From positions 62,001 through 126,000 of the IMG/VR virus record IMGVR_UViG_3300032092_000004: a stretch of 64,000 bases of DNA. One strand, written 5' to 3'. The notes below the pieces were generated by a model. That model worked only from the letters and a program-made list of their open reading frames with translations. It was not told where the DNA came from and made no database searches. The position numbers and the translations under genes were made by a program. This DNA is from a virus. This document shows positions 1 through 64,000 of this stretch, one piece after another. Position 1 is the stretch's first letter. Each line of letters opens with the position of its first letter.

Positions 1-71
1 CCTGTATCACAAGTGTAAATATCAAAAGGTGAAGAACCGCTTAAACCTGTAATTGTTATTTGTGTTGGCAT
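1..71 (-). CDS. N-terminal fragment of a probable virion protein, cut by the window edge
   Basis: A minus-strand ATG at 69-71 opens a frame of about 23 codons that runs off the start of the window. The visible peptide begins MPTQITITGLSGSSPFDI and is rich in Thr, Ser and Gly, as in many phage tail or fibre proteins; that reading is inference from composition. Seven bases upstream lies the motif proposed here as the late promoter, which supports both the start and a late, structural role. The rest of the gene is not visible, so no family can be named. Confidence 0.5.
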   Translation of the reverse strand, partial: MPTQITITGLSGSSPFDIYTCDT

Positions 72-77
72 ATCAAC

Positions 78-86
78 AATAAATAT
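78..86 (-). promoter_or_regulatory. putative late promoter motif ATATTTATT
   Basis: On the minus strand ATATTTATT lies 6 nt before the ATG at 71. It is one of about 20 copies of the same motif placed just upstream of start codons in this window. The promoter role is inferred from that placement. Confidence 0.45.
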
Positions 87-146
87 AAAAGAACATGAAA
101 GTTTGTGTAGTTGATGTATTGAAAGTTTATTATTATATTATAGGGG

Positions 147-1046
147 ATGGAAGAAAATGAAGCGTTAGTTGAGTTATTGGAAGAAGTTCTTGGTGATCAC
201 GGACTTCACTATCCTAATCGTGGTCAAATTTCTTTTAATTGTCCTGTTTGTGATGATGGGAGAAATAAACATAATTTGGAAGTTAACTACATAGATAATG
301 TTTATAAATGTTGGGCATGTGGGGATAGTGAAAATACACACGGACCTTTGGGTAGAATATTCGACAAGTATGGGAATAGAAAACAGAAAAAACTATATAA
401 CGTCTTCAAACCCGAAACAGTTGTAAAAAGAGAAAAAAAGAAAAAAACTCTTAAACTTCCTGAAAGTTTTACCCTATTCAAAGACTCAAGTACGGTTTAT
501 CCAGTTAGACGACAAGCAATGAATTATCTTAAAAGTCGTGGGATTACAGACGAGATGATAGAAAAGTTTGGGATTGGATTTTGTGATAAAGGGGATCATG
601 CTGGTAGAATTGTTATTCCGTCTTACGATAAAAAGGGTGAGTTGAATTATTATATTGCAAGAAGTTGGAACCCGATGTCACGAGCTAAGTATAAAAACCC
701 TGAGGCTGAAAAAGACAAAATTATATTTTGGGAAAATTTAATTGATTGGAAAAAAGACATTTATTTAGTTGAAGGAGCTTTTGACGGATTATTTTTAGAT
801 AACCCAATACCAATGCTTGGAAAACATATGTCTGAACTTTTGTTTGAAACAATTTATAAAAACGCTAAGGCTAATGTAATTATTTGTTTGGATGGTGACG
901 CTTGGCAAAACGCGGTTAAACTTTATCACGAATTAAATGGTGGTGAGTTATATCAAAAAATAAAAATACTCAAACTTCCTATGGATCAGGATGTTTGTGA
1001 TCTCAAGGGTCAGATTGATCCTTATTATGTAATAATTAAAGACTAA
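147..1046 (+). CDS. DNA primase (CHC2 zinc finger + TOPRIM)
   Basis: Synthesises RNA primers for lagging-strand phage DNA replication. The 299-residue protein has an N-terminal CHC2-type zinc finger with ligand pairs C32-P-V-C35 and C55-W-A-C58, a basic linker, and a TOPRIM catalytic core with V208-E209-G210 and D249-G250-D251 as metal-binding acidic motifs. This is the DnaG-like domain order, and the length is close to phage primases such as T4 gp61. No helicase domain is fused. The stop codon overlaps the start of the nuclease gene at 1046, so the two are probably translated together. A replicative helicase is not visible nearby. Confidence 0.88.
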   Translation: MEENEALVELLEEVLGDHGLHYPNRGQISFNCPVCDDGRNKHNLEVNYIDNVYKCWACGDSENTHGPLGRIFDKYGNRKQKKLYNVFKPETVVKREKKKKTLKLPESFTLFKDSSTVYPVRRQAMNYLKSRGITDEMIEKFGIGFCDKGDHAGRIVIPSYDKKGELNYYIARSWNPMSRAKYKNPEAEKDKIIFWENLIDWKKDIYLVEGAFDGLFLDNPIPMLGKHMSELLFETIYKNAKANVIICLDGDAWQNAVKLYHELNGGELYQKIKILKLPMDQDVCDLKGQIDPYYVIIKD

Positions 1047-1909
1047 TGGATTTAAAAAAAATAGCGGAAGAGATTAGAGAAATCATATCCCAAAAACAAA
1101 AAGACTTTCAATTAACCTTTGAGGAAGAAAGTCACAAATACACAATGTTGGATAAAGAAGGTAACTTACGATCAGACTTCCCTTCGGTATCCAAAGTCAT
1201 GAAAATATTTTACGACGACTTCCCAACAGAACAAGCTGCATATAACAAAGCGGGGGGCGATCCTGATGAAGCCGAAAGATTAATGGAAGAGTGGGCCGAA
1301 GCCGGTAGAAAATCAACAAACTTAGGATCTCGTTGTCACTTCTTCTTAGAGGAACATACACTCAAAGAATTTGGTATTGATAAAGTAGTTCGCCAACCAT
1401 TATTTGATTGTGATGCCGAGCAGATTATTAAAAGTGATACAATGATTATGGCTGGTAAGTATTACATTGAACTACTTAAAGAGAGAGGATGTGAACTGAT
1501 TGATACTGAGATGGTTTTAGGTCATCCTGAATTAGAATACACTGGACAACCAGATAAGGTATGGTTAGTAATTGGAACAAATGGTAACATTGGTATTTTA
1601 ATAACGGATTGGAAATCAAACAAACCAAAGAACTTTGCGGTTACCCGTTATACTAAAAAAATGAAAAAACCATTTGAAGATTTACCTGATAATGCTTTAG
1701 GTCACTACAACACTCAATTACCTTTTTATGGTAAATTACTTCTAAAAATGTTAGAGGGTACTAAATATGAAAACATACAACTATTAGGGTGTATTATAGT
1801 TTTAATTACTGATGATAGAGAGTACCACGAATATCGAGTATCTAAAAAAACTATGAACACAATCTTAGATATGGATATAAAACAATATTTGACTAAACTT
1901 AAGAAATAA
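1046..1909 (+). CDS. PD-(D/E)XK nuclease, RecB/Cas4-like
   Basis: Predicted metal-dependent DNA exonuclease of 287 residues. The superfamily signature is visible: T-G-Q-P-D170 (motif II acid), D188-W-K190 (the (D/E)xK motif) and a downstream Q-L-P-F-Y segment equivalent to the QxxxY motif of RecB-family nucleases. A conserved His near residue 100 (SRCHFFLEE) may be the extra catalytic His of this group. It overlaps the primase stop codon by one base and precedes the gp47/gp46-like genes, so a role in replication-linked recombination or host DNA breakdown fits. The precise substrate cannot be read from sequence. Confidence 0.75.
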   Translation: MDLKKIAEEIREIISQKQKDFQLTFEEESHKYTMLDKEGNLRSDFPSVSKVMKIFYDDFPTEQAAYNKAGGDPDEAERLMEEWAEAGRKSTNLGSRCHFFLEEHTLKEFGIDKVVRQPLFDCDAEQIIKSDTMIMAGKYYIELLKERGCELIDTEMVLGHPELEYTGQPDKVWLVIGTNGNIGILITDWKSNKPKNFAVTRYTKKMKKPFEDLPDNALGHYNTQLPFYGKLLLKMLEGTKYENIQLLGCIIVLITDDREYHEYRVSKKTMNTILDMDIKQYLTKLKK

Positions 1910-1922
1910 ACTATTATTGGAT

Positions 1923-2015
1923 ATGACATTAACAATTACACCCACTTGGGTAACAACAACTAGTTGGGACCAATTATTACCTATTAAAATAAAAATAAAC
2001 TATATTATAAAATAA
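1923..2015 (+). CDS. possible 30-residue peptide or gene remnant
   Basis: An ATG 11 bases after the nuclease stop opens 30 codons (begins MTLTITPTWVTTTSWDQ) ending in TAA three bases before the next gene. The Thr/Trp-rich opening resembles phage virion-protein sequence, and the tail is Lys/Ile-rich low complexity, as if coding sense decays. It may be a remnant of a longer gene or a chance ORF. No domain is recognised. Confidence 0.2.
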   Translation: MTLTITPTWVTTTSWDQLLPIKIKINYIIK

Positions 2016-2017
2016 AA

Positions 2018-2233
2018 ATGGACGATATTATCAAACCAAAGATTGATCTTAGACAACAACAGACAATCAAATGCGAAAAATGTGAGTCAAAATTCTTCAA
2101 AGAAGTAACAATGTTGAAGAAAGTACCTAAATTATTAACAGGAAGTCATGAGGACACTATTGTGCCATTCCCAACTTATATGTGTAATGAGTGTGGTAAC
2201 GTTAATGATGACTTTGAATTATTTATTGACTAA
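2018..2233 (+). CDS. small zinc-ribbon protein
   Basis: A 71-residue protein with two CxxC pairs, C-E-K-C near residue 19 and C-N-E-C near residue 56, separated by about 36 residues and followed by an acidic tail. This is the layout of a zinc ribbon. Small zinc ribbons next to replication genes can bind DNA or partner proteins, but no specific family is recognised here. The gene is spaced 3 bp from the next one and shares its transcription unit. Confidence 0.6.
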   Translation: MDDIIKPKIDLRQQQTIKCEKCESKFFKEVTMLKKVPKLLTGSHEDTIVPFPTYMCNECGNVNDDFELFID

Positions 2234-2236
2234 AAT

Positions 2237-2482
2237 ATGACACACAAAGAATTTTATATTTGGTTAGACGGTTTTATGACCAACAGAGATTGGGTTGTTA
2301 TCAAACAAGTGGATATTGAAACCATCCAAGAAAAAATGAAAGAGGTTAAAGAAGATTATAAGATTGGTATTGCGGAACCATATAGAATTCCAATTCCTGT
2401 AAATCCATTTCCTGTAAAAGATGATCCTTACAGTCCACCATACGAAGTATATTGCGGAGACAAAACACAATTAAATGATTAA
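2237..2482 (+). CDS. hypothetical protein
   Basis: An 81-residue protein with no recognised domain. The N-terminal half is helical and charged, and the C-terminal half is rich in Pro, Asp and Tyr (PIPVNPFPVKDDPYSPPYE), probably extended. Its end overlaps the start of the gp47-like gene by 8 bp, which implies coupled translation within the recombination operon. Confidence 0.65.
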   Translation: MTHKEFYIWLDGFMTNRDWVVIKQVDIETIQEKMKEVKEDYKIGIAEPYRIPIPVNPFPVKDDPYSPPYEVYCGDKTQLND

Positions 2483-3254
2483 GAAACTAATACACTTTTC
2501 AGATTTGCATATCCGTCTTTTTAAAGACCACGATTTGTATAAATCAATTTTGGAAACTGCCATTAAACAATGGATAGAGTTAGAACCTGATCGTATTGTA
2601 TTCACTGGAGACTTAGTTCATTCCAAAAACCAAATGACACCTGAGCTTATTGAGATGGTTAGATGGTTATTAACAGAATGTTCGTTTATTGCGAAAACTA
2701 TCATAATTCCTGGTAATCACGACTTTTTGGTAAACAACACAGAAAGATTGGATGCTCTAACACCGATTATAAGTTCACTTAATAGTAAAAACATTGACTA
2801 TTATAAAGACAGGGGTGTGTATGAGGATGAGAACATAAGTTGGTGTGTGTATTCACAATATCAAGGAAATATTCCGCCTGACATTACCGAATCAAAAGGT
2901 AAAAGAATTGGTTTATTTCACGGACCAATTCAGGGAATGAAAACGGATCTTGGTTTTGACTTTGGTGAAGAGGCTTATGATGTTGAAAAGTTTGATGGAC
3001 TCGAAACTGTTTTGTGTGGGGACATTCATAAAAGACAAGAGTTCAAATTCAAAACAGGTAAAGGTTATATGATTGGAAGTCCGATACAACAAAACATAGG
3101 AGAAAGTATTGGAAGACATGGGTATGGAATATATGATGTTGATACAAAAGAATATTCGTATGTTGATCTACCAAACCCAAAACCATTTTTAAAGTTCTCC
3201 ATAAAGTCATTTGAAGATATTGAAAATGGAACCGAAAAACTCCAAAATATTTAG
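2475..3254 (+). CDS. gp47/SbcD/Mre11-like recombination nuclease subunit
   Basis: Calcineurin-like metallophosphoesterase of the Mre11/SbcD/T4 gp47 type, which partners the Rad50-like ATPase at 4534 to process DNA ends. Metal-binding motifs are intact: D10-L-H12, G45-D46, G80-N-H-D83, plus downstream FHGP and CGDIHKR. At 259 residues it is shorter than T4 gp47 (339): the nuclease core is present but most of the C-terminal capping and partner-binding region is missing. The 3' end overlaps the next gene by 29 bp. Loss of the tail could be natural in this lineage. Confidence 0.85.
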   Translation: MIKKLIHFSDLHIRLFKDHDLYKSILETAIKQWIELEPDRIVFTGDLVHSKNQMTPELIEMVRWLLTECSFIAKTIIIPGNHDFLVNNTERLDALTPIISSLNSKNIDYYKDRGVYEDENISWCVYSQYQGNIPPDITESKGKRIGLFHGPIQGMKTDLGFDFGEEAYDVEKFDGLETVLCGDIHKRQEFKFKTGKGYMIGSPIQQNIGESIGRHGYGIYDVDTKEYSYVDLPNPKPFLKFSIKSFEDIENGTEKLQNI

Positions 3255-3885
3255 TAAGGAAATGATGCAGACGGTGTCTGCATTCTGTGAATCCAAAGAA
3301 ATAAAGGATATCGATAACTTCATATACCTATGTTTCAAGCAAGGTTTTGATATTAGGAAGTACGGTCTTTTGGGAAAAACACTTAATGAAGGTGAAAAAC
3401 ACTTAAAAACGGGTGGAACTCAAGAAAAATGGGTGGAAATTGAGGTAATAAAAGAAATACGGGTGGAAGTTCCTGTTGAAGTTATCAAGGAGGTTGAGAA
3501 AATAATCTATACCTCTGACGATACCCAAGTAAATAAACTGTTGTTAAAAATAGAACAGTTAAACGGGGAAATTTCGATTAAGACTTCCGAAATTGACAGA
3601 ATTAGACAAGAATTTTCTACTAAAACTGAAGAAATGGAAAATATTTTCCAAAATAGAATGTCTAAAAAGGATGAAGAATTAGACGAACTTAGACATAATT
3701 TAGACATTCTCGTAACAAATGATAAGGCAAAAATGTTACAAGAAACACTCCAAAACTTGAGAAGTGAGTTACAACAAAAGAACGAACAAATAAGAGAATT
3801 GGAAAAAATAAACCGAGAACTTCTTAATGGTAGTCAAAATCAAGCTTACCTTTTGAGGGGATCAAACTTAAATAGACGAGTATGA
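3226..3885 (+). CDS. coiled-coil protein with a VPVEVIKEVEKI segment
   Basis: A 219-residue protein of unknown function. I use the ATG at 3226 rather than an upstream TTG at 3211. Residues 1-55 are globular, about 70-90 carry alternating Val/Glu sequence (VEVPVEVIKEVEKI), and about 95-205 form a long, Gln/Glu/Lys-rich coiled coil. It sits between the two recombination nuclease subunits, so a structural or tethering role in that complex is possible but only inferred. The same VPVEVIKEVEKI string recurs in the membrane protein at 8499. Confidence 0.65.
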   Translation: MEPKNSKIFSKEMMQTVSAFCESKEIKDIDNFIYLCFKQGFDIRKYGLLGKTLNEGEKHLKTGGTQEKWVEIEVIKEIRVEVPVEVIKEVEKIIYTSDDTQVNKLLLKIEQLNGEISIKTSEIDRIRQEFSTKTEEMENIFQNRMSKKDEELDELRHNLDILVTNDKAKMLQETLQNLRSELQQKNEQIRELEKINRELLNGSQNQAYLLRGSNLNRRV

Positions 3886-4235
3886 TAGTTTTAATGTGGA
3901 TGATCGCAGCTTACGGTATGACCAATATTTTGGTTTACGGATCAATCTTTAACGGATTAAGAAATTGGATCCATAACAACGCACAACCAAACGTGAGTTG
4001 GTTTTTTAGACCAGTATTTGAATTCATTTCAAGTTTAATAAAATGTGTTTTATGTACATCAACATGGGTGGGATTCTTCTTATCCTTAACATTGTTTGCA
4101 CCTTGGCACGAAATAATTGGACTTAACAAATATATTTCTATATTTTTTGATGGAATGTTGTCTGCAGGTGCTGTATGGGCAATTAATAGTGTAATCGAAT
4201 GGTTCGAAGAAAATAGACCAAATAATAATAATTAA
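3882..4235 (+). CDS. small membrane protein with CxxCxxxW motif
   Basis: A 117-residue protein with about three hydrophobic segments (residues 3-22, 60-75, 85-105). The motif C-V-L-C-T-S-T-W-V-G-F-F recalls small phage and Bacillus membrane proteins with a CxxCxxxWxG signature (DUF1360-like); I hold that link loosely. ATG overlaps the previous TGA. Its role is unknown. Confidence 0.55.
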   Translation: MIVLMWMIAAYGMTNILVYGSIFNGLRNWIHNNAQPNVSWFFRPVFEFISSLIKCVLCTSTWVGFFLSLTLFAPWHEIIGLNKYISIFFDGMLSAGAVWAINSVIEWFEENRPNNNN

Positions 4236-4246
4236 CAAAAAGTAAA

Positions 4247-4531
4247 ATGGGAAAAGCGGCAAAAGAACACAGAAAGAAAGTTGCAAAACGAAATGTAAAA
4301 ATTAAACAAGAAAAGGCTGGTATGCAAAAAGCTTTTGATTTATTATTACAAGAACAATTGGAAAAATTAAAAAATGATGAAATGACCGCAACGGTTGGAG
4401 ATCAAGAAGTTAAAATGGAAATTGTTGAAGATAAAATAGTTGACCACGGATTTAGATTTACACCAAACGAAGAAGAGTCCGCAAAAATCAACAAAGAATT
4501 TGAAGAAGTAACGACAGAAGATGAAAAATAA
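4247..4531 (+). CDS. hypothetical charged protein
   Basis: A 94-residue soluble protein with a strongly basic N-terminus (residues 1-30, many Lys/Arg) and a strongly acidic C-terminus. No domain is recognised. It lies two bases before the gp46-like gene, so it is likely cotranslated with the recombination ATPase. Polar charge of this kind suits a small nucleic-acid or protein adaptor, but this is conjecture. Confidence 0.55.
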   Translation: MGKAAKEHRKKVAKRNVKIKQEKAGMQKAFDLLLQEQLEKLKNDEMTATVGDQEVKMEIVEDKIVDHGFRFTPNEEESAKINKEFEEVTTEDEK

Positions 4532-4533
4532 TA

Positions 4534-6906
4534 ATGGATCTTTTTAATCCACCAAAATTATACAATTACGAAATTATGATAAAAGATTTGGACTTTTCTA
4601 TGTTTGAAAACCCAATTATACAAGTTGTATGGGAAGATTTACCAGAAAACTTTACACAAGATAAACTTAAAAGTGTAAAACATTACTTCTCAAAAAAGTA
4701 TAACACAACCAACGTTAATGTCTTAACAAAGGCAAAAAACGTTGAAACTGAAATAACACAAAGTATTGATGTGTCGGTAAATATTAACGATGCTCAATAC
4801 CAACTTGAACTAATTACCAATTATCTAAAGTCAAAAGGACATGAAGATAAGAGTGAAGATGTATTGGCTATTAATAAAATGGTTGAAAATAGAATGTCTG
4901 GTGATGAAGAAAACCAAGCACAATTTAAAAAGTGGTATATTCGAAACATTGAGTTCTCAAACTTTTTATCATATGGTGAAAATCAAAGATTGGACTTTGA
5001 TAAGTTAAATGGAATTGTGGTGGTTGAGTCTGATCCACCAAACTTTGGGGGGAAAACGGTTCTTACCGTTGACCTCCTAATGTTTTTATTCTTTAATGAA
5101 ACAACAAAGACAACCAAAGCCGAGGAGATATTTAATCGATTTTCAAACAAAGATAAAGTTCACGTTAAGGGTGAAATTACTATCGATGGTGAGGATTACG
5201 TTATTATAAGAAACATTGAAAGAAAGTTATCTAAAAAAGGTGATTGGAACGTTAAAACAGAATTGGACTTCTTCAAAAAATTATCGGACGGTACCTTATT
5301 AAATTTTACTGGAGAACAAAGAAGAGAAACGGAAGCCTTCATTAAGAATTCAATTGGAACTAAAGAGGACTTCTTAATGACAATTCTAACAACAGGATCA
5401 AATCTTGAAGAGCTGTTAGAGTCAAAACCAACGGCACGAGGTCAGGTCTTGTCTCGTTTTATGGGACTTGAGTTTTTGAAAAGAAAAGAAGAAGTTGCAA
5501 AAGAAATCTATTCGGAGTTTTCAAAACAAAAGATTTCCAACATTTATTCATCAGAACAATTAAAAAGTGATATTGAAACACATCAAAACTCAATTTCTGA
5601 ATTACAAAATCAAATTAAGGAAAGTAAAGAAAAATTAGTTGAGGTTGATGATGCAATAACAAAAGGTAAAACATATCGTGATGATATGTTAAAGAAAAAA
5701 CACACAAACATTGATCAAGAATTGAGTTTGTTAAACCCTGAAAAAACCAAAGATGAAATTAAAGAAATTGAACGTGAGAAATCGGGATATCTTACAAAAA
5801 TATCCGAAATCAAAGTTGTTGAACCTTCTAAATTCTATGAAGAAGACATCCACGACAAGGTTAAAGAGGAGATCGGATTACTTTACAAAGATATCGTACA
5901 AGTTGATACAGAAATTGCGTCAATCAATAAACTAAAGTCTTCAGTTGAAGGTGGGATCAAATGTGAACACTGTGGAATTGAGTTGATGAACGCGGCAATT
6001 ACTAATGCAAAAATTGCAGAACTTGACGGATATACCCAACAGAAAACTCAAAAAGATGGGTTAATGCAGGAATTAACCATCAAAGAACAAAGTTTTGTAC
6101 AACTCAAAAAAGAGTTTGATGAATATGAGAAAAACAAGTTGGTTAAAGAAAAGTATGAGATTTCGGTTGAAAGTTGTGACCTTAAGATTGGTTCGTTAAA
6201 TGACAAGATCAAAAGGTGGGAGGAAATCCAAGATAAAATCCAAGAAAATCAAAAAATTGAATCTCAGTTAATAAAGGCCGATGTGAGATTAGATGAGTTG
6301 GAAAATCAAAGAAGAACAATTAATAATTCAATCACAACAAACGAGGGATCAATCAAATCTATCGAAGAAAAGATTGATACCAACCAAAAGAAAATTGTTA
6401 CAATTAAAGAGGAAGAAGAGAAGGAAAAGATATATAAGATCTACTTGGAACTTTACGGTAAGAATGGAATATCAAAAATGATTATGAAAACAATGATGCC
6501 ACTAATCAATTCTGAATTACAAAGATTGATGGAAGATTCATGTTATTTCAAATTGGAAATTCGTATTAATGACAAGAATGAGGTTGAATTTATCATGACT
6601 GACAATGCAACTGGTGTTGAAAAATTAATGACTTCAGGATCAGGTTTTGAAAAAACAATTTCTTCTTTGGCTTTGAGATCGGTCCTTACTAAAATTGCAA
6701 GTTTACCTAAACCAAATCTTGTTGTTCTTGATGAGGTGTTTGGAAAAATTGCCAATGACAACTTAGAGATGGTTTATGAATTCTTCACAAAAATTAAAGA
6801 TTATTTTGAAAAGATTTTTGTAATAAGTCACAACTCAATAGTGTCAACTTGGGGTGATCATGTTGTAAAAATTAAGAAGGAAAACAATTTGTCAAAAGTT
6901 TTATAG
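4534..6906 (+). CDS. gp46/SbcC/Rad50-like recombination ATPase
   Basis: SMC-like ATPase that works with the gp47-like nuclease in end resection and recombination-dependent replication. The N-terminal ATPase half begins near residue 130 with the FSNFLSYG element typical of gp46/Rad50. The P-loop is N170-F-G-G-K174-T175. Two long coiled-coil arms flank a zinc hook, C477-E-H-C480. The C-terminal half has signature SGSGFEK and Walker B L-V-V-L-D733-E734, then ISHN. The P-loop lacks the usual first Gly (Pro-Pro-Asn-Phe-Gly-Gly-Lys-Thr). A roughly 130-residue N-terminal extension precedes the ATPase fold, longer than in T4 gp46. Confidence 0.88.
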   Translation: MDLFNPPKLYNYEIMIKDLDFSMFENPIIQVVWEDLPENFTQDKLKSVKHYFSKKYNTTNVNVLTKAKNVETEITQSIDVSVNINDAQYQLELITNYLKSKGHEDKSEDVLAINKMVENRMSGDEENQAQFKKWYIRNIEFSNFLSYGENQRLDFDKLNGIVVVESDPPNFGGKTVLTVDLLMFLFFNETTKTTKAEEIFNRFSNKDKVHVKGEITIDGEDYVIIRNIERKLSKKGDWNVKTELDFFKKLSDGTLLNFTGEQRRETEAFIKNSIGTKEDFLMTILTTGSNLEELLESKPTARGQVLSRFMGLEFLKRKEEVAKEIYSEFSKQKISNIYSSEQLKSDIETHQNSISELQNQIKESKEKLVEVDDAITKGKTYRDDMLKKKHTNIDQELSLLNPEKTKDEIKEIEREKSGYLTKISEIKVVEPSKFYEEDIHDKVKEEIGLLYKDIVQVDTEIASINKLKSSVEGGIKCEHCGIELMNAAITNAKIAELDGYTQQKTQKDGLMQELTIKEQSFVQLKKEFDEYEKNKLVKEKYEISVESCDLKIGSLNDKIKRWEEIQDKIQENQKIESQLIKADVRLDELENQRRTINNSITTNEGSIKSIEEKIDTNQKKIVTIKEEEEKEKIYKIYLELYGKNGISKMIMKTMMPLINSELQRLMEDSCYFKLEIRINDKNEVEFIMTDNATGVEKLMTSGSGFEKTISSLALRSVLTKIASLPKPNLVVLDEVFGKIANDNLEMVYEFFTKIKDYFEKIFVISHNSIVSTWGDHVVKIKKENNLSKVL

Positions 6907-6936
6907 GATTTTTAAAACTAATTAGAATTTTATCAG

Positions 6937-6944
6937 TATATTTG
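6937..6944 (+). promoter_or_regulatory. Bacteroidota-type -7 box TATATTTG
   Basis: TATATTTG matches the TAnnTTTG -7 element of Bacteroidota housekeeping promoters and lies 21 nt before the ATG at 6966. No convincing -33 TTTG is evident. Confidence 0.55.
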
Positions 6945-6965
6945 TAGAACAATTAAAACACACAA

Positions 6966-7490
6966 ATGAACTACTTACTTTTTGTTTATTATAATTCTGA
7001 GGTAGAAAACTCAGAAGAAAAAACACAAGAAATCGGAACACAACTTGCAGAACACATGACTAGTGGTCAGGTTAAATTTATGTATGGTGATCAACACGCA
7101 ATCTTTCATTTTGGGTGTAAAAGTGATTTCCAAGACGTATCTGATGTGGTATTTTTTATTTCCGAAGAAATACCGGGATTTGAATACCTTTTAACAAAAA
7201 AGGGTAGAGATTACAGTTCAAACTTTGATGAAGACAACCTTGGGCACTTAATGTCGTTAAAGAACACCACACCGAAGAAACATAAACCTGCAGCACCAAA
7301 GTTAAGAACAAACGATATTAAAGATGGAGAACCATTTTTGGATCTATCAAAACTTTTTTTAAATTTAAAAAGAAAAGAGGTTTGTAACCTAACGTTAGAT
7401 GAGTTATTGGATAAGATCGGTAACGAAGGTATCGAGTCATTGTCAGACTTAGAAAGACAAAAATTAGACGAATATTCAAAATCATTTTAA
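6966..7490 (+). CDS. hypothetical protein with DUF6576-like C-terminal tail
   Basis: A 174-residue protein. The first 90 residues look like a compact alpha/beta domain without a recognised family. A linker rich in Lys/Pro follows, and the last 35 residues (LTLDELLDKIGNEGIESL and on) resemble the short helical LDxILDKIxxxGxxSLTxxE segment found at the end of some Bacteroidota rhomboid proteins; no rhomboid domain is present. It has its own host-like promoter and is directly followed by the sigma factor gene, 9 bp away, so it may be an early regulator. That role is inference. Confidence 0.55.
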   Translation: MNYLLFVYYNSEVENSEEKTQEIGTQLAEHMTSGQVKFMYGDQHAIFHFGCKSDFQDVSDVVFFISEEIPGFEYLLTKKGRDYSSNFDEDNLGHLMSLKNTTPKKHKPAAPKLRTNDIKDGEPFLDLSKLFLNLKRKEVCNLTLDELLDKIGNEGIESLSDLERQKLDEYSKSF

Positions 7491-7499
7491 CAAACATAT

Positions 7500-8300
7500 A
7501 TGAAGGACAAAAACACAAGTGCCCCTATCAATCAGGACGAAATTTACCACTACCTTAAAGACATTAGAAAAATTAAGGTAATGACCGCAGAACGCGAACG
7601 TCATTTGGCAACACGAATGAAATCTAATGATCTAACGTTGATTGAAAAACAACAAATCGAACAAGAGTTGTTAACAGGAAATCTACGTTTTGTGATAACC
7701 GTGGCAAAACAATACCAAAATCAAGGTTTAGATTTATCGGATCTTATCGCTGAAGGTAATTTTGGTTTGATGAAAGCGATTAAGAACTTTGATTGGAATA
7801 AAGATTTACGATTTATTTCTTATGCTGTTTGGTGGGTCAAACAATCGATTATCCAATCTTTGAACGATAATTCAAGAACAATCCGACTACCGGTGAATGT
7901 TGTTCAGGATTTACAAAAAGCCAAAAAAGAATTGGAACAAACGGGCAAAAAACTTGATGATAAATTCCAAACTTTACCATCTATTATAGATTTGGATATG
8001 AATATCAATGAAGACGGTGATACTCTAATAGATATGATTGAGAATAAAGATGCTGTTGCACCTGACGCTAGTTTTTACACAAAAGACATATTAAAAGATA
8101 AGTTGATGAGACTTTTAGATGTTTTGGATGAAAGAGAAAAAGTCATTGTTGGGGATTATTTTGGGTTAACAGGAACACCAAGAACGTTGGAAGATATTGG
8201 ATCTGATTTTGGTTTAACTAAAGAACGTGTTCGTCAGATTAAAGAAAAGGCTCTTCGTAGACTTAGAAATGATTCTTCAGAGTTATTTGATTATTTATAA
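7500..8300 (+). CDS. RpoD-like sigma-70 family factor
   Basis: A 266-residue sigma factor. Region 1.2 (IYHYLKDIRKIKVMTAERE), region 2 (GNLRFVITVAKQYQNQGLDL, then DLIAEGNFGLMKAIKNFDW and WWVKQSIIQ) and region 4 with a helix-turn-helix (TLEDIGSDFGLTKERVRQIK) are all clear. Region 3 is reduced. It most resembles the short primary sigma of Bacteroidota, unlike the divergent T4 gp55. It could redirect host RNA polymerase to the TATTTAT motifs found upstream of late-type genes here; that pairing is inferred. Its last codons contain a copy of that motif, placed to drive the structured RNA downstream. Confidence 0.9.
   Translation: MKDKNTSAPINQDEIYHYLKDIRKIKVMTAERERHLATRMKSNDLTLIEKQQIEQELLTGNLRFVITVAKQYQNQGLDLSDLIAEGNFGLMKAIKNFDWNKDLRFISYAVWWVKQSIIQSLNDNSRTIRLPVNVVQDLQKAKKELEQTGKKLDDKFQTLPSIIDLDMNINEDGDTLIDMIENKDAVAPDASFYTKDILKDKLMRLLDVLDEREKVIVGDYFGLTGTPRTLEDIGSDFGLTKERVRQIKEKALRRLRNDSSELFDYL
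8291..8299 (+). promoter_or_regulatory. putative late promoter motif TTATTTATA at the end of the sigma gene
   Basis: The motif lies in the last codons of the sigma gene, 4 nt before the first base of the structured RNA region. There is no downstream start codon at the usual distance, so it may drive a non-coding transcript. Confidence 0.4.
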
Positions 8301-8303
8301 AAT

Positions 8304-8430
8304 GGGTTGAACCGAGATTACCCATACAACTCGGCAGAAGGTGCCTGAAGTCACCAAGGTGAAACTCCTCAATTCTATCTATACGGTAGAATGAAATTAC
8401 ACTCCCCCATCGGCGCCGGTGGGGGTTTTA
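8304..8430 (+). ncRNA. candidate small structured RNA with possible pseudoknot
   Basis: The 200-bp gap after the sigma gene has no ORF but much pairing. GTTG 8306-8309 can pair with CAAC 8327-8330 while CCGA 8312-8315 pairs with TCGG 8331-8334, an H-type pseudoknot order. GGTG 8340-8343 pairs with CACC 8352-8355, which could instead pair with GGTG 8358-8361, giving mutually exclusive folds. ATTCTA 8372-8377 pairs with TAGAAT 8387-8392. A strong terminator follows. A TATTTATA motif lies just upstream. It matches no ribozyme or riboswitch I recognise. It could be a free small RNA or a leader acting on the gene at 8499. Confidence 0.5.
8404..8430 (+). terminator. rho-independent terminator
   Basis: CCCCCA 8404-8409 pairs with TGGGGG 8420-8425 around a GC-rich inner stem, followed by TTTTATT. 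This is among the strongest hairpins in the window and separates the sigma operon and structured RNA from the next gene. Confidence 0.85.
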
Positions 8431-8473
8431 TTGTTTTATAGGGTTTATAATTATCAATCATTTGATTATTTTG

Positions 8474-8482
8474 ATATTTATC
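8474..8482 (+). promoter_or_regulatory. putative late promoter motif ATATTTATC
   Basis: The motif lies 16 nt before the ATG at 8499 and after a terminator, so it is well placed to start a new transcription unit. Confidence 0.5.
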
Positions 8483-8498
8483 AAACAAAACAAATTAA

Positions 8499-9734
8499 AT
8501 GAATAAAAAATTTTTACCCTGGTTTTTACTGTTTTGCGCATTAGGATTGTCAGGGACCGCAGCGTATTATAGTGTAATAGGTTTATCAATAATTTTTTCG
8601 GCGGTGGCAATTCCTGTCATCATAATGGGAACATTTTTGGAAATCTCTAAATTAGCAATTGCAACCTACCTTCACGATAAATGGAAAGAAACTTACGGGA
8701 TATTGAAAATATATCTAACAACCGCACTTGTGGTCCTGTCAGTACTTACTTCCATAGGAATATACGGGTTACTTTCAACGGGATTTCAAAAAAATATTGC
8801 AGGTCTTGAGATAAACAATAAAGTGATTGAAAATATTGAAGTTAAAAAAGATAGGTTCGAAGAAATTAAAACTGACTATCAAAAAGAAAAAGGTGTATTA
8901 GACAAAGACATCACCAATCTTAGAAACGCACTATCAACCAACACAACTACCCAATCAATAGATAGAACGACAGGACAAGTCGTTACAAGAGCAAATGGGG
9001 GTAATAGAAAGGCATTTGAATCCCAATTAAAAGTAGCACAAGAGAATAGAGACGGGATCTCCAAGAAAATTGAGTCACTTAACGATAGTATTACTAGATT
9101 AGATTTAGAAATATTAGATCTTGCATCATCTGAAATTGAATCAGGTGAGTTAGGGGCTATTAAATATTTAAGTGAGATTACAGGATGGGATGTTAAAAAA
9201 ACAGCAAACTTCTTTATTTTAACTTTAATATTTGTATTTGACCCTTTGGCAATTGCTTTGGTTATTTCTACAAACCAAGCTTTTAAAATTTATGGAAGAA
9301 AAGAAGAGGACGAAGACAAGGTTGAAGATGAATATCCTTTTTATGGTGAGGTGGAAATTCCTGAAAGTTATTTTGGTAATTCTACCCCCCAAGTCACCCC
9401 CCAAGTCGAACCTGAAATTATTGAAAGAATTGTTGAGGTTCCTGTTGAAGTTATTAAGGAAGTTGAAAAAATTGTTGAGGTTCCTGTTGAAGTTATAAGG
9501 GAGTTTCCTGTTGAAGTTATAAGGGAGGTTCCTGTTGATAGATTGGTTGAGGTTGTAAGGGAGGTTCCTGTTGAAGTGATAAAAGAAATTGAGGTTCCTG
9601 TTGAAATCCCATTCAAATATTATGTAAACGATAATGGTCAAATATTTGATGATCAGGGAAATGAAGTAGAGGAAAGGTTATTTAATAAAAAGTTAGAGGA
9701 GATTGAAAAGAGGGTTTTAAAATATCAAAAATAA
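8499..9734 (+). CDS. multi-pass membrane protein with coiled coil and VPVEV repeat tail
   Basis: A 411-residue inner-membrane protein of unknown function. Hydrophobic segments fall near residues 6-24, 26-48, 68-92 and 233-256; a long coiled coil (about 100-215) lies between the third and fourth. The cytoplasmic or periplasmic tail (about 305-370) is a string of Val/Pro/Glu repeats (VPVEVIKEVEKI, VPVEVIREF, VPVEVIREV and relatives). It starts a new unit after a terminator, with a late motif 16 nt upstream, and is followed 3 bp later by the amidase gene. A membrane role in lysis timing or virion exit is possible; nothing in the sequence proves it. Confidence 0.7.
   Translation: MNKKFLPWFLLFCALGLSGTAAYYSVIGLSIIFSAVAIPVIIMGTFLEISKLAIATYLHDKWKETYGILKIYLTTALVVLSVLTSIGIYGLLSTGFQKNIAGLEINNKVIENIEVKKDRFEEIKTDYQKEKGVLDKDITNLRNALSTNTTTQSIDRTTGQVVTRANGGNRKAFESQLKVAQENRDGISKKIESLNDSITRLDLEILDLASSEIESGELGAIKYLSEITGWDVKKTANFFILTLIFVFDPLAIALVISTNQAFKIYGRKEEDEDKVEDEYPFYGEVEIPESYFGNSTPQVTPQVEPEIIERIVEVPVEVIKEVEKIVEVPVEVIREFPVEVIREVPVDRLVEVVREVPVEVIKEIEVPVEIPFKYYVNDNGQIFDDQGNEVEERLFNKKLEEIEKRVLKYQK
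9430..9607 (+). repeat. in-gene tandem repeats encoding VPVEV(I)(K/R)E units
   Basis: At least six copies of GAGGTTCCTGTTGAAGTTAT-like units lie in tandem within the 8499 gene and encode Val-Pro-Val-Glu-Val blocks. Near-identical DNA copies suggest recent expansion by slippage or recombination. Confidence 0.75.
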
Positions 9735-9737
9735 TAT

Positions 9738-10331
9738 ATGGAAATAATTGAAAATTTAATCCAAACAAATTTTAAAAAAGAAGATAAAAAAAATCAAATA
9801 GTTCTTTGTCACACGTCAAGAACTCTTTTTGATTACATGGTATCTATAAAGTTTAGATTTGGAGGGAAACCGATTAGATTACCACACTACATTATTAGTA
9901 GAGACGGTAGGATTTTACAGTTATTAGATGAAAAACTAAATGGGTATTTTACCAATAACGATAGAATAAATTCCAAATCAATTGTAGTTTGTTTGGAAAA
10001 CTTGGGATGGTTAGAAAAAGAACCATTAAAACATCATCACATTAATTGGATTGGTAATATTTATAAAGAGAAAGTTTTTGATCGTAAGTGGAGAGATTAT
10101 TTTTTTTGGCACCCATACACTGACATACAAGTTGAAAAAACCGCAGAGTTGTGTTTAGAGTTAACAAAAAAACATAAAATTGAAAAAAACTTTATTGGAC
10201 ATAACACCAAGGTAAAAGGTGTTGAGTCTTTTATTGGAATTATTACGAGATCAAACTTCGATGAATTTGCGACGGACTTAAGTCCAGCATTTGATTTTGA
10301 AAAATTTAATAAATTATTGAATGATGAGTAA
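9738..10331 (+). CDS. N-acetylmuramoyl-L-alanine amidase (Amidase_2 type endolysin)
   Basis: A 197-residue protein predicted to cut the amide bond between MurNAc and the stem peptide. The Amidase_2/PGRP pattern is visible: strand IVLCH25TS with the first zinc His, the PHYIISRDGRILQLL segment, VVCLEN in place of the usual IGIEL strand, and FIGH155NT carrying the second His. No signal peptide or TM is present, so release would need a holin. It is followed by two spanin-like genes (10911, 11266), which together look like a lysis cassette. Its stop overlaps the next gene by 11 bp. Confidence 0.72.
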   Translation: MEIIENLIQTNFKKEDKKNQIVLCHTSRTLFDYMVSIKFRFGGKPIRLPHYIISRDGRILQLLDEKLNGYFTNNDRINSKSIVVCLENLGWLEKEPLKHHHINWIGNIYKEKVFDRKWRDYFFWHPYTDIQVEKTAELCLELTKKHKIEKNFIGHNTKVKGVESFIGIITRSNFDEFATDLSPAFDFEKFNKLLNDE

Positions 10332-10914
10332 TTACGATGAAATAAAAAATTTGATTAAAGCTTCAAGAAATGCTTTTAATACAAATTTAAATGAAGATAC
10401 CCAACTTATTAAAAAACAATATGGGTTATTAACAGAACAAACAGTTGAAAAAGAAGAAGAGGTTGTTAAAGATGAAAATCAAATGTTCCAAAAGGAGAAA
10501 AAAGATTCTGATGAAATTGGAACCCAAAGAGACAAACAAAAGGCTTTTAGAATATTAGCTAACATCATCGTTCTTCATGGTAAAACAAAGGCAGATCTAC
10601 AATTAACCACAGATGAAAAAAACGCATTTACCTCAAGTGTTGATGAGTTTAGAACTGATGTTGCAGAATTAGTTGAATTTGGTAGACTTAATGTTTTCCC
10701 GAATAATGTTGAGTGGTCAGGAAAAATATTAGAAAATGACATCGAGTTTTTCTACACGATCAACGAACCGAATGGTATATATATTAATGGTCAAATGATT
10801 AAAATTGATCAAGATTATTTGGAAACGATTAATAAGTTACAGGCTTATTATGAGAAATTTAAAAATAAATGGAGTAAAATTGTCGCAACAAGACAAGAAG
10901 ATGTTGAAAAATGA
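10321..10914 (+). CDS. hypothetical protein, possible virion component
   Basis: A 197-residue soluble protein of unknown function with ATG choices at 10321 or 10324. Residues 1-65 are charged and probably disordered, with the string LLTE-Q near residue 38 that fits the [IL]xE leader-end pattern discussed for other genes, though it is further in than usual. Residues 70-190 look like a folded alpha/beta domain. It sits inside the apparent lysis cassette between amidase and spanin-like genes. Confidence 0.6.
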   Translation: MMSNYDEIKNLIKASRNAFNTNLNEDTQLIKKQYGLLTEQTVEKEEEVVKDENQMFQKEKKDSDEIGTQRDKQKAFRILANIIVLHGKTKADLQLTTDEKNAFTSSVDEFRTDVAELVEFGRLNVFPNNVEWSGKILENDIEFFYTINEPNGIYINGQMIKIDQDYLETINKLQAYYEKFKNKWSKIVATRQEDVEK

Positions 10915-11264
10915 AAGAGTTTTTAATTAAAAATTGGAAAAATATTATTCTTGGTATATTAGGAATAATATTTATATATCTATTAGTCAGAGTTTTTACA
11001 CCAACACCTGACATGTCCGAACTTAACAAATATAAGTTAGAACAAATTGATAAACATATCAACGAGATGAAAACCATTCAAAAAAGTCTAAGTGACTCGA
11101 TTCAGGTTTATCAAAATAAAATTGACGAGATCGATGATAAAATCTCACACATAAAAGTTGAAAAAAAAGAAGTGAATAACTTTTACACTCAAAAAAGAGA
11201 AGAGATAAAAAACGCAGACAAGAAACAAATCGATAGTCTGTTAAGAAGTAGATATAATTTTTAA
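10911..11264 (+). CDS. i-spanin-like membrane/coiled-coil protein
   Basis: A 117-residue protein with one N-terminal TM segment (about residues 10-28), then a long Lys/Glu-rich helical coiled coil to the C-terminus. This is the shape of Rz-type inner-membrane spanins, which link inner and outer membranes in the last step of Gram-negative lysis. It overlaps the preceding gene by 4 bp and lies 1 bp before a second spanin-like gene. Spanins are too divergent for a call by sequence alone, so the call rests on topology and context. Confidence 0.5.
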   Translation: MKEFLIKNWKNIILGILGIIFIYLLVRVFTPTPDMSELNKYKLEQIDKHINEMKTIQKSLSDSIQVYQNKIDEIDDKISHIKVEKKEVNNFYTQKREEIKNADKKQIDSLLRSRYNF

Positions 11265-11265
11265 C

Positions 11266-11682
11266 ATGAAAAAGCTAATATTTTTAATTTCATTTGTATT
11301 TGTTAGTTTCATATCTGAAGCTCAAATAAAAAAACCTGTTGATACAACCCAAATGTGTATTCCTTACGATGTCGCACAAAAAATGTTATTAGAACTTAAT
11401 GATTACGACAGATTAAAAGAATTATCAAAACTGGATAAGAAAGAAATCACTGAACTTAATAATAAAATAGGTTTACTAGAAAAAACAAATAACGCTTGGG
11501 AAGTTAAAGATTCTTTAAGTGGACAGATAATTTTACAAACAGAGGAGAAAGTAAAAATTTACAAAGAAGAAAATGAAAATTTAAACAAGGAATTAAAAAG
11601 ACTCAAAACGAAAAATACACTATTTAATATTATAGCAGGAGCAATTGTTGCTCCATTAACATATATTGCAGTTTTTAAATAA
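11266..11682 (+). CDS. secreted coiled-coil protein with C-terminal TM, spanin-like
   Basis: A 138-residue protein with an N-terminal signal peptide (MKKLIFLISFVFVSFISEA, cleavage likely after A19), a coiled coil (about 45-115) and a hydrophobic C-terminal segment (about 118-136). No lipobox is present. A periplasmic coiled coil anchored at its C-terminus, encoded next to an i-spanin-like gene and an amidase, fits a spanin-like role, but it could also be an envelope protein with another task. Stop and next start overlap (TAATGG). Confidence 0.5.
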   Translation: MKKLIFLISFVFVSFISEAQIKKPVDTTQMCIPYDVAQKMLLELNDYDRLKELSKLDKKEITELNNKIGLLEKTNNAWEVKDSLSGQIILQTEEKVKIYKEENENLNKELKRLKTKNTLFNIIAGAIVAPLTYIAVFK

Positions 11683-11927
11683 TGGCTCTTACATCCTCAG
11701 ATAAAAAAGAAATTGAAGTAATGATTAGAAAAGAGATCAAAGATTTCTTTAATTCTAACACCGCAAAACAATTTGAGGATAAGTTGATTGATAAAATCTC
11801 CAAAGAAATGCAAAAGGGAGGTCTTAAAAAAGACGTTAAAGAAATCGTCATAAAATCATTCCAAGAATACTTTCAGACGATGTATCAACAAAGATATTAT
11901 TGGGAGTCAAAATTTAGAAGCATATAA
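11682..11927 (+). CDS. hypothetical helical protein
   Basis: An 81-residue, Lys-rich, mostly helical protein ending in an aromatic stretch (YFQTMYQQRYYWESKF). It overlaps both neighbours by one base, so it is cotranslated with the 11927 gene. No family is recognised. Placement suggests lysis or virion function. Confidence 0.6.
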   Translation: MALTSSDKKEIEVMIRKEIKDFFNSNTAKQFEDKLIDKISKEMQKGGLKKDVKEIVIKSFQEYFQTMYQQRYYWESKFRSI

Positions 11928-12697
11928 TGGAAGATATTTTTAACAAAATAAAAGAAAAAGTTAGTTATGGATTGGCAGATAATGCTGATGCAAAATACGA
12001 TACTTTGAAGGCATTAAATAAAGCCTCATCAGAACTATCAGAAGAAAAACATTTTACTGACTTTCTAAAAGATAAAGAAGATTTAATGAAAGTTTATTTG
12101 TTAGTAAAAAACAAAAAACTATCAAATAATCAAATAAGAAAAAAAATAAAAGAATATTTGAAAGACCCTGAGGAACTTAGAATTTTCCTCCAATCCATTT
12201 TAGACTCTAACAAAACAAAACATAAAGAAGAATCTAAAGAAGCCATGGGTGCGGCTTCGGCTGGTGGATACTCAATGCCATTGTTCTCAACAACTAAAGG
12301 TGATATTGTTAAAGGTGTTAAGACTGTTAGAGAACAAGCCGAATACGACTTAAGTTTTGAGGATGGTGATGGAGAAGTAACAAAAGCTGAAACAAAAGAA
12401 GCGACAAGTTCATCGTCAAGCGGACAATATAACCAACCTTCAATTTGGGCAAAATCCATGAAGAAAAAAGATTTTAGAGGTTACTCCAAATCACAAATTC
12501 CTGGTGGAAAGTTTGTTCAAGTTAAGAAAAAGTGTAAAAAATTCCCTTATTGTAATCAGGGTGATATAAAAGCATTGAAAATATTTGAAAACGAATCAGT
12601 GCAGAATGCAATAGAAAGTGTCTCGAGTAGCTACGGGATTGATAAAAACTATATTTCAGAAATTGTCTTTCAGGAAATCAGACAAAGACAAAAGTGA
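11927..12697 (+). CDS. hypothetical protein, probable virion-associated
   Basis: A 256-residue protein of unknown function. Residues 1-100 are helical and charged; about 105-125 are Gly/Ala/Ser-rich (MGAASAGGYSMPLF); about 160-190 include Ser-rich linker and an aromatic IWAKSMKKKDFRGYSK segment; and KKCKKFPYCNQGD near residue 205 has two Cys that may bind metal or form a pair. I associate this low-complexity-plus-KFPYCNQGD style with proteins of marine T4-like phages, which is memory, not a search result. It precedes the first leader-type gene. Confidence 0.55.
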   Translation: MEDIFNKIKEKVSYGLADNADAKYDTLKALNKASSELSEEKHFTDFLKDKEDLMKVYLLVKNKKLSNNQIRKKIKEYLKDPEELRIFLQSILDSNKTKHKEESKEAMGAASAGGYSMPLFSTTKGDIVKGVKTVREQAEYDLSFEDGDGEVTKAETKEATSSSSSGQYNQPSIWAKSMKKKDFRGYSKSQIPGGKFVQVKKKCKKFPYCNQGDIKALKIFENESVQNAIESVSSSYGIDKNYISEIVFQEIRQRQK

Positions 12698-12699
12698 AG

Positions 12700-12708
12700 A
12701 TATTTATA
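12700..12708 (+). promoter_or_regulatory. putative late promoter motif ATATTTATA
   Basis: A full ATATTTATA copy 13 nt before the ATG at 12722, the first gene with the [IL]xE leader pattern. Confidence 0.55.
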
Positions 12709-12721
12709 AAGAAAAATAATT

Positions 12722-14179
12722 ATGAACACAAGACAGTATATCAACTCAAGATTTGAAAAAATTATATCAGAAAATATTAATGAGAAGGCCGACGCTATCT
12801 TACAAAGATTGAATTACGATGAGGAAGCACCATTCAACCCTGCCGGTGAAGCGTTTGACTATGTACAGGAAGGCATGAAAGAAACTTGTGAACAATGTGG
12901 AACAGAAATGACTGAAGGTGAATGTTCAGAATGTGGTTACAAAAATGAAGAAATTATGGAACTTGGTGGTATGGATGACGGACACCCAAAATATGGAAAA
13001 ATGAATTTTTCTAAATTATCAAGAAAAGAAATCGAAAAAATCATGAAAGATATGGGAAATATGGAAGATGATGAGGAAGAAGATTTTATTGAATATGGTG
13101 ATGACGATGACGATGAGTGGGAAGAAGTTGATTTAGATACTGAAACTGATTGGGATCAATTAGAAGAAGATGAGTGTACTGAATGTGGTGATATGTATGA
13201 AATTGAACTTGATGAAAAATTATACGGAAACCAAACAAAACTTGACAAGAACAAAAATGGCAGAATAGACAAAGAGGACTTCAAAATTTTGAGAAAACAA
13301 CAGGATGAAGAAGAAACTCTTTATGAAGTAGAATTTGAAAAGCGTGAATACAATGAAGGTAGTAAACCTGACTTTTTGGATTTAGACAATGACGGTAATA
13401 AAAAAGAATCTATGAAGTCTGCGGCTAAAAGTAAAAAAATGAAAAGAAAAGTTACTGAGTCTTTGATTTTTACCGAAAATGAGTTGATCAGTATGATTGA
13501 AAAAATGGTCAACGAAGAAAAGAAATTTAAAATAGATGAACCTAAAGGTTATAGAGAATATGAAAAGGCTCATAAAGCTGATAAGAAAGAAAATGATGCT
13601 TATTTAAAAATGGTCGCTAAAAAAATGACTGATTATTTGAAAGGAGCATCTGACAAAGAGTCTAAATATGAAATGAAAGAGACTCAAAAATTCCCAACTG
13701 AAAATGGTGGTAAAAGAAAAAAATACACACCATCTGAGGCTGTTGATGATTATATCGATGCATTTTCTTACCCTGGTCAAACTAATTTAGTTTATGATGA
13801 GATTAAACCAAATGATGAAAGAATTGAAAAATATTTAAAAGGTGACAGTACTACAGGAAATGCACAAGTTGATAAAGACGGAAAAGCTTTAGGTAATGTT
13901 GTACCAAGTAATGTTGGAGATAAGTTCTTTAAAAATTATAAAGACAATTTATACGGTCAAGAACAACAAAATGCTTCTTATAAAAGACAACCACAACCTG
14001 TTGATCAAGCTGGTGAAGAAACTGAAAGAGGTTCTTTAAAATCAAAAAGAGGTAAAAAGACATCACAAAGTGTTTTGAATAAAGTTGAGGAATCTGTTAA
14101 TCAAAAAGAAAAACAAAAATTAACAGAAGAATTTGAAAGAATTCAAAATCTAATGGGTTATAACCAAAAGACTCAATAA
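12722..14179 (+). CDS. acidic leader-type protein with zinc-ribbon and EF-hand-like loops
   Basis: A 485-residue, highly acidic protein. The leader MNTRQYINSRFEKIISE ends in I15-S-E17, matching the T4 prohead-protease site. A Cys4 knuckle follows (CEQCGTEM then CSECGY), then Asp/Glu runs, and two Ca-binding-like loops: DKNKNGRIDKED near 176-187 and DLDNDGNKKE near 219-228. Two further leader-like helices occur inside, near residues 245-262 (FTENELISMIEKMVNEE) and at the C-terminus (LTEEFERIQNLMGY). I infer a head-internal or scaffold-like protein, perhaps processed at several sites. A putative late promoter lies 13 nt upstream. Confidence 0.6.
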   Translation: MNTRQYINSRFEKIISENINEKADAILQRLNYDEEAPFNPAGEAFDYVQEGMKETCEQCGTEMTEGECSECGYKNEEIMELGGMDDGHPKYGKMNFSKLSRKEIEKIMKDMGNMEDDEEEDFIEYGDDDDDEWEEVDLDTETDWDQLEEDECTECGDMYEIELDEKLYGNQTKLDKNKNGRIDKEDFKILRKQQDEEETLYEVEFEKREYNEGSKPDFLDLDNDGNKKESMKSAAKSKKMKRKVTESLIFTENELISMIEKMVNEEKKFKIDEPKGYREYEKAHKADKKENDAYLKMVAKKMTDYLKGASDKESKYEMKETQKFPTENGGKRKKYTPSEAVDDYIDAFSYPGQTNLVYDEIKPNDERIEKYLKGDSTTGNAQVDKDGKALGNVVPSNVGDKFFKNYKDNLYGQEQQNASYKRQPQPVDQAGEETERGSLKSKRGKKTSQSVLNKVEESVNQKEKQKLTEEFERIQNLMGYNQKTQ

Positions 14180-14226
14180 TTTACATTACTAAGTATTATC
14201 CTATAATTTTTTCATAGTTTTTTACT

Positions 14227-14694
14227 ATGGATAATTTTCTTAATTACATTACAAAAAATCTTGACCCTGAAGAGGTGGACATCTGGTTCAGGGTCAATAA
14301 TATAATTCCTGAAAAAATGGAATTGTATTATGACTTGTCTTATAGTCTATTCTTATTAATTAAAACCACATATCTTGGAGATGAATCTGAGGTTGGAGAA
14401 ACAACTGTAAAGATGAATGATACCGATAATGAAAAACATTTCAATTGGTGTTGGAAAAGAGTCATTGATAATTTTGAAAGGGAGAGCATTTCTTTCGACA
14501 TTGAAGGAGATCATTATGAGTACTTTTTTACCCTGTTCAATGAGATATATTATAGACAAAGTAAGGAAGTGATAAAAAATTCAATAGATGTATTCTTCAA
14601 CGATTTATTCAATAGAGAAAAGGCATTCACGCAAGTTGATCTTGATTTAATCTTCAATATATACAAAACACTTGATAAAAATCTTAAGGTTTAA
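14227..14694 (+). CDS. hypothetical protein
   Basis: A 155-residue acidic, aromatic-rich and probably all-helical protein. No domain is recognised, and there is no signal peptide or TM. It is a single gene with gaps of about 50-60 bp on both sides and no clear late motif in front. Its function cannot be read from sequence or context. Confidence 0.65.
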   Translation: MDNFLNYITKNLDPEEVDIWFRVNNIIPEKMELYYDLSYSLFLLIKTTYLGDESEVGETTVKMNDTDNEKHFNWCWKRVIDNFERESISFDIEGDHYEYFFTLFNEIYYRQSKEVIKNSIDVFFNDLFNREKAFTQVDLDLIFNIYKTLDKNLKV

Positions 14695-14757
14695 ACTTTA
14701 CAATAGTTTATTTAGAACCTAATTTATGTGTAATAAACAATAATTTTTTAATTTTAA

Positions 14758-14928
14758 ATGGAAACTTTAGAAAAAATTAAAGAGCTTACTGAGCAACTTA
14801 GTGTTGACGTTAACAAATTCTTTGGCGGAAACAAAAGTGCTGGTACAAGAGCTAGAAAAACCTCACAAGATTTAAAAGCACTTTTACAACAATTAAGAGG
14901 TGAAATTTTAGAGGAGAAAAAAAAGTAA
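14758..14928 (+). CDS. histone H1-like Hc1 family protein
   Basis: A 56-residue basic protein. The segment FFGGNKSAGTRARKTSQDLK followed by LLQQLRGEI closely follows the Hc1 family pattern known from Bacteroidota and Chlamydiae (GNxxAGTRxRKxLQxxK...QxIR). Such proteins bind DNA without sequence preference and compact it. In a phage it could package DNA, mask the genome, or alter host nucleoid structure. It runs ATG 14758 to TAA 14926-14928, one base before the next ATG. It is the only histone-like gene in the window. Confidence 0.75.
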   Translation: METLEKIKELTEQLSVDVNKFFGGNKSAGTRARKTSQDLKALLQQLRGEILEEKKK

Positions 14929-14929
14929 T

Positions 14930-15124
14930 ATGAGGGAATTGGATATTTTGTTTCTTTTTGTTTTTGTTTTATCAATAATATTTGTAGTCAATCAAATATT
15001 TAAGATTTCTGCGGAAATATTAAGTGAAAATCCTCAGAAGATAGTTTATAGAGGATTTGAAAAAATATCCAATTACTTCTTTGCATCCTACTTAATAACT
15101 TATATTTTAATCAAATTTTTTTAA
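14930..15124 (+). CDS. small two-TM membrane protein
   Basis: A 64-residue protein with hydrophobic segments near residues 5-26 and 47-63 and a short charged loop between. It sits 1 bp after the Hc1-like gene and 3 bp before the next. The size and topology are compatible with a holin or an envelope-modifying peptide, but there is no lysis gene beside it, so no function is assigned. Confidence 0.55.
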   Translation: MRELDILFLFVFVLSIIFVVNQIFKISAEILSENPQKIVYRGFEKISNYFFASYLITYILIKFF

Positions 15125-15127
15125 AAA

Positions 15128-15556
15128 ATGTATAACGAATTAAAAGACATATTTCAATTTTTAGTGTCAGTTAGAAAATTGAAAACATACTTGACAATAG
15201 ATATTGAATTTCCGGTTAATTGGAAAATACCTAAAAAATATGTAATAGAAGATAAGATTGTTGAGAATGAAAAATTAAATGAAAATTTTAGATTTTTCTC
15301 GTTTGTTACTGAATTTAACGAAGTAGAAATGAATCAAACAGTTTCTAACATAAAGAAAATAATTTCTTATAATAAAGAAATCGAAATGAAAGAAAAACTG
15401 TTGAAACAAAAAATAGATGAGTTAAAACGAATTTTTGAGAAAGAAAACTTAGACAATTTACAGTCATTAAAATTTGATATTTTAGAAGAAAAATTAGATG
15501 ATGGAGAAGAAATCGTTGACACGAGAGGAACAAATGGTGGATTGGTTGAACAATGA
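15128..15556 (+). CDS. hypothetical coiled-coil protein
   Basis: A 142-residue protein with an alpha/beta N-terminal part (residues 1-70) and a Lys/Glu-rich coiled coil (about 75-125). No family is recognised. The next gene starts within its last 59 bp in another frame, and that gene in turn overlaps the following one, so this is a chain of nested small genes. Confidence 0.6.
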   Translation: MYNELKDIFQFLVSVRKLKTYLTIDIEFPVNWKIPKKYVIEDKIVENEKLNENFRFFSFVTEFNEVEMNQTVSNIKKIISYNKEIEMKEKLLKQKIDELKRIFEKENLDNLQSLKFDILEEKLDDGEEIVDTRGTNGGLVEQ

Positions 15557-15698
15557 AATTGAAAAAGACAAGATCGAATTAGATAAAGAAAAAAAAGATT
15601 TAATAAATTCATTGAAATCAATTAAAAAAGAAGAAGTTTTACCAAAACAAGAAAAACTTAGTTTATGGAAGAAAATAAAGAAAGTGTTATTGGGGTAA
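15498..15698 (+). CDS. hypothetical small charged protein (overlapping gene)
   Basis: A 66-residue (ATG 15498, or 65 from 15501) lysine- and glutamate-rich helix ending in a basic amphipathic segment (LSLWKKIKKVLLG) that could touch membranes. It overlaps the upstream gene by 59 bp and the downstream gene by 34 bp. The length of the overlaps lowers confidence, but the three-gene chain is consistent in direction and composition. Confidence 0.45.
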   Translation: MMEKKSLTREEQMVDWLNNEIEKDKIELDKEKKDLINSLKSIKKEEVLPKQEKLSLWKKIKKVLLG

Positions 15699-15982
15699 TA
15701 GAAAAATTGGCATTAGTTACTGATGGACTACAAAATATTTTTCCTGACGGTAAAATCATTTGTGTTTATGAATTAAATGATGATGACTTCACACAAGTAC
15801 AAGAAAATTTTCGTAAAATAGATCACACACACAAAAGATTTTCAATTGATATTTCAGGAATTGAACACGTATTTATTCATGAAAATTTTGAAAGATCTGA
15901 AAATAAAAAAGAAGTCAAAATAGAAGAACCAAAAAAACAAAGTTTGATCAGAAAAATACTATCTAGTTTTAAAGGTAGTTGA
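15665..15982 (+). CDS. hypothetical protein
   Basis: A 105-residue protein with a predicted alpha/beta fold (residues 5-75) and a basic tail (EEPKKQSLIRKILSSFKGS), similar in style to the end of the preceding small protein. It converges on the minus-strand gene ending at 15959, overlapping it by 24 bp with no visible terminator between them. Its function is unknown. Confidence 0.6.
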   Translation: MEENKESVIGVIEKLALVTDGLQNIFPDGKIICVYELNDDDFTQVQENFRKIDHTHKRFSIDISGIEHVFIHENFERSENKKEVKIEEPKKQSLIRKILSSFKGS

Positions 15983-16597
15983 TCTTCTATATAGAGATTG
16001 TTTACTAATACCTTTTTCAGATAAAATATCATACAAGTATTTCTTTTGAGCTTTAGAGGATTCAGAAACTATTATACAATCAATTCTTTCTTGAGAAATT
16101 AAAAATTCATTAAGACTATCCAAAAATCTTTTGGATTCGTTTTCATCCTTTAAAGAAAACAACTTAACGTCATTATCATTTTGTAAAACAACCTTATTAT
16201 TTAATCTTGAAATTAACTTTATTGAATTTTTTGGTAAGTAGTTTTCGATAAAAACCTCCATAGTTATTTTTGTCTTTTTATCAACATCGTAGATTTTTTC
16301 AGGTATTTTGTATTTTACGACTTTAACAATTTTATAATCAGGATCATCTAAGTCCACCAAAACCTGTCTACCCATCTCATCCCTAACAAACATCTTATCA
16401 AAAATATTATTTTTCTTTTCAAGGATAGATAATTCATAATCACAAGGTTTTGCATTCTCAACTTTAGTTTCAAAAATGACAGATCTATTTTCATCAATTA
16501 GTCTATCAAAGAAAAGATTGGCCCTTTCTTTAGTTTTAAATTTGTTGATTATTTTTTTTCTTTCTTTATTTTTAAAGATAACAACTAAGTAGTTCAT
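15959..16597 (-). CDS. hypothetical protein
   Basis: A 212-residue, Lys-rich protein on the minus strand with no recognised domain. The start ATG at 16597 is 29 bp from the divergent dnaJ start, so the intergenic space holds both promoters; CATTTATAA on the minus strand is a weak version of the late motif. The C-terminal third contains a segment with Ser and Lys (IVSESSKAQKKYLYDIL) that could be a helical nucleic-acid-binding region, which is conjecture. Confidence 0.65.
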   Translation of the reverse strand: MNYLVVIFKNKERKKIINKFKTKERANLFFDRLIDENRSVIFETKVENAKPCDYELSILEKKNNIFDKMFVRDEMGRQVLVDLDDPDYKIVKVVKYKIPEKIYDVDKKTKITMEVFIENYLPKNSIKLISRLNNKVVLQNDNDVKLFSLKDENESKRFLDSLNEFLISQERIDCIIVSESSKAQKKYLYDILSEKGISKQSLYRRSTTFKTR

Positions 16598-16626
16598 AAA
16601 TTAATAATAATATTTTCTTTTTATAA

Positions 16627-17544
16627 ATGAATAATGAAAATTTTTACCAAGTTCTAGGAGTCCAAGAAAATGCGACTCAAGATGAAATAAAGAAGTCATA
16701 CCGTAATTTGGCGAAAAAGAATCACCCAGATGCAGGAGGTGATGAAGACAAGTTTAAAAAGATTTCGGTTGCTTACGATGTTTTGAGCGATGAATCCAAA
16801 AGAAGAGAATACGATGCTAAGAGAAGAAATCCATTTGGTAATCATGATAACTATGAAGATATGTTCTCTAACATGTTTGGTGCTAGAAAAACAAGACAAA
16901 CTGTTCATACCACAAATATCACAGTAAATGTTGGTGTTTTAGATTCATACAGAGCAAGTAAACATTCTCTATCGTATAGAAGACAAACAATGTGCGAACC
17001 ATGTTCAGGTACTGGAGGTGATAAAAAAACTTGTGTGACTTGTAATGGATCAGGTGTTGTAGTTAGACAAGTTGGGTCAGGATTTTTCGTACAAGTAGTA
17101 CAGATGGCTTGTGATGGATGTGGTGGAACTGGAAGTATAACCATTAACCCATGTTTTATGTGTAGTGGAAGTGGGTCAAAACCTGAAATAAAAAACTTGG
17201 ATATATCTTTACCCCATGGGATAGATAATGGTCAGTTTTTAAGATTACAAGGAATGGGAGATTTCAAAAACGGAAACTATGGTGATTTAGTTGTTAGAAT
17301 TGATTTGAAACCACAAGATGGATTTGATAAAATAGGTAACCACTTGGTTTATAATGTTTATATGAATCTTGATGAACTTAAACAAGGAAGTTTTAATGTA
17401 CCACATCCTGATGGTATGTTGAATGTTAAAATGCCAAAGAAAGTGGACACATCATTACCATTAAGAGTAAAATCAAAAGGATTTAGATTGGATACTGTTG
17501 GTGATTTGATGATCAACCAATACGTAAGATTTGATAGGGATTAG
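16627..17544 (+). CDS. dnaJ: DnaJ/Hsp40 co-chaperone
   Basis: A full-length type I DnaJ of 305 residues. The J domain (1-70) has the essential H33-P-D35. A zinc-finger domain starts at C123 and has the four CxxCxGxG-type repeats ([32 protein letters not shown]), followed by the C-terminal substrate-binding domains. The Gly/Phe linker is short. It would stimulate host DnaK and deliver substrates, plausibly to help fold phage structural proteins or shift host proteostasis. No phage dnaK or grpE is visible, so it presumably acts with host partners. Cellular-type dnaJ genes are uncommon in phages. Confidence 0.92.
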
Positions 17545-17702
17545 AATAAAGATACGATGTCTTTAATAAACGATACAATACCGTAGATACCAAAAAAGAA
17601 AAATATCCCACCACCAATTAAAACGAATCTTTGGGTGTTCTGTACTTGTTTACTTTCTTCACAAGTTTTACATTTTACTTCTGTTGCTTTTTCCTTTTCC
17701 AT
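17541..17702 (-). CDS. small CxxC membrane protein
   Basis: A 53-residue protein read on the minus strand, ATG at 17700-17702 and TAA at 17541-17543, overlapping the dnaJ stop by 3 bp. It has a CKTC motif near residue 11 and one hydrophobic TM segment ([19 protein letters not shown]). It lies 8 bp downstream of the 17711 gene on the same strand and is probably cotranscribed with it. Its function is unknown. Confidence 0.6.
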
Positions 17703-17710
17703 ATAATAAA

Positions 17711-18223
17711 TTATAATACAATGGTTTTAATATGAAAATAGTTTTCCAACATTACTTTCTTCTGTTGGGGTTTGTTTTTGTTGAAGAATCTAAGATAATT
17801 ACCATCTAATGAATAAGTACTAGTCGGAACTACGTAAAGATTATCTCTACGAGTGGATTTCTCAAGTATAAATTCTATATAATCAAATACCTCTTCGTCG
17901 AAATTATCTTCATCTCTGAAGACAAACTTCAAACGATCACCTTGTGGATACCCTTCAAAAGAATTTAAGATTTTTCTATATTTTAACTCTATAACTTGTG
18001 ATAAAATGTTGTTTGGGACAGCAACTCTTTCGTGTGTTAAAGTGTCAGAATCAATTGAGTCTAAAATCGCACTTCGTATGAAATTAAAATTTCTGTTACC
18101 CATTCTATCAATTGTTTGATGAGTTGAAGCATAAAATGAATCACCTTCAGGACTGATAAATAATAAATCCTCCATATCGGCTTGCTCAACTATAATTGAT
18201 CTTAAAATTTGAAACATTTTCAT
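17711..18223 (-). CDS. leader-type protein (putative head-packaged)
   Basis: A 170-residue protein. I place the start at ATG 18223, not at an upstream in-frame ATG, because a late motif lies 5 nt before it and the resulting N-terminus MKMFQILRSIIVE ends in I11-V-E13, the leader pattern shared with other genes here. The body is a soluble alpha/beta domain without a recognised family. It diverges from the Dam-type methylase at 18292, whose promoter is of the host type, so the 70-bp gap separates an early from a late unit. Confidence 0.6.
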   Translation of the reverse strand: MKMFQILRSIIVEQADMEDLLFISPEGDSFYASTHQTIDRMGNRNFNFIRSAILDSIDSDTLTHERVAVPNNILSQVIELKYRKILNSFEGYPQGDRLKFVFRDEDNFDEEVFDYIEFILEKSTRRDNLYVVPTSTYSLDGNYLRFFNKNKPQQKKVMLENYFHIKTIVL

Positions 18224-18228
18224 ATTAG

Positions 18229-18237
18229 AATAAATAG
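18229..18237 (-). promoter_or_regulatory. putative late promoter motif CTATTTATT
   Basis: On the minus strand CTATTTATT lies 5 nt before the ATG at 18223, which helps to choose that start. Confidence 0.5.
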
Positions 18238-18279
18238 TTGTAAAATGAAAATACAATTGATTAGTCGTCTTGTTTTTAC

Positions 18280-18287
18280 TATCTTTA
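18280..18287 (+). promoter_or_regulatory. Bacteroidota-type -7 box TATCTTTA, 4 nt before ATG
   Basis: TATCTTTA differs from TAnnTTTG only in the last base and ends 4 nt before the ATG at 18292. At that distance transcription would begin at or next to the start codon, giving a leaderless mRNA. Confidence 0.5.
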
Positions 18288-18291
18288 TTAC

Positions 18292-19131
18292 ATGTTAAGT
18301 TATATTGGTGGAAAAAGTAAAATTGGTAAATGGATTGTTCCATTCTACGATAAAGATATGGAGGTTTATGTAGAAACTTTTGGCGGAATGTTTTGGTGTT
18401 TTTTTAATATGGACCTGAAACAGTTCCCAAACCTTAAAAAAGTCGTTTATAATGACTTTAACCCGCTGAACTACAACCTCTTCAAATGCGTTCAAAACCC
18501 AACTGAACTATTGAAAGCGATAAACGCAATTGATTGTCAAAAGTTGGGTGAGGAACCAACCCCACCAATATATAAAGAACAATTTGTAAGCTTTCAGGCT
18601 GAATTATTTGGTGAAAATTTCAGCGTAGAACCTGGCAATTATGAAGTTGCCGCTAAATATGTGTACATTCTAACACAAGTCTTTAGTGGGTCAAAACCTG
18701 AAACATCAAACTTTATTGATCTTAAAGGAAAGTATAAATCAAAATATCTTACCTTTAGAGATAAGTTATCAAAACCTGATTGGATTGATCATTTCCTTAA
18801 AATTACAGAAGTAGAGAACATGGACTTTGCGGATGTAATTGAGAAATACGACTCACCGTCTACTTACATATATTTAGACCCACCATACTGGAAAACAGAG
18901 AATTACTACTCCAACCACGACTTTGATCGTCAAGATCATGAACGTTTGGCTAATGTACTACATGGAGTTCAAGGTAAATTTTCTTTATCTTACTATGACT
19001 TTGAATTACTTCACGAATGGTTCCCCGAAGACCAATACACTTGGGTTAGAAAAGAGTTCGCCAAAGCGGCTTCGGCTAAGAAAGGGGAGAAACAAAATAT
19101 GGGGGAAGAATTATTGATAATGAATTATTAA
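18292..19131 (+). CDS. DNA adenine N6-methyltransferase, Dam/D12 class
   Basis: A 279-residue alpha-class adenine methylase. The SAM-binding motif is at Y4-I-G-G-K8-S9 and the catalytic motif at D196-P-P-Y199, in the alpha-class order. No companion restriction enzyme is adjacent, so it most likely marks phage DNA against host restriction or regulates late events. It starts from a host-like -7 box only 4 nt before the ATG, so it should be expressed early. A second methylase of another class lies at 36284. Confidence 0.85.
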   Translation: MLSYIGGKSKIGKWIVPFYDKDMEVYVETFGGMFWCFFNMDLKQFPNLKKVVYNDFNPLNYNLFKCVQNPTELLKAINAIDCQKLGEEPTPPIYKEQFVSFQAELFGENFSVEPGNYEVAAKYVYILTQVFSGSKPETSNFIDLKGKYKSKYLTFRDKLSKPDWIDHFLKITEVENMDFADVIEKYDSPSTYIYLDPPYWKTENYYSNHDFDRQDHERLANVLHGVQGKFSLSYYDFELLHEWFPEDQYTWVRKEFAKAASAKKGEKQNMGEELLIMNY

Positions 19132-19148
19132 TTTTTTACAGTTTACAA

Positions 19149-19157
19149 ATATTTATT
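19149..19157 (+). promoter_or_regulatory. putative late promoter motif ATATTTATT
   Basis: The motif lies 14 nt before the ATG at 19172 and starts a run of leader-type genes. Confidence 0.5.
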
Positions 19158-19171
19158 AAATAAAAAATATT

Positions 19172-20554
19172 ATGTCACTTAGGTTCACCAATCTATTAAG
19201 AGATCTTATTGTTGAAAGTTCAAGATTTCAAGTATTATTCGATAAGTTCGTAAAACCAAAAGAAAGAGGTCAAAGAGGTATTATGCCTTTTGAAACTTTA
19301 TTCGCACTAATCGCCGCAGATCCAACTACAAAGGTCCCTGAAGGTATGGACATTGATAATGTTAAACCTGAACAGATGGAGAAGGTTAAAATTGGAAAAT
19401 ATGCTCAGTGGTTATTAAAAAACTTTACCACACCTAGATTGGAACCAAACCATCCTTTGATGGTATTAGACCCACAATCAAGTCAATATAAATCAGCTTT
19501 AACGCAATTCCAAGATCTTTTCATGGAAGACTTATATAAGGTAACAACAAACCTCCAAAAATACGAAAGATTTAAAAATAGATTATCTCAAGAATATAGA
19601 GATATTAACAAACTAACTCCTGAGACTCTTTATGATCAAGTTAAAGATTTTAGTTTAGAAAAAACTAAAGCAACAGCTGCTGAGAAAAAAGAAGCATCTC
19701 AGACATTCGCTCACCCTGGTGCTGATATCGTCTATAGAGGTCAAGATTGGACAGTTGCCAAAATATCAGACAAAGGTCCATTAGGTAAAGAAGCGGCATG
19801 TTTCTATGGTGGATCTCATAATGAGGCAAGACGAGGTGAAACTAACTGGTGTACATCATCACCTGGACTTTCTTGGTTTGATCGTTATATCGGTAAAGGA
19901 CCGTTATATGTTGTGATCCCAAATAAACCATCATCGTTTAAATCTTACGGAAAAGAAACGGGTGAAGTTTCAGGATTACCAGCAAACAGATACCAATTCC
20001 ACTTCCCTGATAACCAATTCATGGATGCGGATGACAGACAAATCAATTTGATTGAATTCTTAAATACAAATGAAGAAGGGCTAAAACAATTCTTCAAACC
20101 TGAGTTTATGAAGTCATTAGCTGGAGATAAAGGTGAAAAAGTCGTGATTGATTATCCAGGTGATTCGGCATCAAAATTCATTGCACTTTATGGTTTTGAC
20201 GAATTCTTTGCCACTCTTCCTCAGTCATTGAAAAGACTTACATTCAAAAACACATCAAGAGACAAAATATCATTAAATATTCCAAACGACATTGGAAGAT
20301 TCAAACAGTTAAACGCAATCAACTTTGTTGGGTGTGTTGCAACTATACCTGAAGCAATTTGTCAATTACAAAATTTACAATATTTATCTTTAGTTAATAA
20401 CCCAGACCTTCAAAGATTACCCGAATGTGTTGGGGATATGCAAAACCTTATGGTACTAAACCTTGGAGGATCCGATCCTAAGAAAGTTCTACCTGAATCT
20501 GTATTCAGAAGAGCTGAAACAGACGAAGACTTCAACTTATTTACACACTCTTAA
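19172..20554 (+). CDS. leader-type protein with WCTS domain and leucine-rich repeats
   Basis: A 460-residue protein. The leader MSLRFTNLLRDLIVE ends in I13-V-E15. The central part (about 175-320) contains a GETNW226-C227-T segment followed by a WFDRYIGKGPLYVVI strand, a pattern I have seen in large phage proteins but cannot name. The C-terminal 110 residues are three to four leucine-rich repeats (IPNDIGRFKQLNAINF, IPEAICQLQNLQYLSL, LPECVGDMQNLMVLNL). Leucine-rich repeats bind proteins, so a host-targeting role fits if the protein is ejected; this is inference. It is 2 bp from the next leader-type gene. Confidence 0.65.
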   Translation: MSLRFTNLLRDLIVESSRFQVLFDKFVKPKERGQRGIMPFETLFALIAADPTTKVPEGMDIDNVKPEQMEKVKIGKYAQWLLKNFTTPRLEPNHPLMVLDPQSSQYKSALTQFQDLFMEDLYKVTTNLQKYERFKNRLSQEYRDINKLTPETLYDQVKDFSLEKTKATAAEKKEASQTFAHPGADIVYRGQDWTVAKISDKGPLGKEAACFYGGSHNEARRGETNWCTSSPGLSWFDRYIGKGPLYVVIPNKPSSFKSYGKETGEVSGLPANRYQFHFPDNQFMDADDRQINLIEFLNTNEEGLKQFFKPEFMKSLAGDKGEKVVIDYPGDSASKFIALYGFDEFFATLPQSLKRLTFKNTSRDKISLNIPNDIGRFKQLNAINFVGCVATIPEAICQLQNLQYLSLVNNPDLQRLPECVGDMQNLMVLNLGGSDPKKVLPESVFRRAETDEDFNLFTHS

Positions 20555-20556
20555 AA

Positions 20557-21231
20557 ATGAATAGAAGATTAATAATTAATGAAGAAGAAAAAAGAAGAAT
20601 TTTAAATCTTCATGAAAGTAGAAGATCTAAAGAATTAGGTTTTTTATTTGAAGCCGATAATGATCAAGTAGACGGTGTTTACAACAATGACAAAGATTAC
20701 GACTACAAAAAAGAAGGAGACAATTACTTCTTCAAATTGAAGGAAACCCCTGCCAGTCCTAAGGCTCAGGCATATAAAAAACAAGGGAAATTTGCAGATT
20801 GGACAGCAGCGACAGGGGATGCAAAAGATGCTATCGCAAAATTACCATTCTTAGCCAATTTAACCGCATTCCAAGGGCCAGGTGATGTTGACGGAAGTGA
20901 TGAGGCGTTTGGCGAACCACAAACCGCACCTACAACATCTGCAAATACCGCATCAGTCACAACATCGGCAGCAACACCTACCGCTTCAACAACACCCGCA
21001 GCTTCAACAACACCAACAACTACGTCAAAAAACCCTGATGTTTTAGCAGACTTAAAAACAGCATCACAAATCAGACAAGAATTTAGACAAGGTAAAAGAG
21101 ATAAAAACAAAGCGACAAGACAATACAATCAAATGGTTAATAAATATAACAAATTAAAAAGTAAAATGAGTCCACAAGATAATTCTGCTTATCTACAAGC
21201 AATTAACCAATTAAAACAACAAATTGGATAA
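20557..21231 (+). CDS. leader-type protein with Thr/Ala/Ser/Pro linker
   Basis: A 224-residue protein. The leader MNRRLIINEEEKRRILNLHE ends in L18-H-E20. A folded middle (about 30-115) is followed by a low-complexity Thr/Ala/Ser/Pro linker (about 120-155) and a basic helical tail (about 160-224) rich in Lys, Arg and Gln that could bind nucleic acid. A strong terminator follows at 21254. No family is recognised. Confidence 0.6.
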   Translation: MNRRLIINEEEKRRILNLHESRRSKELGFLFEADNDQVDGVYNNDKDYDYKKEGDNYFFKLKETPASPKAQAYKKQGKFADWTAATGDAKDAIAKLPFLANLTAFQGPGDVDGSDEAFGEPQTAPTTSANTASVTTSAATPTASTTPAASTTPTTTSKNPDVLADLKTASQIRQEFRQGKRDKNKATRQYNQMVNKYNKLKSKMSPQDNSAYLQAINQLKQQIG

Positions 21232-21253
21232 TAAATAAATAACACTATTTCAA

Positions 21254-21284
21254 ACCCCCCCTTCTTTTGATCGGGGGTTTTTTA
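21254..21284 (+). terminator. rho-independent terminator
   Basis: A run of seven C (21255-21261) pairs with GGGGG 21273-21277 around a short loop, followed by TTTTTT. It closes the 19172-21231 unit. Confidence 0.85.
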
Positions 21285-21293
21285 TTTTACAAA

Positions 21294-21302
21294 GTATTTA
21301 TC
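21294..21302 (+). promoter_or_regulatory. putative late promoter motif GTATTTATC
   Basis: The motif follows the terminator and lies only 4 nt before the ATG at 21307, the first of four tandem leader-type genes. Confidence 0.5.
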
Positions 21303-21306
21303 TTAT

Positions 21307-21681
21307 ATGAAAATCATCATAACCGAAGAACAATATAATCTAATTCAAGAAGAATATAGAAGGGATCGTTTCGATGCTGAGTATGCAGATGAATATCCTC
21401 AGTATAAGAAGTTGTTTTTAAAGACCATTTCTAAAGATGTTGGAAGTTGGGGTGAAGCACACAACTCAATATATTTAACGGATGAAAAAGGAAATCCTCT
21501 GTTTGTTTATAGAAGACCATATAAAACCCTATACTACGACTACTCAATAGATAGGGATATGGAAGATTATATACCTTCCCATATAATATCAAGACACTTA
21601 AAAAATGCGGTTTATGATTTCTTCAAAGGACTCTTCCCTGATGTTGAAATAAAAGAGGTAAATGGAGCTAATATTGGTTAG
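21307..21681 (+). CDS. leader-type protein, first of a tandem set of four
   Basis: A 124-residue protein beginning MKIIITEEQYNLIQE, with I13-Q-E15 at the exact position seen in the next three genes. The body is a small alpha/beta domain, Tyr- and Asp-rich, without a recognised family. The gene is 2 bp from the next and is preceded by a terminator and a late motif, so 21307-23226 looks like one late operon. Confidence 0.6.
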   Translation: MKIIITEEQYNLIQEEYRRDRFDAEYADEYPQYKKLFLKTISKDVGSWGEAHNSIYLTDEKGNPLFVYRRPYKTLYYDYSIDRDMEDYIPSHIISRHLKNAVYDFFKGLFPDVEIKEVNGANIG

Positions 21682-21683
21682 TT

Positions 21684-22088
21684 ATGAAAATAATAATATC
21701 TGAACAACAATATAGAATGTTATCTGAGTCAAAATTAGACCGAATGCAAAATCTTATTGACATGGCTTTTGAGGAGGTAAAAGAAAATTGCGAAGGTGGT
21801 TATTACGTAATGGCACACCAAGATTATATATGCGATCCAATAGATATGATTGAAGAAATTAAAGTTGTCGATGTCTCAAAGTCAACATCTATGAATTATT
21901 TTGAAAAAAATAAAATGGAATCAATAAACATTACTATTGATTTTTATATTGATTCAATACGTAAATATAATAATTTAGACAATTTTATTTATGAATTACA
22001 AGAAGAGGCAAGAAATGTAATTGGGGCTAAAGTAATTATTATATCCGTAAGAGATATAATTAATAAAAGAAAAGACTTTAATTTTTGA
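21684..22088 (+). CDS. leader-type protein, second of the tandem set
   Basis: A 134-residue protein beginning MKIIISEQQYRMLSE, with L13-S-E15. The body has a helix-strand-helix-strand pattern (residues 16-134) ending in a basic tail. No family is recognised. The stop codon overlaps the next start. Confidence 0.6.
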   Translation: MKIIISEQQYRMLSESKLDRMQNLIDMAFEEVKENCEGGYYVMAHQDYICDPIDMIEEIKVVDVSKSTSMNYFEKNKMESINITIDFYIDSIRKYNNLDNFIYELQEEARNVIGAKVIIISVRDIINKRKDFNF

Positions 22089-22642
22089 TGAAAATAATAA
22101 TATCTGATAACCAATATAGTCTTTTAAAAGAATCAGTCGCCATTAAAAACATTGAAGGTCTTAAAAAGTATTGGAGAAACCAACAAAAAAAAGGTGAACA
22201 AATTAGATTTAATAAAGAAGATTTAGAATTTTGGGGTATTACAACCAGACAGGAAAAGTATTACGCTCAACAGGCATTTCGAGAATTAGTTGGAGATGAA
22301 GAATTTACTAAAAAATTTATTAAAAAATTAATTGGTAAAACATTTTCAACAAAAGACTTCGATGAAAAAATTGTTGGTGGATATGATTTTGAGTGGGTAA
22401 TCACTGATATGGAATATATAGATTATGATTTTTATTTATATGGAAAAACATTACCGGGAGGAATTGTTACTCTTATTAGTGGTAGACACTTATCTTTAAA
22501 TGAAGCGATAAAAGATGAAGATTTAGGTTGGGAAATCCAAGAAGAAATTAGAGACGTTGTCCAAGACTCTATGGATGAAATAATTTTACCTGTTACTGGA
22601 AATGAAGTAATAGTACCATATTTTACAATATCTGAAGAATGA
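22088..22642 (+). CDS. leader-type protein, third of the tandem set
   Basis: A 184-residue protein. I use ATG 22088, which overlaps the upstream TGA, rather than TTG 22085. It begins MKIIISDNQYSLLKE with L13-K-E15. A WRNQQKKGEQIRF segment near residue 27 resembles VWNQQKKRGEEPY in the next gene, so the two bodies may be distant paralogues. No domain is recognised. Confidence 0.6.
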   Translation: MKIIISDNQYSLLKESVAIKNIEGLKKYWRNQQKKGEQIRFNKEDLEFWGITTRQEKYYAQQAFRELVGDEEFTKKFIKKLIGKTFSTKDFDEKIVGGYDFEWVITDMEYIDYDFYLYGKTLPGGIVTLISGRHLSLNEAIKDEDLGWEIQEEIRDVVQDSMDEIILPVTGNEVIVPYFTISEE

Positions 22643-23226
22643 AAATAATAATTACAGAAAAACAATATAATAAACTAACTGAGGATAAACTTCAGAAACT
22701 TTGTTATACAGTATGGAACCAACAAAAAAAGAGAGGTGAAGAACCTTATATTGATGATATAATATACGACATTACAGATATTAGAAAAAACTCAAACGAA
22801 GACTATCAAATCATTAGACCCATTTGGTATAGATATAACGGTGGGTTTAACAATTTATTTGAAAAACTTAAAAATGAAATTGATGGTAAAATATTTGATT
22901 TAGAAACTGATTGGGGTAACGTTGATACAAGAGTAGAAGTTATTAATGTAAATCAGTTTGGTAGATTAGGTGAAGATTTTGGAGTAGATATATTTGTAAA
23001 TCTAGATCCATACGGAACTATGGATTACCGTATGTACGAAGAAGGAACTGATAATGAAATTGAAGTTAACGATACAATAGATGCCGCATACCATGAGGCT
23101 ACTTTGAATTATGAAAGTAGTGATCTTCTTGGATTTTTAAGAGGAGAAGTTTATAGTCTTTTTTATGAAAAATTAGAAAAATATGGAATTCCAATTGATG
23201 TGGATGTTGATCTAAAAGAATTTTAA
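22639..23226 (+). CDS. leader-type protein, fourth of the tandem set
   Basis: A 195-residue acidic protein beginning MKIIITEKQYNKLTE with L13-T-E15. It overlaps the previous stop by 4 bp (ATGA). The body carries the QQKKxGE segment shared with gene three and ends in a strongly acidic strand (IPIDVDVDLKEF). Function unknown; grouped by leader and operon. Confidence 0.6.
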   Translation: MKIIITEKQYNKLTEDKLQKLCYTVWNQQKKRGEEPYIDDIIYDITDIRKNSNEDYQIIRPIWYRYNGGFNNLFEKLKNEIDGKIFDLETDWGNVDTRVEVINVNQFGRLGEDFGVDIFVNLDPYGTMDYRMYEEGTDNEIEVNDTIDAAYHEATLNYESSDLLGFLRGEVYSLFYEKLEKYGIPIDVDVDLKEF

Positions 23227-23230
23227 CAAT

Positions 23231-23239
23231 ATATTTATT
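23231..23239 (+). promoter_or_regulatory. putative late promoter motif ATATTTATT
   Basis: The motif lies 6 nt before the ATG at 23246. Confidence 0.45.
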
Positions 23240-23245
23240 ATCACT

Positions 23246-23485
23246 ATGGGACCAATCGAAAAAAAAATTTTAGAATTATTAAAAACAGAAGGACTTTGTG
23301 CTGAAACTGTAATGGTTTTGACTATGATTAAAAATCAAGTTAGAGAAGATGAAAAACGAATTGTCAATGAGGCATATCAAAAAGGTTATCATGACAAAGA
23401 AATGAGTCGTAGACCCACTTGGAATTACTTTGATCGTCAATACAAGTGTTACTTCTCAAATATGAAACTTGGTGAATTTAAATAA
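23246..23485 (+). CDS. hypothetical small protein
   Basis: A 79-residue soluble protein with a helical N-terminal half and an aromatic, basic C-terminal half (RPTWNYFDRQYKCYF). It has a late motif 6 nt upstream but no [IL]xE leader in the usual form. No domain is recognised. Confidence 0.55.
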   Translation: MGPIEKKILELLKTEGLCAETVMVLTMIKNQVREDEKRIVNEAYQKGYHDKEMSRRPTWNYFDRQYKCYFSNMKLGEFK

Positions 23486-23491
23486 TTTTCG

Positions 23492-23499
23492 TATCTTTG
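23492..23499 (+). promoter_or_regulatory. Bacteroidota-type -7 box TATCTTTG, 4 nt before ATG
   Basis: A perfect TAnnTTTG box ending 4 nt before the ATG at 23504, predicting a leaderless transcript. Confidence 0.6.
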
Positions 23500-23503
23500 T
23501 GAT

Positions 23504-23794
23504 ATGGAAGACTTAAACAAACTTGAATTACCCGAAATAAAATCACTATGTAAACAATACGGGATTAGTCCCGTTGGTGACAAAAAATCTCTAATTAAAA
23601 AACTCAAATACTATTTGGATCCTGTTGAGGATGTATTAAATTCTCATCCTGGTAGAAAAATACCAAAGGATAAACAAATTGTTGGTGTCAAGGCAGATAA
23701 AAACGCTGAGATTAACCCTATATTAAAGGCTAAAGGAGTATTCCTATATTATTCTTTAGGATATAATTACTACATGGTGGATAAATCTAACTAA
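23504..23794 (+). CDS. SAP-domain protein
   Basis: A 96-residue protein whose first 38 residues (LNKLELPEIKSLCKQYGI then DKKSLIKKLKYYL) match the SAP helix-turn-helix, a DNA-binding motif found in recombination and chromatin proteins. The remainder is a small basic region ending in an aromatic stretch. The perfect host-like -7 box next to the start suggests early expression, in contrast to the late genes on both sides. It may bind phage or host DNA. Confidence 0.65.
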   Translation: MEDLNKLELPEIKSLCKQYGISPVGDKKSLIKKLKYYLDPVEDVLNSHPGRKIPKDKQIVGVKADKNAEINPILKAKGVFLYYSLGYNYYMVDKSN

Positions 23795-23798
23795 TGTA

Positions 23799-23807
23799 AT
23801 ATTTATA
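23799..23807 (+). promoter_or_regulatory. putative late promoter motif ATATTTATA
   Basis: A full ATATTTATA copy 11 nt before the ATG at 23819. Confidence 0.5.
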
Positions 23808-23818
23808 ATAAAAAAACT

Positions 23819-24151
23819 ATGAAAAATAATATTAACGAGGAGATCCAAGGAATGAAATTTTTGTTTCACTACAAACCTGGTGTTGTTTTATCTGAACAAT
23901 TTGAAGATGAAGAATTGGAGGGTGATGAAGTTGAAGACGAGGAATTTGATTTTGATACGTTTGATACTGAAATGGACGAAAACAGAGAAATTCAAATACC
24001 TGTAAGACCTGATGTTGATACACCAACAAAACCAAAAAAACCTGGCACACCATATAGTCCTAAACCAGGACCAAAGAAAAACCCTAAAGCTAAAAAAGGT
24101 GATATGCCTGATTGGTTAAGTTTTGATGAACTTGGAATTGATTTTGAATAA
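23819..24151 (+). CDS. leader-type acidic protein
   Basis: A 110-residue protein. The N-terminal 26 residues (INEEIQGMKFLFHYKPGVVL, then S-E) end in L24-S-E26, a longer variant of the leader pattern. The rest is a disordered acidic stretch (about 27-60) followed by a Pro/Lys-rich segment and a short acidic end. If the leader is removed, the mature protein would be an unstructured, mixed-charge peptide, similar in type to T4 internal peptides. The next gene starts 1 bp after its stop. Confidence 0.6.
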   Translation: MKNNINEEIQGMKFLFHYKPGVVLSEQFEDEELEGDEVEDEEFDFDTFDTEMDENREIQIPVRPDVDTPTKPKKPGTPYSPKPGPKKNPKAKKGDMPDWLSFDELGIDFE

Positions 24152-24152
24152 T

Positions 24153-25385
24153 ATGAAAAATATAAATAAAAAATTATACACGGGAGGTATTCCAAAAAAA
24201 GACTTTATTAGACTTATGGAAGCCCCAATTGACTATGAAGGACCTGAAAGAATGGCTTCGGATGTTGAGGGAAAAATTATCAGTAGGAAAACCCCATATA
24301 ATGAATTTCCCGCAATCCCTAATATGGATAGAGACTTTATTGAATTAATCTCATCTAAAAGATTTAAAGACTCAGTTGAAAAAGTTAGAATGGCTATGGG
24401 AGACACAAGAGTTATCCAAGGTCAAAACGCTCTTATGCAATTGATGATGTCTGTTGGACAGGCAATGCAGAGACTTGTTATGATTCAGTCACAAAACAAA
24501 AAACAACTTGAAGATTTAGCAGTTGAACTTGTAAAAAAAGAAATGGGAATCCCTGAAGGAGCAATGCAATTCAAAGCTGAGCTTGTGATGCAACCTATGG
24601 GTGCCGCTGAAGGAATGCAAAGTAAGCCTGAAATGCCAAGTGAGGAAGAAGTTGAGGAATTAATGGGGGACATTGAAAACTTCAACTTAGAAAGGGCTAA
24701 AAGAAGATTTATCAACTCGTTAATTCAAGGAGCAGCTTTCAAAGGTGGTCACATGTATAATCTTGTAAGAAATGAGATTAATGACATCAACCCACAATTA
24801 ATGAACCTTTACGCAGTTACACAATCTTTAATGGAACATGCCTATTGGATCTTCCCTGATATGGAAGGTATGGCCGGTGGCGGTGGTGGTCAAATGGGAC
24901 AATCAGAAGTTGATGAGGAAACTGATCCACCAACAGTTAAAGCTAAGGCGGTTACATTCCCATTGCTTGTACATGAATTAGTTAAAGGTGTATATGAGAT
25001 CTTTGGTACACATGGATTACCTGACGACCCAAGACAACAAGAAATGATTTTAAAGGCTGAAGACACACTTCCTGCTGAGATTTGGGACTCTCGTTTGGGA
25101 CCTATATTTTGGGAAAAGTTTGTAGCGACATACCCAATTGAATTGTTTGATGACGATATGAAACATATCCAACATTACCTATTCATGCGTTTTTCAGCTT
25201 TAAACGCTGAAGAATTTATTAGTTTGGCTAAAAAAATCCTAAGTGGTGATCCAAAAGGACAACAAATAATCCAAAGAATGGTTGATGATATCGTTAAAGA
25301 TTTGAAAGACCAAGATTATAAAGATGCCATGGGAGATGATGATGAAGATTACGGCGATATCGATCTAAGTGATTTGGGACTTTAA
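24153..25385 (+). CDS. leader-type large protein, possible head-internal or scaffold component
   Basis: A 410-residue protein with the start placed at ATG 24153, directly after the upstream stop; upstream in-frame starts would overlap that gene. The N-terminus ends in L21-M-E23. The body is mostly helical, Met-rich (LMQLMMSVGQAMQRLVMIQ), with a Gly-rich linker near residue 250 and an acidic tail ending DLSDLGL. Large, helical, Met-rich proteins with acidic tails are common among core and internal virion proteins, which is the inferred role. It is followed by a hairpin terminator. Confidence 0.6.
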   Translation: MKNINKKLYTGGIPKKDFIRLMEAPIDYEGPERMASDVEGKIISRKTPYNEFPAIPNMDRDFIELISSKRFKDSVEKVRMAMGDTRVIQGQNALMQLMMSVGQAMQRLVMIQSQNKKQLEDLAVELVKKEMGIPEGAMQFKAELVMQPMGAAEGMQSKPEMPSEEEVEELMGDIENFNLERAKRRFINSLIQGAAFKGGHMYNLVRNEINDINPQLMNLYAVTQSLMEHAYWIFPDMEGMAGGGGGQMGQSEVDEETDPPTVKAKAVTFPLLVHELVKGVYEIFGTHGLPDDPRQQEMILKAEDTLPAEIWDSRLGPIFWEKFVATYPIELFDDDMKHIQHYLFMRFSALNAEEFISLAKKILSGDPKGQQIIQRMVDDIVKDLKDQDYKDAMGDDDEDYGDIDLSDLGL

Positions 25386-25402
25386 TAAGTCCCATTTCTT
25401 TT
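25376..25402 (+). terminator. rho-independent terminator overlapping the gene end
   Basis: GGGACTT 25376-25382 pairs with AAGTCCC 25387-25393 over a TAAT loop that contains the stop codon bases, followed by a T-rich run. Confidence 0.75.
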
Positions 25403-25435
25403 TTATATGGAATTTTTTTCCTATAATTATTAAAA

Positions 25436-25741
25436 ATGTTAGGTATGAAAAATATTGATTGTGAGATATACATTAAACAACTAATTTCTTTTTTTGAAAA
25501 TAATCCTGGTGACTTAATGCAACTTATAGGGAACGTTCAAAAAAAAGACTTTTATTTGAAACTAAGAGAAAAATCGGAAAATAATGTTGATGAAGGATTG
25601 GATCATGTTTTATCTAGACAACAAATGATTGACATTGTCTTGGAATTGAAAATTCCTGAACTATTTGAAAAACCTAACCCTAAGGCTGTTGTTGAAGGAT
25701 ATGTCCAAAAAACAAAGTGGGGAAAAATTATTTTAAATTAA
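25436..25741 (+). CDS. hypothetical protein
   Basis: A 101-residue (ATG 25436, or 98 from 25445) mostly helical protein with no recognised domain. It lies alone between a terminator and a new promoter region. Its C-terminal VVEGYVQKTKWGKIIL is strand-like and basic. Function unknown. Confidence 0.6.
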   Translation: MLGMKNIDCEIYIKQLISFFENNPGDLMQLIGNVQKKDFYLKLREKSENNVDEGLDHVLSRQQMIDIVLELKIPELFEKPNPKAVVEGYVQKTKWGKIILN

Positions 25742-25765
25742 AGTTGGTATTTATTGAAAAATTAT

Positions 25766-25773
25766 TATCTTTG
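25766..25773 (+). promoter_or_regulatory. Bacteroidota-type -7 box TATCTTTG
   Basis: A perfect TAnnTTTG box 23 nt before the small gene at 25797. A GTATTTATT late-like motif also occurs at 25747-25755, so the unit may have two promoters. Confidence 0.6.
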
Positions 25774-25796
25774 TAGAGAGATAAACGAGAAACAAA

Positions 25797-25919
25797 ATGA
25801 AAACTATTGAAATAACGATACAGGAGATTTGGCAAGCAACCAGACCTATCGTGCAAAAAAGTAAGAAATCATATACTCGTAAAGTCAAACACAAAAACAA
25901 AGAAAATAATAAACTATGA
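25797..25919 (+). CDS. small basic peptide gene
   Basis: A 40-residue peptide from ATG 25797 whose TGA overlaps the start of the DUF932 gene (ATGA). The C-terminal half is very basic (SKKSYTRKVKHKNKENNK). The promoter position and start/stop overlap support that it is translated. It could be a leader for the DUF932 gene or a separate nucleic-acid-binding peptide. Confidence 0.55.
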   Translation: MKTIEITIQEIWQATRPIVQKSKKSYTRKVKHKNKENNKL

Positions 25920-26674
25920 TATACACACCAGAACTAATCAAATCAATTGCACCGGCAGTGTTTGCTACATCACCATCTTCTAAAATGACGAACAAGTATG
26001 AGTTCGTACCAACCAACGAAGTAATGGAGATCTTCGACCGAGAAGGTTGGAAACTATCATCTGTTAAACAAACAGGTAGAGGAATCCACTCAATGCACGA
26101 ATTGAAATACCGAAACAGTGAATTACCAAAAGTTGGTGACACAGTTGTAGAAGCGATTGTTAGAAACTCTCACGATGGAACCGCAACATTCTCTATGGGA
26201 GCAGGGCTATTCCGATTGGTATGTTCAAACGGACTTACAGTTCCTACGTCAGTTGCAGAGAAATTCTCAATTCGACACAATCACTTTTCATTCGACGATG
26301 TTCGAGGTTTAGCTGAGGACTTCTCTAAGAAACTCCCACGAATCGAAGAATCAGTTACCCGAATGATGGAAAAAGAGTTAACTGAAAAAGAAAAACTCCG
26401 TTTAATCAAAGAAGCTGTTAAGATTCGTTGGGCGGTTGGAAATGGACCTGAGTCTATCGACATTACAGACCTTCTAACACCGTTTCGACCTGAGGATGAA
26501 GGAAGTGATCTTTGGACTGTGTTTAATGTGATCCAAGAGAAAATGACTCGAGGTGGATTCACCTACAAAAGTCCGAGAGGAAGACAAACAACACTTCGTG
26601 GAATCAAGAGCATCCAAGCTACGAATCGTTTAAACACTAAACTTTGGGAAGCGGCAGAATTGATGTTGATTTAA
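25916..26674 (+). CDS. DUF932 family protein
   Basis: A 252-residue protein of the DUF932 family, common in phages and plasmids. Its characteristic central part is visible: RNSHDGTATFSMGAGLFRLV followed by CSNGL. The molecular role of DUF932 is not settled; related mobile-element genes sit near anti-restriction and replication genes. It has a strong terminator after it and host-like promotion before it, so early expression is likely. Codon use is less AT-extreme than in its neighbours, with several CGA Arg codons. Confidence 0.8.
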   Translation: MIYTPELIKSIAPAVFATSPSSKMTNKYEFVPTNEVMEIFDREGWKLSSVKQTGRGIHSMHELKYRNSELPKVGDTVVEAIVRNSHDGTATFSMGAGLFRLVCSNGLTVPTSVAEKFSIRHNHFSFDDVRGLAEDFSKKLPRIEESVTRMMEKELTEKEKLRLIKEAVKIRWAVGNGPESIDITDLLTPFRPEDEGSDLWTVFNVIQEKMTRGGFTYKSPRGRQTTLRGIKSIQATNRLNTKLWEAAELMLI

Positions 26675-26680
26675 AACTAC

Positions 26681-26705
26681 GGGGGTGAAAAGCCCCCTTT
26701 TTATA
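26681..26705 (+). terminator. rho-independent terminator
   Basis: GGGGGT 26681-26686 pairs with AGCCCCC ending at 26697 over a GAAA-type loop, followed by TTTTTATA. Confidence 0.85.
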
Positions 26706-26707
26706 TT

Positions 26708-27052
26708 ATGGAAAAATTCAAACACGAAAAAAGACTTTTAGATTTTCTTGTAGAGGAAAATAAAATACTGTATTCAACAACCCAACTAACGGGTTTTATT
26801 GAACTAACACCTGAAAGTTTACTTGAAAAACCAAGATTTGAGAATTATTTATTGGACGGTATGCAATATACTGACGGGGTTTCATATTCTGATGGAATAT
26901 TTATTTATGATAACAATATTTACATATATTTATCTAAAACTGACCCATTAGTCTCTTCATTTTCTTGTAAGATATATTATCCTATAAATAGAAAAAAAGA
27001 CGTTGAGTTCTTTATATTAAACTTAAAAAAATTAAAAAAAGATGGAAATTAG
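26708..27052 (+). CDS. hypothetical protein
   Basis: A 114-residue protein, strand-rich in the middle with many Tyr (DGMQYTDGVSYSDGIFIYD), helical and Lys-rich at the end. It has no recognised family. It overlaps the thioredoxin gene by 11 bp and is likely cotranslated with it. Confidence 0.6.
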   Translation: MEKFKHEKRLLDFLVEENKILYSTTQLTGFIELTPESLLEKPRFENYLLDGMQYTDGVSYSDGIFIYDNNIYIYLSKTDPLVSSFSCKIYYPINRKKDVEFFILNLKKLKKDGN

Positions 27053-27356
27053 TAGCGTTGACTTACAACAAAAAATAAATGCTGGTGAAAAACTTGTGGT
27101 CGAGTTTTGGGCTGAGTGGTGTGGACCATGTAAAATGATGAAACCAATTTTTGAAAGAGTTGCATCGTCAAATGAAACTGAAGTTCAAATGTATACTCTT
27201 AATATTGATAATAACAGAGAAGTCGCTTTAAGTCTTGGTATCAGAAGTATCCCAACCGTAAAGATGTTTAATTCAGGTGAAGTAGTTGAAACAAAGGTGG
27301 GTATAATGAATGAAGGGCAGATAAAAGAAATGGTAAGTGAATTAATCAATGGATAA
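27042..27356 (+). CDS. thioredoxin
   Basis: A 104-residue thioredoxin with the active site W26-C27-G28-P29-C30 and the cis-Pro segment IRSIPTVKMF. It provides reducing power for thiol enzymes, for example ribonucleotide reductase in phage nucleotide supply. No ribonucleotide reductase is visible in this window, so the partner is host-encoded or elsewhere in the phage. It overlaps the glutaredoxin-like gene by 8 bp. Confidence 0.92.
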   Translation: MEISSVDLQQKINAGEKLVVEFWAEWCGPCKMMKPIFERVASSNETEVQMYTLNIDNNREVALSLGIRSIPTVKMFNSGEVVETKVGIMNEGQIKEMVSELING

Positions 27357-27636
27357 AATTGCAGTTGTGTTTACAATGAAGAGTTGTCCTCATTGTCACA
27401 CATTTAAAAAAATGTTAGAAGAAGCTGACATTGAATTTATTGATAGAGATATTGATGAATATGAAGAAGAATATGATATGTTTGTTGAAGTCACAGGAAA
27501 TGACTTTGTACCGGCATTCATGTTAATTGAAAATCCTGAAAGTGAATCACCAACATCAAATCTATACGCTCCTGATCGAGATTTTGAAGATATAGATGAA
27601 GGATTGCAAATAATCAAAGAATTTTACGAAAGATAA
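27349..27636 (+). CDS. glutaredoxin-like protein
   Basis: A 95-residue protein with a C13-P-H-C16 active site near the N-terminus (VVFTMKSCPHCHTFKKML), a thioredoxin fold and the cis-Pro region VPAFMLI. It contains an acidic insertion after residue 35. It is paired with the thioredoxin gene, so the two may feed the same reductase. A palindromic terminator follows. Confidence 0.82.
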   Translation: MDKIAVVFTMKSCPHCHTFKKMLEEADIEFIDRDIDEYEEEYDMFVEVTGNDFVPAFMLIENPESESPTSNLYAPDRDFEDIDEGLQIIKEFYER

Positions 27637-27639
27637 AAA

Positions 27640-27661
27640 AACCCCTCAATTGAGGGGTTTT
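27640..27661. terminator. bidirectional terminator between convergent genes
   Basis: The palindrome AACCCCTC-AATTGAGGGGTT is flanked by an A-run on the left and a T-run on the right, so it can stop transcription from both directions. Confidence 0.85.
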
Positions 27662-27664
27662 CTT

Positions 27665-28360
27665 TTATATTAATATTATGTCTTTTAGTCTATCTTGAAT
27701 CAAGTATGGTTTGTCTAATGTCTGATCAGTGACATCTTTTGTAAAGTCGTAGTTAGACATCCTTTCTTTAAACTCAGTAAGATCCATATCAAAACAATCT
27801 AAAACAAGACTTTCAATGGTTTTCTTTGGAACTTGAGAATCACAGATCACTTTAATTCTATAATCCTCATCTTCATTTAGATCACTTGAGTAATGAAAGT
27901 ATACCTTATCAACACCTAACAAAGAATACATTTGATTGAATATGTAATGTGAGTAATATAATATTCCTCTACCACATCCTAAACTATGACCATAAGGAAA
28001 CTCTGATGAAGTGTTTATTTCTGAAATGGGGTCTAATTCGTTAACATACAAAAATTTATTAACTGTGATCCATGCTCTTGGAAAATCTGTGATTTCTTGT
28101 TCATACTTAATGATGTCAATAATGTTAAGACTTTCTTTATTAAGTGATTTAAATAATTCTTTGTTTGATTCTATGAATTCTATTTTAAGTTCATTAAGAT
28201 TTAAAACATTACTACTTATGGTTTGACCGTTTACAACCACAAAGTTTTCACAATCTGTTACTTGAATTATTGTATTTTCTGATTTGTTGAATTTTGACAG
28301 GATGTAGTCTGCGAATAGATTCACAAAATACCGTTTTGTGTTTTTTTCTAATTTTCTCAT
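27665..28360 (-). CDS. hypothetical protein with hairpin over the start codon
   Basis: A 231-residue protein of unknown function. It has an alpha/beta body; a FPYGHSLGCGRGILYYSHYI segment near the middle is distinctive but I cannot assign it. The start codon at 28358-28360 lies in an 11-bp inverted repeat that would hide it in the mRNA, and a late motif lies about 40 nt upstream. It converges on the glutaredoxin gene across a shared terminator. Confidence 0.65.
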   Translation of the reverse strand: MRKLEKNTKRYFVNLFADYILSKFNKSENTIIQVTDCENFVVVNGQTISSNVLNLNELKIEFIESNKELFKSLNKESLNIIDIIKYEQEITDFPRAWITVNKFLYVNELDPISEINTSSEFPYGHSLGCGRGILYYSHYIFNQMYSLLGVDKVYFHYSSDLNEDEDYRIKVICDSQVPKKTIESLVLDCFDMDLTEFKERMSNYDFTKDVTDQTLDKPYLIQDRLKDIILI

Positions 28361-28389
28361 ATTCTTGGTTTTTATAATGAATATGAGAA
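28354..28389 (-). promoter_or_regulatory. start-codon hairpin (11-bp inverted repeat)
   Basis: TTCTCATATTC 28354-28364 is perfectly complementary to GAATATGAGAA 28379-28389 with a 14-nt loop. In the minus-strand mRNA the stem contains the ATG of the 27665-28360 gene, so folding would restrict initiation. Confidence 0.5.
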
Positions 28390-28399
28390 TTAAATGAAA

Positions 28400-28409
28400 C
28401 TATAAATAG
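28400..28409 (-). promoter_or_regulatory. putative late promoter motif CTATTTATAG
   Basis: A full palindromic-edge copy CTATTTATAG on the minus strand, 39 nt before the start codon at 28360 and directly after the stop of the 28410-29522 gene. Confidence 0.4.
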
Positions 28410-29522
28410 TTAGATATATTCAGGAAACATTTCGTTGATGTTTTTCTGTGTTAAAGAGTAATCAGGGTAGTCTGGAATTCTAGCGTCAATACATTCAATT
28501 ATATCATTATTTATTAAGCCTACCAAGAATTCACTATAAGTACCGTAATATTCTAAAAACGAATCACTATAAGTTGAACCCTTGTTATTTTCTAAAAACC
28601 CTCTAATTTCTTTTACAAAATATCTAATTTTAATGTATTGAATGTAACGAGTTTTTCCGTCTTTTCCTGATATCGGAACATCATCAATTTTACCTTCAAA
28701 CAACTCATCTAAACCACCGTAAATGGCATCATAAATTTCTTGTTCGTATGCTGAATTTTCAGAGTTATAATAAAGACTTCTTAATTCTTGACCAATCTCT
28801 TCTAAATCATTACTGAACAGCTCATTAGTTGCGTCGGTATCTTTTAACAAATCGTTTAGATCTTCAGGTCTTATTCTAAAATAACCAGGAGTTCCTTGTT
28901 CTTCAGATAAGGACTCAAAAAAGTCAGAATCATAGTCATCTAAAGATAATTCAGTATTACCAATTTCTTTGTAAACAACATCTTTTAGTTTGGTTAAGTT
29001 TGTGTCGTCTAATTCAGTTACTGTCTCATATGGTAAAGCACCACTATCGTAATAACCATAATCCAAACCTTCCTCACTGAATATTTGTTCTGCAATATGT
29101 CTTACTCCTTCTCTTCTCCCACTACTCCCACAATAAAAGTTTGCCAACTCTTCTCTATTTTTTAGAAATAAATAAAAACCACCATTTCTAATTTCAACAT
29201 CGGTTAATAAATTATTAATAATAAAAAGAATTGTACCTTCATAGTCTTCATCTAATTTACGAAGTAGAAGAACATTTTTTAATTCATCAGGTGCATCATC
29301 ATAACTAAGATTACCTAAAACACCATTTTCATTCAGATATTCTATGATCTCATCATCCCACTGACGGTAACCTACTTGACCTAAATCTAATTCATCTAAA
29401 AGACCGTATTTTTTAACAAACTTAAAAAATGTAATTAAATCATTAAAATACGGCTCAATGTCGTCATCAAAATCGCCATCATTAAATGAATTAACTAATT
29501 GTCTTGCTCTATCTAAACTCAT
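28410..29522 (-). CDS. hypothetical acidic protein, probable virion protein
   Basis: A 370-residue, very acidic and Tyr/Leu-rich protein, mainly helical by composition, with no recognised domain and no [IL]xE leader of the usual form. It lies 2 bp downstream of the 29525 gene on the minus strand, in line with the delta-60 protein, so the three form one late operon. An association with the fibre or tail is inferred from this order. Confidence 0.65.
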   Translation of the reverse strand: MSLDRARQLVNSFNDGDFDDDIEPYFNDLITFFKFVKKYGLLDELDLGQVGYRQWDDEIIEYLNENGVLGNLSYDDAPDELKNVLLLRKLDEDYEGTILFIINNLLTDVEIRNGGFYLFLKNREELANFYCGSSGRREGVRHIAEQIFSEEGLDYGYYDSGALPYETVTELDDTNLTKLKDVVYKEIGNTELSLDDYDSDFFESLSEEQGTPGYFRIRPEDLNDLLKDTDATNELFSNDLEEIGQELRSLYYNSENSAYEQEIYDAIYGGLDELFEGKIDDVPISGKDGKTRYIQYIKIRYFVKEIRGFLENNKGSTYSDSFLEYYGTYSEFLVGLINNDIIECIDARIPDYPDYSLTQKNINEMFPEYI

Positions 29523-29524
29523 TT

Positions 29525-29779
29525 TTAGTTGTTTTGATTCTCAGGTTCTTGATATAATACGTTAGTTTCATTTAAATTAATAGTGATATTATCAACAGTT
29601 AATAAATCACCGTTAACTTGAAAATCAGTTCTATATTGTAATACTGATCCTGAAGGAATGTTTGATGTGTCAACATCCAACCCCATAACTTCTTCACCAA
29701 TAAAGATGTTAAAGATTAAATCTTGGATTACCTCAACTGCGGTAATTGTTCTTCCGTTTAAATATTCATTAATTGTCAT
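29525..29779 (-). CDS. hypothetical small protein
   Basis: An 84-residue acidic protein with a strand-rich C-terminal half (VLQYRTDFQVNGDLLTVDNI). It sits between the delta-60 repeat protein and the 370-residue protein on the same strand. No family is recognised; a small virion or chaperone-like partner of the fibre is possible. Confidence 0.6.
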   Translation of the reverse strand: MTINEYLNGRTITAVEVIQDLIFNIFIGEEVMGLDVDTSNIPSGSVLQYRTDFQVNGDLLTVDNITINLNETNVLYQEPENQNN

Positions 29780-29808
29780 AATTTTGTTTTTTTATTTTTA
29801 TTTAGTTA

Positions 29809-32364
29809 CTAACTATTTAACCCATTTCCACCCAAAAGTACAGCGTTCATTTGAGTTACAGAACCACCATTAAGACCTATCCAAACCGGATGTGGAACAC
29901 TCACCAATGAAGCACTTCCATCACAAATAAGACAGTCAATATATTCGGTGTTTGCACTGATAGGTATAACATAACCATTACATATTTCACATTCTGAGAA
30001 GAGTTCTAATGCGGTATATTCTGATTCAAGAGGAACACTCAAAAGACCGGTAAATTTATATGCGTTTAAATTGGCGATTTCAGTAAAATTACCACCAACC
30101 AATATATTACCATTTGATTGTAATTTTATTGAATAAATTTCTGAGCCTTGGTTAAATCCACTACCAACGTTAAAATTTGTATCTATAGATCCATCTGAGT
30201 TTAATCTTACTATTTCACCTTCAGATAAACCATTGTATGAATTAAAAGGACCACCAGCTAAGATTTTTCCATCTGATTGTAATGCTGATGCATAAACATT
30301 ACCAGCAAATCCACTACCAATAGAAAAACTAGAATCTATTGATCCATCAGAGTTTAATCTAATAATTCTATTTCTGGATGACCCACTATAAGTTGTGAAA
30401 GTACCCACAACTAATATTTTTCCATCCGACTGAACTTCAATATCCCAAACAATACTGTTAAATCCGGTACCAACAACAAAACTAGAATCTATTGACCCGC
30501 CTGTGTTTAATCTAATAATCCTATTAATAGATACACCACTATATGATGTAAAATTACCACCAACTAATATCTTCCCGTCTGATTGTATGTTAATTTTAAA
30601 TACCGAATTGGCCGTAAATCCAGTACCAATAACAAAACTAGAATCTATTGATCCATCGGTATTTAATCTAACTATACAATTTCTACTTACACCACTATAA
30701 GAAGAAAAATAACCCCCAACTAATATTTTCCCATCTGTTTGTATTTCAATACTATTTACATTACTAGTAAATCCTGTACCAATAGAAAAACTATTATCGA
30801 TAGATCCATCGGTATTTAATCTAACGATTCTATTTTTAGTCACACTACTATATGATGTAAATAGACCACCAACTAATAACTTTCCGTCTGATTGTGGTGT
30901 AATTACGGTAACTCGGTTATTAAATCCGGTACCAATAACAAAACTAGTGTCTACTGTATAGTCGGTGTTTAATCTAATAATCCTATTTATGGATACCCCA
31001 CTATATGATGTAAAATCACCACCAACTAATATTTTTCCATCTGTTTGTGTTTGAATAGCCCATACGGAACCATTAAATCCAGTTCCAATATCAAAAAGAG
31101 GGTTTATATTGTTGAACGATTCATTCAATGCCTCGTAACATCTAAAATCTGTCGTGTATAATATTGGGTTATTATCTAAAGAATCTAATTGACAAATACG
31201 ATTGCAAAAATATCCATTAAATTTTGTGAAGGAACTACCACCAACAATTATTTTTCCGTTTGAATTTGTCACAAACGAAATAACACTACCGTCAAACCCG
31301 AAGCCAGTTACAAAACTAGAATCTATTGATCCATCAGAGTTTAATTTAATAATTCTATTTTTAGATACCCCACTATACGTTGTGAAATCACCACCAACTA
31401 ATATTTTTCCATCCGACTGAACTTCAATATCCCTAACATTATTGTCAAATCCAGTTCCAATAACAAAACTTCCATCTTTGCCACCATTAGAGTTTAATCT
31501 AACAATATAATTATCAATTGATCCACCAAATGTTATAAAATTACCACCAATTAATACCTTCCCGTCTGATTGTAATGCAATTGAAAAGACGGTAGCTTCA
31601 TCTATACCGGTACCACTATTCCATGATACGTCTCTTGTTCCATCTGAATTTAATCTTACTATACCAGAACCAATATAAGCTCCATTATATTGAGTAAATC
31701 CACCACCAACAATTATTTTTCCGTCTGGTTGGTATTGAATTGCGAAAACAGATCCATCACCCCCTTCACCATAAGTATTATAAAATCCTGAACCGGTATT
31801 AAATGTATTATCTATCGATCCATTAGTATTTAATCTTATTAAACTCGCACCTACTGATACCCCACTATAAGAAGTAAAATAACCACCAACCAATATCTTT
31901 CCGTCCGATTGTAACTCAAGATCATAAGGGGGTAAATTCAAACCGGACCCAATACTAAAACTGTTGTCAATAGACCCGTCTGTGTTTAATCTAATGATAT
32001 AATTTCTGGCAACACCACTATACGATGTAAAACCACCAACAACTAATATTTTCCCATCTGTTTGTACTTCAATATCACTTACATACGATGTAAAACCACT
32101 TCCATTAACAAAACTATCATCAACAGAACCATCAGTATTTAATCTAACAATATAATTTTTGGCAACACCACTATAAGAAGTAAAATAACCCCCAACTAAT
32201 ATCTTCCCGTCTGATTGTAACTTTACACTATTAATTTGATTGTTAACCCCAGACCCAATATCAAAACCAACATTTGGAATACCTGGTAATGGAATCGATA
32301 AATCCCCTCCATCAATATATTTGTTTTCGCCTGTTAGGCAAGATTCGCAGTAGTATGTACTCAT
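29809..32364 (-). CDS. delta-60 repeat protein, double seven-bladed beta-propeller (tail fibre or surface-binding protein)
   Basis: An 851-residue protein with fourteen copies of a 44-54 residue unit built around QSDGKILVGGxFTSYSGV and RLNxDGSIDxSF, the delta-60 repeat. Seven copies are followed by a Cys-containing spacer (DFRCYEALNESF), then seven more, so two seven-bladed propellers are predicted. The N-terminus has CESC, and the C-terminus has CEIC and CLIC pairs followed by HPVWIGLNGGSVTQMNAVLL, which may be an assembly or chaperone tail. There is no signal peptide. A late motif precedes it. A host-binding fibre role is inferred. Confidence 0.78.
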   Translation of the reverse strand: MSTYYCESCLTGENKYIDGGDLSIPLPGIPNVGFDIGSGVNNQINSVKLQSDGKILVGGYFTSYSGVAKNYIVRLNTDGSVDDSFVNGSGFTSYVSDIEVQTDGKILVVGGFTSYSGVARNYIIRLNTDGSIDNSFSIGSGLNLPPYDLELQSDGKILVGGYFTSYSGVSVGASLIRLNTNGSIDNTFNTGSGFYNTYGEGGDGSVFAIQYQPDGKIIVGGGFTQYNGAYIGSGIVRLNSDGTRDVSWNSGTGIDEATVFSIALQSDGKVLIGGNFITFGGSIDNYIVRLNSNGGKDGSFVIGTGFDNNVRDIEVQSDGKILVGGDFTTYSGVSKNRIIKLNSDGSIDSSFVTGFGFDGSVISFVTNSNGKIIVGGSSFTKFNGYFCNRICQLDSLDNNPILYTTDFRCYEALNESFNNINPLFDIGTGFNGSVWAIQTQTDGKILVGGDFTSYSGVSINRIIRLNTDYTVDTSFVIGTGFNNRVTVITPQSDGKLLVGGLFTSYSSVTKNRIVRLNTDGSIDNSFSIGTGFTSNVNSIEIQTDGKILVGGYFSSYSGVSRNCIVRLNTDGSIDSSFVIGTGFTANSVFKINIQSDGKILVGGNFTSYSGVSINRIIRLNTGGSIDSSFVVGTGFNSIVWDIEVQSDGKILVVGTFTTYSGSSRNRIIRLNSDGSIDSSFSIGSGFAGNVYASALQSDGKILAGGPFNSYNGLSEGEIVRLNSDGSIDTNFNVGSGFNQGSEIYSIKLQSNGNILVGGNFTEIANLNAYKFTGLLSVPLESEYTALELFSECEICNGYVIPISANTEYIDCLICDGSASLVSVPHPVWIGLNGGSVTQMNAVLLGGNGLNS
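30060..32270 (-). repeat. 14 imperfect tandem repeats of about 150-165 bp
   Basis: The coding DNA of the delta-60 protein is itself repetitive; phrases such as CCACCAACTAATATTTTTCC recur at each unit on the plus strand. High identity among neighbouring units would allow unit gain or loss by recombination. Confidence 0.85.
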
Positions 32365-32377
32365 TTTCCTTTTAATT

Positions 32378-32386
32378 TATAAATAT
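32378..32386 (-). promoter_or_regulatory. putative late promoter motif ATATTTATA
   Basis: On the minus strand the motif lies 13 nt before the ATG at 32364 of the delta-60 gene and just after the terminator of the upstream small gene. Confidence 0.55.
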
Positions 32387-32393
32387 CAAGAAA

Positions 32394-32424
32394 TAAAAAA
32401 AGGTGTCCCAAAATGAAACACCTT
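32394..32424 (-). terminator. rho-independent terminator (minus strand)
   Basis: AGGTGT 32401-32406 pairs with ACACCT 32418-32423; on the minus strand the stem is followed by a T-run (A-run 32394-32400 on the plus strand). It ends the 32447-32596 transcript. Confidence 0.7.
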
Positions 32425-32446
32425 ATTATTCGATGATACGCAAATA

Positions 32447-32596
32447 TTATCTTCTGTAATATTTGTTAATGATTTTTTTTACCGACTCTTGAACGTTAGT
32501 ATTATTTTGAGTGGTATTAGCACCTTGTTGTGTTTGAGTTTGTGTTTGTGTTTGAGGTTGTTGTGCCTGTTGCTTGTTTTTACATCCGCAGCCCAT
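32447..32596 (-). CDS. small MGCGCK protein with Gln/Thr-rich middle
   Basis: A 49-residue protein, ATG at 32594-32596 and TAA at 32447-32449 on the minus strand. It begins MGCGCKNKQQ, continues as a Gln/Thr low-complexity stretch and ends in a short helix (VQESVKKIINKYYR). Tiny proteins that open MGCGC occur near structural genes of T4-like phages, in my recollection. It has its own late motif upstream and a terminator downstream, so it is probably real and expressed late. Confidence 0.6.
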   Translation of the reverse strand: MGCGCKNKQQAQQPQTQTQTQTQQGANTTQNNTNVQESVKKIINKYYRR

Positions 32597-32624
32597 AACT
32601 AAATGTTTTTATTGGTTTATTTAT

Positions 32625-32634
32625 CTATAAATAG
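32625..32634 (-). promoter_or_regulatory. putative late promoter motif CTATTTATAG
   Basis: A full minus-strand copy 28 nt before the ATG at 32596; the divergent plus-strand unit has its own copy at 32690. Confidence 0.45.
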
Positions 32635-32689
32635 TATCTAAAACAAGTTTAATTCAGAATAAATAAAAATCAATTATTTTTATTTTGTT

Positions 32690-32698
32690 ATATTTATA
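32690..32698 (+). promoter_or_regulatory. putative late promoter motif ATATTTATA
   Basis: A full copy only 4 nt before the ATG at 32703. Confidence 0.5.
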
Positions 32699-32702
32699 AA
32701 GT

Positions 32703-33908
32703 ATGAGAGACTTCATTAAAAATTTCTTATTAGAACAAGATGAGAATCTTGTCACACTAACTCCTGATCAATATACAGAAACATTAGAGGATGTTGGAGG
32801 TATTGCAGCAAGAGTTGCAAATCTCAAACCTTATCGTGGTAAGGGTATTGTTATTAATGGTGGTTTAGATCTTAGAAAATTTAAAAACATTGGTCCTTTA
32901 ACTGGCGTTGTTAGAGTTATGGGACGATTAGACATATCTAATACGAATATTTCAAATCTTGATGGAACTAAGGTAGATGGGTATGTTAGTAGTTGGGGTT
33001 CAACAATGCATACAAATAAATTAAAACAAGAAAGAAATAAAAAACTTTCAGAATTAGCCGATTATAGAGAAGATGATGAATGGAATATTGAAAATAATGA
33101 TGATGAATCTGAAAGAACTGAAGCGTTATATGAATTCTTAGTTGAAGAAGGTATTCCTACCTTATATGAAGACGACAATGGTGATGAAATAGAAGAAGAT
33201 AAATATTTTATTTATCCAAATGGTACTGGAAATCACGGTATTGGAAAACAATACGAATGGTTAGGTGGTGGAACTTTACAACCTGACACATATGATGTTT
33301 ATACTCAAGACGAGTTAGATGTTGCGGCTAAAAGATATGTTGAAAGATCGGTTGATGACATGGGTTATGATGCATTCTCAAGTTGGGTTTGGGATCAAGC
33401 GATTAATAAAGGAGAGTGGCAAAGTTGGTTAGATGATTTTTTTGAAGATATAGTTAGAGTTGATCCTGAACATTATGATATAGGACTTGAATTATCTAAA
33501 AATCAACAACATCAAGTTAATCAATTAACAAAAACTATAGAAAATCTAAATAATAGATTAGAAAAAGAGGAATTGTCTGACGAAGAATTCGAAAACATCG
33601 AAAGAAAAATTGAAGGTTTAGAAGAGACAATAGAAGACATCAAAGAAGATCCACAAGGTGGTTATGATGAAAGTTCTATACAGAATGAAATCAATGATAG
33701 AGTTAATGAATATGTTGATGATATTGATGAGTTTATCAAACATTACGGTTATGAAAGTAGTTTTATAATGGATTTTGTTGATTTAAATGAAGTAACTGAC
33801 ATTGTAGTTAATAGTGATGGGTATGGTAATTTATTAAACTCACATGATGGAGAAATGTTTGAAACAAAGGTAAATGACGATTGGTATTTTGTAATGAGAG
33901 CTGGTTAG
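32703..33908 (+). CDS. leader-type acidic protein
   Basis: A 401-residue acidic protein beginning MRDFIKNFLLE with L9-L-E11, the shortest leader in the set. Residues about 45-100 contain a strand repeat (GKGIVINGGLDLRKF, GVVRVMGRLDISNT) that looks like the start of a beta-solenoid or LRR-like fold. The middle is Asp/Glu-rich, about 275-325 form a coiled coil, and the C-terminal domain is alpha/beta. A late motif 4 nt upstream supports the start. No family is recognised. Confidence 0.6.
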   Translation: MRDFIKNFLLEQDENLVTLTPDQYTETLEDVGGIAARVANLKPYRGKGIVINGGLDLRKFKNIGPLTGVVRVMGRLDISNTNISNLDGTKVDGYVSSWGSTMHTNKLKQERNKKLSELADYREDDEWNIENNDDESERTEALYEFLVEEGIPTLYEDDNGDEIEEDKYFIYPNGTGNHGIGKQYEWLGGGTLQPDTYDVYTQDELDVAAKRYVERSVDDMGYDAFSSWVWDQAINKGEWQSWLDDFFEDIVRVDPEHYDIGLELSKNQQHQVNQLTKTIENLNNRLEKEELSDEEFENIERKIEGLEETIEDIKEDPQGGYDESSIQNEINDRVNEYVDDIDEFIKHYGYESSFIMDFVDLNEVTDIVVNSDGYGNLLNSHDGEMFETKVNDDWYFVMRAG

Positions 33909-33948
33909 GTCTTTATTTGTTGAACAATATATCATATTTTTATTATGA

Positions 33949-34716
33949 ATGGCACGAAGAAAAAAAATAGAATTTTTGATGAACACCGATTGGATGTTTG
34001 AAAAACCTATTGATAGAGAATACAAAGAATACAAACTACTTTCTTATTTTCAAAAAATGGGAGATAAACTCGATAAGTTAGAGTTATACCCTGGTTTTAT
34101 TGAATTATCATTACACTTAATGAATATCCAAGCTCTTATGAGGGATAAGAAAATTGTCTACACGGATAAAAAATTAAATACCGTAGACGATGAAATTATG
34201 GTGAAGGATCTGAAAGTAAAAGACGCTCCGACCATGTCTATTGAAGAAAATGAAGAGTTTAGAAAAATTTTATCTTATTCAGCACCAAGAATCATGGAAT
34301 ACTTTAATGTAGCCAAGTCTGTTTGGACGATAGTATTTGATTCTTTGGATATGAAAATCAAAAGAAACAAAAAAAATATCTTACACCCAAAAGGGTATTT
34401 CTTTTATACTGAAACAGAAAGTAAAAAAACTTATGTGTGGGAGTACATTATAAAGAAAGAAACAAAAAGTAACCCACAAAGAATGGCGAATATAAATTTA
34501 ATTTATTTCGATGAGATCGGAGAGTTGACCATCCCAAATATAATATCTACATTTTCAACATACGAACCAAAAGACAAGAGAATGGGGCCAGTATTTCAAA
34601 TGTCATCAAACGGAATTTTTCCTGTTAATGAAACATTATTACCCCTCTTCAAAAGAAGAATTGCGGGACTCATATCACAAACAAAAAACCAAGAAGAAAA
34701 ACAAGAAACAGAATAA
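33949..34716 (+). CDS. hypothetical protein
   Basis: A 255-residue, Lys-rich soluble protein with no recognised domain and no leader, signal or TM segment. It has an alpha/beta profile with a strand-rich C-terminal half. It heads a run of closely packed genes (34720, 34899, 35191) and probably belongs to an early or middle unit. A TATTTTTA sequence upstream is at best a weak promoter. Confidence 0.65.
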   Translation: MARRKKIEFLMNTDWMFEKPIDREYKEYKLLSYFQKMGDKLDKLELYPGFIELSLHLMNIQALMRDKKIVYTDKKLNTVDDEIMVKDLKVKDAPTMSIEENEEFRKILSYSAPRIMEYFNVAKSVWTIVFDSLDMKIKRNKKNILHPKGYFFYTETESKKTYVWEYIIKKETKSNPQRMANINLIYFDEIGELTIPNIISTFSTYEPKDKRMGPVFQMSSNGIFPVNETLLPLFKRRIAGLISQTKNQEEKQETE

Positions 34717-34719
34717 GTT

Positions 34720-34902
34720 ATGGGATTTAATAAGAGAATTTTAAAGAAAGAAAACATTTTAAAAAACCTCCCAAACCTTATGACCTATTTGGACGCCGAT
34801 GCGATAATTTGTACCGACGATTTCTCACGCAAAGTTTATAGGATGTATAGTGAAGGTTTTACCGAAGAAGAAATAATAAATATAATAAATAAAATGAAAT
34901 GA
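34720..34902 (+). CDS. hypothetical small protein
   Basis: A 60-residue helical protein with a C-terminal segment (YSEGFTEEEIINIINKM) that looks like one helix-turn-helix half. It starts 3 bp after the preceding gene and overlaps the DUF3310 gene by 4 bp. Function unknown. Confidence 0.55.
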   Translation: MGFNKRILKKENILKNLPNLMTYLDADAIICTDDFSRKVYRMYSEGFTEEEIINIINKMK

Positions 34903-35282
34903 AAGACATGATGACTTCTTTTGTGGATATGGATGGTTTAAGTGGAAAATACGGAACAATCTCTAATGATGAATTATTAAAAGAATATAGTGAGGAGGAA
35001 AATATGATGGATAATTTAAAAGTATGTTTATGTAATGGTACAGGACCTTGTCAGTGTACCTCACCAAAAGTAGAACAAGTAAATCATCCACAGCATTACG
35101 GAGGTAAAAATAATCCTTACGAAGCAATTAAAGTTATTGACGCTTGGGATTTAGGATTTAGTTTAGGAAATACAGTAAAATATATAAGCCGTGCAGGAAA
35201 AAAAGGAAAAGATAAAGAACTTGAGGACCTCAGAAAAGCACTCTGGTACCTCCAACACCACATCGAAACACTCGAAAAGTAA
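34899..35282 (+). CDS. DUF3310 family protein
   Basis: A 127-residue protein whose C-terminal 65 residues match DUF3310: VNHPQHYGG, then YEAIKVIDAWDLGFSLGN and TVKYISRAGKK followed by DLRKALWYL. The family is widespread in phages; it is sometimes called nucleotide kinase in annotations without good grounds. The N-terminal 55 residues are extra and include four Cys in CLCNGTGPCQC, a possible metal site. The next gene overlaps its last 92 bp. Confidence 0.8.
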   Translation: MKDMMTSFVDMDGLSGKYGTISNDELLKEYSEEENMMDNLKVCLCNGTGPCQCTSPKVEQVNHPQHYGGKNNPYEAIKVIDAWDLGFSLGNTVKYISRAGKKGKDKELEDLRKALWYLQHHIETLEK

Positions 35283-35586
35283 CACAGGTTTTGATAAAGA
35301 GATCAGTGTTTGGGATGCTCTTACAACCCCAAATGAATTATTGAGAGAAACCCTAATTAACTTTATGTGGGGGTTTTTAGGTAACTCTATTGTTGTGTTT
35401 GCATCAAAAGAACTGGACTTTTTGGTCCTTATAAATTATATTACTTATTACATACTGATTTCTTACATTGTGAATAGAAAAAAATATGAAACTATGTTAG
35501 GTAAGTTCATTATTCTTCCTGGATCTGCAGCAGCAGGGGCATTCACAGGATATAAATTGGCTCAGATGATCTCAAATTTTATTTAA
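35191..35586 (+). CDS. small membrane protein (overlapping start)
   Basis: A 131-residue frame with three hydrophobic segments (about 53-70, 75-93 and 105-128) including a GSAAAGAFTGYKLA small-residue helix. The only ATG overlaps the DUF3310 gene by 92 bp; a TTG start at 35221 would still overlap. The true start is therefore uncertain, but the membrane part from about 35300 lies outside the overlap and looks real. A holin-like or envelope role is possible; no proof. Confidence 0.5.
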   Translation: MQEKKEKIKNLRTSEKHSGTSNTTSKHSKSNTGFDKEISVWDALTTPNELLRETLINFMWGFLGNSIVVFASKELDFLVLINYITYYILISYIVNRKKYETMLGKFIILPGSAAAGAFTGYKLAQMISNFI

Positions 35587-35588
35587 AA

Positions 35589-35738
35589 ATGGAAAAAGAT
35601 TGGAACCCAAATGACTTTCAAGGAAGATCAAAAGATCAAATGGAAAGAAACTATAGAATTTTTGCAATTCTAATTACATTATCGTGGTTAGTTGGGACTG
35701 GACTTGTTTCATTCAAATTAATTAGTTACATTTTTTAA
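35589..35738 (+). CDS. single-TM small protein
   Basis: A 49-residue protein from ATG 35589 to TAA 35736-35738. The N-terminal half is polar (MEKDWNPNDFQGRSKDQ) and the C-terminal half is one TM helix (IFAILITLSWLVGTGLVSF). It starts 2 bp after the previous membrane gene and may act with it. Confidence 0.6.
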   Translation: MEKDWNPNDFQGRSKDQMERNYRIFAILITLSWLVGTGLVSFKLISYIF

Positions 35739-35749
35739 TCTATAATAAT

Positions 35750-36280
35750 ATGAAATATTACAAAATTACAATCGGAGGTAAAGGAGCTGAAGTTTACCCA
35801 TTTCAATTAAACACAAAACAATATGAAGCACTAAGAGATGGTGGAGTTGAACATGATGAATTGGATCACGATCAGATCTCTGAAATTTTGGGGGTTGATA
35901 CTTTTTTTGATTCACCAAACGAATCTATTATGGGACCATATCCCGACGCATTCTTTGTGAGAGTTGAGGACGAGGAAGGGAATGTTGTTTATCAAAGTGA
36001 GGAACTTGATAACGAAAAAAGTGATTACGAAGAACAATATTGTGGTGAGGTTGCTTACCTAATCATCGAAGACTATTGCAAGGGAGAACATCTTGTTTAT
36101 GATATTCCATTAGAAGAGGACTTCGAGATCGATAAGTTAAGATTCAAAGTCGATGACATTGGATGTAGAGTTGAGGTAGTAAGTGGTATACTATACGAAG
36201 AAAAAGAATACACTATATATAAATCATTTGGTGATACATCCAGTAAAGGATACTACTACCATTTAACCGCAGGAATTTAA
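35750..36280 (+). CDS. hypothetical acidic protein
   Basis: A 176-residue acidic protein with a strand-rich profile (MKYYKITIGGKGAEVYPFQL at the start). No family is recognised. It is 3 bp from the methylase gene and probably cotranscribed with it. Its acidity might suggest DNA mimicry, but the charge is not extreme enough to argue for it. Confidence 0.6.
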   Translation: MKYYKITIGGKGAEVYPFQLNTKQYEALRDGGVEHDELDHDQISEILGVDTFFDSPNESIMGPYPDAFFVRVEDEEGNVVYQSEELDNEKSDYEEQYCGEVAYLIIEDYCKGEHLVYDIPLEEDFEIDKLRFKVDDIGCRVEVVSGILYEEKEYTIYKSFGDTSSKGYYYHLTAGI

Positions 36281-36283
36281 ATA

Positions 36284-37135
36284 ATGATAGAAACAGGAAA
36301 AATAATTAATGGAGATTGTATTGAGGTGATGAAGACATTACCTGAAGGATCTGTGGATTTAATCGTAACGTCTCCACCCTACGGAGTTGGGATTGCTTAC
36401 GATGTTCACGAAGATGACGTTGAGTTTAACGAGTATGTGGAGTTTGCAAAGTCTTGGTTATCTGAGGCCTATCGACTATTAAAAGATGATGGAAGAATTG
36501 CTCTTAACATTCCTTACGAAATTAATAGACAGAAAAAAGGTGGACGTATTTTCTTTGTGTCGGAGATGTGGCAAATCATGAAAGAAATTGGTTATGGTTT
36601 CTTTGGTATTGTTGATCTTGAAGAACAATCACCACACAGAAGTAAAACCACTGCTTGGGGATCTTGGATGAGTCCAAGTTCACCGTACATTTATAACCCA
36701 AAAGAATGTGTCATTTTGGCATACAAAAATAAACACATTAAAAAAATCAAAGGTCAACCACAATGGACTGGAGAATTAACTGAAATTGAAAATGAAGATG
36801 GTTCAAAAAGGAACAAAATGGTCTATGACGAGAATGATAAAAAAGAATTTATGGAACTTGTGTTTGGTCAGTGGAATTACTTTGCAGATACTAAATCACT
36901 CACCAAGGCAACTTTCTCGATGGACATACCAACTAAAGCGATTAAAATATTATCCTACAAAAACGATGTAGTTTTAGATCCATTTGCGGGTTCAGGAACT
37001 AGTTTAGTGGCCGCTGAGATATTGGATAGAAGATGGTTAGGAATTGAATTATCACCAAACTATTGTGACGTTGCAAGAGGGAGAGTTCAATCTTTTGTTG
37101 ATGAAAAAACAAAAGTAAAAATTGAAAGTGAGTGA
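36284..37135 (+). CDS. DNA methyltransferase, beta class (N4-cytosine or N6-adenine)
   Basis: A 283-residue methylase with the catalytic motif T29-S-P-P-Y33-G near the N-terminus and the SAM motif D232-P-F-A-G-S-G-T near the C-terminus. That order is the permuted beta class. TSPPYG could serve either N4-cytosine or N6-adenine methylation. No restriction partner is adjacent, so it is likely an orphan methylase that protects phage DNA. Together with the alpha-class enzyme at 18292 it suggests two modified sequence motifs in the virion DNA. Confidence 0.85.
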   Translation: MIETGKIINGDCIEVMKTLPEGSVDLIVTSPPYGVGIAYDVHEDDVEFNEYVEFAKSWLSEAYRLLKDDGRIALNIPYEINRQKKGGRIFFVSEMWQIMKEIGYGFFGIVDLEEQSPHRSKTTAWGSWMSPSSPYIYNPKECVILAYKNKHIKKIKGQPQWTGELTEIENEDGSKRNKMVYDENDKKEFMELVFGQWNYFADTKSLTKATFSMDIPTKAIKILSYKNDVVLDPFAGSGTSLVAAEILDRRWLGIELSPNYCDVARGRVQSFVDEKTKVKIESE

Positions 37136-37143
37136 TATTTATA
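37135..37143 (+). promoter_or_regulatory. putative late promoter motif ATATTTATA
   Basis: A full copy inside the near-palindrome GATATTTATATC, 4 nt before the ATG at 37148 and overlapping the methylase stop. Confidence 0.5.
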
Positions 37144-37147
37144 TCAT

Positions 37148-37336
37148 ATGAAAAATTATTTAATCAACGAAAAACAACTTAAGAGAATTCTTGAACAAGT
37201 TGAGGACGAAGAAAACGATCCTAAAGATGAGGAAACTAATGATGAAAATGTAAGTAGTGGTTTTTTTGATGATATCACAAAAAAACCTATAGATAGTAGT
37301 GATCCTTTAAAGATTTTTTTTGATTCTTTAAATTAA
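37148..37336 (+). CDS. short leader-type acidic peptide
   Basis: A 62-residue protein beginning MKNYLINEKQLKRILE with I14-L-E16. After the leader only 46 acidic, probably disordered residues remain. If cleaved, the product would be a small acidic head peptide like the internal peptides of T4. It converges with the DUF192 gene, overlapping by 9 bp. Confidence 0.55.
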   Translation: MKNYLINEKQLKRILEQVEDEENDPKDEETNDENVSSGFFDDITKKPIDSSDPLKIFFDSLN

Positions 37337-37672
37337 TTCAATTAAATCTTCTTCTTTAATATTGTATTTTTTACAAGTATTAGAAGGTAATTCTAAGATC
37401 ATATCTCCTTCACCAGAATAGTGTTCGCAATCATCAGAATGACAAGGTTTACAATTGTGATGTATTTTTGTTATTTTATTACCATTTATAAAAACAATAT
37501 CTAAAGGTATAATACAGTTTTTCATCCAAAAAGAATGTGGTTCATTTTTCATTAGAAACAACATACCGTCAAATGTATCATCGAATTTTTTATTCATCAT
37601 ACCTTGTTGAGTGTCTTTATCAGTAAAAACAGTTTTTAGGTTAAAAAGATTATTATTTATTTTTGCCTTCAT
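37328..37672 (-). CDS. DUF192 family protein
   Basis: A 114-residue protein that follows the DUF192 consensus: GMMNKKF, FDGMLFLM, SFWMKNCIIPLDIVFI and an MILELPSNTCKKYNI end. Two Cys in CKPCHSDDC are an insertion in the usual loop. DUF192 proteins are small beta-barrels of unclear function, often exported in bacteria, but this copy has no signal peptide. It shares a palindromic promoter site with the divergent NUDIX gene. Confidence 0.8.
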   Translation of the reverse strand: MKAKINNNLFNLKTVFTDKDTQQGMMNKKFDDTFDGMLFLMKNEPHSFWMKNCIIPLDIVFINGNKITKIHHNCKPCHSDDCEHYSGEGDMILELPSNTCKKYNIKEEDLIELI

Positions 37673-37684
37673 ATTTATAAATAT
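37671..37684. promoter_or_regulatory. palindromic ATATTTATAAATAT shared by divergent genes
   Basis: A 14-bp perfect palindrome that presents the late motif ATATTTATA on both strands, 7 nt before the NUDIX start (37687, plus) and 3 nt before the DUF192 start (37672, minus). This is strong positional support for the motif being a real signal. Confidence 0.6.
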
Positions 37685-37686
37685 CT

Positions 37687-38103
37687 ATGAAAAAGTTTAG
37701 AAGAAGTTCTGGTGTTATTTTAAAACATGGTGATGAAGTTTTACTTTGTAAAAGATCACCAAAAGAAACATTACCAAATATTTGGTCCATACCCGGAGGA
37801 GGTATCGAAAATGGTGAAACGCCAGGTCAAGCGGCAATAAGAGAATTCCATGAAGAGACAAATATTGAAATTGGAACAGACTTGGACCTTGTCGGTATAA
37901 TTGATAACTTCAATGACGACGGTACCAAAAGAGGAATGATGTTTGTTTTTTTACAAAACATTGAAGAAAAAAAAGAACCTGACTTATCTGAAGCTTCACA
38001 TGGACACGAACACACGTCTTGTAAATATTTTAAATCTGAAGATATTCCTGAACAGAAAGGGAGTGAACAACTTTACAAAATTTTAAAAAAAGTTTTTAAA
38101 TAG
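37687..38103 (+). CDS. NUDIX hydrolase
   Basis: A 138-residue NUDIX enzyme with an intact Nudix box: GGGIENGETPGQAAIREFHE followed by ETNI, giving the Gx5Ex7REUxEExGU pattern near residues 37-60. It hydrolyses a nucleoside diphosphate linked to another group. Possible phage roles are removal of oxidised or signalling nucleotides or decapping of NAD-RNA, none of which can be chosen from sequence. It is expressed from the bidirectional late-type motif. Confidence 0.88.
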   Translation: MKKFRRSSGVILKHGDEVLLCKRSPKETLPNIWSIPGGGIENGETPGQAAIREFHEETNIEIGTDLDLVGIIDNFNDDGTKRGMMFVFLQNIEEKKEPDLSEASHGHEHTSCKYFKSEDIPEQKGSEQLYKILKKVFK

Positions 38104-38126
38104 TAGTTTGGAACAAAAATTTTTAT

Positions 38127-38134
38127 TATATTTG
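38127..38134 (+). promoter_or_regulatory. Bacteroidota-type -7 box TATATTTG
   Basis: TATATTTG 15 nt before the ATG at 38150. Confidence 0.55.
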
Positions 38135-38149
38135 TAGAAATAATTAGAG

Positions 38150-38425
38150 ATGATAAAGACGACCTTAAACCATAACATTAAAATCATGAACGAAAAATTC
38201 GGAACTTTGCTTTCTGAATCATTCGTAGACCCAATCCAATTTAAGATCTTCTTAAAGATGGTAGATGGAGCATTAAATTTAGGTGAGGATTTATCTTACT
38301 TTGATGGTAATACCTTCTTGGTTCACATACCAAATAAGATCCTAAAAGAATCTGTTATTTTAACAAACACAACTGAGATTAGTTTGGTAGAACAAGTTAG
38401 AAACAAAATTGAAAGTTTAGTATGA
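38150..38425 (+). CDS. hypothetical protein
   Basis: A 91-residue protein, helical with a short central strand pair, no recognised domain. It has its own host-like promoter and overlaps the lipoprotein gene start by 4 bp, so the pair is one early or middle unit. Confidence 0.6.
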   Translation: MIKTTLNHNIKIMNEKFGTLLSESFVDPIQFKIFLKMVDGALNLGEDLSYFDGNTFLVHIPNKILKESVILTNTTEISLVEQVRNKIESLV

Positions 38426-38859
38426 TGAAGTCATTTGTAGTTTTTTTATTAAGTAACATTTTATTAACTTCTTGTTATAAAGAAGATATTAAACCTCAAC
38501 AACCATTGAGTCCTCAACCGATAATTACTGACTCAACTTTAGTTGATACTACATTATCATTGGCGGGACAAACTTGGGTTATCAAAAAAGTTTTAAACAC
38601 TGATTTTGATGACGACTTAAGATCTGACACTTTAATTTTTATTGATGTTGATGACTACACTTTTAACGGTTATCCATCTAAATATAAATTAACAACAACA
38701 TCAACCACATATAATTTAACGTTATATGATACGCCTTGGGGTAACATTAGTGGAAATTTAATTAACTTTAATATTGTATCAGGTACAATAGAGAGTAAGA
38801 CATTCAATGATATACTTGGTATATACGGTGAGACAAAAATATGGATGTATAGATTATAG
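38422..38859 (+). CDS. phage lipoprotein, lipocalin-like
   Basis: A 145-residue protein (ATG 38422 or 38425) with a lipoprotein signal peptide ending in the lipobox L-L-T-S-C. The mature part begins acidic and Pro-rich, then has a strand-rich domain (QTWVIKKVLNTDFDDD onward) that resembles the small lipocalin-like or META-like domains of Bacteroidota lipoproteins. It would be anchored in the inner or outer membrane. Phage lipoproteins can block superinfection, which is a candidate role. An apparent attenuator-terminator follows. Confidence 0.72.
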   Translation: MMKSFVVFLLSNILLTSCYKEDIKPQQPLSPQPIITDSTLVDTTLSLAGQTWVIKKVLNTDFDDDLRSDTLIFIDVDDYTFNGYPSKYKLTTTSTTYNLTLYDTPWGNISGNLINFNIVSGTIESKTFNDILGIYGETKIWMYRL

Positions 38860-38895
38860 TTTCCTTGTTCTATAAAAATAAGGTGGTGGAGAAAC

Positions 38896-38948
38896 TGACA
38901 TTCAATGTCGGTCCTAAAATAAAAGGTGAGGCTTTCTCACCTTTTTTT
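38896..38948 (+). terminator. hairpin plus rho-independent terminator
   Basis: A 7-bp hairpin (CTGACAT 38896-38902 with ATGTCGG 38906-38912, including one GU pair) is followed by AAAGGTGAG 38922-38930 pairing with CTCACCTTT 38936-38944 and a T-run. The second stem is a standard terminator for the lipoprotein gene; the first may be a structural addition. Confidence 0.7.
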
Positions 38949-38957
38949 ATTTTTCAT

Positions 38958-38966
38958 ATATTTATA
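38958..38966 (+). promoter_or_regulatory. putative late promoter motif ATATTTATA
   Basis: A full copy just after the terminator and 16 nt before the chosen ATG at 38983. Confidence 0.5.
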
Positions 38967-38982
38967 TAATAAAAAATTTGAT

Positions 38983-39945
38983 ATGAAAAATAAATTTATT
39001 TTAACAGAGGAAGAATCTAAAAGAATTCTTTCTTTACACAAACAAAAAATCCAAGAAGAAAGAGAAAATATAGAAGAATATTCAGATCAAGGTCAGTCAG
39101 CAACTAGAATTGGAGGATCATTAGCTGCTGGCGCTGGAGTAGGTGCTGGTGTAGGTACAATCATTGCACCAGGTGTTGGAACAGTTGTTGGTGCAATTAT
39201 TGGTGCTGGTGTTGGGGCATTAACAGGTTGGGCAACAACAGGAGGTGGATATTATGAAAGAGTTGCTAAAGCATTCAAATTTTGTCGTGATAATAGAAAA
39301 TATATGGGTAAACCTGTAAACTCACCTGAAAAACTCCAAGACATTGCAGACTTTATAAGATCTGCAGTTACTGGTTTAGGTACTGATGAAGTTTTAATTG
39401 CAAAAAATTTAAGAAAATTAAAAACAATTCCTGATTTTTGTGCTTTAAGTAAAATTTATAATGAAAGATTTACTGAAACTTTATTCGATGCTTTGGACGG
39501 TGATATAGATCAAGATAATGAATGGAGAGATTATGTTTGGTTACCAATTTCTGAATTGGCAAAAAATACAAAAAAAGTTAGCGAAGATAAGTTAAAAGAA
39601 AACGCTAAAAAATGCGGTTGGGGAACTGACATTAATGGTTATAGAAATTCAGGATGGCAATGTCCTAAAGGAGGAAAACCAACACCAAATCCTATTCCTA
39701 ACCCTAATCCAAACCCTAATCCAAACCCTAACCCAAATCCTAATCCAAACCCAAGAAGAAAAAGATATTATTTCAATTACCAAGATGCGTTAAACGCATT
39801 GAATAAAAAAGGATGTCCTACCGGAGGTGGTGGTGAAGAAGGTAAAAAAGAAGATGGTTTTGCCGATGATTGGAGAGTACCTCAAGCAGATCAAAAAGTT
39901 GATCCTGTAGTTTCATCTGACGATTTTTCAAATTGGTCTAAATAA
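38983..39945 (+). CDS. leader-type protein with glycine zipper and annexin-like repeat
   Basis: A 320-residue protein. I start it at ATG 38983, after the late motif and terminator; the longer frame runs through both. The N-terminus ends in I23-Q-E25. Residues 43-89 are a glycine-zipper hydrophobic stretch (GAGVGAGVGTIIAPGVG and onward) able to insert in membranes. Residues 120-175 resemble an annexin repeat, with the Ca-binding G131-L-G-T-D-E136 and a matching Glu/Asp further on. A run of Asn-Pro repeats (about 238-258) separates a C-terminal acidic domain. If packaged and ejected, it could act on the host membrane; this is inference. Confidence 0.62.
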   Translation: MKNKFILTEEESKRILSLHKQKIQEERENIEEYSDQGQSATRIGGSLAAGAGVGAGVGTIIAPGVGTVVGAIIGAGVGALTGWATTGGGYYERVAKAFKFCRDNRKYMGKPVNSPEKLQDIADFIRSAVTGLGTDEVLIAKNLRKLKTIPDFCALSKIYNERFTETLFDALDGDIDQDNEWRDYVWLPISELAKNTKKVSEDKLKENAKKCGWGTDINGYRNSGWQCPKGGKPTPNPIPNPNPNPNPNPNPNPNPNPRRKRYYFNYQDALNALNKKGCPTGGGGEEGKKEDGFADDWRVPQADQKVDPVVSSDDFSNWSK

Positions 39946-39961
39946 AAAAAAACAAATAACT

Positions 39962-40186
39962 ATGAGCAAGATTAAATTAACAGAAAGTCAATACAACAAA
40001 TTAAAAAATAATATTGTTGAATCCGCATTAATTACTGAAGCATCGAATACAAGAGAAGAGGTGATGACAGTTCAAAAAGCATTAAATAAATGCTTTAAAG
40101 CTGGTTTAGCTGAAGACGGAATTTGTGGAAAGAATACAAAATCTGCAATTGAGAGATACTTAGGAATTCCGGTTATGGAAGTTTAA
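39962..40186 (+). CDS. leader-type protein with peptidoglycan-binding domain
   Basis: A 74-residue protein. The leader MSKIKLTESQYNKLKNNIVE ends in I18-V-E20. The C-terminal 45 residues (TVQKALNKCFKAGLAEDGIC then GKNTKSAIERYLG) fit the PG_binding_1 three-helix domain. It lies 16 bp after the annexin-like gene and before a terminator. A small head-packaged wall-binding protein would make sense at DNA entry. Confidence 0.62.
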   Translation: MSKIKLTESQYNKLKNNIVESALITEASNTREEVMTVQKALNKCFKAGLAEDGICGKNTKSAIERYLGIPVMEV

Positions 40187-40209
40187 GTTTAGTATCCTAT
40201 AAAAATAAT

Positions 40210-40234
40210 AAAGGGAGTTAAACTCCCTTTTTTT
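40210..40234 (+). terminator. rho-independent terminator
   Basis: AAAGGGAGTT pairs with AACTCCCTTT over a very short loop and runs into a T-tract, closing the 38983-40186 unit. Confidence 0.8.
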
Positions 40235-40250
40235 ATGCAATTTTTTTTCA

Positions 40251-40258
40251 TATCTTTG
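40251..40258 (+). promoter_or_regulatory. Bacteroidota-type -7 box TATCTTTG, 4 nt before ATG
   Basis: A perfect box just after a terminator, ending 4 nt before the ATG at 40263; a leaderless transcript is predicted. Confidence 0.62.
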
Positions 40259-40262
40259 TATT

Positions 40263-40682
40263 ATGGAAAAAGTATTATATATCGTTAGAGGAATACCGGG
40301 TAGTGGAAAATCCACATTGGCAAAAAGATTGGTTGGTGAAGATTTTTTGGTTTGCGAAGCCGATAAATATTTTATCAATGAAGAAAATGGTAAATATGAA
40401 TTCGATATTTCAAAAATAAGAGACGCTCATAAATGGTGTCAAAATTTAGTTGAAACTTACATGAGGGATAGTCTAATTAATGACCAGTATTATCGTGAAA
40501 TTGCGGTATCCAACACATTTACACAGGAATGGGAAATGGAACCGTATTTTGAATTGGCTAAAAAATATGGGTATAAAGTATTTTGTGTTGTTGTTGAAAA
40601 TAGACATGGTGGTAAAAATCAACATGATGTTCCTGAAGAAAAGATTGAGTTAATGAAAGAAAGATTTGAAATAAAATTATAA
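40263..40682 (+). CDS. polynucleotide-kinase-like P-loop kinase
   Basis: A 139-residue P-loop protein of the polynucleotide kinase/NEDD4BP2-like group, with Walker A G10-I-P-G-S-G-K16-S-T and the D-x-Y-F motif (CEADKYFINEE) typical of this group. It lacks any fused phosphatase or ligase domain. The stop overlaps the start of a calcineurin-like phosphoesterase, so kinase plus phosphoesterase form a unit, similar in parts to the kinase and phosphatase modules of bacterial Pnkp. A role in repairing 5'-OH and 3'-phosphate RNA ends is inferred. Confidence 0.75.
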   Translation: MEKVLYIVRGIPGSGKSTLAKRLVGEDFLVCEADKYFINEENGKYEFDISKIRDAHKWCQNLVETYMRDSLINDQYYREIAVSNTFTQEWEMEPYFELAKKYGYKVFCVVVENRHGGKNQHDVPEEKIELMKERFEIKL

Positions 40683-41335
40683 TGAAGTTTGATAAAATAT
40701 TAACAACAGGTAAAGTGTGGGTTACATCGGATCCACACTATAACCACAAAAATATTTGTAGGGGAGTCACCAATTGGCGAACAAAAGATGGACTTGTACC
40801 TGATTTGTCAACAAGGGATTTCCCAACATTAGAACTAATGAACTCAACATTAGTAGAAAATATCAATGCAAAAGTTGGTCAGGATGATACTTTAATTATT
40901 TTGGGTGATGTGGCTTTTGGCGGATTTGAAAATATTGGAATTTTCTTAAACAGATTGGTATGTAAAAACATTCACTTGGTTCTTGGGAATCACGATCACC
41001 ACATTAGAAACAACAGAGATAACATCAAAGATATGTTTATATCTGTTAGTGATTACTTACAGGTTAATATTTTTGGGGTTGACTTTGTAATGACTCACTA
41101 CCCATTTGAAAGTTGGAATGGTCTTAACAAAGGTGTTATTCACCTTCACGGACACGTTCATTTACCTATGAATAAAAAGTGGGGTAAAGGTAAACGATTG
41201 GATGTTGGTGTTGATGGAAACAACTTACAACCGTATAGTATTACTGAGATTGTTCACATGATGGACAAACGAGAAATTGCATCTCAGATGGACGATGATC
41301 ACCATTTAGACGATTTAGTTGGGGTTGTAGGATAA
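40682..41335 (+). CDS. calcineurin-like metallophosphoesterase
   Basis: A 217-residue phosphoesterase with DPHYNHKN (DxH), LGDVAFGG (GD), LGNHDHH (GNHD), MTHYP and HLHGHVH motifs, all metal ligands present. It is directly coupled to the kinase gene at 40263. Candidate roles are 3'-phosphate or cyclic-phosphate removal from RNA ends, or nucleotide hydrolysis. Its context with an RNA ligase and a cREC protein within 5 kb favours RNA repair. Confidence 0.78.
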   Translation: MKFDKILTTGKVWVTSDPHYNHKNICRGVTNWRTKDGLVPDLSTRDFPTLELMNSTLVENINAKVGQDDTLIILGDVAFGGFENIGIFLNRLVCKNIHLVLGNHDHHIRNNRDNIKDMFISVSDYLQVNIFGVDFVMTHYPFESWNGLNKGVIHLHGHVHLPMNKKWGKGKRLDVGVDGNNLQPYSITEIVHMMDKREIASQMDDDHHLDDLVGVVG

Positions 41336-41349
41336 ACTACAACTCCAAC

Positions 41350-41358
41350 ATATTTATT
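41350..41358 (+). promoter_or_regulatory. putative late promoter motif ATATTTATT
   Basis: The motif lies 3 nt before the ATG at 41362. Confidence 0.5.
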
Positions 41359-41361
41359 GTT

Positions 41362-42609
41362 ATGAGAAATATTGTTATTACCGAAAGTCAATTAAAATTA
41401 ATTACAGAAGCTTTAGGCGTTCCTGATTATATTTTAGATGCGGCTGAGATGTTATATGATGTTGTTGAAAAAGACATCAAATCAATAGATAGTGTTGAAG
41501 ATGAATATGAATTCGATGGTGAGATTGAATTTGAGTTAGGTGATAAGAAAAAAATCAAAATTGATTCTTATGAATTAAAAGTAGAAATAGAAAAAGTAGA
41601 AGGTCACGGAGATGGAGTGATAGACATCATCTCAATGGGTATGTCTGGTGGGTTTGGATTTAACAGAGATGTTTATATGAAAGAAACTCAACCATCGACA
41701 ACTTTGGAATTAACAATAACATTTGCGGTTGGCGAAAATTGGGAACCTGAACAACTAATTAAAAAAATGGAGGAAGAAAGAGATGAATATGTTGCATCTT
41801 TGGCTCATGAAATTAAACACAAATACGACAAACAATCAAAAAAGTTTGGTTTAATCGGTCCTGATGCTACATATCAAGCAACACAAAGAAGGGGTAATTT
41901 TGGAATACCAGTATTAGATAGAGTTTTCTTTAGGTATATGTATTATATCCACGGTATTGAAAACCTCGTTAGACCCGTTGAGGTTGCATCTTCAATGAGA
42001 AGTAAAAACGTTACAAAATCACAATTTTTGGATTTCTTACAAAACAATAGAGTATTCAGAGAGTTGGTGGAAATTAAAAAATTCACATTTGAGGATTTTA
42101 TTAATGAGTTAAAAGAAAATGAAGATAGGTTAGATGCTCTTATTGAACATATAGGTGAAGATCCATCTGAAATGACTTTAGATGAGAAAATTAATAGAGT
42201 ATTGGAAGTTGCTTACATTGATTTAGTTAATAATAGAATGGAGATTTTTGTTATAATGACACAACATCATATGGATGATATGATAAAATTTGGGGGACAA
42301 CTTGGGATGTTACCGCCAAATTTAGATGATGAGGTAAAAAAATTAGAAAAAACAGATGAGATTAGACGGAAGTTTTTATCTTATGTGACGAAATATGAAA
42401 AGAACCCAACTAAATTCTTTGAAGATGAAATCGAGAACTTTCAATACATTGCAAACAAAATGTTAAAGAAAATATCAAAACTATATTCTATGGCAAAAGA
42501 CGACGAACAAGTTAGTGAATCAATTCTAAATTGGGATCTTCACCAACAAATCATGGAAAAAAAATACGGTACAAGAAAAATAGAAACCGAATACAAGTTT
42601 AAGAGATAA
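41362..42609 (+). CDS. leader-type zincin-like metalloprotease candidate
   Basis: A 415-residue protein. The leader MRNIVITESQLKLITE ends in I14-T-E16. A zincin motif H149-E150-I-K-H153 lies in a helix (SLAHEIKHKYDKQ), with possible third ligands in the following helices; a Glu-rich helical region fills the C-terminal half. HExxH in this setting suggests a metallopeptidase, although HExxH alone arises by chance at times. If head-packaged, it would be delivered to the host cytoplasm or act on the envelope. A late motif sits 3 nt upstream. Confidence 0.6.
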   Translation: MRNIVITESQLKLITEALGVPDYILDAAEMLYDVVEKDIKSIDSVEDEYEFDGEIEFELGDKKKIKIDSYELKVEIEKVEGHGDGVIDIISMGMSGGFGFNRDVYMKETQPSTTLELTITFAVGENWEPEQLIKKMEEERDEYVASLAHEIKHKYDKQSKKFGLIGPDATYQATQRRGNFGIPVLDRVFFRYMYYIHGIENLVRPVEVASSMRSKNVTKSQFLDFLQNNRVFRELVEIKKFTFEDFINELKENEDRLDALIEHIGEDPSEMTLDEKINRVLEVAYIDLVNNRMEIFVIMTQHHMDDMIKFGGQLGMLPPNLDDEVKKLEKTDEIRRKFLSYVTKYEKNPTKFFEDEIENFQYIANKMLKKISKLYSMAKDDEQVSESILNWDLHQQIMEKKYGTRKIETEYKFKR

Positions 42610-42654
42610 CCCCAAAATCTTTATTTATTGATATTTTTTTCATATTTTAATAAT

Positions 42655-43020
42655 ATGAGAAAATTATTCATACCAATATTATTTTTAACTTTATCGTTAA
42701 CAATTCCTGGTGAAGTATATAAAGGTACCGCATCATACTATGGTCAGAACTATACAGGAAGATTAACAGCATCGGGTGAAAAGTTCCATAAAGATAGTTT
42801 ATTCGCAGCACATAAAACCTTGAAGTTCGGAACTTTAGTTAAAGTTATTAATCTGATTAATGATTCTGTTAGGTTTGTAAAAATAAACGACAGATTACCA
42901 AAATCATCCAAACACATAATAGATTTATCATATGGTACCGCAAAAGAATTGAATTTTATTAAACGAGGTATCGTTCCTGTATCTATTGAAATTGTTGGAT
43001 CACTACCAATTAAAAAATAA
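42655..43020 (+). CDS. RlpA-like double-psi beta-barrel protein, secreted
   Basis: A 121-residue protein from ATG 42655 with a signal peptide (MRKLFIPILFLTLSLTIPG) and an RlpA-like domain: GTASYYGQNYTGRLTASGE, then FGTLVKVINL, KIND79R and DLSYGTAKEL. RlpA is a lytic transglycosylase acting on denuded peptidoglycan; the Asp in the NDR segment is the usual catalytic residue. As an exported enzyme it could act on the host wall from the periplasm. The longer frame start at 42628 would remove the signal peptide, so I prefer 42655. Confidence 0.8.
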   Translation: MRKLFIPILFLTLSLTIPGEVYKGTASYYGQNYTGRLTASGEKFHKDSLFAAHKTLKFGTLVKVINLINDSVRFVKINDRLPKSSKHIIDLSYGTAKELNFIKRGIVPVSIEIVGSLPIKK

Positions 43021-43045
43021 TTTTGTTTTATTAGGAAAGTTTTCT

Positions 43046-43053
43046 TATCTTTG
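43046..43053 (+). promoter_or_regulatory. Bacteroidota-type -7 box TATCTTTG, 4 nt before ATG
   Basis: A perfect box ending 4 nt before the ATG at 43058, which selects that start over a longer upstream frame overlapping the RlpA gene. Confidence 0.6.
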
Positions 43054-43057
43054 TTCT

Positions 43058-43285
43058 ATGTGGACAACTAAAGAAACTAAAAGAGAATATCGTGGTTTTG
43101 AGATCATCAAGTATGAAGGATCCAAGATGAAGGATTATTTTAGAAAAAAAGACCCAAGGACATTTCAAAATGGTGATAGTAAGTTCACCAAGTGGCATTC
43201 CTACGAAGTAACCATTGATGGTGTTAAATATGATTTTGACAAGTTAAAGGATTCAAAAGAATTTATTGACTCAAAGTTAAAATGA
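43058..43285 (+). CDS. hypothetical small protein
   Basis: A 75-residue, Lys-rich protein with an alpha/beta pattern (YRGFEIIKYEGSKM, then HSYEVTIDGVKYDFD). The start at 43058 follows a perfect host-like -7 box. It overlaps the next gene by 4 bp and begins a dense block of early-type small genes up to 46219. No family is recognised. Confidence 0.6.
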   Translation: MWTTKETKREYRGFEIIKYEGSKMKDYFRKKDPRTFQNGDSKFTKWHSYEVTIDGVKYDFDKLKDSKEFIDSKLK

Positions 43286-43473
43286 AAAAACCTTGTAAAG
43301 AATGTCCACATGTGATTCGTAATCGTCATAATGATATGATTGTTGACTTTGGTCGTAGAACTGGTAAAAAACATAATTGTCATATGACCGAAGGAGTTAA
43401 AGATTTGTGGAATGTTAAAGATGGAAAATTAGAATGTTATGGATCAAAGAGAGATAATTTACGGAGTGTGTGA
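43282..43473 (+). CDS. small Cys/His-rich protein, DUF6283-like
   Basis: A 63-residue protein with C-K-E-C near residue 5, a CHM segment near residue 33 and a final C-Y-G, a spacing that recalls DUF6283 (CxxCP...CH...CxG). It likely binds one zinc. It overlaps both neighbours. Function unknown. Confidence 0.55.
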   Translation: MKKPCKECPHVIRNRHNDMIVDFGRRTGKKHNCHMTEGVKDLWNVKDGKLECYGSKRDNLRSV

Positions 43474-43660
43474 TAAGACAGGATCTTGTGATTCCTACTT
43501 CGGATTCTTCAAAACCAAAGAAGATGCTGAACACGAGGTATCTGTACAGGCAAAACGACTCAAAGAAGATTTGGGAATGATGGATATTGACATCCGATCA
43601 GACCGAGCGTTATACAATGGTAAATTAGTAATAGTAATTCATTCATATGTATTGAGATGA
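43439..43660 (+). CDS. hypothetical protein, paralogue of the 46519 gene
   Basis: A 73-residue protein related to the one at 46519: both have IYGVxDxT, a CDxYFGxFK core, an Ala/Glu-rich helix with LK, and a final IVIHxxxxR. Two copies about 3 kb apart indicate local duplication. It overlaps the previous gene by 35 bp and the next by 4 bp. Confidence 0.6.
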   Translation: MDQREIIYGVCDKTGSCDSYFGFFKTKEDAEHEVSVQAKRLKEDLGMMDIDIRSDRALYNGKLVIVIHSYVLR

Positions 43661-44019
43661 AAAAAATAGAGACAAAATTTGGAACCTATATGGAAAGAGA
43701 AGATGACCCTACAAAATTGACTGGTGATAAAATCAAGGTCTTTGTAGAAAGATTAAAAAAACTTGGAATTGAAATTAAACTTAAGGGTAATTTCCCTTGG
43801 GTTTATATTGATGAAATCTGTGGTATTAAAGTGAATGAGAGGTTATATGGTAATCACGGTTTTACTTTGATATTCTTACCGGGTAGGATCGATAGTCCAC
43901 CATCTGATTTTACGGATATTACTGAGACTTTCAAACTAATACGAAAGTATAGTAGAAAAGCTTTGTTGATTCAGATGATGAAAGACGATGAAAAAGATGG
44001 TATGTATGATGTTGAATGA
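43657..44019 (+). CDS. hypothetical protein
   Basis: A 120-residue alpha/beta protein, Lys-rich, with no recognised domain. ATG overlaps the upstream TGA and the next gene begins inside its last codons. Function unknown. Confidence 0.6.
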   Translation: MKKIETKFGTYMEREDDPTKLTGDKIKVFVERLKKLGIEIKLKGNFPWVYIDEICGIKVNERLYGNHGFTLIFLPGRIDSPPSDFTDITETFKLIRKYSRKALLIQMMKDDEKDGMYDVE

Positions 44020-44395
44020 GTTAAGGGTAGGTAGTATTGTGACCCACCCACTTTTTGAAACTCCAACTAATGTTAAGGCGATTGCATTTAACGGACTTTA
44101 TATTGGAACCAAAGATGGTTTACCACTACATATTGACGACTTTAACCCCGTTAAAATAACTGATGAGGTTTTGGAGTTACTTCATTTTGTTAAGATGAAA
44201 GACACGGCACTTGGTATTGGTGAGTTTGATTGGTGGGAAACAGATGATATATCACTTACACACATACATAAAGGTTTATACGGCATCGAAGGATTAAGTG
44301 GTATTAAACCGATGAAATATGTTCACGAATTACAAAATGCGTATTTTGTGATAACAGGAAAAGAATTGAATACAGAAAAATTATTATATTTGTAA
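44009..44395 (+). CDS. hypothetical protein with ELRVGSIV opening
   Basis: A 128-residue protein. Several in-frame ATGs exist from 43988; I choose 44009, giving MLNELRVGSIVTHP, because small phage proteins often start with an N-E-L-R-x-G-N/S segment. It is strand-rich and acidic. It ends 2 bp before the cREC gene, whose -7 box lies within its last codons. Confidence 0.55.
   Translation: MLNELRVGSIVTHPLFETPTNVKAIAFNGLYIGTKDGLPLHIDDFNPVKITDEVLELLHFVKMKDTALGIGEFDWWETDDISLTHIHKGLYGIEGLSGIKPMKYVHELQNAYFVITGKELNTEKLLYL
44385..44392 (+). promoter_or_regulatory. Bacteroidota-type -7 box TATATTTG, 5 nt before ATG
   Basis: The box overlaps the end of the preceding gene and ends 5 nt before the ATG at 44398; a leaderless internal transcript is predicted. 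Confidence 0.55.
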
Positions 44396-44397
44396 AA

Positions 44398-44808
44398 ATG
44401 GAAAAAGCAAGAATTTATTTAGATGATGTAAGAACACCTGTTGATCCAAGTTGGACAGTAGTTCGTTCTTATGACGAGTTTGTAAGTAAGGTAAAAGAGA
44501 TTGGTTTAGAAAATATTGAACTAATTTCTTTGGACCACGATTTGGGTGATAGTGCAATGAAAGAATGGTTACATGGTGTTGTTAGAAACTATGAAATCAA
44601 CTATGATAACATCACCGAAAAGACTGGTATGGATTGTGCCAAGTGGTTGGTTAATCAGTGGATGGATGGTAAACCACTTGTTGATGTTGTAGTACATTCA
44701 CACAATGCTATTGGTGCGGGTAATATGATGGGATATATTAACAATTATCGACACATCAACAAATTACCACAAAATTGTAACAGAGTATTTTGGGAACACA
44801 CAATATAA
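44398..44808 (+). CDS. cyclic-phosphate processing receiver (cREC)-like protein
   Basis: A 136-residue receiver-fold protein. The acidic motif IYLDDVRTP near the N-terminus, ISLDHDLGD in the middle, a TGMDCAKWLVNQW helix and a VVHSHNAIGAGNM segment near the end match the cREC group, which has been proposed to sense or process cyclic-phosphate RNA ends. The classic phospho-acceptor setting of response regulators is altered. Kinase, phosphoesterase, RNA ligase and HAD genes nearby support an RNA-repair role. Confidence 0.65.
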   Translation: MEKARIYLDDVRTPVDPSWTVVRSYDEFVSKVKEIGLENIELISLDHDLGDSAMKEWLHGVVRNYEINYDNITEKTGMDCAKWLVNQWMDGKPLVDVVVHSHNAIGAGNMMGYINNYRHINKLPQNCNRVFWEHTI

Positions 44809-44818
44809 AAAAATAGTT

Positions 44819-45082
44819 ATGGAATTAGAAAAATTTGAACAAGCAAAAAAAGTTAAAGAAAACCTTGATAGATTGGAAAGACAGAAGCGTAAATTGGAAT
44901 CCGCTTTAGAATCTTGTTCTTTAAATGTGACGATTGAATTTAAACCGTCAAAGGTATTTCTCTCAAGAAAAGATGAGGTTAGTGTTTATAGTAAAGACGC
45001 CATTAAAGAAATGATATCTAAAGAACTTGACAGGTTGAATAGTGAAATAGAGTTAGTAAAAGAAGAATTTGAAAACGTATAA
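44819..45082 (+). CDS. hypothetical coiled-coil protein
   Basis: An 87-residue protein with two coiled-coil segments (residues 3-32 and 60-86) around a short strand region. It is located between the cREC and RNA ligase genes, 3 bp before the latter, so it may be an accessory protein of that module. No family is recognised. Confidence 0.6.
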   Translation: MELEKFEQAKKVKENLDRLERQKRKLESALESCSLNVTIEFKPSKVFLSRKDEVSVYSKDAIKEMISKELDRLNSEIELVKEEFENV

Positions 45083-45085
45083 GAA

Positions 45086-46219
45086 ATGGAAAATTTAAAT
45101 AGTGTATGTTATGTTGGTGTGATCGGTGAGATTCGACCAATAGAAGGGGCAGATAACATAGAACTTGCAATGGTTGGTGGATGGCATGCCATTACCAAAA
45201 AAGGCGAATACAGTGTAGGTGATAAGGTTGTTGTTGCAACTACCGATGCGGTAATCCCTGTTGAGTTATCTGACTTGATGGGTGTGACTGGATACTTGAG
45301 AAAAGGTCAAAGAGTTAGAACTGTGAAATTACGTGGAGTTTACTCTGAGTGCTTGTTAATACCATTCAAATACTTAGCGCCAAAATCTTTGGAGAACAAT
45401 GTAAGTGAAGGTCACGATATGATGGGTATCTTGGGTGTTACCAAATACGAACCACCAGTTAAGATGGTTGAGATGAGTGTTGGAGGTAGAAAATTCAAAT
45501 ACCACCAAAACCCTAACTTCCATGTTTACCACAAGTTCCCTAACTTGAAGAATGTGCCTGAGTTATTTACCGAGGAGGATAGAGTATCTATCACTCGTAA
45601 ACTTCACGGAACCAATGCTCGTTACGGTATAGTTAGAAAGAAAAAACTTTCTATCTTGGATCGTATCAAAAAATTCTTTGGAAACAAATGGGTTGAGTTT
45701 GATTATGTTTATGGATCTCATAATGTTGAAAAAGGATCTACTTCTCAAGGGTTCTACTCTACTGATGTTTGGAGAACCGCCGATGGGGACTACAACATCC
45801 AAGAAAAGTTGTGGAACTACGTAAAAAAACATTACACGCCTAAAATGTTAGGAAGTGGTATTGTTATCTATGGTGAGATCTACGGACACGGAATCCAAAA
45901 GAACTACGATTATGGTTTAACTGATATTCGTTTTGCGGGATTTGACGTTGAGGTTAATGGTGAATACTTACCGTTCTTTACTGAGAGAGGTATATTCGAA
46001 GAGTTAGATTTACCGAAGGTTGATGTGCTATATACAGGTCCTTGGGAGAAAGAAACTCAAGATAGTTTTGTATTCAATAACTTTATAGAAGGAACTAAAG
46101 TTCCGCACGAAGGTATTGTTGTAAAATGCTTGAGTGGTGATCGTCACAAAGTAGCGAAGGTAATCAATCCTGATTACCTCATCTACGGAGAGAAGAATAA
46201 TGTTGGTGACTCCCATTGA
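45086..46219 (+). CDS. RNA ligase, DRB0094/Rnl5-like
   Basis: A 377-residue ATP-dependent RNA ligase. The N-terminal 110 residues look like the OB-type extra domain of Deinococcus RNA ligase (YVGVIGEIRPIEGADNIELA). The nucleotidyltransferase core has motif I K172-L-H-G-T-N with the lysine that takes AMP, motif III VIYGEIYG, motif IV EGIVVK and a motif V Lys after it. It would seal nicked tRNA or other RNA after host anticodon-nuclease attack. A strong terminator overlaps its 3' end. Confidence 0.85.
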   Translation: MENLNSVCYVGVIGEIRPIEGADNIELAMVGGWHAITKKGEYSVGDKVVVATTDAVIPVELSDLMGVTGYLRKGQRVRTVKLRGVYSECLLIPFKYLAPKSLENNVSEGHDMMGILGVTKYEPPVKMVEMSVGGRKFKYHQNPNFHVYHKFPNLKNVPELFTEEDRVSITRKLHGTNARYGIVRKKKLSILDRIKKFFGNKWVEFDYVYGSHNVEKGSTSQGFYSTDVWRTADGDYNIQEKLWNYVKKHYTPKMLGSGIVIYGEIYGHGIQKNYDYGLTDIRFAGFDVEVNGEYLPFFTERGIFEELDLPKVDVLYTGPWEKETQDSFVFNNFIEGTKVPHEGIVVKCLSGDRHKVAKVINPDYLIYGEKNNVGDSH

Positions 46220-46236
46220 TGGAGTCACCTTTTTTT
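46205..46236 (+). terminator. rho-independent terminator overlapping the ligase stop
   Basis: GGTGACTCC 46205-46213 pairs with GGAGTCACC 46221-46229 and the loop holds the TGA; TTTTTTT follows. Confidence 0.88.
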
Positions 46237-46258
46237 ATTATTATTTAAAAAAAAAATT

Positions 46259-46519
46259 ATGGCAATATTTTGGACACAAGCAGAAGTAGATTTATCGGTT
46301 GATGAGATCTACGAAAATTTATCAGATCGTGAAGTTCTGAAGTTGGTTGATTTATTTGTTGAAGAAGGTTTGGTTATCTCAACTAACACAAGTAAAAATG
46401 AAAGTATGAGTTTTTTAGATGAAGAGTGGAAGAAGACACTATTGAATCTGATGAACAACAGACACAGGCTTTCAAATGAAGATGAAGAAACAATTAAGAC
46501 ACTCGCTAACAAACTATAA
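46259..46519 (+). CDS. hypothetical protein
   Basis: An 86-residue acidic helical protein without a recognised domain. It begins a new unit after a strong terminator; no clear promoter is seen in the 40-bp gap. Stop and next start overlap (TAATGA). Confidence 0.6.
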   Translation: MAIFWTQAEVDLSVDEIYENLSDREVLKLVDLFVEEGLVISTNTSKNESMSFLDEEWKKTLLNLMNNRHRLSNEDEETIKTLANKL

Positions 46520-46764
46520 TGACAAAAGAAAACGACCTGATCTACGGGGTCTACGACAGAACAAGAGGAGTGGGTGGTTGTGACGACTACTTTGGGTACT
46601 TCAAAAAAGAATCAGACGCGAGAACAGAAATGAAAGCTCAATTTGAACACTTAAAAACAAAAAACCCAAAAGAAACTCTGAAACTCCATAAAGATAGAGT
46701 TGTGAAAGTAAAAGATAAAACAGAAGAAATATTAATAATTATACACCCAATTTTAGTAAGATGA
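46519..46764 (+). CDS. hypothetical protein, paralogue of the 43439 gene
   Basis: An 81-residue protein with the same plan as 43439: LIYGVYDRT, CDDYFGYFK, an Ala/Glu helix, and a final IIIHPILVR. It is followed by the AAA+ ATPase with an ATGA overlap. The shared fold is unknown. Confidence 0.6.
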   Translation: MTKENDLIYGVYDRTRGVGGCDDYFGYFKKESDARTEMKAQFEHLKTKNPKETLKLHKDRVVKVKDKTEEILIIIHPILVR

Positions 46765-47750
46765 GAGAGGACCAAATTCAAGACTACATCCAAGAGTTAA
46801 AGATGATTGAAGAAATGGAAAATATTAGAATACCAAACGATTATATTGAAACAACTAGTTATGATGATGACAAGATTGTAACTAATTCACCAACATGTTG
46901 GGGAACATTACAAGATGAAGAGTTTGTACCAGCATTTAAATCAGTTCCTAAAGTACCATCCGGTATTTATGAAATTGTTTGGAACAGACAATTAAATCAA
47001 CACACATTAAAAAAACAACCATTCAAGACAGATGAGTTGTATCAGTTACCTTCTTATGAAATTATAGATATCCTTAAAGACATTCAAAATTTTTGGGATC
47101 GTAAAGACAAGTATAAAGAATATAGTTTTGTTCACAAAAGAGGTATTTTAATGTATGGTGAACCAGGTTGTGGTAAGTCAGGTATTATTCAGTTAATCTC
47201 AAAACAATTAATTGAAAATGATGGTATTATCATTAACATTAAAGATCAAGAAGATATTGATTACTTCATGGATTTTATTGCGACATTCAGAAAGATTGAA
47301 CCAGATCGACCATTGATTGTTTTATTAGAAGACATAGACTCAATTGCCGGTGAGAATAGCCACTCAACAAGTAGATTGTTAAACATCTTAGATGGTGTAA
47401 AACAGATTGAAGATGTGGTGTATATTGCAACAACCAACTATCCTGAAAAACTACAAGATCGTATTACTAACAGACCATCTCGTTTCGATAGAAGATACAA
47501 AGTTGAATTACCAAACGATGAGATTCGTGAAGCATATATTCGTCACAAATTAACAGACGAAGATATAAAAAATGTTGATGTCCAAGAATGGGTAAAAAGA
47601 ACAGACGGAATGTCACTTTCACACTTGAAAGAAGTTGTAATTTCAACTATAGTTATGGGAAGAGAATTTGAGGAAGTGATGGATAACCTCGAAGGATTAA
47701 AGAAAGCACCATCAATTAAAGGATCAGGAAAAGTAGGATTTGGACGATGA
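46761..47750 (+). CDS. AAA+ ATPase
   Basis: A 329-residue AAA+ protein. Walker A G133-E-P-G-C-G-K139-S, Walker B VLLEDID, sensor 1 ATTN and an arginine finger within RPSRFDRR place it with classical AAA proteins of the BCS1/FtsH/proteasome-like group. The N-terminal 110 residues are a substrate or adaptor domain of unknown type. No protease domain is fused. It might work with ClpP-like peptidase at 58429, but lacks obvious ClpP-binding loop evidence. It could remodel a phage or host complex. Confidence 0.82.
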   Translation: MREDQIQDYIQELKMIEEMENIRIPNDYIETTSYDDDKIVTNSPTCWGTLQDEEFVPAFKSVPKVPSGIYEIVWNRQLNQHTLKKQPFKTDELYQLPSYEIIDILKDIQNFWDRKDKYKEYSFVHKRGILMYGEPGCGKSGIIQLISKQLIENDGIIINIKDQEDIDYFMDFIATFRKIEPDRPLIVLLEDIDSIAGENSHSTSRLLNILDGVKQIEDVVYIATTNYPEKLQDRITNRPSRFDRRYKVELPNDEIREAYIRHKLTDEDIKNVDVQEWVKRTDGMSLSHLKEVVISTIVMGREFEEVMDNLEGLKKAPSIKGSGKVGFGR

Positions 47751-47899
47751 AAAAAGGAATTTATTATGTGCCATTATTTTTAATTTTGTTATTCGTAATG
47801 GGAGGAACATTTTATGTTGAGGATCGATTAGGATTTGCAATGTCTACATTATCATTGTTATTATTAGGTGAAGTTTATTATTTAAGATTTTTAAAATGA
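47747..47899 (+). CDS. two-TM small membrane protein
   Basis: A 50-residue protein from ATG 47747, overlapping the ATPase stop. Hydrophobic segments at residues 5-20 and 30-46 flank a short polar turn (YVEDRLG). Its stop overlaps the lipoprotein start. It may be a membrane anchor for its neighbours. Confidence 0.6.
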   Translation: MKKGIYYVPLFLILLFVMGGTFYVEDRLGFAMSTLSLLLLGEVYYLRFLK

Positions 47900-48063
47900 A
47901 GAATTTTAGTTTAATTATTGGATTGATATTATTATCAAGTTGTAAAACATCAAAAAGTAACTGTGATGCATACTCATCATACGAGATAAAAGTAGAACAC
48001 TGCCATATTGAGGAAGAAAATTATTGTTATTATACAGTTGATACAATTCGCTTGACCAAGTAA
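47896..48063 (+). CDS. small Cys-rich phage lipoprotein
   Basis: A 55-residue protein with a lipoprotein signal peptide (MKNFSLIIGLILLSSC, lipobox LSSC). The mature 40 residues contain three more Cys, possibly disulphide-bonded in the periplasm. Such short phage lipoproteins can act as superinfection exclusion factors or o-spanins; with no i-spanin next to it, exclusion or envelope modification seems more likely. Confidence 0.68.
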   Translation: MKNFSLIIGLILLSSCKTSKSNCDAYSSYEIKVEHCHIEEENYCYYTVDTIRLTK

Positions 48064-48099
48064 AAAAGATTACTTATACTTTCAAAACAAAAATAAAAC

Positions 48100-48534
48100 A
48101 TGACAATTAAACAGGCACTTAAACAGAAAAACAAACTGGTTAAAAACATTGCTGAGAACACGAAGTTGATGCAACAACACAACTCAGTTGAGGTTGGTAA
48201 CCAAAGACCATACAGCACGGTGGTGTTGTATAAAGAAATCCAAAAAGACACCAAAGAATTGGCGTCTTTGAAGGCAAAAATCCACATCGCAAACGCAGAG
48301 GTGATGGAAGACATCTTTTGGATGTCAGAAATGAAATCCACAATTGCGGCCCTAAAGAAAATGGACTGTACTGAAGGAAAATCAAATCGTGACCGTTACC
48401 GAATGGAAAGTGAAGTGGTTTTAACTTCTGAAATCTCTTTAGTGAATAGAAATCAAGAGATCAAATTGTTGGAATCAAAAATTGAAGAAATTCAAGATAA
48501 GTTGGACACCTTCAACGTAACCACTGAAATTTAA
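48100..48534 (+). CDS. DIP1984/DUF6847-like helical protein
   Basis: A 144-residue helical protein. The opening (TIKQALKQKNKLVKNIAENT), the N-R-D-R-Y segment and the closing LDTFNVTTEI follow the layout of the DIP1984 (DUF6847) family, sometimes labelled septicolysin in databases without functional proof. It is preceded by the lipoprotein gene with a gap of 36 bp. Role unknown. Confidence 0.55.
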   Translation: MTIKQALKQKNKLVKNIAENTKLMQQHNSVEVGNQRPYSTVVLYKEIQKDTKELASLKAKIHIANAEVMEDIFWMSEMKSTIAALKKMDCTEGKSNRDRYRMESEVVLTSEISLVNRNQEIKLLESKIEEIQDKLDTFNVTTEI

Positions 48535-48662
48535 TATGGTTTGTAGATAGGGTTAAAAAGTTATGGTTGTTCTACACTTAGTATCCGACTGGATGGATAA
48601 TTGATGAAGATAACGAACTGACATTAAACGAAATTTCAAATATTCAAAAGTCATTTGATTAA
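48534..48662 (+). pseudogene. probable decayed small gene with in-frame TAG
   Basis: Reading from about 48534 in the frame of 48588, the sequence is protein-like: WFVDRVKKLWLFYT, then TAG at 48579-48581, then YPTGWIIDEDNELTLNEISN and QKSFD before TAA at 48660-48662. There is no ATG in that frame. The two halves look like one small protein broken by a nonsense codon and a lost start. TAG is used as an ordinary stop elsewhere (for example dnaJ), so recoding is unlikely. Confidence 0.4.
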
Positions 48663-48832
48663 AACTTAAAACTCTCTTTTGAACCTATTTTCGACTCTTG
48701 AAACAAATCATATGAACCCCTATCCTTGTGGTGGGGGTTTTTAAAAGACCCCATCCTTAGTGGTGGGCTTTTAGGACCGTTATCCGTTAGGGTAACGATT
48801 TAAAGGGGGAATTCGCTACTCCCCCTTTTCTA
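48582..48832 (+). ncRNA. hairpin-rich non-coding stretch with related stem-loops
   Basis: No gene is present between 48662 and 48893. Three stem-loops share an AUCC-loop-GG apex: 48717-48737 (CCCCUAUC with GGUGGGGG), 48750-48767 (CCCAUC with GGUGGG) and 48778-48797 (CGUUAUCC with GGGUAACG). A fourth, weaker one is at 48582-48599 (UAUCC with GGAUA). They end with a terminator at 48802-48829. The likeness of the apices suggests copies of one element, perhaps a protein-binding RNA or tandem small RNAs with weak terminators. Confidence 0.45.
48802..48830 (+). terminator. rho-independent terminator
   Basis: AAAGGGGGA 48802-48810 pairs with TCCCCCTTT 48820-48828, followed by TTCT. It is the last stem of the hairpin-rich stretch. 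Confidence 0.8.
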
Positions 48833-48876
48833 TTTGGCATATACCATTATCATTTGTATATGTGGGGAATTTTATT

Positions 48877-48884
48877 TATATTTG
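48877..48884 (+). promoter_or_regulatory. Bacteroidota-type promoter, TTTG and TATATTTG
   Basis: TATATTTG at 48877-48884 has a TTTG at 48853-48856, 20 nt upstream, matching the -33/-7 layout. A TTATTTATA late-like motif overlaps at 48872-48880. Confidence 0.65.
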
Positions 48885-48892
48885 TGGTAATT

Positions 48893-48934
48893 ATGTTGGC
48901 TATTTTTAAAAAAAATCAAAAACTCAAACGATGA
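48893..48934 (+). CDS. possible 13-codon leader ORF
   Basis: ATG 48893 to TGA 48932-48934 encodes MLAIFKKNQKLKR and its stop overlaps the HAD gene start (ATGA). It lies 8 nt after the -7 box. It may couple translation to the HAD gene, or be chance. Confidence 0.25.
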   Translation: MLAIFKKNQKLKR

Positions 48935-49518
48935 AAGTTTTATTTTTAGATAATGATGGTGTAATCTGTCTCTCAAATAATTGGGGTGGAAGAACAAAAA
49001 AATGGGCTAAATACCGAAGTGAATATCCTGACAGTAGTAAAGAAAAAAAAGAGGCTCCTGTTGATTATCGCTTTGATGATTTTGATAAAAAGGCTGTTAA
49101 GGTATTAAATGAGATCGTCGAAGAAACAGGATGTGAGATTGTTGTTAGCTCTGATTGGAAATTACACGCGACACTTGAAGAACTTGGTGATTACTACGAA
49201 AGTCAAGGAATTATCAAACGACCAATCGCGTTAACACCAAACATTCAGAATTGTACCGCTCATAGCGATTTATTTATATGGTCACCACAATGGGAGTTAG
49301 AACAAACACGAACTCTTGAGATTAGACAATACTTACACGATCATCCTGAAGTTACTCATTGGGTTTCAGTTGATGATTTGAACATGGGTAAGAATGGTGA
49401 ACCTTGGAAAGACGCTTGGGCAATTGATAATTTTGTTTTAACACCTAAATCAAATGAGGGTATCAAACAAAGTGGAGTAAAAGAAAAAATTATTAAATTT
49501 TTAAATGATGGTGAATAA
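48931..49518 (+). CDS. HAD-superfamily hydrolase, RNA-repair-type
   Basis: A 195-residue HAD protein. Motif I is L-D-N-D-G-V near residue 6 (the classic DxDG), motif II IVVSSDW has the Ser, and the VDDLNM segment supplies the final acidic motif. It resembles the HAD domain found in Swiss-army-knife RNA repair proteins, so 3'-phosphate removal from RNA is a candidate activity; another phosphatase role is possible. It has a good host-like promoter and closes the RNA-repair region. Confidence 0.68.
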   Translation: MKVLFLDNDGVICLSNNWGGRTKKWAKYRSEYPDSSKEKKEAPVDYRFDDFDKKAVKVLNEIVEETGCEIVVSSDWKLHATLEELGDYYESQGIIKRPIALTPNIQNCTAHSDLFIWSPQWELEQTRTLEIRQYLHDHPEVTHWVSVDDLNMGKNGEPWKDAWAIDNFVLTPKSNEGIKQSGVKEKIIKFLNDGE

Positions 49519-49738
49519 AAAAATAAATGAGAAAGAATTATGGTGTGAGTACAGCAATATGCCATCACCTATTGCTTATGCTCAATGTGCTGACTACGAT
49601 AGTATGGGTAATCACGGAAGATTTCCAAAAATAAAAGATGAAAAAATAACTATCTTGAAAAGACTAATACAGAAATTAGCTCTTTGGGTATCATATAAAT
49701 TACCTAAGAGAAAAAGAAAAAGTATATGGGATCTATGA
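49505..49738 (+). CDS. hypothetical protein
   Basis: A 77-residue (ATG 49505 or 49508) protein with an N-terminal aromatic/Cys part (ELWCEYSNMPSPIAYAQCAD) and a basic tail (YKLPKRKRKS). It overlaps the HAD gene by 14 bp and the next by 4 bp. Function unknown. Confidence 0.55.
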   Translation: MMVNKKINEKELWCEYSNMPSPIAYAQCADYDSMGNHGRFPKIKDEKITILKRLIQKLALWVSYKLPKRKRKSIWDL

Positions 49739-50046
49739 AGAACATAAAACAAATATTTAAGACTAATACCCATCTGATGGATCATCCTGAAGTTCAGGAA
49801 TTGATCGATTATTGTGTTGAGTTAGAAGGTCAAGTTGTTGAAAAAAAAATTGATGATACTTATAGTAAAGAAGAGATTTATCTTCAGATGCTTAAGGACA
49901 TCTATGATAGTTGTGATAAAACTTTGACTGATGATCAGCTGTCAGAAAGGTTTAAGGAGACACCAAGAGTGGACTTCAAGCAAGCTGTGATAAATCTAAA
50001 AAAATATATGGGAGCCGTATCACAAATGTACGGGTTTATGTTATGA
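49735..50046 (+). CDS. hypothetical protein
   Basis: A 103-residue helical protein. I choose ATG 49735, which overlaps the upstream TGA, rather than 49726. It has no recognised domain and overlaps the following gene by 4 bp. Confidence 0.6.
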   Translation: MKNIKQIFKTNTHLMDHPEVQELIDYCVELEGQVVEKKIDDTYSKEEIYLQMLKDIYDSCDKTLTDDQLSERFKETPRVDFKQAVINLKKYMGAVSQMYGFML

Positions 50047-50360
50047 GTGAAAATACAAAACAAACAGTTAAATTAATTATGGTTGAGGAAAGACCATATG
50101 TTGTGTCCTTAGACAAAGTAGAAATTGGTGATAAAGTTATTGTTACGGTGAACGGTCAATACCCATCGATTGTTGAATGTGAAAACCAAACAGTTCTCAC
50201 ATTGTTAACTGATTCTAAACTATCATTAACCAAGGCTTTCAAAATCTTTATGGAACCTGAGAACATTAAATTCCAACCAGACCAAATTGAAAAGATTTTG
50301 GAAAATGATGGATTGATGGAGGTTGAGTTTGATAATGGCGTGTATAAGTATAGTTTATGA
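50043..50360 (+). CDS. hypothetical protein
   Basis: A 105-residue protein with a strand-rich N-terminal half (VKLIMVEERPYVVSLDKVEI) and a helical, acidic C-terminal half. It is the last gene of the HAD-led unit. No family is recognised. Confidence 0.6.
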   Translation: MSENTKQTVKLIMVEERPYVVSLDKVEIGDKVIVTVNGQYPSIVECENQTVLTLLTDSKLSLTKAFKIFMEPENIKFQPDQIEKILENDGLMEVEFDNGVYKYSL

Positions 50361-50389
50361 TATTTACAACACAAACCAAATAAGCGTTA

Positions 50390-50421
50390 CTTCAAATCAT
50401 ACTTTATGTTTTAATTTGAAG
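50390..50421 (+). promoter_or_regulatory. inverted repeat upstream of the Smr-like gene
   Basis: CTTCAAAT 50390-50397 is complementary to ATTTGAAG 50414-50421 with a 16-nt loop. It may be an operator or an mRNA stem; no T-run follows, so a terminator is less likely. Confidence 0.35.
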
Positions 50422-50447
50422 GACAAATAAAATTTAAATTTTTAAAG

Positions 50448-50669
50448 ATGAAAACACTTGATTTACATGGAGTTAAACATGCAGATGTTCCAAAATTGAT
50501 GGATCAATTTTTATGGGAACAGATGAATAAAAAAACTATAGAAGTTGAGATCATTACAGGATTGAGTACGACCATGAGAGAAATTGTAATAAAAAATTTA
50601 AAAGATTATGATTTTATTTACAACGATGGGTGGAACAATCCTGGTAAGGTATTGGTTAAATTAACATAA
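50448..50669 (+). CDS. small Smr-like domain protein
   Basis: A 73-residue protein that is almost only an Smr domain: LDLHGVKHADVPKLMDQFL (LDLHG motif), IEVEIITGLSTTMREIV (TGxG region, here TGLS) and a short last strand. Smr domains are nucleases or RNA-binding modules, for example the MutS2 C-terminus. The TGxG loop has Leu-Ser in place of the usual residues, so catalysis is uncertain. A terminator follows. Confidence 0.68.
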   Translation: MKTLDLHGVKHADVPKLMDQFLWEQMNKKTIEVEIITGLSTTMREIVIKNLKDYDFIYNDGWNNPGKVLVKLT

Positions 50670-50684
50670 TAAAAAAAGTTGAAT

Positions 50685-50713
50685 CCCCCGGTTGAATAAG
50701 TCGGGGGTTTTTT
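50685..50713 (+). terminator. rho-independent terminator
   Basis: CCCCCG 50685-50690 pairs with CGGGGG 50702-50707, followed by TTTTTTG. Confidence 0.87.
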
Positions 50714-50714
50714 G

Positions 50715-50722
50715 TATCTTTA
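50715..50722 (+). promoter_or_regulatory. Bacteroidota-type -7 box TATCTTTA, 4 nt before ATG
   Basis: The box directly follows a terminator and ends 4 nt before ATG 50727, so the start at 50727 and a leaderless mRNA are both supported. Confidence 0.55.
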
Positions 50723-50726
50723 CTTT

Positions 50727-52484
50727 ATGTTAGAAGTAGAAGGTAAAACATTTCATAAGTTTGTAGAGATAAAGAACTATAGAACTAGTTTATATCTTAA
50801 CTATTGTGATATAAATCAAAAAGATAGAAATGTCTTAGGTTTGTATGTTGAAACAAAACATAAAGACAAGTTCTTTTCTGATGTTCAGTTCTATACTGAA
50901 GATGCTTTTGTTAAACATTTTGGAAATCCATTTGCGTCAGTCCATTTTGATAGAGTAAGATTATTCATAGAAGAGGGTGATGATAAAATATCAATCAAAC
51001 ACCAATTTCACATAAAAAATAGACAAGTAGGTGGTAGGTACTTCACAGAAAGAAAGGTAACAAACTACCTCACATTCAATTTCAAAAAGAAAATGTTTTA
51101 TTCAGGAACATTCTCAACCAAAAAGAAACAAGTTATTGGAAGAAGTATGAAAGTGAATCCAACATACTTCGTTATAGAAACTTTTTTAAGGAGTCTTAGA
51201 ATTGAAAATAGTGTTGCTGTGGAACAGTACCTTTATTTTTTCTTAGAAAAGATTTGGGATAGAATGGGGATTGAAAACCCACAAAACTTTCAGTGGGATT
51301 GTATGAGGTCTTTTTATAGTTTAACTTACTATTTGGTTAATGGTATTAAAATCCCAAACAATTGGAGAAAATTCACAGGCACATTCTTTTCTAAAAAAGA
51401 ATTGAAGAAGTTTGATATGAACTTGGTTGATACCGCGATGGATAAACTAAAACTCAAAGGATCCAAAGTTAAACAGATTTTCAATGAAATGGAATGGATT
51501 GATTTTGATAGGTTGTATATGGTTTATAACATTTTAGGTATTGACAGGTTTAATAAAATTGAAAACAAAGTATTTGACCCATACTATGGCGATGAGACAA
51601 TGCCAATTGAGATGAATCAAATGGGTGCGTCTTATGAATGTTTTTATTCAGATAAAGAACAATTTAGTCGATATTTCTTGGGTAGAATATTAGTTCCTTT
51701 AACTCCAAAAGAAAAAGATAGAATTTTAGATTTGATGCCATATTTTGACCATTATAAATGGAGAACCTTAATTGATCATTTAGAGATGAAAAAAGATTTA
51801 ATGAATCTTGGAGAGGATGTTAAATTTAAATTCACAAACATGAGTAGTTTTAATTTAGAACACGAGGAGTTTAGTCGTCTTTTACAATCATACAGAAAAG
51901 GTGAGGTTGAAAGATTTTATGGTAATGCCGATAGTTTAGAAACTCCAATTGAACACGAAGGTGAAACATATTATCCGGTACTTCTTACTAAAACATCGGA
52001 CTACGAAAAAGAATCACAACACCAACGAAATTGTGTTAGAACTTATAGTGAAAGGCCTGATTGTATTATATTCTCAATTCGTAAAGGATCCTCAGATGGT
52101 GATGATAGAGTTACGGTTGAATACCAATACAGAAAAAATGAGATATTGAATGTTCAAGAGAGAGCGAAGTTTAATGCTTTACCTTCAGATGAGTTTTCAC
52201 AAGTTGCCAAAATACAACTTGCGAACATCAACCTTATGTATAAACTTGGAACTTTGAAGTTGCCAAGGTTGGTTAAAAAATATCGTAGCGGTAAAGTTAT
52301 TGAACAACAAGCAACCTTTGATGAAATGAGTGTGAGTGAGAAAAGATATGAATCAAGAATTATAAATATGACACCACAATGGGACACCTACACACCTGAA
52401 TTACAAAATTGGCAAAATGAACTTTTGGACTATAATGAAATACCTGTTAGAGATTTTGCTGATTGGATTGATGAATTACCATAA
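50727..52484 (+). CDS. PcfJ-like protein
   Basis: A 585-residue protein with start at ATG 50727. The C-terminal third carries a PcfJ-like region: YYPVLLTKTSDYEKESQHQR then NCVRTYSERPDCIIFSIRKG, the typical H-x-x-C-V-x-x-Y core followed by a strand pair. PcfJ-type proteins are common on conjugative and phage elements; the role is not known. The N-terminal 400 residues are unique. It begins an early-type unit with a terminator before it. Confidence 0.62.
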   Translation: MLEVEGKTFHKFVEIKNYRTSLYLNYCDINQKDRNVLGLYVETKHKDKFFSDVQFYTEDAFVKHFGNPFASVHFDRVRLFIEEGDDKISIKHQFHIKNRQVGGRYFTERKVTNYLTFNFKKKMFYSGTFSTKKKQVIGRSMKVNPTYFVIETFLRSLRIENSVAVEQYLYFFLEKIWDRMGIENPQNFQWDCMRSFYSLTYYLVNGIKIPNNWRKFTGTFFSKKELKKFDMNLVDTAMDKLKLKGSKVKQIFNEMEWIDFDRLYMVYNILGIDRFNKIENKVFDPYYGDETMPIEMNQMGASYECFYSDKEQFSRYFLGRILVPLTPKEKDRILDLMPYFDHYKWRTLIDHLEMKKDLMNLGEDVKFKFTNMSSFNLEHEEFSRLLQSYRKGEVERFYGNADSLETPIEHEGETYYPVLLTKTSDYEKESQHQRNCVRTYSERPDCIIFSIRKGSSDGDDRVTVEYQYRKNEILNVQERAKFNALPSDEFSQVAKIQLANINLMYKLGTLKLPRLVKKYRSGKVIEQQATFDEMSVSEKRYESRIINMTPQWDTYTPELQNWQNELLDYNEIPVRDFADWIDELP

Positions 52485-52490
52485 AATTAT

Positions 52491-52498
52491 TATATTTG
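52491..52498 (+). promoter_or_regulatory. Bacteroidota-type -7 box TATATTTG, 4 nt before ATG
   Basis: The box lies just after the PcfJ-like gene and ends 4 nt before ATG 52503. Confidence 0.58.
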
Positions 52499-52502
52499 TA
52501 AA

Positions 52503-52781
52503 ATGGAAGACAAACAGTACGAGTTACTAAACGAAATGATCGTTAAAATTAACGAGGCAAGAACCTATAACATAATTTCAGGTATACTTATACTTCTTTG
52601 GGTTATTGAATGTTTCTTTGAAATTTTTTGGATTCAAAAATTTGATGGGTTTTATTGGGTAATTTGGATTTTTTGTATGGTTGGTTGGTACCACATGAAT
52701 CAAAAGTTCAGAGGTGCTATGAATGAATATGAAGAATTAAAAAAAGAATACGATATAAGATTTGATGATGAAAACAATTAA
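52503..52781 (+). CDS. two-TM membrane protein
   Basis: A 92-residue protein with hydrophobic, Trp-rich segments at about 22-42 and 48-63, and charged helices at both ends. It overlaps the following lipoprotein gene by 17 bp, so the two are probably made together at the envelope. Function unknown. Confidence 0.6.
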   Translation: MEDKQYELLNEMIVKINEARTYNIISGILILLWVIECFFEIFWIQKFDGFYWVIWIFCMVGWYHMNQKFRGAMNEYEELKKEYDIRFDDENN

Positions 52782-53013
52782 TATTTTACTACTAACTATT
52801 TTATTATTTTCCTGTACAGGAAAAAAATACAAGTACGAAATTAAAGGAAAAGTTTATGTACCAACCTCAGGAGTAAACCCTCTACACGACGCAATTTGGT
52901 ACACAGACACAATAAATTTTGATGGAGATACGATATATTACTTCAACAGTGATGGATCTGAAGTCAGAATCAATCCACCATTTATTTTAATTGATCATAC
53001 ATTAGACAAATGA
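52765..53013 (+). CDS. phage lipoprotein
   Basis: An 82-residue protein (ATG 52765 or 52768) with a lipoprotein signal ending L-L-F-S-C. The mature part is a small strand-rich domain (YKYEIKGKVYVPTSG and onward). It is paired with a two-TM protein, a pairing also seen at 47747/47896. Surface exclusion or envelope change is a candidate role. Confidence 0.68.
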   Translation: MMKTINILLLTILLFSCTGKKYKYEIKGKVYVPTSGVNPLHDAIWYTDTINFDGDTIYYFNSDGSEVRINPPFILIDHTLDK

Positions 53014-53591
53014 AAATATACAAACAACTACCTATCCCTGAAGATAGTGCTTGGAGTAGAAATACTTTATACGGTAAACTACATTGGAGAATAAGATATT
53101 TCCTTACCGGTATTAAAAACATCATCAGATGGATACCAACTATATATCATGACAGAGATTGGGATGGAGATTATATTTTAAAGATCTTACAAAAGAAAAT
53201 AGAGTACCAAAGAAAAGAACTTGTCAATGCCAATAGACATACAGAGGTTGAAAGAGATAATCGTTATATGACCTTGGCTCTTAACTTACTTGAAAGAGTC
53301 AGACAAGACCACTATTCATTAGAGTGTATGGATTATTGGGATAATACTATGAGTTTTGAGGATGTACCAGATAACCCAAACTTAAAATCTATTGAGATTG
53401 AAACAACTGCGGAAAGATTTGAAGAGTACTTAAATAAATATCCTTCTTCAGTTCGTGCTATCATTAAAGAACATGGTGAACAAGATGACAAAAAACGTTT
53501 ATGTTTATTAGTATCTTACTATAATCATAATAAAGCAAATAAACTTCTTTTCCGAGTTTTAGAGGAAAGACTAGCCCAATGGTGGGATTAA
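53010..53591 (+). CDS. hypothetical protein
   Basis: A 193-residue protein, basic and Trp/Tyr-rich at the N-terminus (WRIRYFLTGIKNIIRWIPTI, then YHDRDWDGDY) and helical after that. The opening could sit at a membrane surface. I recall similar DRDWDGDY-bearing proteins in other phages but cannot name a family. ATG overlaps the preceding stop. Confidence 0.62.
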   Translation: MKIYKQLPIPEDSAWSRNTLYGKLHWRIRYFLTGIKNIIRWIPTIYHDRDWDGDYILKILQKKIEYQRKELVNANRHTEVERDNRYMTLALNLLERVRQDHYSLECMDYWDNTMSFEDVPDNPNLKSIEIETTAERFEEYLNKYPSSVRAIIKEHGEQDDKKRLCLLVSYYNHNKANKLLFRVLEERLAQWWD

Positions 53592-53601
53592 AAACAAAAT
53601 T

Positions 53602-53781
53602 ATGCAAGACAAAAGAATTATACACGGACAATTGATGAATGAACATCGAAAATTAGCAAACGAGATTGCCGATATCAAGGCAAATAGTTACGAACTAAAT
53701 GAGGAAGAAAAAAGAAAGGTTGCCGATCTACAAAGACGACAAATGGTCATAATGAAACAACTTGAAAATTTGTTTAGATAG
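53602..53781 (+). CDS. small helical protein
   Basis: A 59-residue coiled-coil-like protein from ATG 53602 to TAG 53779-53781, ending one base before the dehydratase start. It is rich in Lys, Glu and Gln (RKLANEIADIKANSYELNEE). It resembles small phage dimers of unknown role. Confidence 0.6.
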   Translation: MQDKRIIHGQLMNEHRKLANEIADIKANSYELNEEEKRKVADLQRRQMVIMKQLENLFR

Positions 53782-53782
53782 T

Positions 53783-54709
53783 ATGAGAGTAGTTGTAACT
53801 GGAGGAGCGGGATTTATTGGTTCCGCATTTATAAATTATTTATTGGATAACTTTGAATGTGATGTTCTTTGTGTTGATAAACTAACATATGCCGGACGTA
53901 GAGAGAACATTAAACATAATGTTTCATTTTTACAAAAAGATATTTGTGACGTAACTGCCGATGAATTAGGTGAATTTGATTATATGGTTCATTTTGCTGC
54001 AGAATCACATGTTGACAATTCAATCACTAACGGGTTACCATTTGTGAGAACAAACGTAGAAGGAACATTCAACCTATTAGAGATATCAAGAAAAAATAAA
54101 AACCTTAAGAAATTTATTCACATCTCAACAGATGAAGTTTATGGTGACATGGATGATCATATCGCAATCAATCACATAGCACAAGAAGGAGATAACTTAT
54201 CACCAAGTTCATATTATTCGGCAACAAAGGCCGCTTCGGATATGTTGGTATTATCTGCTAACAGAACTTACGGATTACCTTATTTGATCACAAGAACTTG
54301 TAATAACTTTGGTGAACATCAGTTTGAAGAAAAGTTTTTACCAACAATTGCAAGATCAATCCAAGAAGGAAAACCAATACCTGTTTATGGTGATGGAAAA
54401 CAAGTCAGAGAGTGGATGTATGTTCATGATAACGTTAAAGTTATTTGTGATTTCATGTTTGATGATACTATCATTAACCAAATAATGAATATTGGAACAG
54501 GATTTAGAGTTACAAATTTGGATATCATTAATAAGATTGCATCGATTCTAAATAAAGAAGTTCAAATAAAACATGTTGAAGATAGATTAGGTCATGATAG
54601 AAAGTACGGACTATTTTCAAAAAAGATGATGTGGTTTTATCAAAAAAAAGAAGAGACAATTGACTTTAAAAACCTTTATAATTATTTAGAAGAACAATAT
54701 GGAAAATAG
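53783..54709 (+). CDS. dTDP-glucose 4,6-dehydratase-like short-chain dehydratase
   Basis: A 308-residue SDR enzyme of the RmlB type. NAD-binding G7-G-A-G-F-I-G13, the DKLTYAGRRENI segment, active-site T116-D117-E118 and Y145-x-x-x-K149 are all in place. It would turn dTDP-glucose into the 4-keto-6-deoxy sugar. It is 30-50 residues shorter than typical RmlB. No other sugar gene is near, so it must use host pathways, perhaps to change surface glycans or DNA/virion glycosylation. The start is ATG 53783, directly after the preceding stop. Confidence 0.85.
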   Translation: MRVVVTGGAGFIGSAFINYLLDNFECDVLCVDKLTYAGRRENIKHNVSFLQKDICDVTADELGEFDYMVHFAAESHVDNSITNGLPFVRTNVEGTFNLLEISRKNKNLKKFIHISTDEVYGDMDDHIAINHIAQEGDNLSPSSYYSATKAASDMLVLSANRTYGLPYLITRTCNNFGEHQFEEKFLPTIARSIQEGKPIPVYGDGKQVREWMYVHDNVKVICDFMFDDTIINQIMNIGTGFRVTNLDIINKIASILNKEVQIKHVEDRLGHDRKYGLFSKKMMWFYQKKEETIDFKNLYNYLEEQYGK

Positions 54710-54944
54710 AAGCAGACACTACGGAGATGTAGGAAAATGGATTGAAAAAGTAATTGACTCTTGTAAGACAACTGATCAAGTTATGACAACAAGAAAATTA
54801 ATTAAAAACTTTGACAAACAAATACAAAATAAACATATTGACGCTTACTGGCACACATACTATTACGAGTTAATACAACCACTTGAATACTACCTACAAA
54901 GTAAAAGCGACGAAATCTTTAATGAAAAACTCAAACAATGTTAG
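54699..54944 (+). CDS. hypothetical protein
   Basis: An 81-residue helical protein without recognised domain. It overlaps the dehydratase gene by 11 bp and the next gene by 7 bp. Aromatic-rich near its centre (YWHTYYYELIQPLEYYL). Confidence 0.6.
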   Translation: MENRSRHYGDVGKWIEKVIDSCKTTDQVMTTRKLIKNFDKQIQNKHIDAYWHTYYYELIQPLEYYLQSKSDEIFNEKLKQC

Positions 54945-55189
54945 GGTATTTAATAACTAAAAATGATGAGTGGATGGTGAAATATGATGATGGTGGAAAT
55001 TTAAAGTTCTACCCATTATGCCCTGATACTCAAAAATGGTCAGAAAAACCTGAAACTAAAAAATTTTTAAAAGAAGAAATTGAGGTGGTATTTGATTTCA
55101 TTGTTATGGGTGAATATTGTGAAACCAAAGAACAAATGACCAAAAATTACTTTGCAAAAATTAAACGAATAGAACACCACAGTTTATAA
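54938..55189 (+). CDS. hypothetical protein
   Basis: An 83-residue alpha/beta protein with no recognised family. It is chained by overlaps to its neighbours (7 bp upstream, 1 bp downstream). Function unknown. Confidence 0.6.
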   Translation: MLGYLITKNDEWMVKYDDGGNLKFYPLCPDTQKWSEKPETKKFLKEEIEVVFDFIVMGEYCETKEQMTKNYFAKIKRIEHHSL

Positions 55190-55632
55190 TGAAAGATTTA
55201 ACAAACTTCAGAATCATCAGATTCGAATACCCATTCCCAACGGAAGAACTTACGGTAAGAATTTGGGATAAGATGGATGAAACTGAAACAAAATGGGCAA
55301 TCCAATTGACCTTGAAAGGAATTAATGATACGGGAGATTCGCCTATGGGTTCTTGGGATATATTCTTCTTGGATGATAAGTTACAAGAAAAAATTGAAGA
55401 GATATTAAAAAAGTATGACGTACCTTTCAAGATAGAAGATCGTAGCGATCGTTTATTAAATGATCTTGAATACTTCTCAGAAGAATTTTTGGAAAAATTA
55501 GATTCGTACTTAGGTGAGAATTTGACTATTGATGATATTTTGGATAGAATTTTAGAAGTAGGTTATGAAAATATAACTGTGTTTGAAAAATACTATTTAG
55601 GAAACAACATCGAGATTAGAGAAAAAAAATGA
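55189..55632 (+). CDS. hypothetical protein
   Basis: A 147-residue acidic protein with a strand-rich first half (FEYPFPTEELTVRIW) and a helical second half. No family is recognised. It overlaps the repeat protein gene by 4 bp, and the two may cooperate. Confidence 0.6.
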   Translation: MKDLTNFRIIRFEYPFPTEELTVRIWDKMDETETKWAIQLTLKGINDTGDSPMGSWDIFFLDDKLQEKIEEILKKYDVPFKIEDRSDRLLNDLEYFSEEFLEKLDSYLGENLTIDDILDRILEVGYENITVFEKYYLGNNIEIREKK

Positions 55633-56732
55633 AAAATCCAACAGGAAATAAATTAGAGAAACTTATCTTTGGGATGTTTGACCAAATGGTTGAAGGTGCC
55701 GACAAGTATGTGACAAAACAAGAATCGACTTGGTTGATCTTCACCGAAGACAAAAGATGGGTGATTGAGTTCACAAGAGATAAAACCTTATGGTTCAATT
55801 ATAACATATTCCAAAGTGAGTTGGAACTAATCGGTAAGGACTGTACCGAAGAAAGAGATTTGATTAAGAGATGGTTTGAATCAAGATTTTTGAATAAACC
55901 AAAGGTGAAAGAGGCCCATCATGTTGATGTTATGAAGTTTTTTGATAAAAAAATGGAAAATACAATTGAAAATGGGGTGAAGAACACCTTGGGTAAAAAC
56001 TATGACCCTACGCGAGGTGTTGAAGACATCATTCAAAATGGAGTGAAACGCACCGAAGTCGATGAACACAAAATCATATCCGATATTAAAGATGTGATTC
56101 AAAATGGTGTGAAGGAAACAAAACGCAATTATGACGGTTCAAGAAAACAGAGAACAAAATACGTCATTGAAAATGGGGTGAAGGAAGCAACACCTAGCGG
56201 TTATTTGGGTTCAATAGAGATGAAAGGTAAAATAGTTCATCAAATTGAATCTCCAAAACAAAATAATGAGGTTGAAGACACCATTCAAAATGGTGTGAAG
56301 GAAACCAAAGAGAATAGACTTATTCGTACCATAAGTGTTATAAGTACGATTAATAATGGTGTAAAAGAAACTAAAGAAAGTATGTTGGAAAGTTTGGAAC
56401 AAATAGACCATCAGGTAACTAATTGTGAGATTACCGAAAGTATTAACGACGTAATTGAAAATGGAGTTAAAGAAATTAAAGAAATTTCAAATATTAGTTT
56501 AACGTCTGAAATTTTTAAGGTTAAAGCAAAACAAGCAATAAGTGATGGTGTTAAAGAAATACAACCACTACCAGCACAAGATGGTAATAGAGATTGGGGG
56601 TTATATTACCAAAGACAAGGAAACCTAACAAAACCACATACTGAATACGTGAAAGAAATAATTGAAGATTCTTACAATCATATGGGTAGAGTTGAGGGTG
56701 TAATTAGAAATACAGATAAAGATGGGATTTGA
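55629..56732 (+). CDS. protein with eight I-(E/Q/N)-NGVKE repeats
   Basis: A 367-residue protein. Residues 1-90 form a folded domain rich in Trp and acidic residues. From about 115 to 315 the motif [IV]-I-[EQN]-N-G-V-K-[EN] appears eight times at spacings of roughly 17-37 residues (ENGVKNT, QNGVKRT, QNGVKET, ENGVKEA, QNGVKET, NNGVKET, ENGVKEI, SDGVKEI), separated by variable, mainly polar sequence. The C-terminal 50 residues form another small domain. It may be a flexible array of short binding motifs; the partner is unknown. Confidence 0.65.
   Translation: MKNPTGNKLEKLIFGMFDQMVEGADKYVTKQESTWLIFTEDKRWVIEFTRDKTLWFNYNIFQSELELIGKDCTEERDLIKRWFESRFLNKPKVKEAHHVDVMKFFDKKMENTIENGVKNTLGKNYDPTRGVEDIIQNGVKRTEVDEHKIISDIKDVIQNGVKETKRNYDGSRKQRTKYVIENGVKEATPSGYLGSIEMKGKIVHQIESPKQNNEVEDTIQNGVKETKENRLIRTISVISTINNGVKETKESMLESLEQIDHQVTNCEITESINDVIENGVKEIKEISNISLTSEIFKVKAKQAISDGVKEIQPLPAQDGNRDWGLYYQRQGNLTKPHTEYVKEIIEDSYNHMGRVEGVIRNTDKDGI
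55960..56565 (+). repeat. dispersed in-gene repeat encoding INGVKE motifs
   Basis: ATT(C/G)AAAATGG(T/G)GTGAAG-type blocks recur eight times in the 55629 gene. They are irregularly spaced and the protein reading frame is kept in every copy. Confidence 0.7.
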
Positions 56733-57039
56733 TAAGAAGATATTAGATTTGAGTAGAACAATCTACCAAACATCTGTAATGGTATATGGGTCAAAACAGA
56801 ATCCAACGGAACAGATTGGTAAGATAAAAGATATGATCCGTGAGTTCATTAGAACAGAAGTTGTTCCTTATGAGTTGACAAATCAAGAAAAATTGTCTTT
56901 TATTTTAAAAAACGAGGGAATTATTAACGAGGCGGTTGTCAAAGGACACAAGGCAAGTAATGGAGACGAGTTCCAACCTGTCAGAGACAAAATAAGAAAA
57001 TACAGAATTGAATTAGGAATTATTAAAGATGGAAAATAA
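56722..57039 (+). CDS. hypothetical protein
   Basis: A 105-residue helical, basic protein of unknown function. It overlaps both neighbours by 11 bp. Nothing in the sequence points to a family. Confidence 0.6.
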   Translation: MGFDKKILDLSRTIYQTSVMVYGSKQNPTEQIGKIKDMIREFIRTEVVPYELTNQEKLSFILKNEGIINEAVVKGHKASNGDEFQPVRDKIRKYRIELGIIKDGK

Positions 57040-57214
57040 CATAGAACAAAGTCCTGTAGACTGGTTAGTTGATCAGTACAAAAAAGTTGGTGGGATTTCT
57101 ATTAGTATGGCAGAAAAGGCCAAACAAATGGAGAATGAAAAATTGGAATCCCTCAAAGATTTTGAAACTTGGAAAGAATGGAAAAATAGACCAGAAGATG
57201 AACAAACTAGATAA
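57029..57214 (+). CDS. hypothetical small protein
   Basis: A 61-residue protein: SPVDWLVDQYKKVGGIS followed by an AKQMENEKL helix. Small proteins with an SxVxWLxxQ opening and an AKxMExE helix are common in Bacteroidota phages, in my recollection, without known role. It overlaps the ThyA start by 17 bp. Confidence 0.6.
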   Translation: MENNIEQSPVDWLVDQYKKVGGISISMAEKAKQMENEKLESLKDFETWKEWKNRPEDEQTR

Positions 57215-58178
57215 ACAATACCAAGATTTACTCCAATCAATCTTAGATTACGGAGTTGAAAAGAAAGACAGAACAGGTACAGGAACCAAAAGTATTTTTG
57301 GTTATACCATTCGTCATAATATGCAAGATGGATTTCCAGTTCTTACAACCAAGAAAATGGCTTGGAAAACTATGGTAACCGAGTTATTATGGTTCCTTCG
57401 TGGCGATACAAACATCAAGTTCCTTGTTGATAATAATTGTCATATTTGGGATGGTGATGCTTATAAACGATATAAAAATACTAATCCTGATAAATTAGCT
57501 AATGATGAAATGTTTGAAAAAGAGTATAGAATAGATAATAAAACATTTAGATATTTTACTCAAGAAGAATTCATCAACAAAATCAAAACAAATGATGAGT
57601 TTGCTAAAAAGTGGGGTGAACTCGGTCCTGTGTATGGTAAGCAATGGAGAAAATGGGGTATTGAATGGGAAGACACTGAAAGTATCATATACATAGACCA
57701 AATTCAAAACCTAATCAACGACCTTAAAACAAATCCTGACTCAAGACGATTGATGGTTAATGCTTGGAATGTAGGTGAATTAGACCAAATGACACTTCCA
57801 CCTTGTCATTATGGATTTCAATGTTATGTCAGAGAGGGTAAATATCTTTCTTTAATGTGGAACCAACGTTCAGTAGATACATTTTTAGGCTTACCATTCA
57901 ACATTGCATCTTATGGATTGTTACTTACAATTTTGGCAAAAGAGGTAAATATGATTCCTGACCAATTGATTGGAAACTTGGGTGATACTCACTTATACTT
58001 AAATCATATTGAACAAGCGAAAGAACAGATTGGTAGAGAACCATTTGAGTTACCGACACTAAATCAATTCCCAACTTATGAAGGGTCAAGACCAAGTATT
58101 GAATCTTATGTTGTAAGTGACTTCAGATTAAAAGATTATCAATCACAACCATCAATTAAAGCACCATTATCAAATTGA
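57198..58178 (+). CDS. thyA: thymidylate synthase (ThyA)
   Basis: Makes dTMP from dUMP with methylene-tetrahydrofolate. I place the start at ATG 57198 (MNKLDKQYQDLLQSIL), giving 326 residues; the longer frame overlaps the preceding gene. Conserved parts are RTGTGTKSIFG, the nucleophile segment LPPC203HYGFQ, RSVDTFLGLPFNIASYG and the C-terminal substrate-closing tail region. An insertion of about 50 residues (near 95-150) makes it longer than the 264-residue E. coli enzyme. With glutaredoxin and thioredoxin it supports phage DNA precursor supply. Confidence 0.92.
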   Translation: MNKLDKQYQDLLQSILDYGVEKKDRTGTGTKSIFGYTIRHNMQDGFPVLTTKKMAWKTMVTELLWFLRGDTNIKFLVDNNCHIWDGDAYKRYKNTNPDKLANDEMFEKEYRIDNKTFRYFTQEEFINKIKTNDEFAKKWGELGPVYGKQWRKWGIEWEDTESIIYIDQIQNLINDLKTNPDSRRLMVNAWNVGELDQMTLPPCHYGFQCYVREGKYLSLMWNQRSVDTFLGLPFNIASYGLLLTILAKEVNMIPDQLIGNLGDTHLYLNHIEQAKEQIGREPFELPTLNQFPTYEGSRPSIESYVVSDFRLKDYQSQPSIKAPLSN

Positions 58179-58180
58179 TT

Positions 58181-58423
58181 ATGAGAACAATTAAAATTAG
58201 ATTTGTAAAAAATAAAAAGGGTTATTACAACATCCAAAGAAAGGGATGGTTTGGTAAATGGAAATATATTGGGTATTCCGTTGATATGGGATATGGTGGT
58301 TATCACTCATATTATAGTGGAGAAACAAAAGAGGTGTTACTTGAGGAAGTTTTAGATACACATTACGAAGTATGTAGAAAACATGTTGAGATTATAGAAT
58401 ACCCAACAATAAAAATTTATTAA
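58181..58423 (+). CDS. hypothetical small basic protein
   Basis: An 80-residue protein (ATG 58181; TTG 58175 is less likely) rich in Tyr, Gly and Lys: FVKNKKGYYNIQRKGWFGKW, then a helix. A compact strand-rich fold is likely. It lies between ThyA and ClpP. Function unknown. Confidence 0.58.
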   Translation: MRTIKIRFVKNKKGYYNIQRKGWFGKWKYIGYSVDMGYGGYHSYYSGETKEVLLEEVLDTHYEVCRKHVEIIEYPTIKIY

Positions 58424-58428
58424 AGATT

Positions 58429-59154
58429 ATGAATTACGGAAAAGAGTTTAGAAGTTTCGCAAAAAGCGAAGGAATTAGTTCACTGGCGTTGGACCAGTTT
58501 GAAGCATCACTAACCCCATACATTTTGGAGGAAAGAGAATTAAGAGCAACACAAATCGATATCTTCTCGAGATTGATGCGTGACCGTATCTTGTGGTTGT
58601 CAGGGCCTGTCGATCAAAGAATGTCTGACATTGTACAAGCACAATTATTGTTTTTGGATTCAGTTGAGAAGAAAGACATCACACTTTATATCAATAGTCC
58701 TGGTGGTTCTGTGATGTGTGGTCTTGGAATTGTAGATTTGATGAACTACGTAAGTTCAGATATTGTAACCACAAACTTGGGTATGTGTGCATCTATGGGT
58801 TCAGTTCTTGTGTCATCAGGAACAAAAGGAAAAAGATCATCTTTGATACACGCAAAAGTAATGACTCACCAAGTAAGTCACGGAACACGAGGAAACATCC
58901 AAGATACTCGTATTGATCAAATGGAAGGTGAAAAATACAATTACATCTTATTTAAAATCTTAGCCGAAAATTGTGGTAGAACATTTCAGGAGGTATTAGA
59001 TTTTTCGTCAAGAGATAGATGGTACAATTCAGAAGAAGCAAAAGAGTTCGGACTTATTGATGATATAATCGGAGCGGATAAAAACAAATCAATTACAAAC
59101 TACTTGGATGGTTTTGATGATTATTACAAGAAAGAAGTATTGGGTGTGAAGTAA
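58429..59154 (+). CDS. clpP: ClpP-like serine peptidase
   Basis: A 241-residue ClpP homologue. The catalytic triad is intact: S122 in GMCAS122MGS (shifted from the usual ASMAA), H147 in MTH147QVS and D196 in D196RWYNS. The N-terminal 35 residues are longer than in many ClpPs. It could form the usual barrel with host ClpX/A, replace host ClpP, or act as a maturation protease, as ClpP-like enzymes do in some phages. No Clp ATPase is visible except the AAA+ protein at 46761, which lacks a clear ClpP link. Confidence 0.9.
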   Translation: MNYGKEFRSFAKSEGISSLALDQFEASLTPYILEERELRATQIDIFSRLMRDRILWLSGPVDQRMSDIVQAQLLFLDSVEKKDITLYINSPGGSVMCGLGIVDLMNYVSSDIVTTNLGMCASMGSVLVSSGTKGKRSSLIHAKVMTHQVSHGTRGNIQDTRIDQMEGEKYNYILFKILAENCGRTFQEVLDFSSRDRWYNSEEAKEFGLIDDIIGADKNKSITNYLDGFDDYYKKEVLGVK

Positions 59155-59191
59155 ATATTTACACCCAAATATTTTTAATTAAAATTAAATT

Positions 59192-59482
59192 ATGGAAAAA
59201 GAAATATTAAAAGAAACGGTAAGCAAAGAAAGACCAGCACCGCAAAAGAAAAGAAATTACAAACCAAGAAAGAAAAAAGAAACTAAACAAGAAGAATTTA
59301 CAGGTTTAGAAATGGAAATGGTCCAAAGATCAAATGAAATACATAGTATCATAAAACCAAACCAAGCAGGTTCTTACAAGGTTGGAAAGAACTTTCACAT
59401 TTTCTTTGAGAAAAAACCAAATTCAATACACAGATTCTTCACCAAATTATTTTTGGGTTGGATATGGCAAGACCAAAAATAA
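59192..59482 (+). CDS. hypothetical basic protein
   Basis: A 96-residue protein with a very basic, disordered N-terminus (KKRNYKPRKKKETKQ) and a C-terminal segment rich in Phe and Trp (FFTKLFLGWIWQDQ) that could rest on a membrane. It overlaps the next gene by 19 bp. Confidence 0.55.
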   Translation: MEKEILKETVSKERPAPQKKRNYKPRKKKETKQEEFTGLEMEMVQRSNEIHSIIKPNQAGSYKVGKNFHIFFEKKPNSIHRFFTKLFLGWIWQDQK

Positions 59483-59712
59483 AAAGAATTCATGTGAATC
59501 AACATCACATCAGATCTAATAAAACAAAAGGAACTGATCTACCTGTCATTACAATAAAGGAAGGTAAAACAAATACCTATTGTAATGAAGTTGAAATCTT
59601 AGGTCCAAGTAAAATTATATATGGTGGATCAGGTTGTGATGAAAAACCACTTTTGAGTTGTGGAGCAAGAGTGGTGATTGAAACTACAAGTGATATAAAT
59701 ATTATATCATAA
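59464..59712 (+). CDS. hypothetical small protein
   Basis: An 82-residue strand-rich protein (ATG 59464). Motif-like parts are NTYCNEVEILGPSKIIYGG and LLSCGARVVIET, with three Cys. The pattern resembles small beta-barrels but no family is recognised. A bidirectional terminator follows. Confidence 0.6.
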   Translation: MARPKIKRIHVNQHHIRSNKTKGTDLPVITIKEGKTNTYCNEVEILGPSKIIYGGSGCDEKPLLSCGARVVIETTSDINIIS

Positions 59713-59715
59713 AAA

Positions 59716-59736
59716 AACCCCGAGTGATCGGGGTTT
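59716..59736. terminator. bidirectional terminator between convergent genes
   Basis: CCCCGA 59718-59723 pairs with TCGGGG 59728-59733; A-run left, T-run right. It serves both the plus-strand gene and the minus-strand GH19 gene. Confidence 0.85.
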
Positions 59737-59742
59737 TGTGTT

Positions 59743-60579
59743 TTACTTAAGTAAGTTGTAATACTCTTTAAAGTGTTTGATTCTATCAGGTAAACCAATA
59801 GTCCCACCATTCACTCTCTTTGTTACCGCAGTAACCGTAGCATCGTCAGCACCTTTATCACATATTGCCCACAATTTGTTTGAGTCAAAGAAGAATGCTG
59901 CCGAAGCCAAAGGATATTTTGTTGCAACTAAATCAGGATTAGAAACACAATCTTCACCAATAAATTTTGTGAAGTTAGTATAGTTCGCTTTACCTGTTAA
60001 TTGAATGTAACCTCTTCCTCTAAACTTAAAACCTTCTTTAGATGCTTCATCACCGTTACCCATTCTTGATGCGTAAACACGAGCGGCAATCTTTTCAGGT
60101 TGACGAGCGTAAGACTCATTTAGATTACCAGGGAAATACTTACCGAAGATCTTTTTCAAACCATCCGCAGAGTAATTTAAGTTCTCACTAACCGCTTTGA
60201 AATTACCTGATTCATGACCACATTGTGCCAAAAAATGAGCTAGTCTCAAATTATTTGTGATATTGAATTTTTTCGCGGTGTCAGGAATCTGAGCAAGAAC
60301 CGCATCAGGAACATGACCTTTTAATTTTTCAATATTTAATGGACCTCCCGATGGGATAACCACATCCTCTTTGATTACTTCTGTGGTAGGTTTTGACTCA
60401 CCAAATAGTTTTGCCCATGTTGCATCACCAACGATACCATCATCTTTTAAACCATTTGATTTTTGCCAAGCTTTAACCGCAGCTTCTGTTTTAGGTCCAA
60501 ATTTTCCTATGGCTTCTACGCCTAATTTTTCTTGGAGTTTTTTTACATCAGCCCCTTCTGATCCAACTTTTAGTATCAT
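59743..60579 (-). CDS. GH19-type endolysin with N-terminal peptidoglycan-binding domain
   Basis: A 278-residue protein, start at 60579 (MILKVGSEGADVKKLQEKLG), selected because a late motif lies upstream and the PG_binding_1 domain begins at once. Residues 1-60 are the wall-binding domain and about 85-278 are a chitinase/GH19 domain with the catalytic Glu in CGHE123SG and the FRGRGYIQLTG segment. It should cut glycan strands of peptidoglycan. There is no signal peptide, so a holin is needed; candidates are at 63247 and 63619. It is the second endolysin of the window besides the amidase at 9738. Confidence 0.88.
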   Translation of the reverse strand: MILKVGSEGADVKKLQEKLGVEAIGKFGPKTEAAVKAWQKSNGLKDDGIVGDATWAKLFGESKPTTEVIKEDVVIPSGGPLNIEKLKGHVPDAVLAQIPDTAKKFNITNNLRLAHFLAQCGHESGNFKAVSENLNYSADGLKKIFGKYFPGNLNESYARQPEKIAARVYASRMGNGDEASKEGFKFRGRGYIQLTGKANYTNFTKFIGEDCVSNPDLVATKYPLASAAFFFDSNKLWAICDKGADDATVTAVTKRVNGGTIGLPDRIKHFKEYYNLLK

Positions 60580-60593
60580 AATTTTTGATTTTC

Positions 60594-60603
60594 CTATAAA
60601 TAG
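60594..60603 (-). promoter_or_regulatory. putative late promoter motif CTATTTATAG
   Basis: A full minus-strand copy 14 nt before the chosen start at 60579. Confidence 0.52.
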
Positions 60604-60687
60604 TAAATTCTCAAACAAAGTAAAGATTTTAATATAAAAAAAACATCAGTTAGTGATTTTTAAGATACTTATTAGAAAAAGAGAATT

Positions 60688-61287
60688 ATGGGATACACAA
60701 GAGAACAGGTCGAGGCTGCCGTCAAAGCCAAAGGTTATGTTTACTTCGAAGACACAAACAACAAAGGGTTCGATGTAAACATTATAGGTATAAGAAATGC
60801 TGCTACTGGTCAAAAGGTAACAAATGCATTTGATGACTTATTAACAATAAGTTATAAAGATGAAACAGGTGCGTGGAAATATCACGAATGGCCGGCAACC
60901 ACGGATCCTGGAAAAAAAGGTGTAATGGAATATCACAACGCCGCAGGAGTTGCTAGACTTGTTGAAGGACAATACAGAGGTTCACACGGAATCGGTCTTC
61001 ATCAAGGAAAGTACGAAGCATTAAAACAAGCAAAAAATGTTAAAGTTTATCGTGACCCAAATCGTGATTTAACTTATGACGAAACAAAAATTGCTGAAGG
61101 CGTATTTGGTATTAACATTCACAAGGCTGGTGCTGACTCAACTTATGTAGAGAATTGGAGTGAAGGATGTCAAGTCTTTAAAAAAGCTGCAGACTTTGAA
61201 TCTTTTATGAAAATCTGTAGAAAGGCTAGAGACACTCACGGAAACTCTTTTACTTACACATTGATTGAAAGTTCGGACATAAAATAA
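60688..61287 (+). CDS. YkuD-like (L,D-transpeptidase fold) protein candidate
   Basis: A 199-residue soluble protein. GVFGINIH145KAGADSTYV followed by NWS158EGC161QVF recalls the H...SxGC active-site layout of YkuD L,D-transpeptidases. It has no signal peptide. Beside the GH19 endolysin, a role in peptidoglycan attack or as an L,D-carboxypeptidase fits, and the family assignment is based on motif layout only. A variant of the late motif (ATACTTATT) lies 23 nt upstream. Confidence 0.5.
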   Translation: MGYTREQVEAAVKAKGYVYFEDTNNKGFDVNIIGIRNAATGQKVTNAFDDLLTISYKDETGAWKYHEWPATTDPGKKGVMEYHNAAGVARLVEGQYRGSHGIGLHQGKYEALKQAKNVKVYRDPNRDLTYDETKIAEGVFGINIHKAGADSTYVENWSEGCQVFKKAADFESFMKICRKARDTHGNSFTYTLIESSDIK

Positions 61288-61316
61288 ATAAAAACTAAAA
61301 CTTAAAAACCACGTAA

Positions 61317-63224
61317 ATGAAACAATTAAGAAGTCTGTTATTTGGACTTTTATTTTTATTACCATTCATTGGTAAAGCTCAAGTACCTGCGGCCCCTTCA
61401 AACGGATTGTGGGGAATTATTGCATCCCAATATCAAGTTGGGACAACCGCACAAGGCACAACAGATGCGAAGATTACATTACAAAACACAACCCTTACAA
61501 AATTTGCGGGGGTACAGTTTAGAGTATTCTACGATAATGTAGCGTTTACAAATGCAACCGTATCTCTTATCGGATCATCAACAAACTTAGACCTTCAGTT
61601 TATCACCAACACAACAAATGGTTACATTACCATTACTTTGGTTTATACAGGTCCAAGTGCGACTTATACGATTCCAAATGGTGAGAGATTTTTAATTACC
61701 TTTACTCACGCACCAGCAGCAACATTTAATAACTTGGCGTCTATTTCCAACTTAACTTGGACAGGACCTCAGTCTTTTACACCATATGCTGCTAAACAAG
61801 ATGGTATGGATACCACATTAAGTGTTCATAACTATGGTGGTGTGTTCACACCTGTTAACTTCGACTATCATGGAACATTCACTAATGTTACAGGTACTTC
61901 GGCTAAATATTTAAATTTAGCATTAGAAAGAAGACCATTCGGTGGAAACACTTGGACACAACATTCTACTTATGTTACAGATATCAACGGAGACTTCAAT
62001 ATTTCAGTTCCATTGGACACAACATATTGGGATGTAAGATTAGCGATTCAAGGAGACACTATGGGTGTGGGTAATATTATTTCATCAACAGATGCTCAGT
62101 TGATTAATCAGTGGGTTCTTGGAAACGGTACCATGACTGGTTTTGATTATTATACAGCAGATGTTAACGGATCTAATAACACAACAATATCTGATGTGTG
62201 GGGTGTATTTGGTAGAATCTCAGGTAGATTTACTCAATGGCCTAACAACACAAAAGATGTTAAGTTCTTTACAGCATCTGAATACACAACTATTAACGGA
62301 TCTGTAACTAACTACACATCAACAATTGCAGGTGTAACAAACTTTACATTTGATATCTTACCGGGTCAACCTGACTCTGTAGTTTATTATGTAATGGTTC
62401 CTGGTGATGCCAACGGAACAGGTTATCATATGGCTCGTGTAACTCCTATCGAAGTATTGGTCGGACCAATACCAGGTTTAGAGTCACAAATTTATAATGT
62501 AATCGACACCAAAGTTGAGTATGATTTCCCAACTTCAACAATTGAAGTTAATGTACCTAACATTTCTGTAGATGCAGGAAACTTGGTTGAATTACCAGTT
62601 AAAGTTTTTACAAACGGAGAAGTGTTATCATCACTTCAGTTTGGATTGAAATACGACACTGACCTATTAGAATTTAAAGGTGTGTATTCTTCATCAAATG
62701 CTATGGAATGGATTACATATGTAAATCCAAACGATGGTCAAGTTGATTGGGGTGGATTTGATCCTACAAATAATGAACAACCATTAGTGAATGGGGATGA
62801 GGTTGTGACTCTACAATTTATTGCTAAACAACCACAGAACCTATGGGAAGAAAGTCCTCTTTACACTTCTTTGAAGTTTGCGGGAACGACACAATCTAAA
62901 GATCTAACAATTACACCAACAAATGGAATCCTTCAAGTATTAAAAAGTAATATGGGTGAAGTAGTTGGGAATACAATTTCAGTAGTCCCTAATCCTGTTA
63001 TTGATGAAGTAACAATTTCATTTGAAGTTAAAGAAACAACAAATGCAAATCTATCAATTTCAGATGTTGTTGGAAGAAAGTTAATTACGATCTTGGATGG
63101 TCAATTACCTAATGGAGAGTATAGCTATGTTGAGAACTTAGGTAGTTTAGATAGAGGTCTTTACTTAGTTACATTAAGTATGGAAAACGGAGAAACAAAA
63201 GTTTCAAAAATTGTAAAACAATAA
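61317..63224 (+). CDS. secreted cohesin-like protein with type IX secretion C-terminal sorting domain
   Basis: A 635-residue exported protein. The signal peptide is MKQLRSLLFGLLFLLPFIG followed by KAQ. Two cohesin-like beta-sandwiches are seen (about 28-140 and 405-510), with a dockerin-like Asp/Asn-rich segment near 265-295 (DVNGSNNTTISDVWGVF). The last 75 residues from VVP558NP560 through SISDVVGRKL and LDRGLYLVTL match the type A T9SS sorting domain, which sends proteins through the outer membrane to the surface. This system exists only in Bacteroidota. A phage gene of this kind would display a protein on the infected cell. Confidence 0.78.
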   Translation: MKQLRSLLFGLLFLLPFIGKAQVPAAPSNGLWGIIASQYQVGTTAQGTTDAKITLQNTTLTKFAGVQFRVFYDNVAFTNATVSLIGSSTNLDLQFITNTTNGYITITLVYTGPSATYTIPNGERFLITFTHAPAATFNNLASISNLTWTGPQSFTPYAAKQDGMDTTLSVHNYGGVFTPVNFDYHGTFTNVTGTSAKYLNLALERRPFGGNTWTQHSTYVTDINGDFNISVPLDTTYWDVRLAIQGDTMGVGNIISSTDAQLINQWVLGNGTMTGFDYYTADVNGSNNTTISDVWGVFGRISGRFTQWPNNTKDVKFFTASEYTTINGSVTNYTSTIAGVTNFTFDILPGQPDSVVYYVMVPGDANGTGYHMARVTPIEVLVGPIPGLESQIYNVIDTKVEYDFPTSTIEVNVPNISVDAGNLVELPVKVFTNGEVLSSLQFGLKYDTDLLEFKGVYSSSNAMEWITYVNPNDGQVDWGGFDPTNNEQPLVNGDEVVTLQFIAKQPQNLWEESPLYTSLKFAGTTQSKDLTITPTNGILQVLKSNMGEVVGNTISVVPNPVIDEVTISFEVKETTNANLSISDVVGRKLITILDGQLPNGEYSYVENLGSLDRGLYLVTLSMENGETKVSKIVKQ

Positions 63225-63246
63225 ACACAAAATAAACAAAAACAAA

Positions 63247-63585
63247 ATGTCAGAAGAAACACAAGAGACAAATGACGGAACATGGTCAGGATTAAAAAAG
63301 ACCATCGTTGGTACATTATCAACAGTAATTGCTGGTGGTGGAACTTGGTTAGGTGTGATGTTATATGGTGGTGGTGAAGAAGAACCAAAAGAGGAAACAA
63401 AAACAGAACAAAATGGAGGTCAAGCACCAATCACAATTAATGTACAACAAAACCAAGAGAATAAACAAAAAACTGAGAACAATAATGGTGGTGGTGTAGT
63501 TCGTGAAAGAATTATCGAAAGACCGGCACAACAACCAGCAACACAACCTGAAAAACCAAAAAAGGTTGAAGAGGAATCTTGGTAA
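63247..63585 (+). CDS. single-TM protein with Asn/Gln-rich tail
   Basis: A 112-residue protein with one TM helix (about 17-40, GTLSTVIAGGGTWLGVMLYG) and a low-complexity tail rich in Glu, Gln, Asn and Pro. Near the endolysin, so it could be a lysis regulator, but single-TM plus long disordered tail is also found in other phage membrane proteins. Function unknown. Confidence 0.58.
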   Translation: MSEETQETNDGTWSGLKKTIVGTLSTVIAGGGTWLGVMLYGGGEEEPKEETKTEQNGGQAPITINVQQNQENKQKTENNNGGGVVRERIIERPAQQPATQPEKPKKVEEESW

Positions 63586-63618
63586 TAAAAAATAAATTAT
63601 AAAAAAATTAAAAATAAA

Positions 63619-63900
63619 ATGGCACAAAAGAAAACAAAAAAATCATTCTTGGTTAGAATGTTTATGGATAAAAATGACATCAACGAGAAATCAATTGTAG
63701 GTTTTGGATCGTTTTTGATGATGGTGATTTGTCTTGGTGTTGATATCTACACAGGATTACACGGACAAGAAATGCCAATTAACAAATTCATCTACGATGG
63801 TTTTTTATGGATCACTTTAGGTTCATTTGGTATTGCTTCAGTTGACAAATACTTGTCAGGTAAAAATCAAACTAACGAGGAAGAAGAAGTAGAAGGATAA
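63619..63900 (+). CDS. two-TM protein, holin candidate
   Basis: A 93-residue protein with a basic N-terminus, two TM segments (about 24-46 and 57-76) and a charged C-terminus. Small size and topology match class II holins, and it lies 3 kb from the GH19 endolysin. It overlaps the start of a lipoprotein gene by one base. Evidence is topological only. Confidence 0.5.
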   Translation: MAQKKTKKSFLVRMFMDKNDINEKSIVGFGSFLMMVICLGVDIYTGLHGQEMPINKFIYDGFLWITLGSFGIASVDKYLSGKNQTNEEEEVEG

Positions 63901-64000
63901 TGAAAAGAATACTTTACATATTATCACTTTTATTGATTGGATGTAAAACAGTACAAGCCCAACCCCCTCAAAAAGGAGGGGGTATTGGCTCTGTTAAGAC
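63900..64000 (+). CDS. phage lipoprotein, cut by the window edge
   Basis: ATG at 63900 (overlapping the previous stop) opens a frame that continues beyond the window. The visible N-terminus has a lipoprotein signal (MKRILYILSLLLIGC, lipobox LIGC) followed by a Gln/Pro/Gly stretch. A stable in-gene hairpin (CCCCCTC 63963-63969 with GAGGGGG 63976-63982) lies in the coding part. Next to a holin candidate it could be an o-spanin, but only the first third is visible. Confidence 0.6.
   Translation, partial: MKRILYILSLLLIGCKTVQAQPPQKGGGIGSVK

Follow-up and report, generated by a model that had tools for sequence, protein, structure and literature searches.

Type III toxin-antitoxin systems (ToxIN, CptIN and TenpIN) encode an endoribonuclease-type protein beside a pseudoknotted RNA. 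Phage PhiTE carries a noncoding pseudoknot RNA, pseudo-ToxI, which is a repeat mimic of a host antitoxin and is able to counter an RNase toxin (PMC3475682). The RNase RegB of phage T4 is a structural relative of toxin RNases that come with antitoxins, such as RelE and YoeB, and needs ribosomal protein S1 as a co-factor; a review has suggested that an anti-RegB partner might exist, in passages that describe no RNA partner (PMC3014915). Here, we describe RNA A, a new structured RNA family with members in dozens of lake phages, one to each genome. Like pseudo-ToxI it is a phage-encoded noncoding pseudoknot RNA, but it is single-copy, has an unrelated fold and was found here on viral contigs alone. 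From its genetic surroundings, RNA A is likely to be the partner of RNase-like proteins.

The copy studied lies in a stretch of 64,000 nucleotides (the window) from a virus record of 153 kb. It occupies positions 8301–8435 of the plus strand and starts directly past the stop codon of its upstream neighbor, a gene for a sigma-70-type factor of 266 amino acids (7500–8300, plus strand). The region has no conserved open reading frame, in agreement with a preliminary description of a compact structured stretch without one, and folds into an H-type pseudoknot, three hairpins, the third of them long, and an intrinsic terminator, all on the plus strand. The conserved core spans 8301–8396 (match of model R1 at 8301–8395, 108 bits). 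Within it, the P1 stem (8302–8325) pairs AUGGGU (8302–8307) with ACCCAU (8320–8325) and the pseudoknot stem (8312–8334) pairs CCGAG (8312–8316) with CUCGG (8330–8334). These are followed by the P3 hairpin (8340–8355, GGUG/CACC, loop CCUGAAGU), the P4 hairpin (8357–8369, loop UGAAACU, T-loop-like consensus GGUGNNANUCC) and the P5 hairpin (8370–8393), the last being the further hairpin already described. The terminator (8404–8435), also seen as strong at the outset, is a stem at 8404–8425 with a U tract.

As a single sequence, 8298–8435 folds moderately better than its shuffled versions (z = −2.2, or −1.7 without the terminator), as would also be expected of a terminator region folded by chance. 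The comparison of homologues speaks against that reading. Two alignments of RNA A, A1 with 51 sequences and the model-based A4 with 53, agree on five helices (P1, pseudoknot, P3, P4 and P5) and the terminator. In A4, 94.7% of cells are paired, compared with 29–52% when the partners are slid, and two-sided changes affect 144 cells in 11 pairs, compared with 40 cells in shuffles and 7–21 in slid controls. The excess of compensatory changes over controls is what distinguishes a structured noncoding RNA, and covariation had been among the checks proposed in the preliminary description; its absence in homologues, which would have told against the RNA, was not observed. It is strong in P3 (four pairs changed on both sides; variants GGUG/CACC, UGAGA/UUCUC, GGG/CCC and others), in P5 (five pairs changed on both sides) and in the terminator, and is found in one outer pair each of P1 and P4. 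The outer pair of P1 changes from A-U to U-A in 16–17 sequences (28 with A-U and 16 with U-A in one count), and its G-C pairs are invariant. The pseudoknot helix is paired in 53 of 53 sequences and nearly invariant, with one G-U variant (L070), and its support is conservation and geometry. The P4 loop is conserved, with the consensus UGNNANU and G-C closing pairs, and resembles a T-loop when judged by eye. RNA A is conserved about as well as the sigma gene or better, and the third codon positions of that gene are 49–63% identical in most of the same comparisons. Conservation beyond the level of those positions, together with the strong covariation, refutes the chance fold, to which we assign a negligible probability.

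The homologues also revise the internal architecture first proposed. A pseudoknot built from GUUG/CAAC and CCGA/UCGG had been suggested; the pairing of CCGA(G) with (C)UCGG stands, but the first stem is AUGGGU/ACCCAU. The GUUG/CAAC helix shows no pair changed on both sides and is disrupted in L101 and L113 and in the variant of L172, which keeps both P1 and the pseudoknot. The order of two interleaved 4-nt stems begins at 4,887 positions on the plus strand of the window; it is therefore common by chance and alone gives no evidence of a pseudoknot. Likewise, only one of two supposedly exclusive stems was retained: GGUG/CACC (P3) is conserved and covaries, but the alternative CACC/GGUG shows no pair changed on both sides, and 33 of 51 sequences cannot form one of its four pairs, so that there is no evidence for a switch. 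The promoter-like TATTTATA turned out to be the last sigma codons (Tyr-Leu-stop), and it is missing in homologues away from the sigma gene.

RNA A was found in approximately 90 stretches of viral contigs: a pattern scan returned 87 viral contigs and a looser scan 91 stretches, a few of them chance matches. Among 84,980 bacterial and archaeal genomes, two patterns gave 0 and 7 matches, all 7 of which were chance on inspection, and RNA A was not found in plasmids or, by DNA similarity, in isolate phages. Hence, it is known here from uncultivated phages only. Each of 27 strong-match records besides that of the window, up to 294 kb in size, has one copy, and some records of 274–296 kb from the same phage group, which may be incomplete, have none. 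The suggested Rfam search gave no family in Rfam 15 that matches RNA A under gathering and E-value thresholds, the best scores being at chance level (18–21 bits against thresholds of 44–60). RNA A is thus comparable to the structured RNAs in Rfam that were derived from metagenomes, which are likewise conserved, covarying and known from environmental sequence alone, but has no Rfam 15 match above threshold.

Many homologues have a Bacteroidetes-type promoter, TTTGGC...TATATTTG/TATCTTTG, that ends shortly upstream of RNA A. The window copy has no such promoter of its own and the nearest box, TATATTTGTA, lies at 6937 (6937–6946, plus strand; a consensus match only). RNA A in the window is the 3′ end of an operon transcript headed by this TATATTTG box, which probably drives 6966–7490, the sigma gene and RNA A. 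The idea of a small RNA held up, given the covariation, the single copy, the separate promoter in many homologues, the terminator and a structure that stays constant while flanking genes change.

The other function first proposed, a regulatory 3′ element of the sigma gene, did not. A cis element of the sigma mRNA (acting in stability or termination, or as a riboswitch) would fit the way in which RNA A abuts the sigma stop codon in the window and approximately 30 relatives. However, across 80 sigma-gene loci RNA A lies behind the sigma gene in many and is absent from others, including relatives with the same sigma gene, and elsewhere it is found downstream of zinc-ribbon, DNA methyltransferase or A7 genes (A7 is introduced below). 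It sits in the interval between DNA methyltransferase and DnaJ in L082, L088 and L172 and at a third genomic site in L096, L121 and L124. The gene that follows the terminator is often convergent, and a riboswitch for the downstream membrane-protein gene was rejected on this ground. With genes varying on both sides, there is no constant downstream or host gene of the kind expected for a riboswitch or cis leader, and the distance between RNA A sequences does not track that between sigma genes (r = 0.05, ten loci). The sigma link is incidental: a cis element is very improbable here, and as a general explanation it is refuted.

The neighbors with which RNA A does keep company are two protein families. 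A6 is one family of approximately 140 amino acids, with genes convergent to RNA A, and A7 is a second family of 165–179 amino acids, with genes that abut RNA A on the same strand in other loci. Among 90 RNA A stretches, 51 have A6 or A7 at a distance of 0–119 nt; of the others, 34 lack both at this range and 5 are truncated. The adjacency is seen in several orientations, and the genomic sites include three or more that are unrelated. RNA A is present in 28 whole records, of which 26 carry A6 or A7 somewhere (A6 in 14, and A7 in 12 of the 14 others) and two have no gene of either family. In G021, G023, G034 and G046, RNA A is beside neither and an A7 gene lies elsewhere; wherever the flanks of that gene were read, it is accompanied by an RNA of its own, RNA G. 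The distance between RNA A sequences follows that between A6 proteins and not that between sigma genes (partial r = 0.87, permutation p = 0.0005, ten loci), a correlation that physical linkage alone could cause but that shows the neighbor with which RNA A travels. Adjacent elements recombine together, so co-inheritance of RNA and protein is not proof of interaction. The type of P3 loop varies with the partner: none of 14 RNAs with a short P3 lies beside A6, compared with 24 of 39 with a long P3 (p = 6 × 10−5, not corrected for relatedness), and the window copy is of the short-P3 type. The window has a candidate trans partner 9 kb from RNA A, a gene of the A7 family for an RNase-like protein (17711–18223, minus strand, reading frame open to 18343; profile E = 9 × 10−17; HQ..R and S/T-S motifs), which has no adjacent RNA.

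RNA A is one of several RNAs found in such positions. In the 23 A6-bearing records examined, the convergent element is RNA A in 14, RNA B in 7 and a short promoter-terminator transcript in 2. Of the 9 records without RNA A, 7 thus have RNA B, driven by a strong promoter, convergent to A6. RNA B is a branched RNA of approximately 130 nt (L018, L020, L074, L015 and L039, and L197:6998–7128); model R2 detects it in 9 of 51 records, and Rfam 15 has no match to the loci carrying it. It was aligned from six sequences, and covariation tests were otherwise restricted to RNA A. The short transcripts, of approximately 75 nt, stand beside A6 in L220 and L221 in place of RNA A or B. Structured stretches of a further type, C, share ‘AAATACRCAGAAAYGTGGTRATYACC’ and lie near the same hot spot (L197, upstream of 6998; L198, 8790–8950, minus strand). 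A search begun from the A7 protein gave 26 distinct loci, 24 of which show a noncoding gap of 120 nt or more beside the A7 gene, compared with 1 of 63 other gaps; the sample is not fully independent, because the A7 profile includes some rows from RNA A loci. By RNA family, the flanking gaps hold E (7), G (8), F (4) and A (5), and there is one weak pair. Promoter-driven noncoding RNAs with terminators were seen beside A7 for RNA E (L232 and L233), RNA F (L234) and RNA G (L230 and L231), and the E and F modules have the order promoter, RNA, terminator, A7 gene. A noncoding stretch therefore lies next to nearly every A6 or A7 gene inspected, and these stretches represent at least five RNA families.

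A6 has a predicted fold of the RegB/RelE type (BECR). Its AlphaFold model (pLDDT 79) starts with a helix, continues with more helices and ends in four strands, a layout that may correspond to that of T4 RegB. It matches a phage protein annotated as a site-specific RNA endonuclease in BFVD (E = 3.5 × 10−4, probability 1.0), which places a RegB-type protein among its viral structure matches, as well as a Tenacibaculum phage protein; the match to the solved T4 RegB structure is weak (E = 2.2, TM 0.30). In contrast to RegB, A6 has no detectable sequence similarity to it and one invariant histidine only, with a nearly invariant arginine; a second invariant histidine, which would complete the RegB catalytic pair, was not found. 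One A6 member matches DUF4258 at 0.001. A7 has invariant HQ..R and S/T-S residues, weak matches to MuF_C (0.014) and a poor structure model (pLDDT 44), and is RNase-like by motif-level resemblance only. The A6 and A7 profiles gave no alignment with each other, a sequence search of solved structures with both gave nothing useful, PHROGs, PADLOC and NCBIfam gave no name for either, and the toxin models in PADLOC, Pfam and NCBIfam, including those of the ToxN, CptN and TenpN type, gave no match. The N-termini of A6 and A7, and of several other proteins of the window (for example, at 12722 and 19172), have an amphipathic start followed by (L/I)xE. Such N-termini are like T4 capsid-targeting sequences, and the proteins could possibly be packaged and injected; this stays a lead because the T4-type prohead protease (PF03420) was not found in the genome of the window phage and RegB likewise has an extra first helix.

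The modules resemble type III toxin-antitoxin systems in encoding a putative endoribonuclease-type protein beside a pseudoknotted RNA, RNA A having the H-type order with a helix invariant but for one G-U, and in the promoter-RNA-terminator-protein gene order of the E and F modules. They differ in that RNA A is a single unit (one per window, genome and record) and not a set of tandem repeats, RNA A and A6 are convergent, the order RNA-terminator-toxin is also absent from the window, and the A6 and A7 modules are phage-borne, with proteins outside known toxin models.

The best explanation, which as a whole we hold at roughly even confidence, is that RNA A restrains an RNase. Transcription of RNA A would start at a host-type promoter of its own or, in the window, run through from the sigma operon, whose 3′ end it forms, and would stop at the terminator of RNA A, in a class of modules with one compact RNA for each RNase-like protein (A6 or A7). 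The folded RNA would bind the RNase and keep it inactive, or set the time and place of its action, and so let the phage produce the enzyme while sparing its own messages. The window phage would hold a split pair, in which RNA A at the sigma site acts in trans on the A7-like protein at 17711–18223. Physical binding is suggested by gene arrangement, being the simplest reading of the fact that, across several RNA families, each RNase-like gene comes with one RNA. Inhibition, and trans action on the window protein, are hypotheses by analogy; inhibition is preferred over activation because antitoxins exist for RelE and YoeB, and pseudoknot RNAs restrain type III toxins.

RNA A might instead be an ordinary trans-acting small RNA, directed at host or phage messages or at a host protein, that merely shares an accessory-gene hot spot with RNase-like genes. 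Its promoter and terminator, its invariant unpaired segments and its many orphan copies, that of the window included, would all suit such a role. Yet the pairing with A6 or A7 has turned up at unrelated sites and for other RNA families too, almost all A7 genes have an RNA neighbor of this kind, and the invariant part of RNA A is structured and not an open seed region, which together make a general small RNA rather unlikely, if still a serious contender. We regard as improbable that the RNase uses RNA A as its substrate or cofactor, or is activated by it, in the way that T4 RegB depends on S1. The requirement of RegB for S1 (PMC3014915) would favor this role, as would the A6 gene of a 635-kb phage, which converges on a gene with an S1-like C-terminal domain, but the conserved core of RNA A has no GGAG RegB site. 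The S1-like domain at this locus (L235:2501–3330, LR745206.1) was recognized by eye.

If RNase restraint is the role of RNA A, its reach may be wider. We suggest, tentatively and with more doubt than belief, that large lake phages carry at least five unrelated compact RNA folds, each a dedicated inhibitor of a RegB-like RNase, with orphan copies being protective. T-arm-like hairpins in several of the RNAs (GGUGAAAAUCC, GGUUGAAAAUCC and GGGUUUAAAUUCC) may mimic tRNA and so hint at the targets of the enzymes. The present results correct the idea that RNA A serves the sigma gene and give a covariation-supported family, absent from the catalogues searched, that is tied to a recurring phage gene pair of RNA and RNase. 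Such modules are concrete candidate pairs for the question of an anti-RegB partner, as raised in the review (PMC3014915). If true, the proposal would make them the equivalent, carried by phages, of type III toxin-antitoxin systems, and orphan RNAs such as that of the window would guard the phage against an unlinked RNase of its own or the RNase of competing phages.
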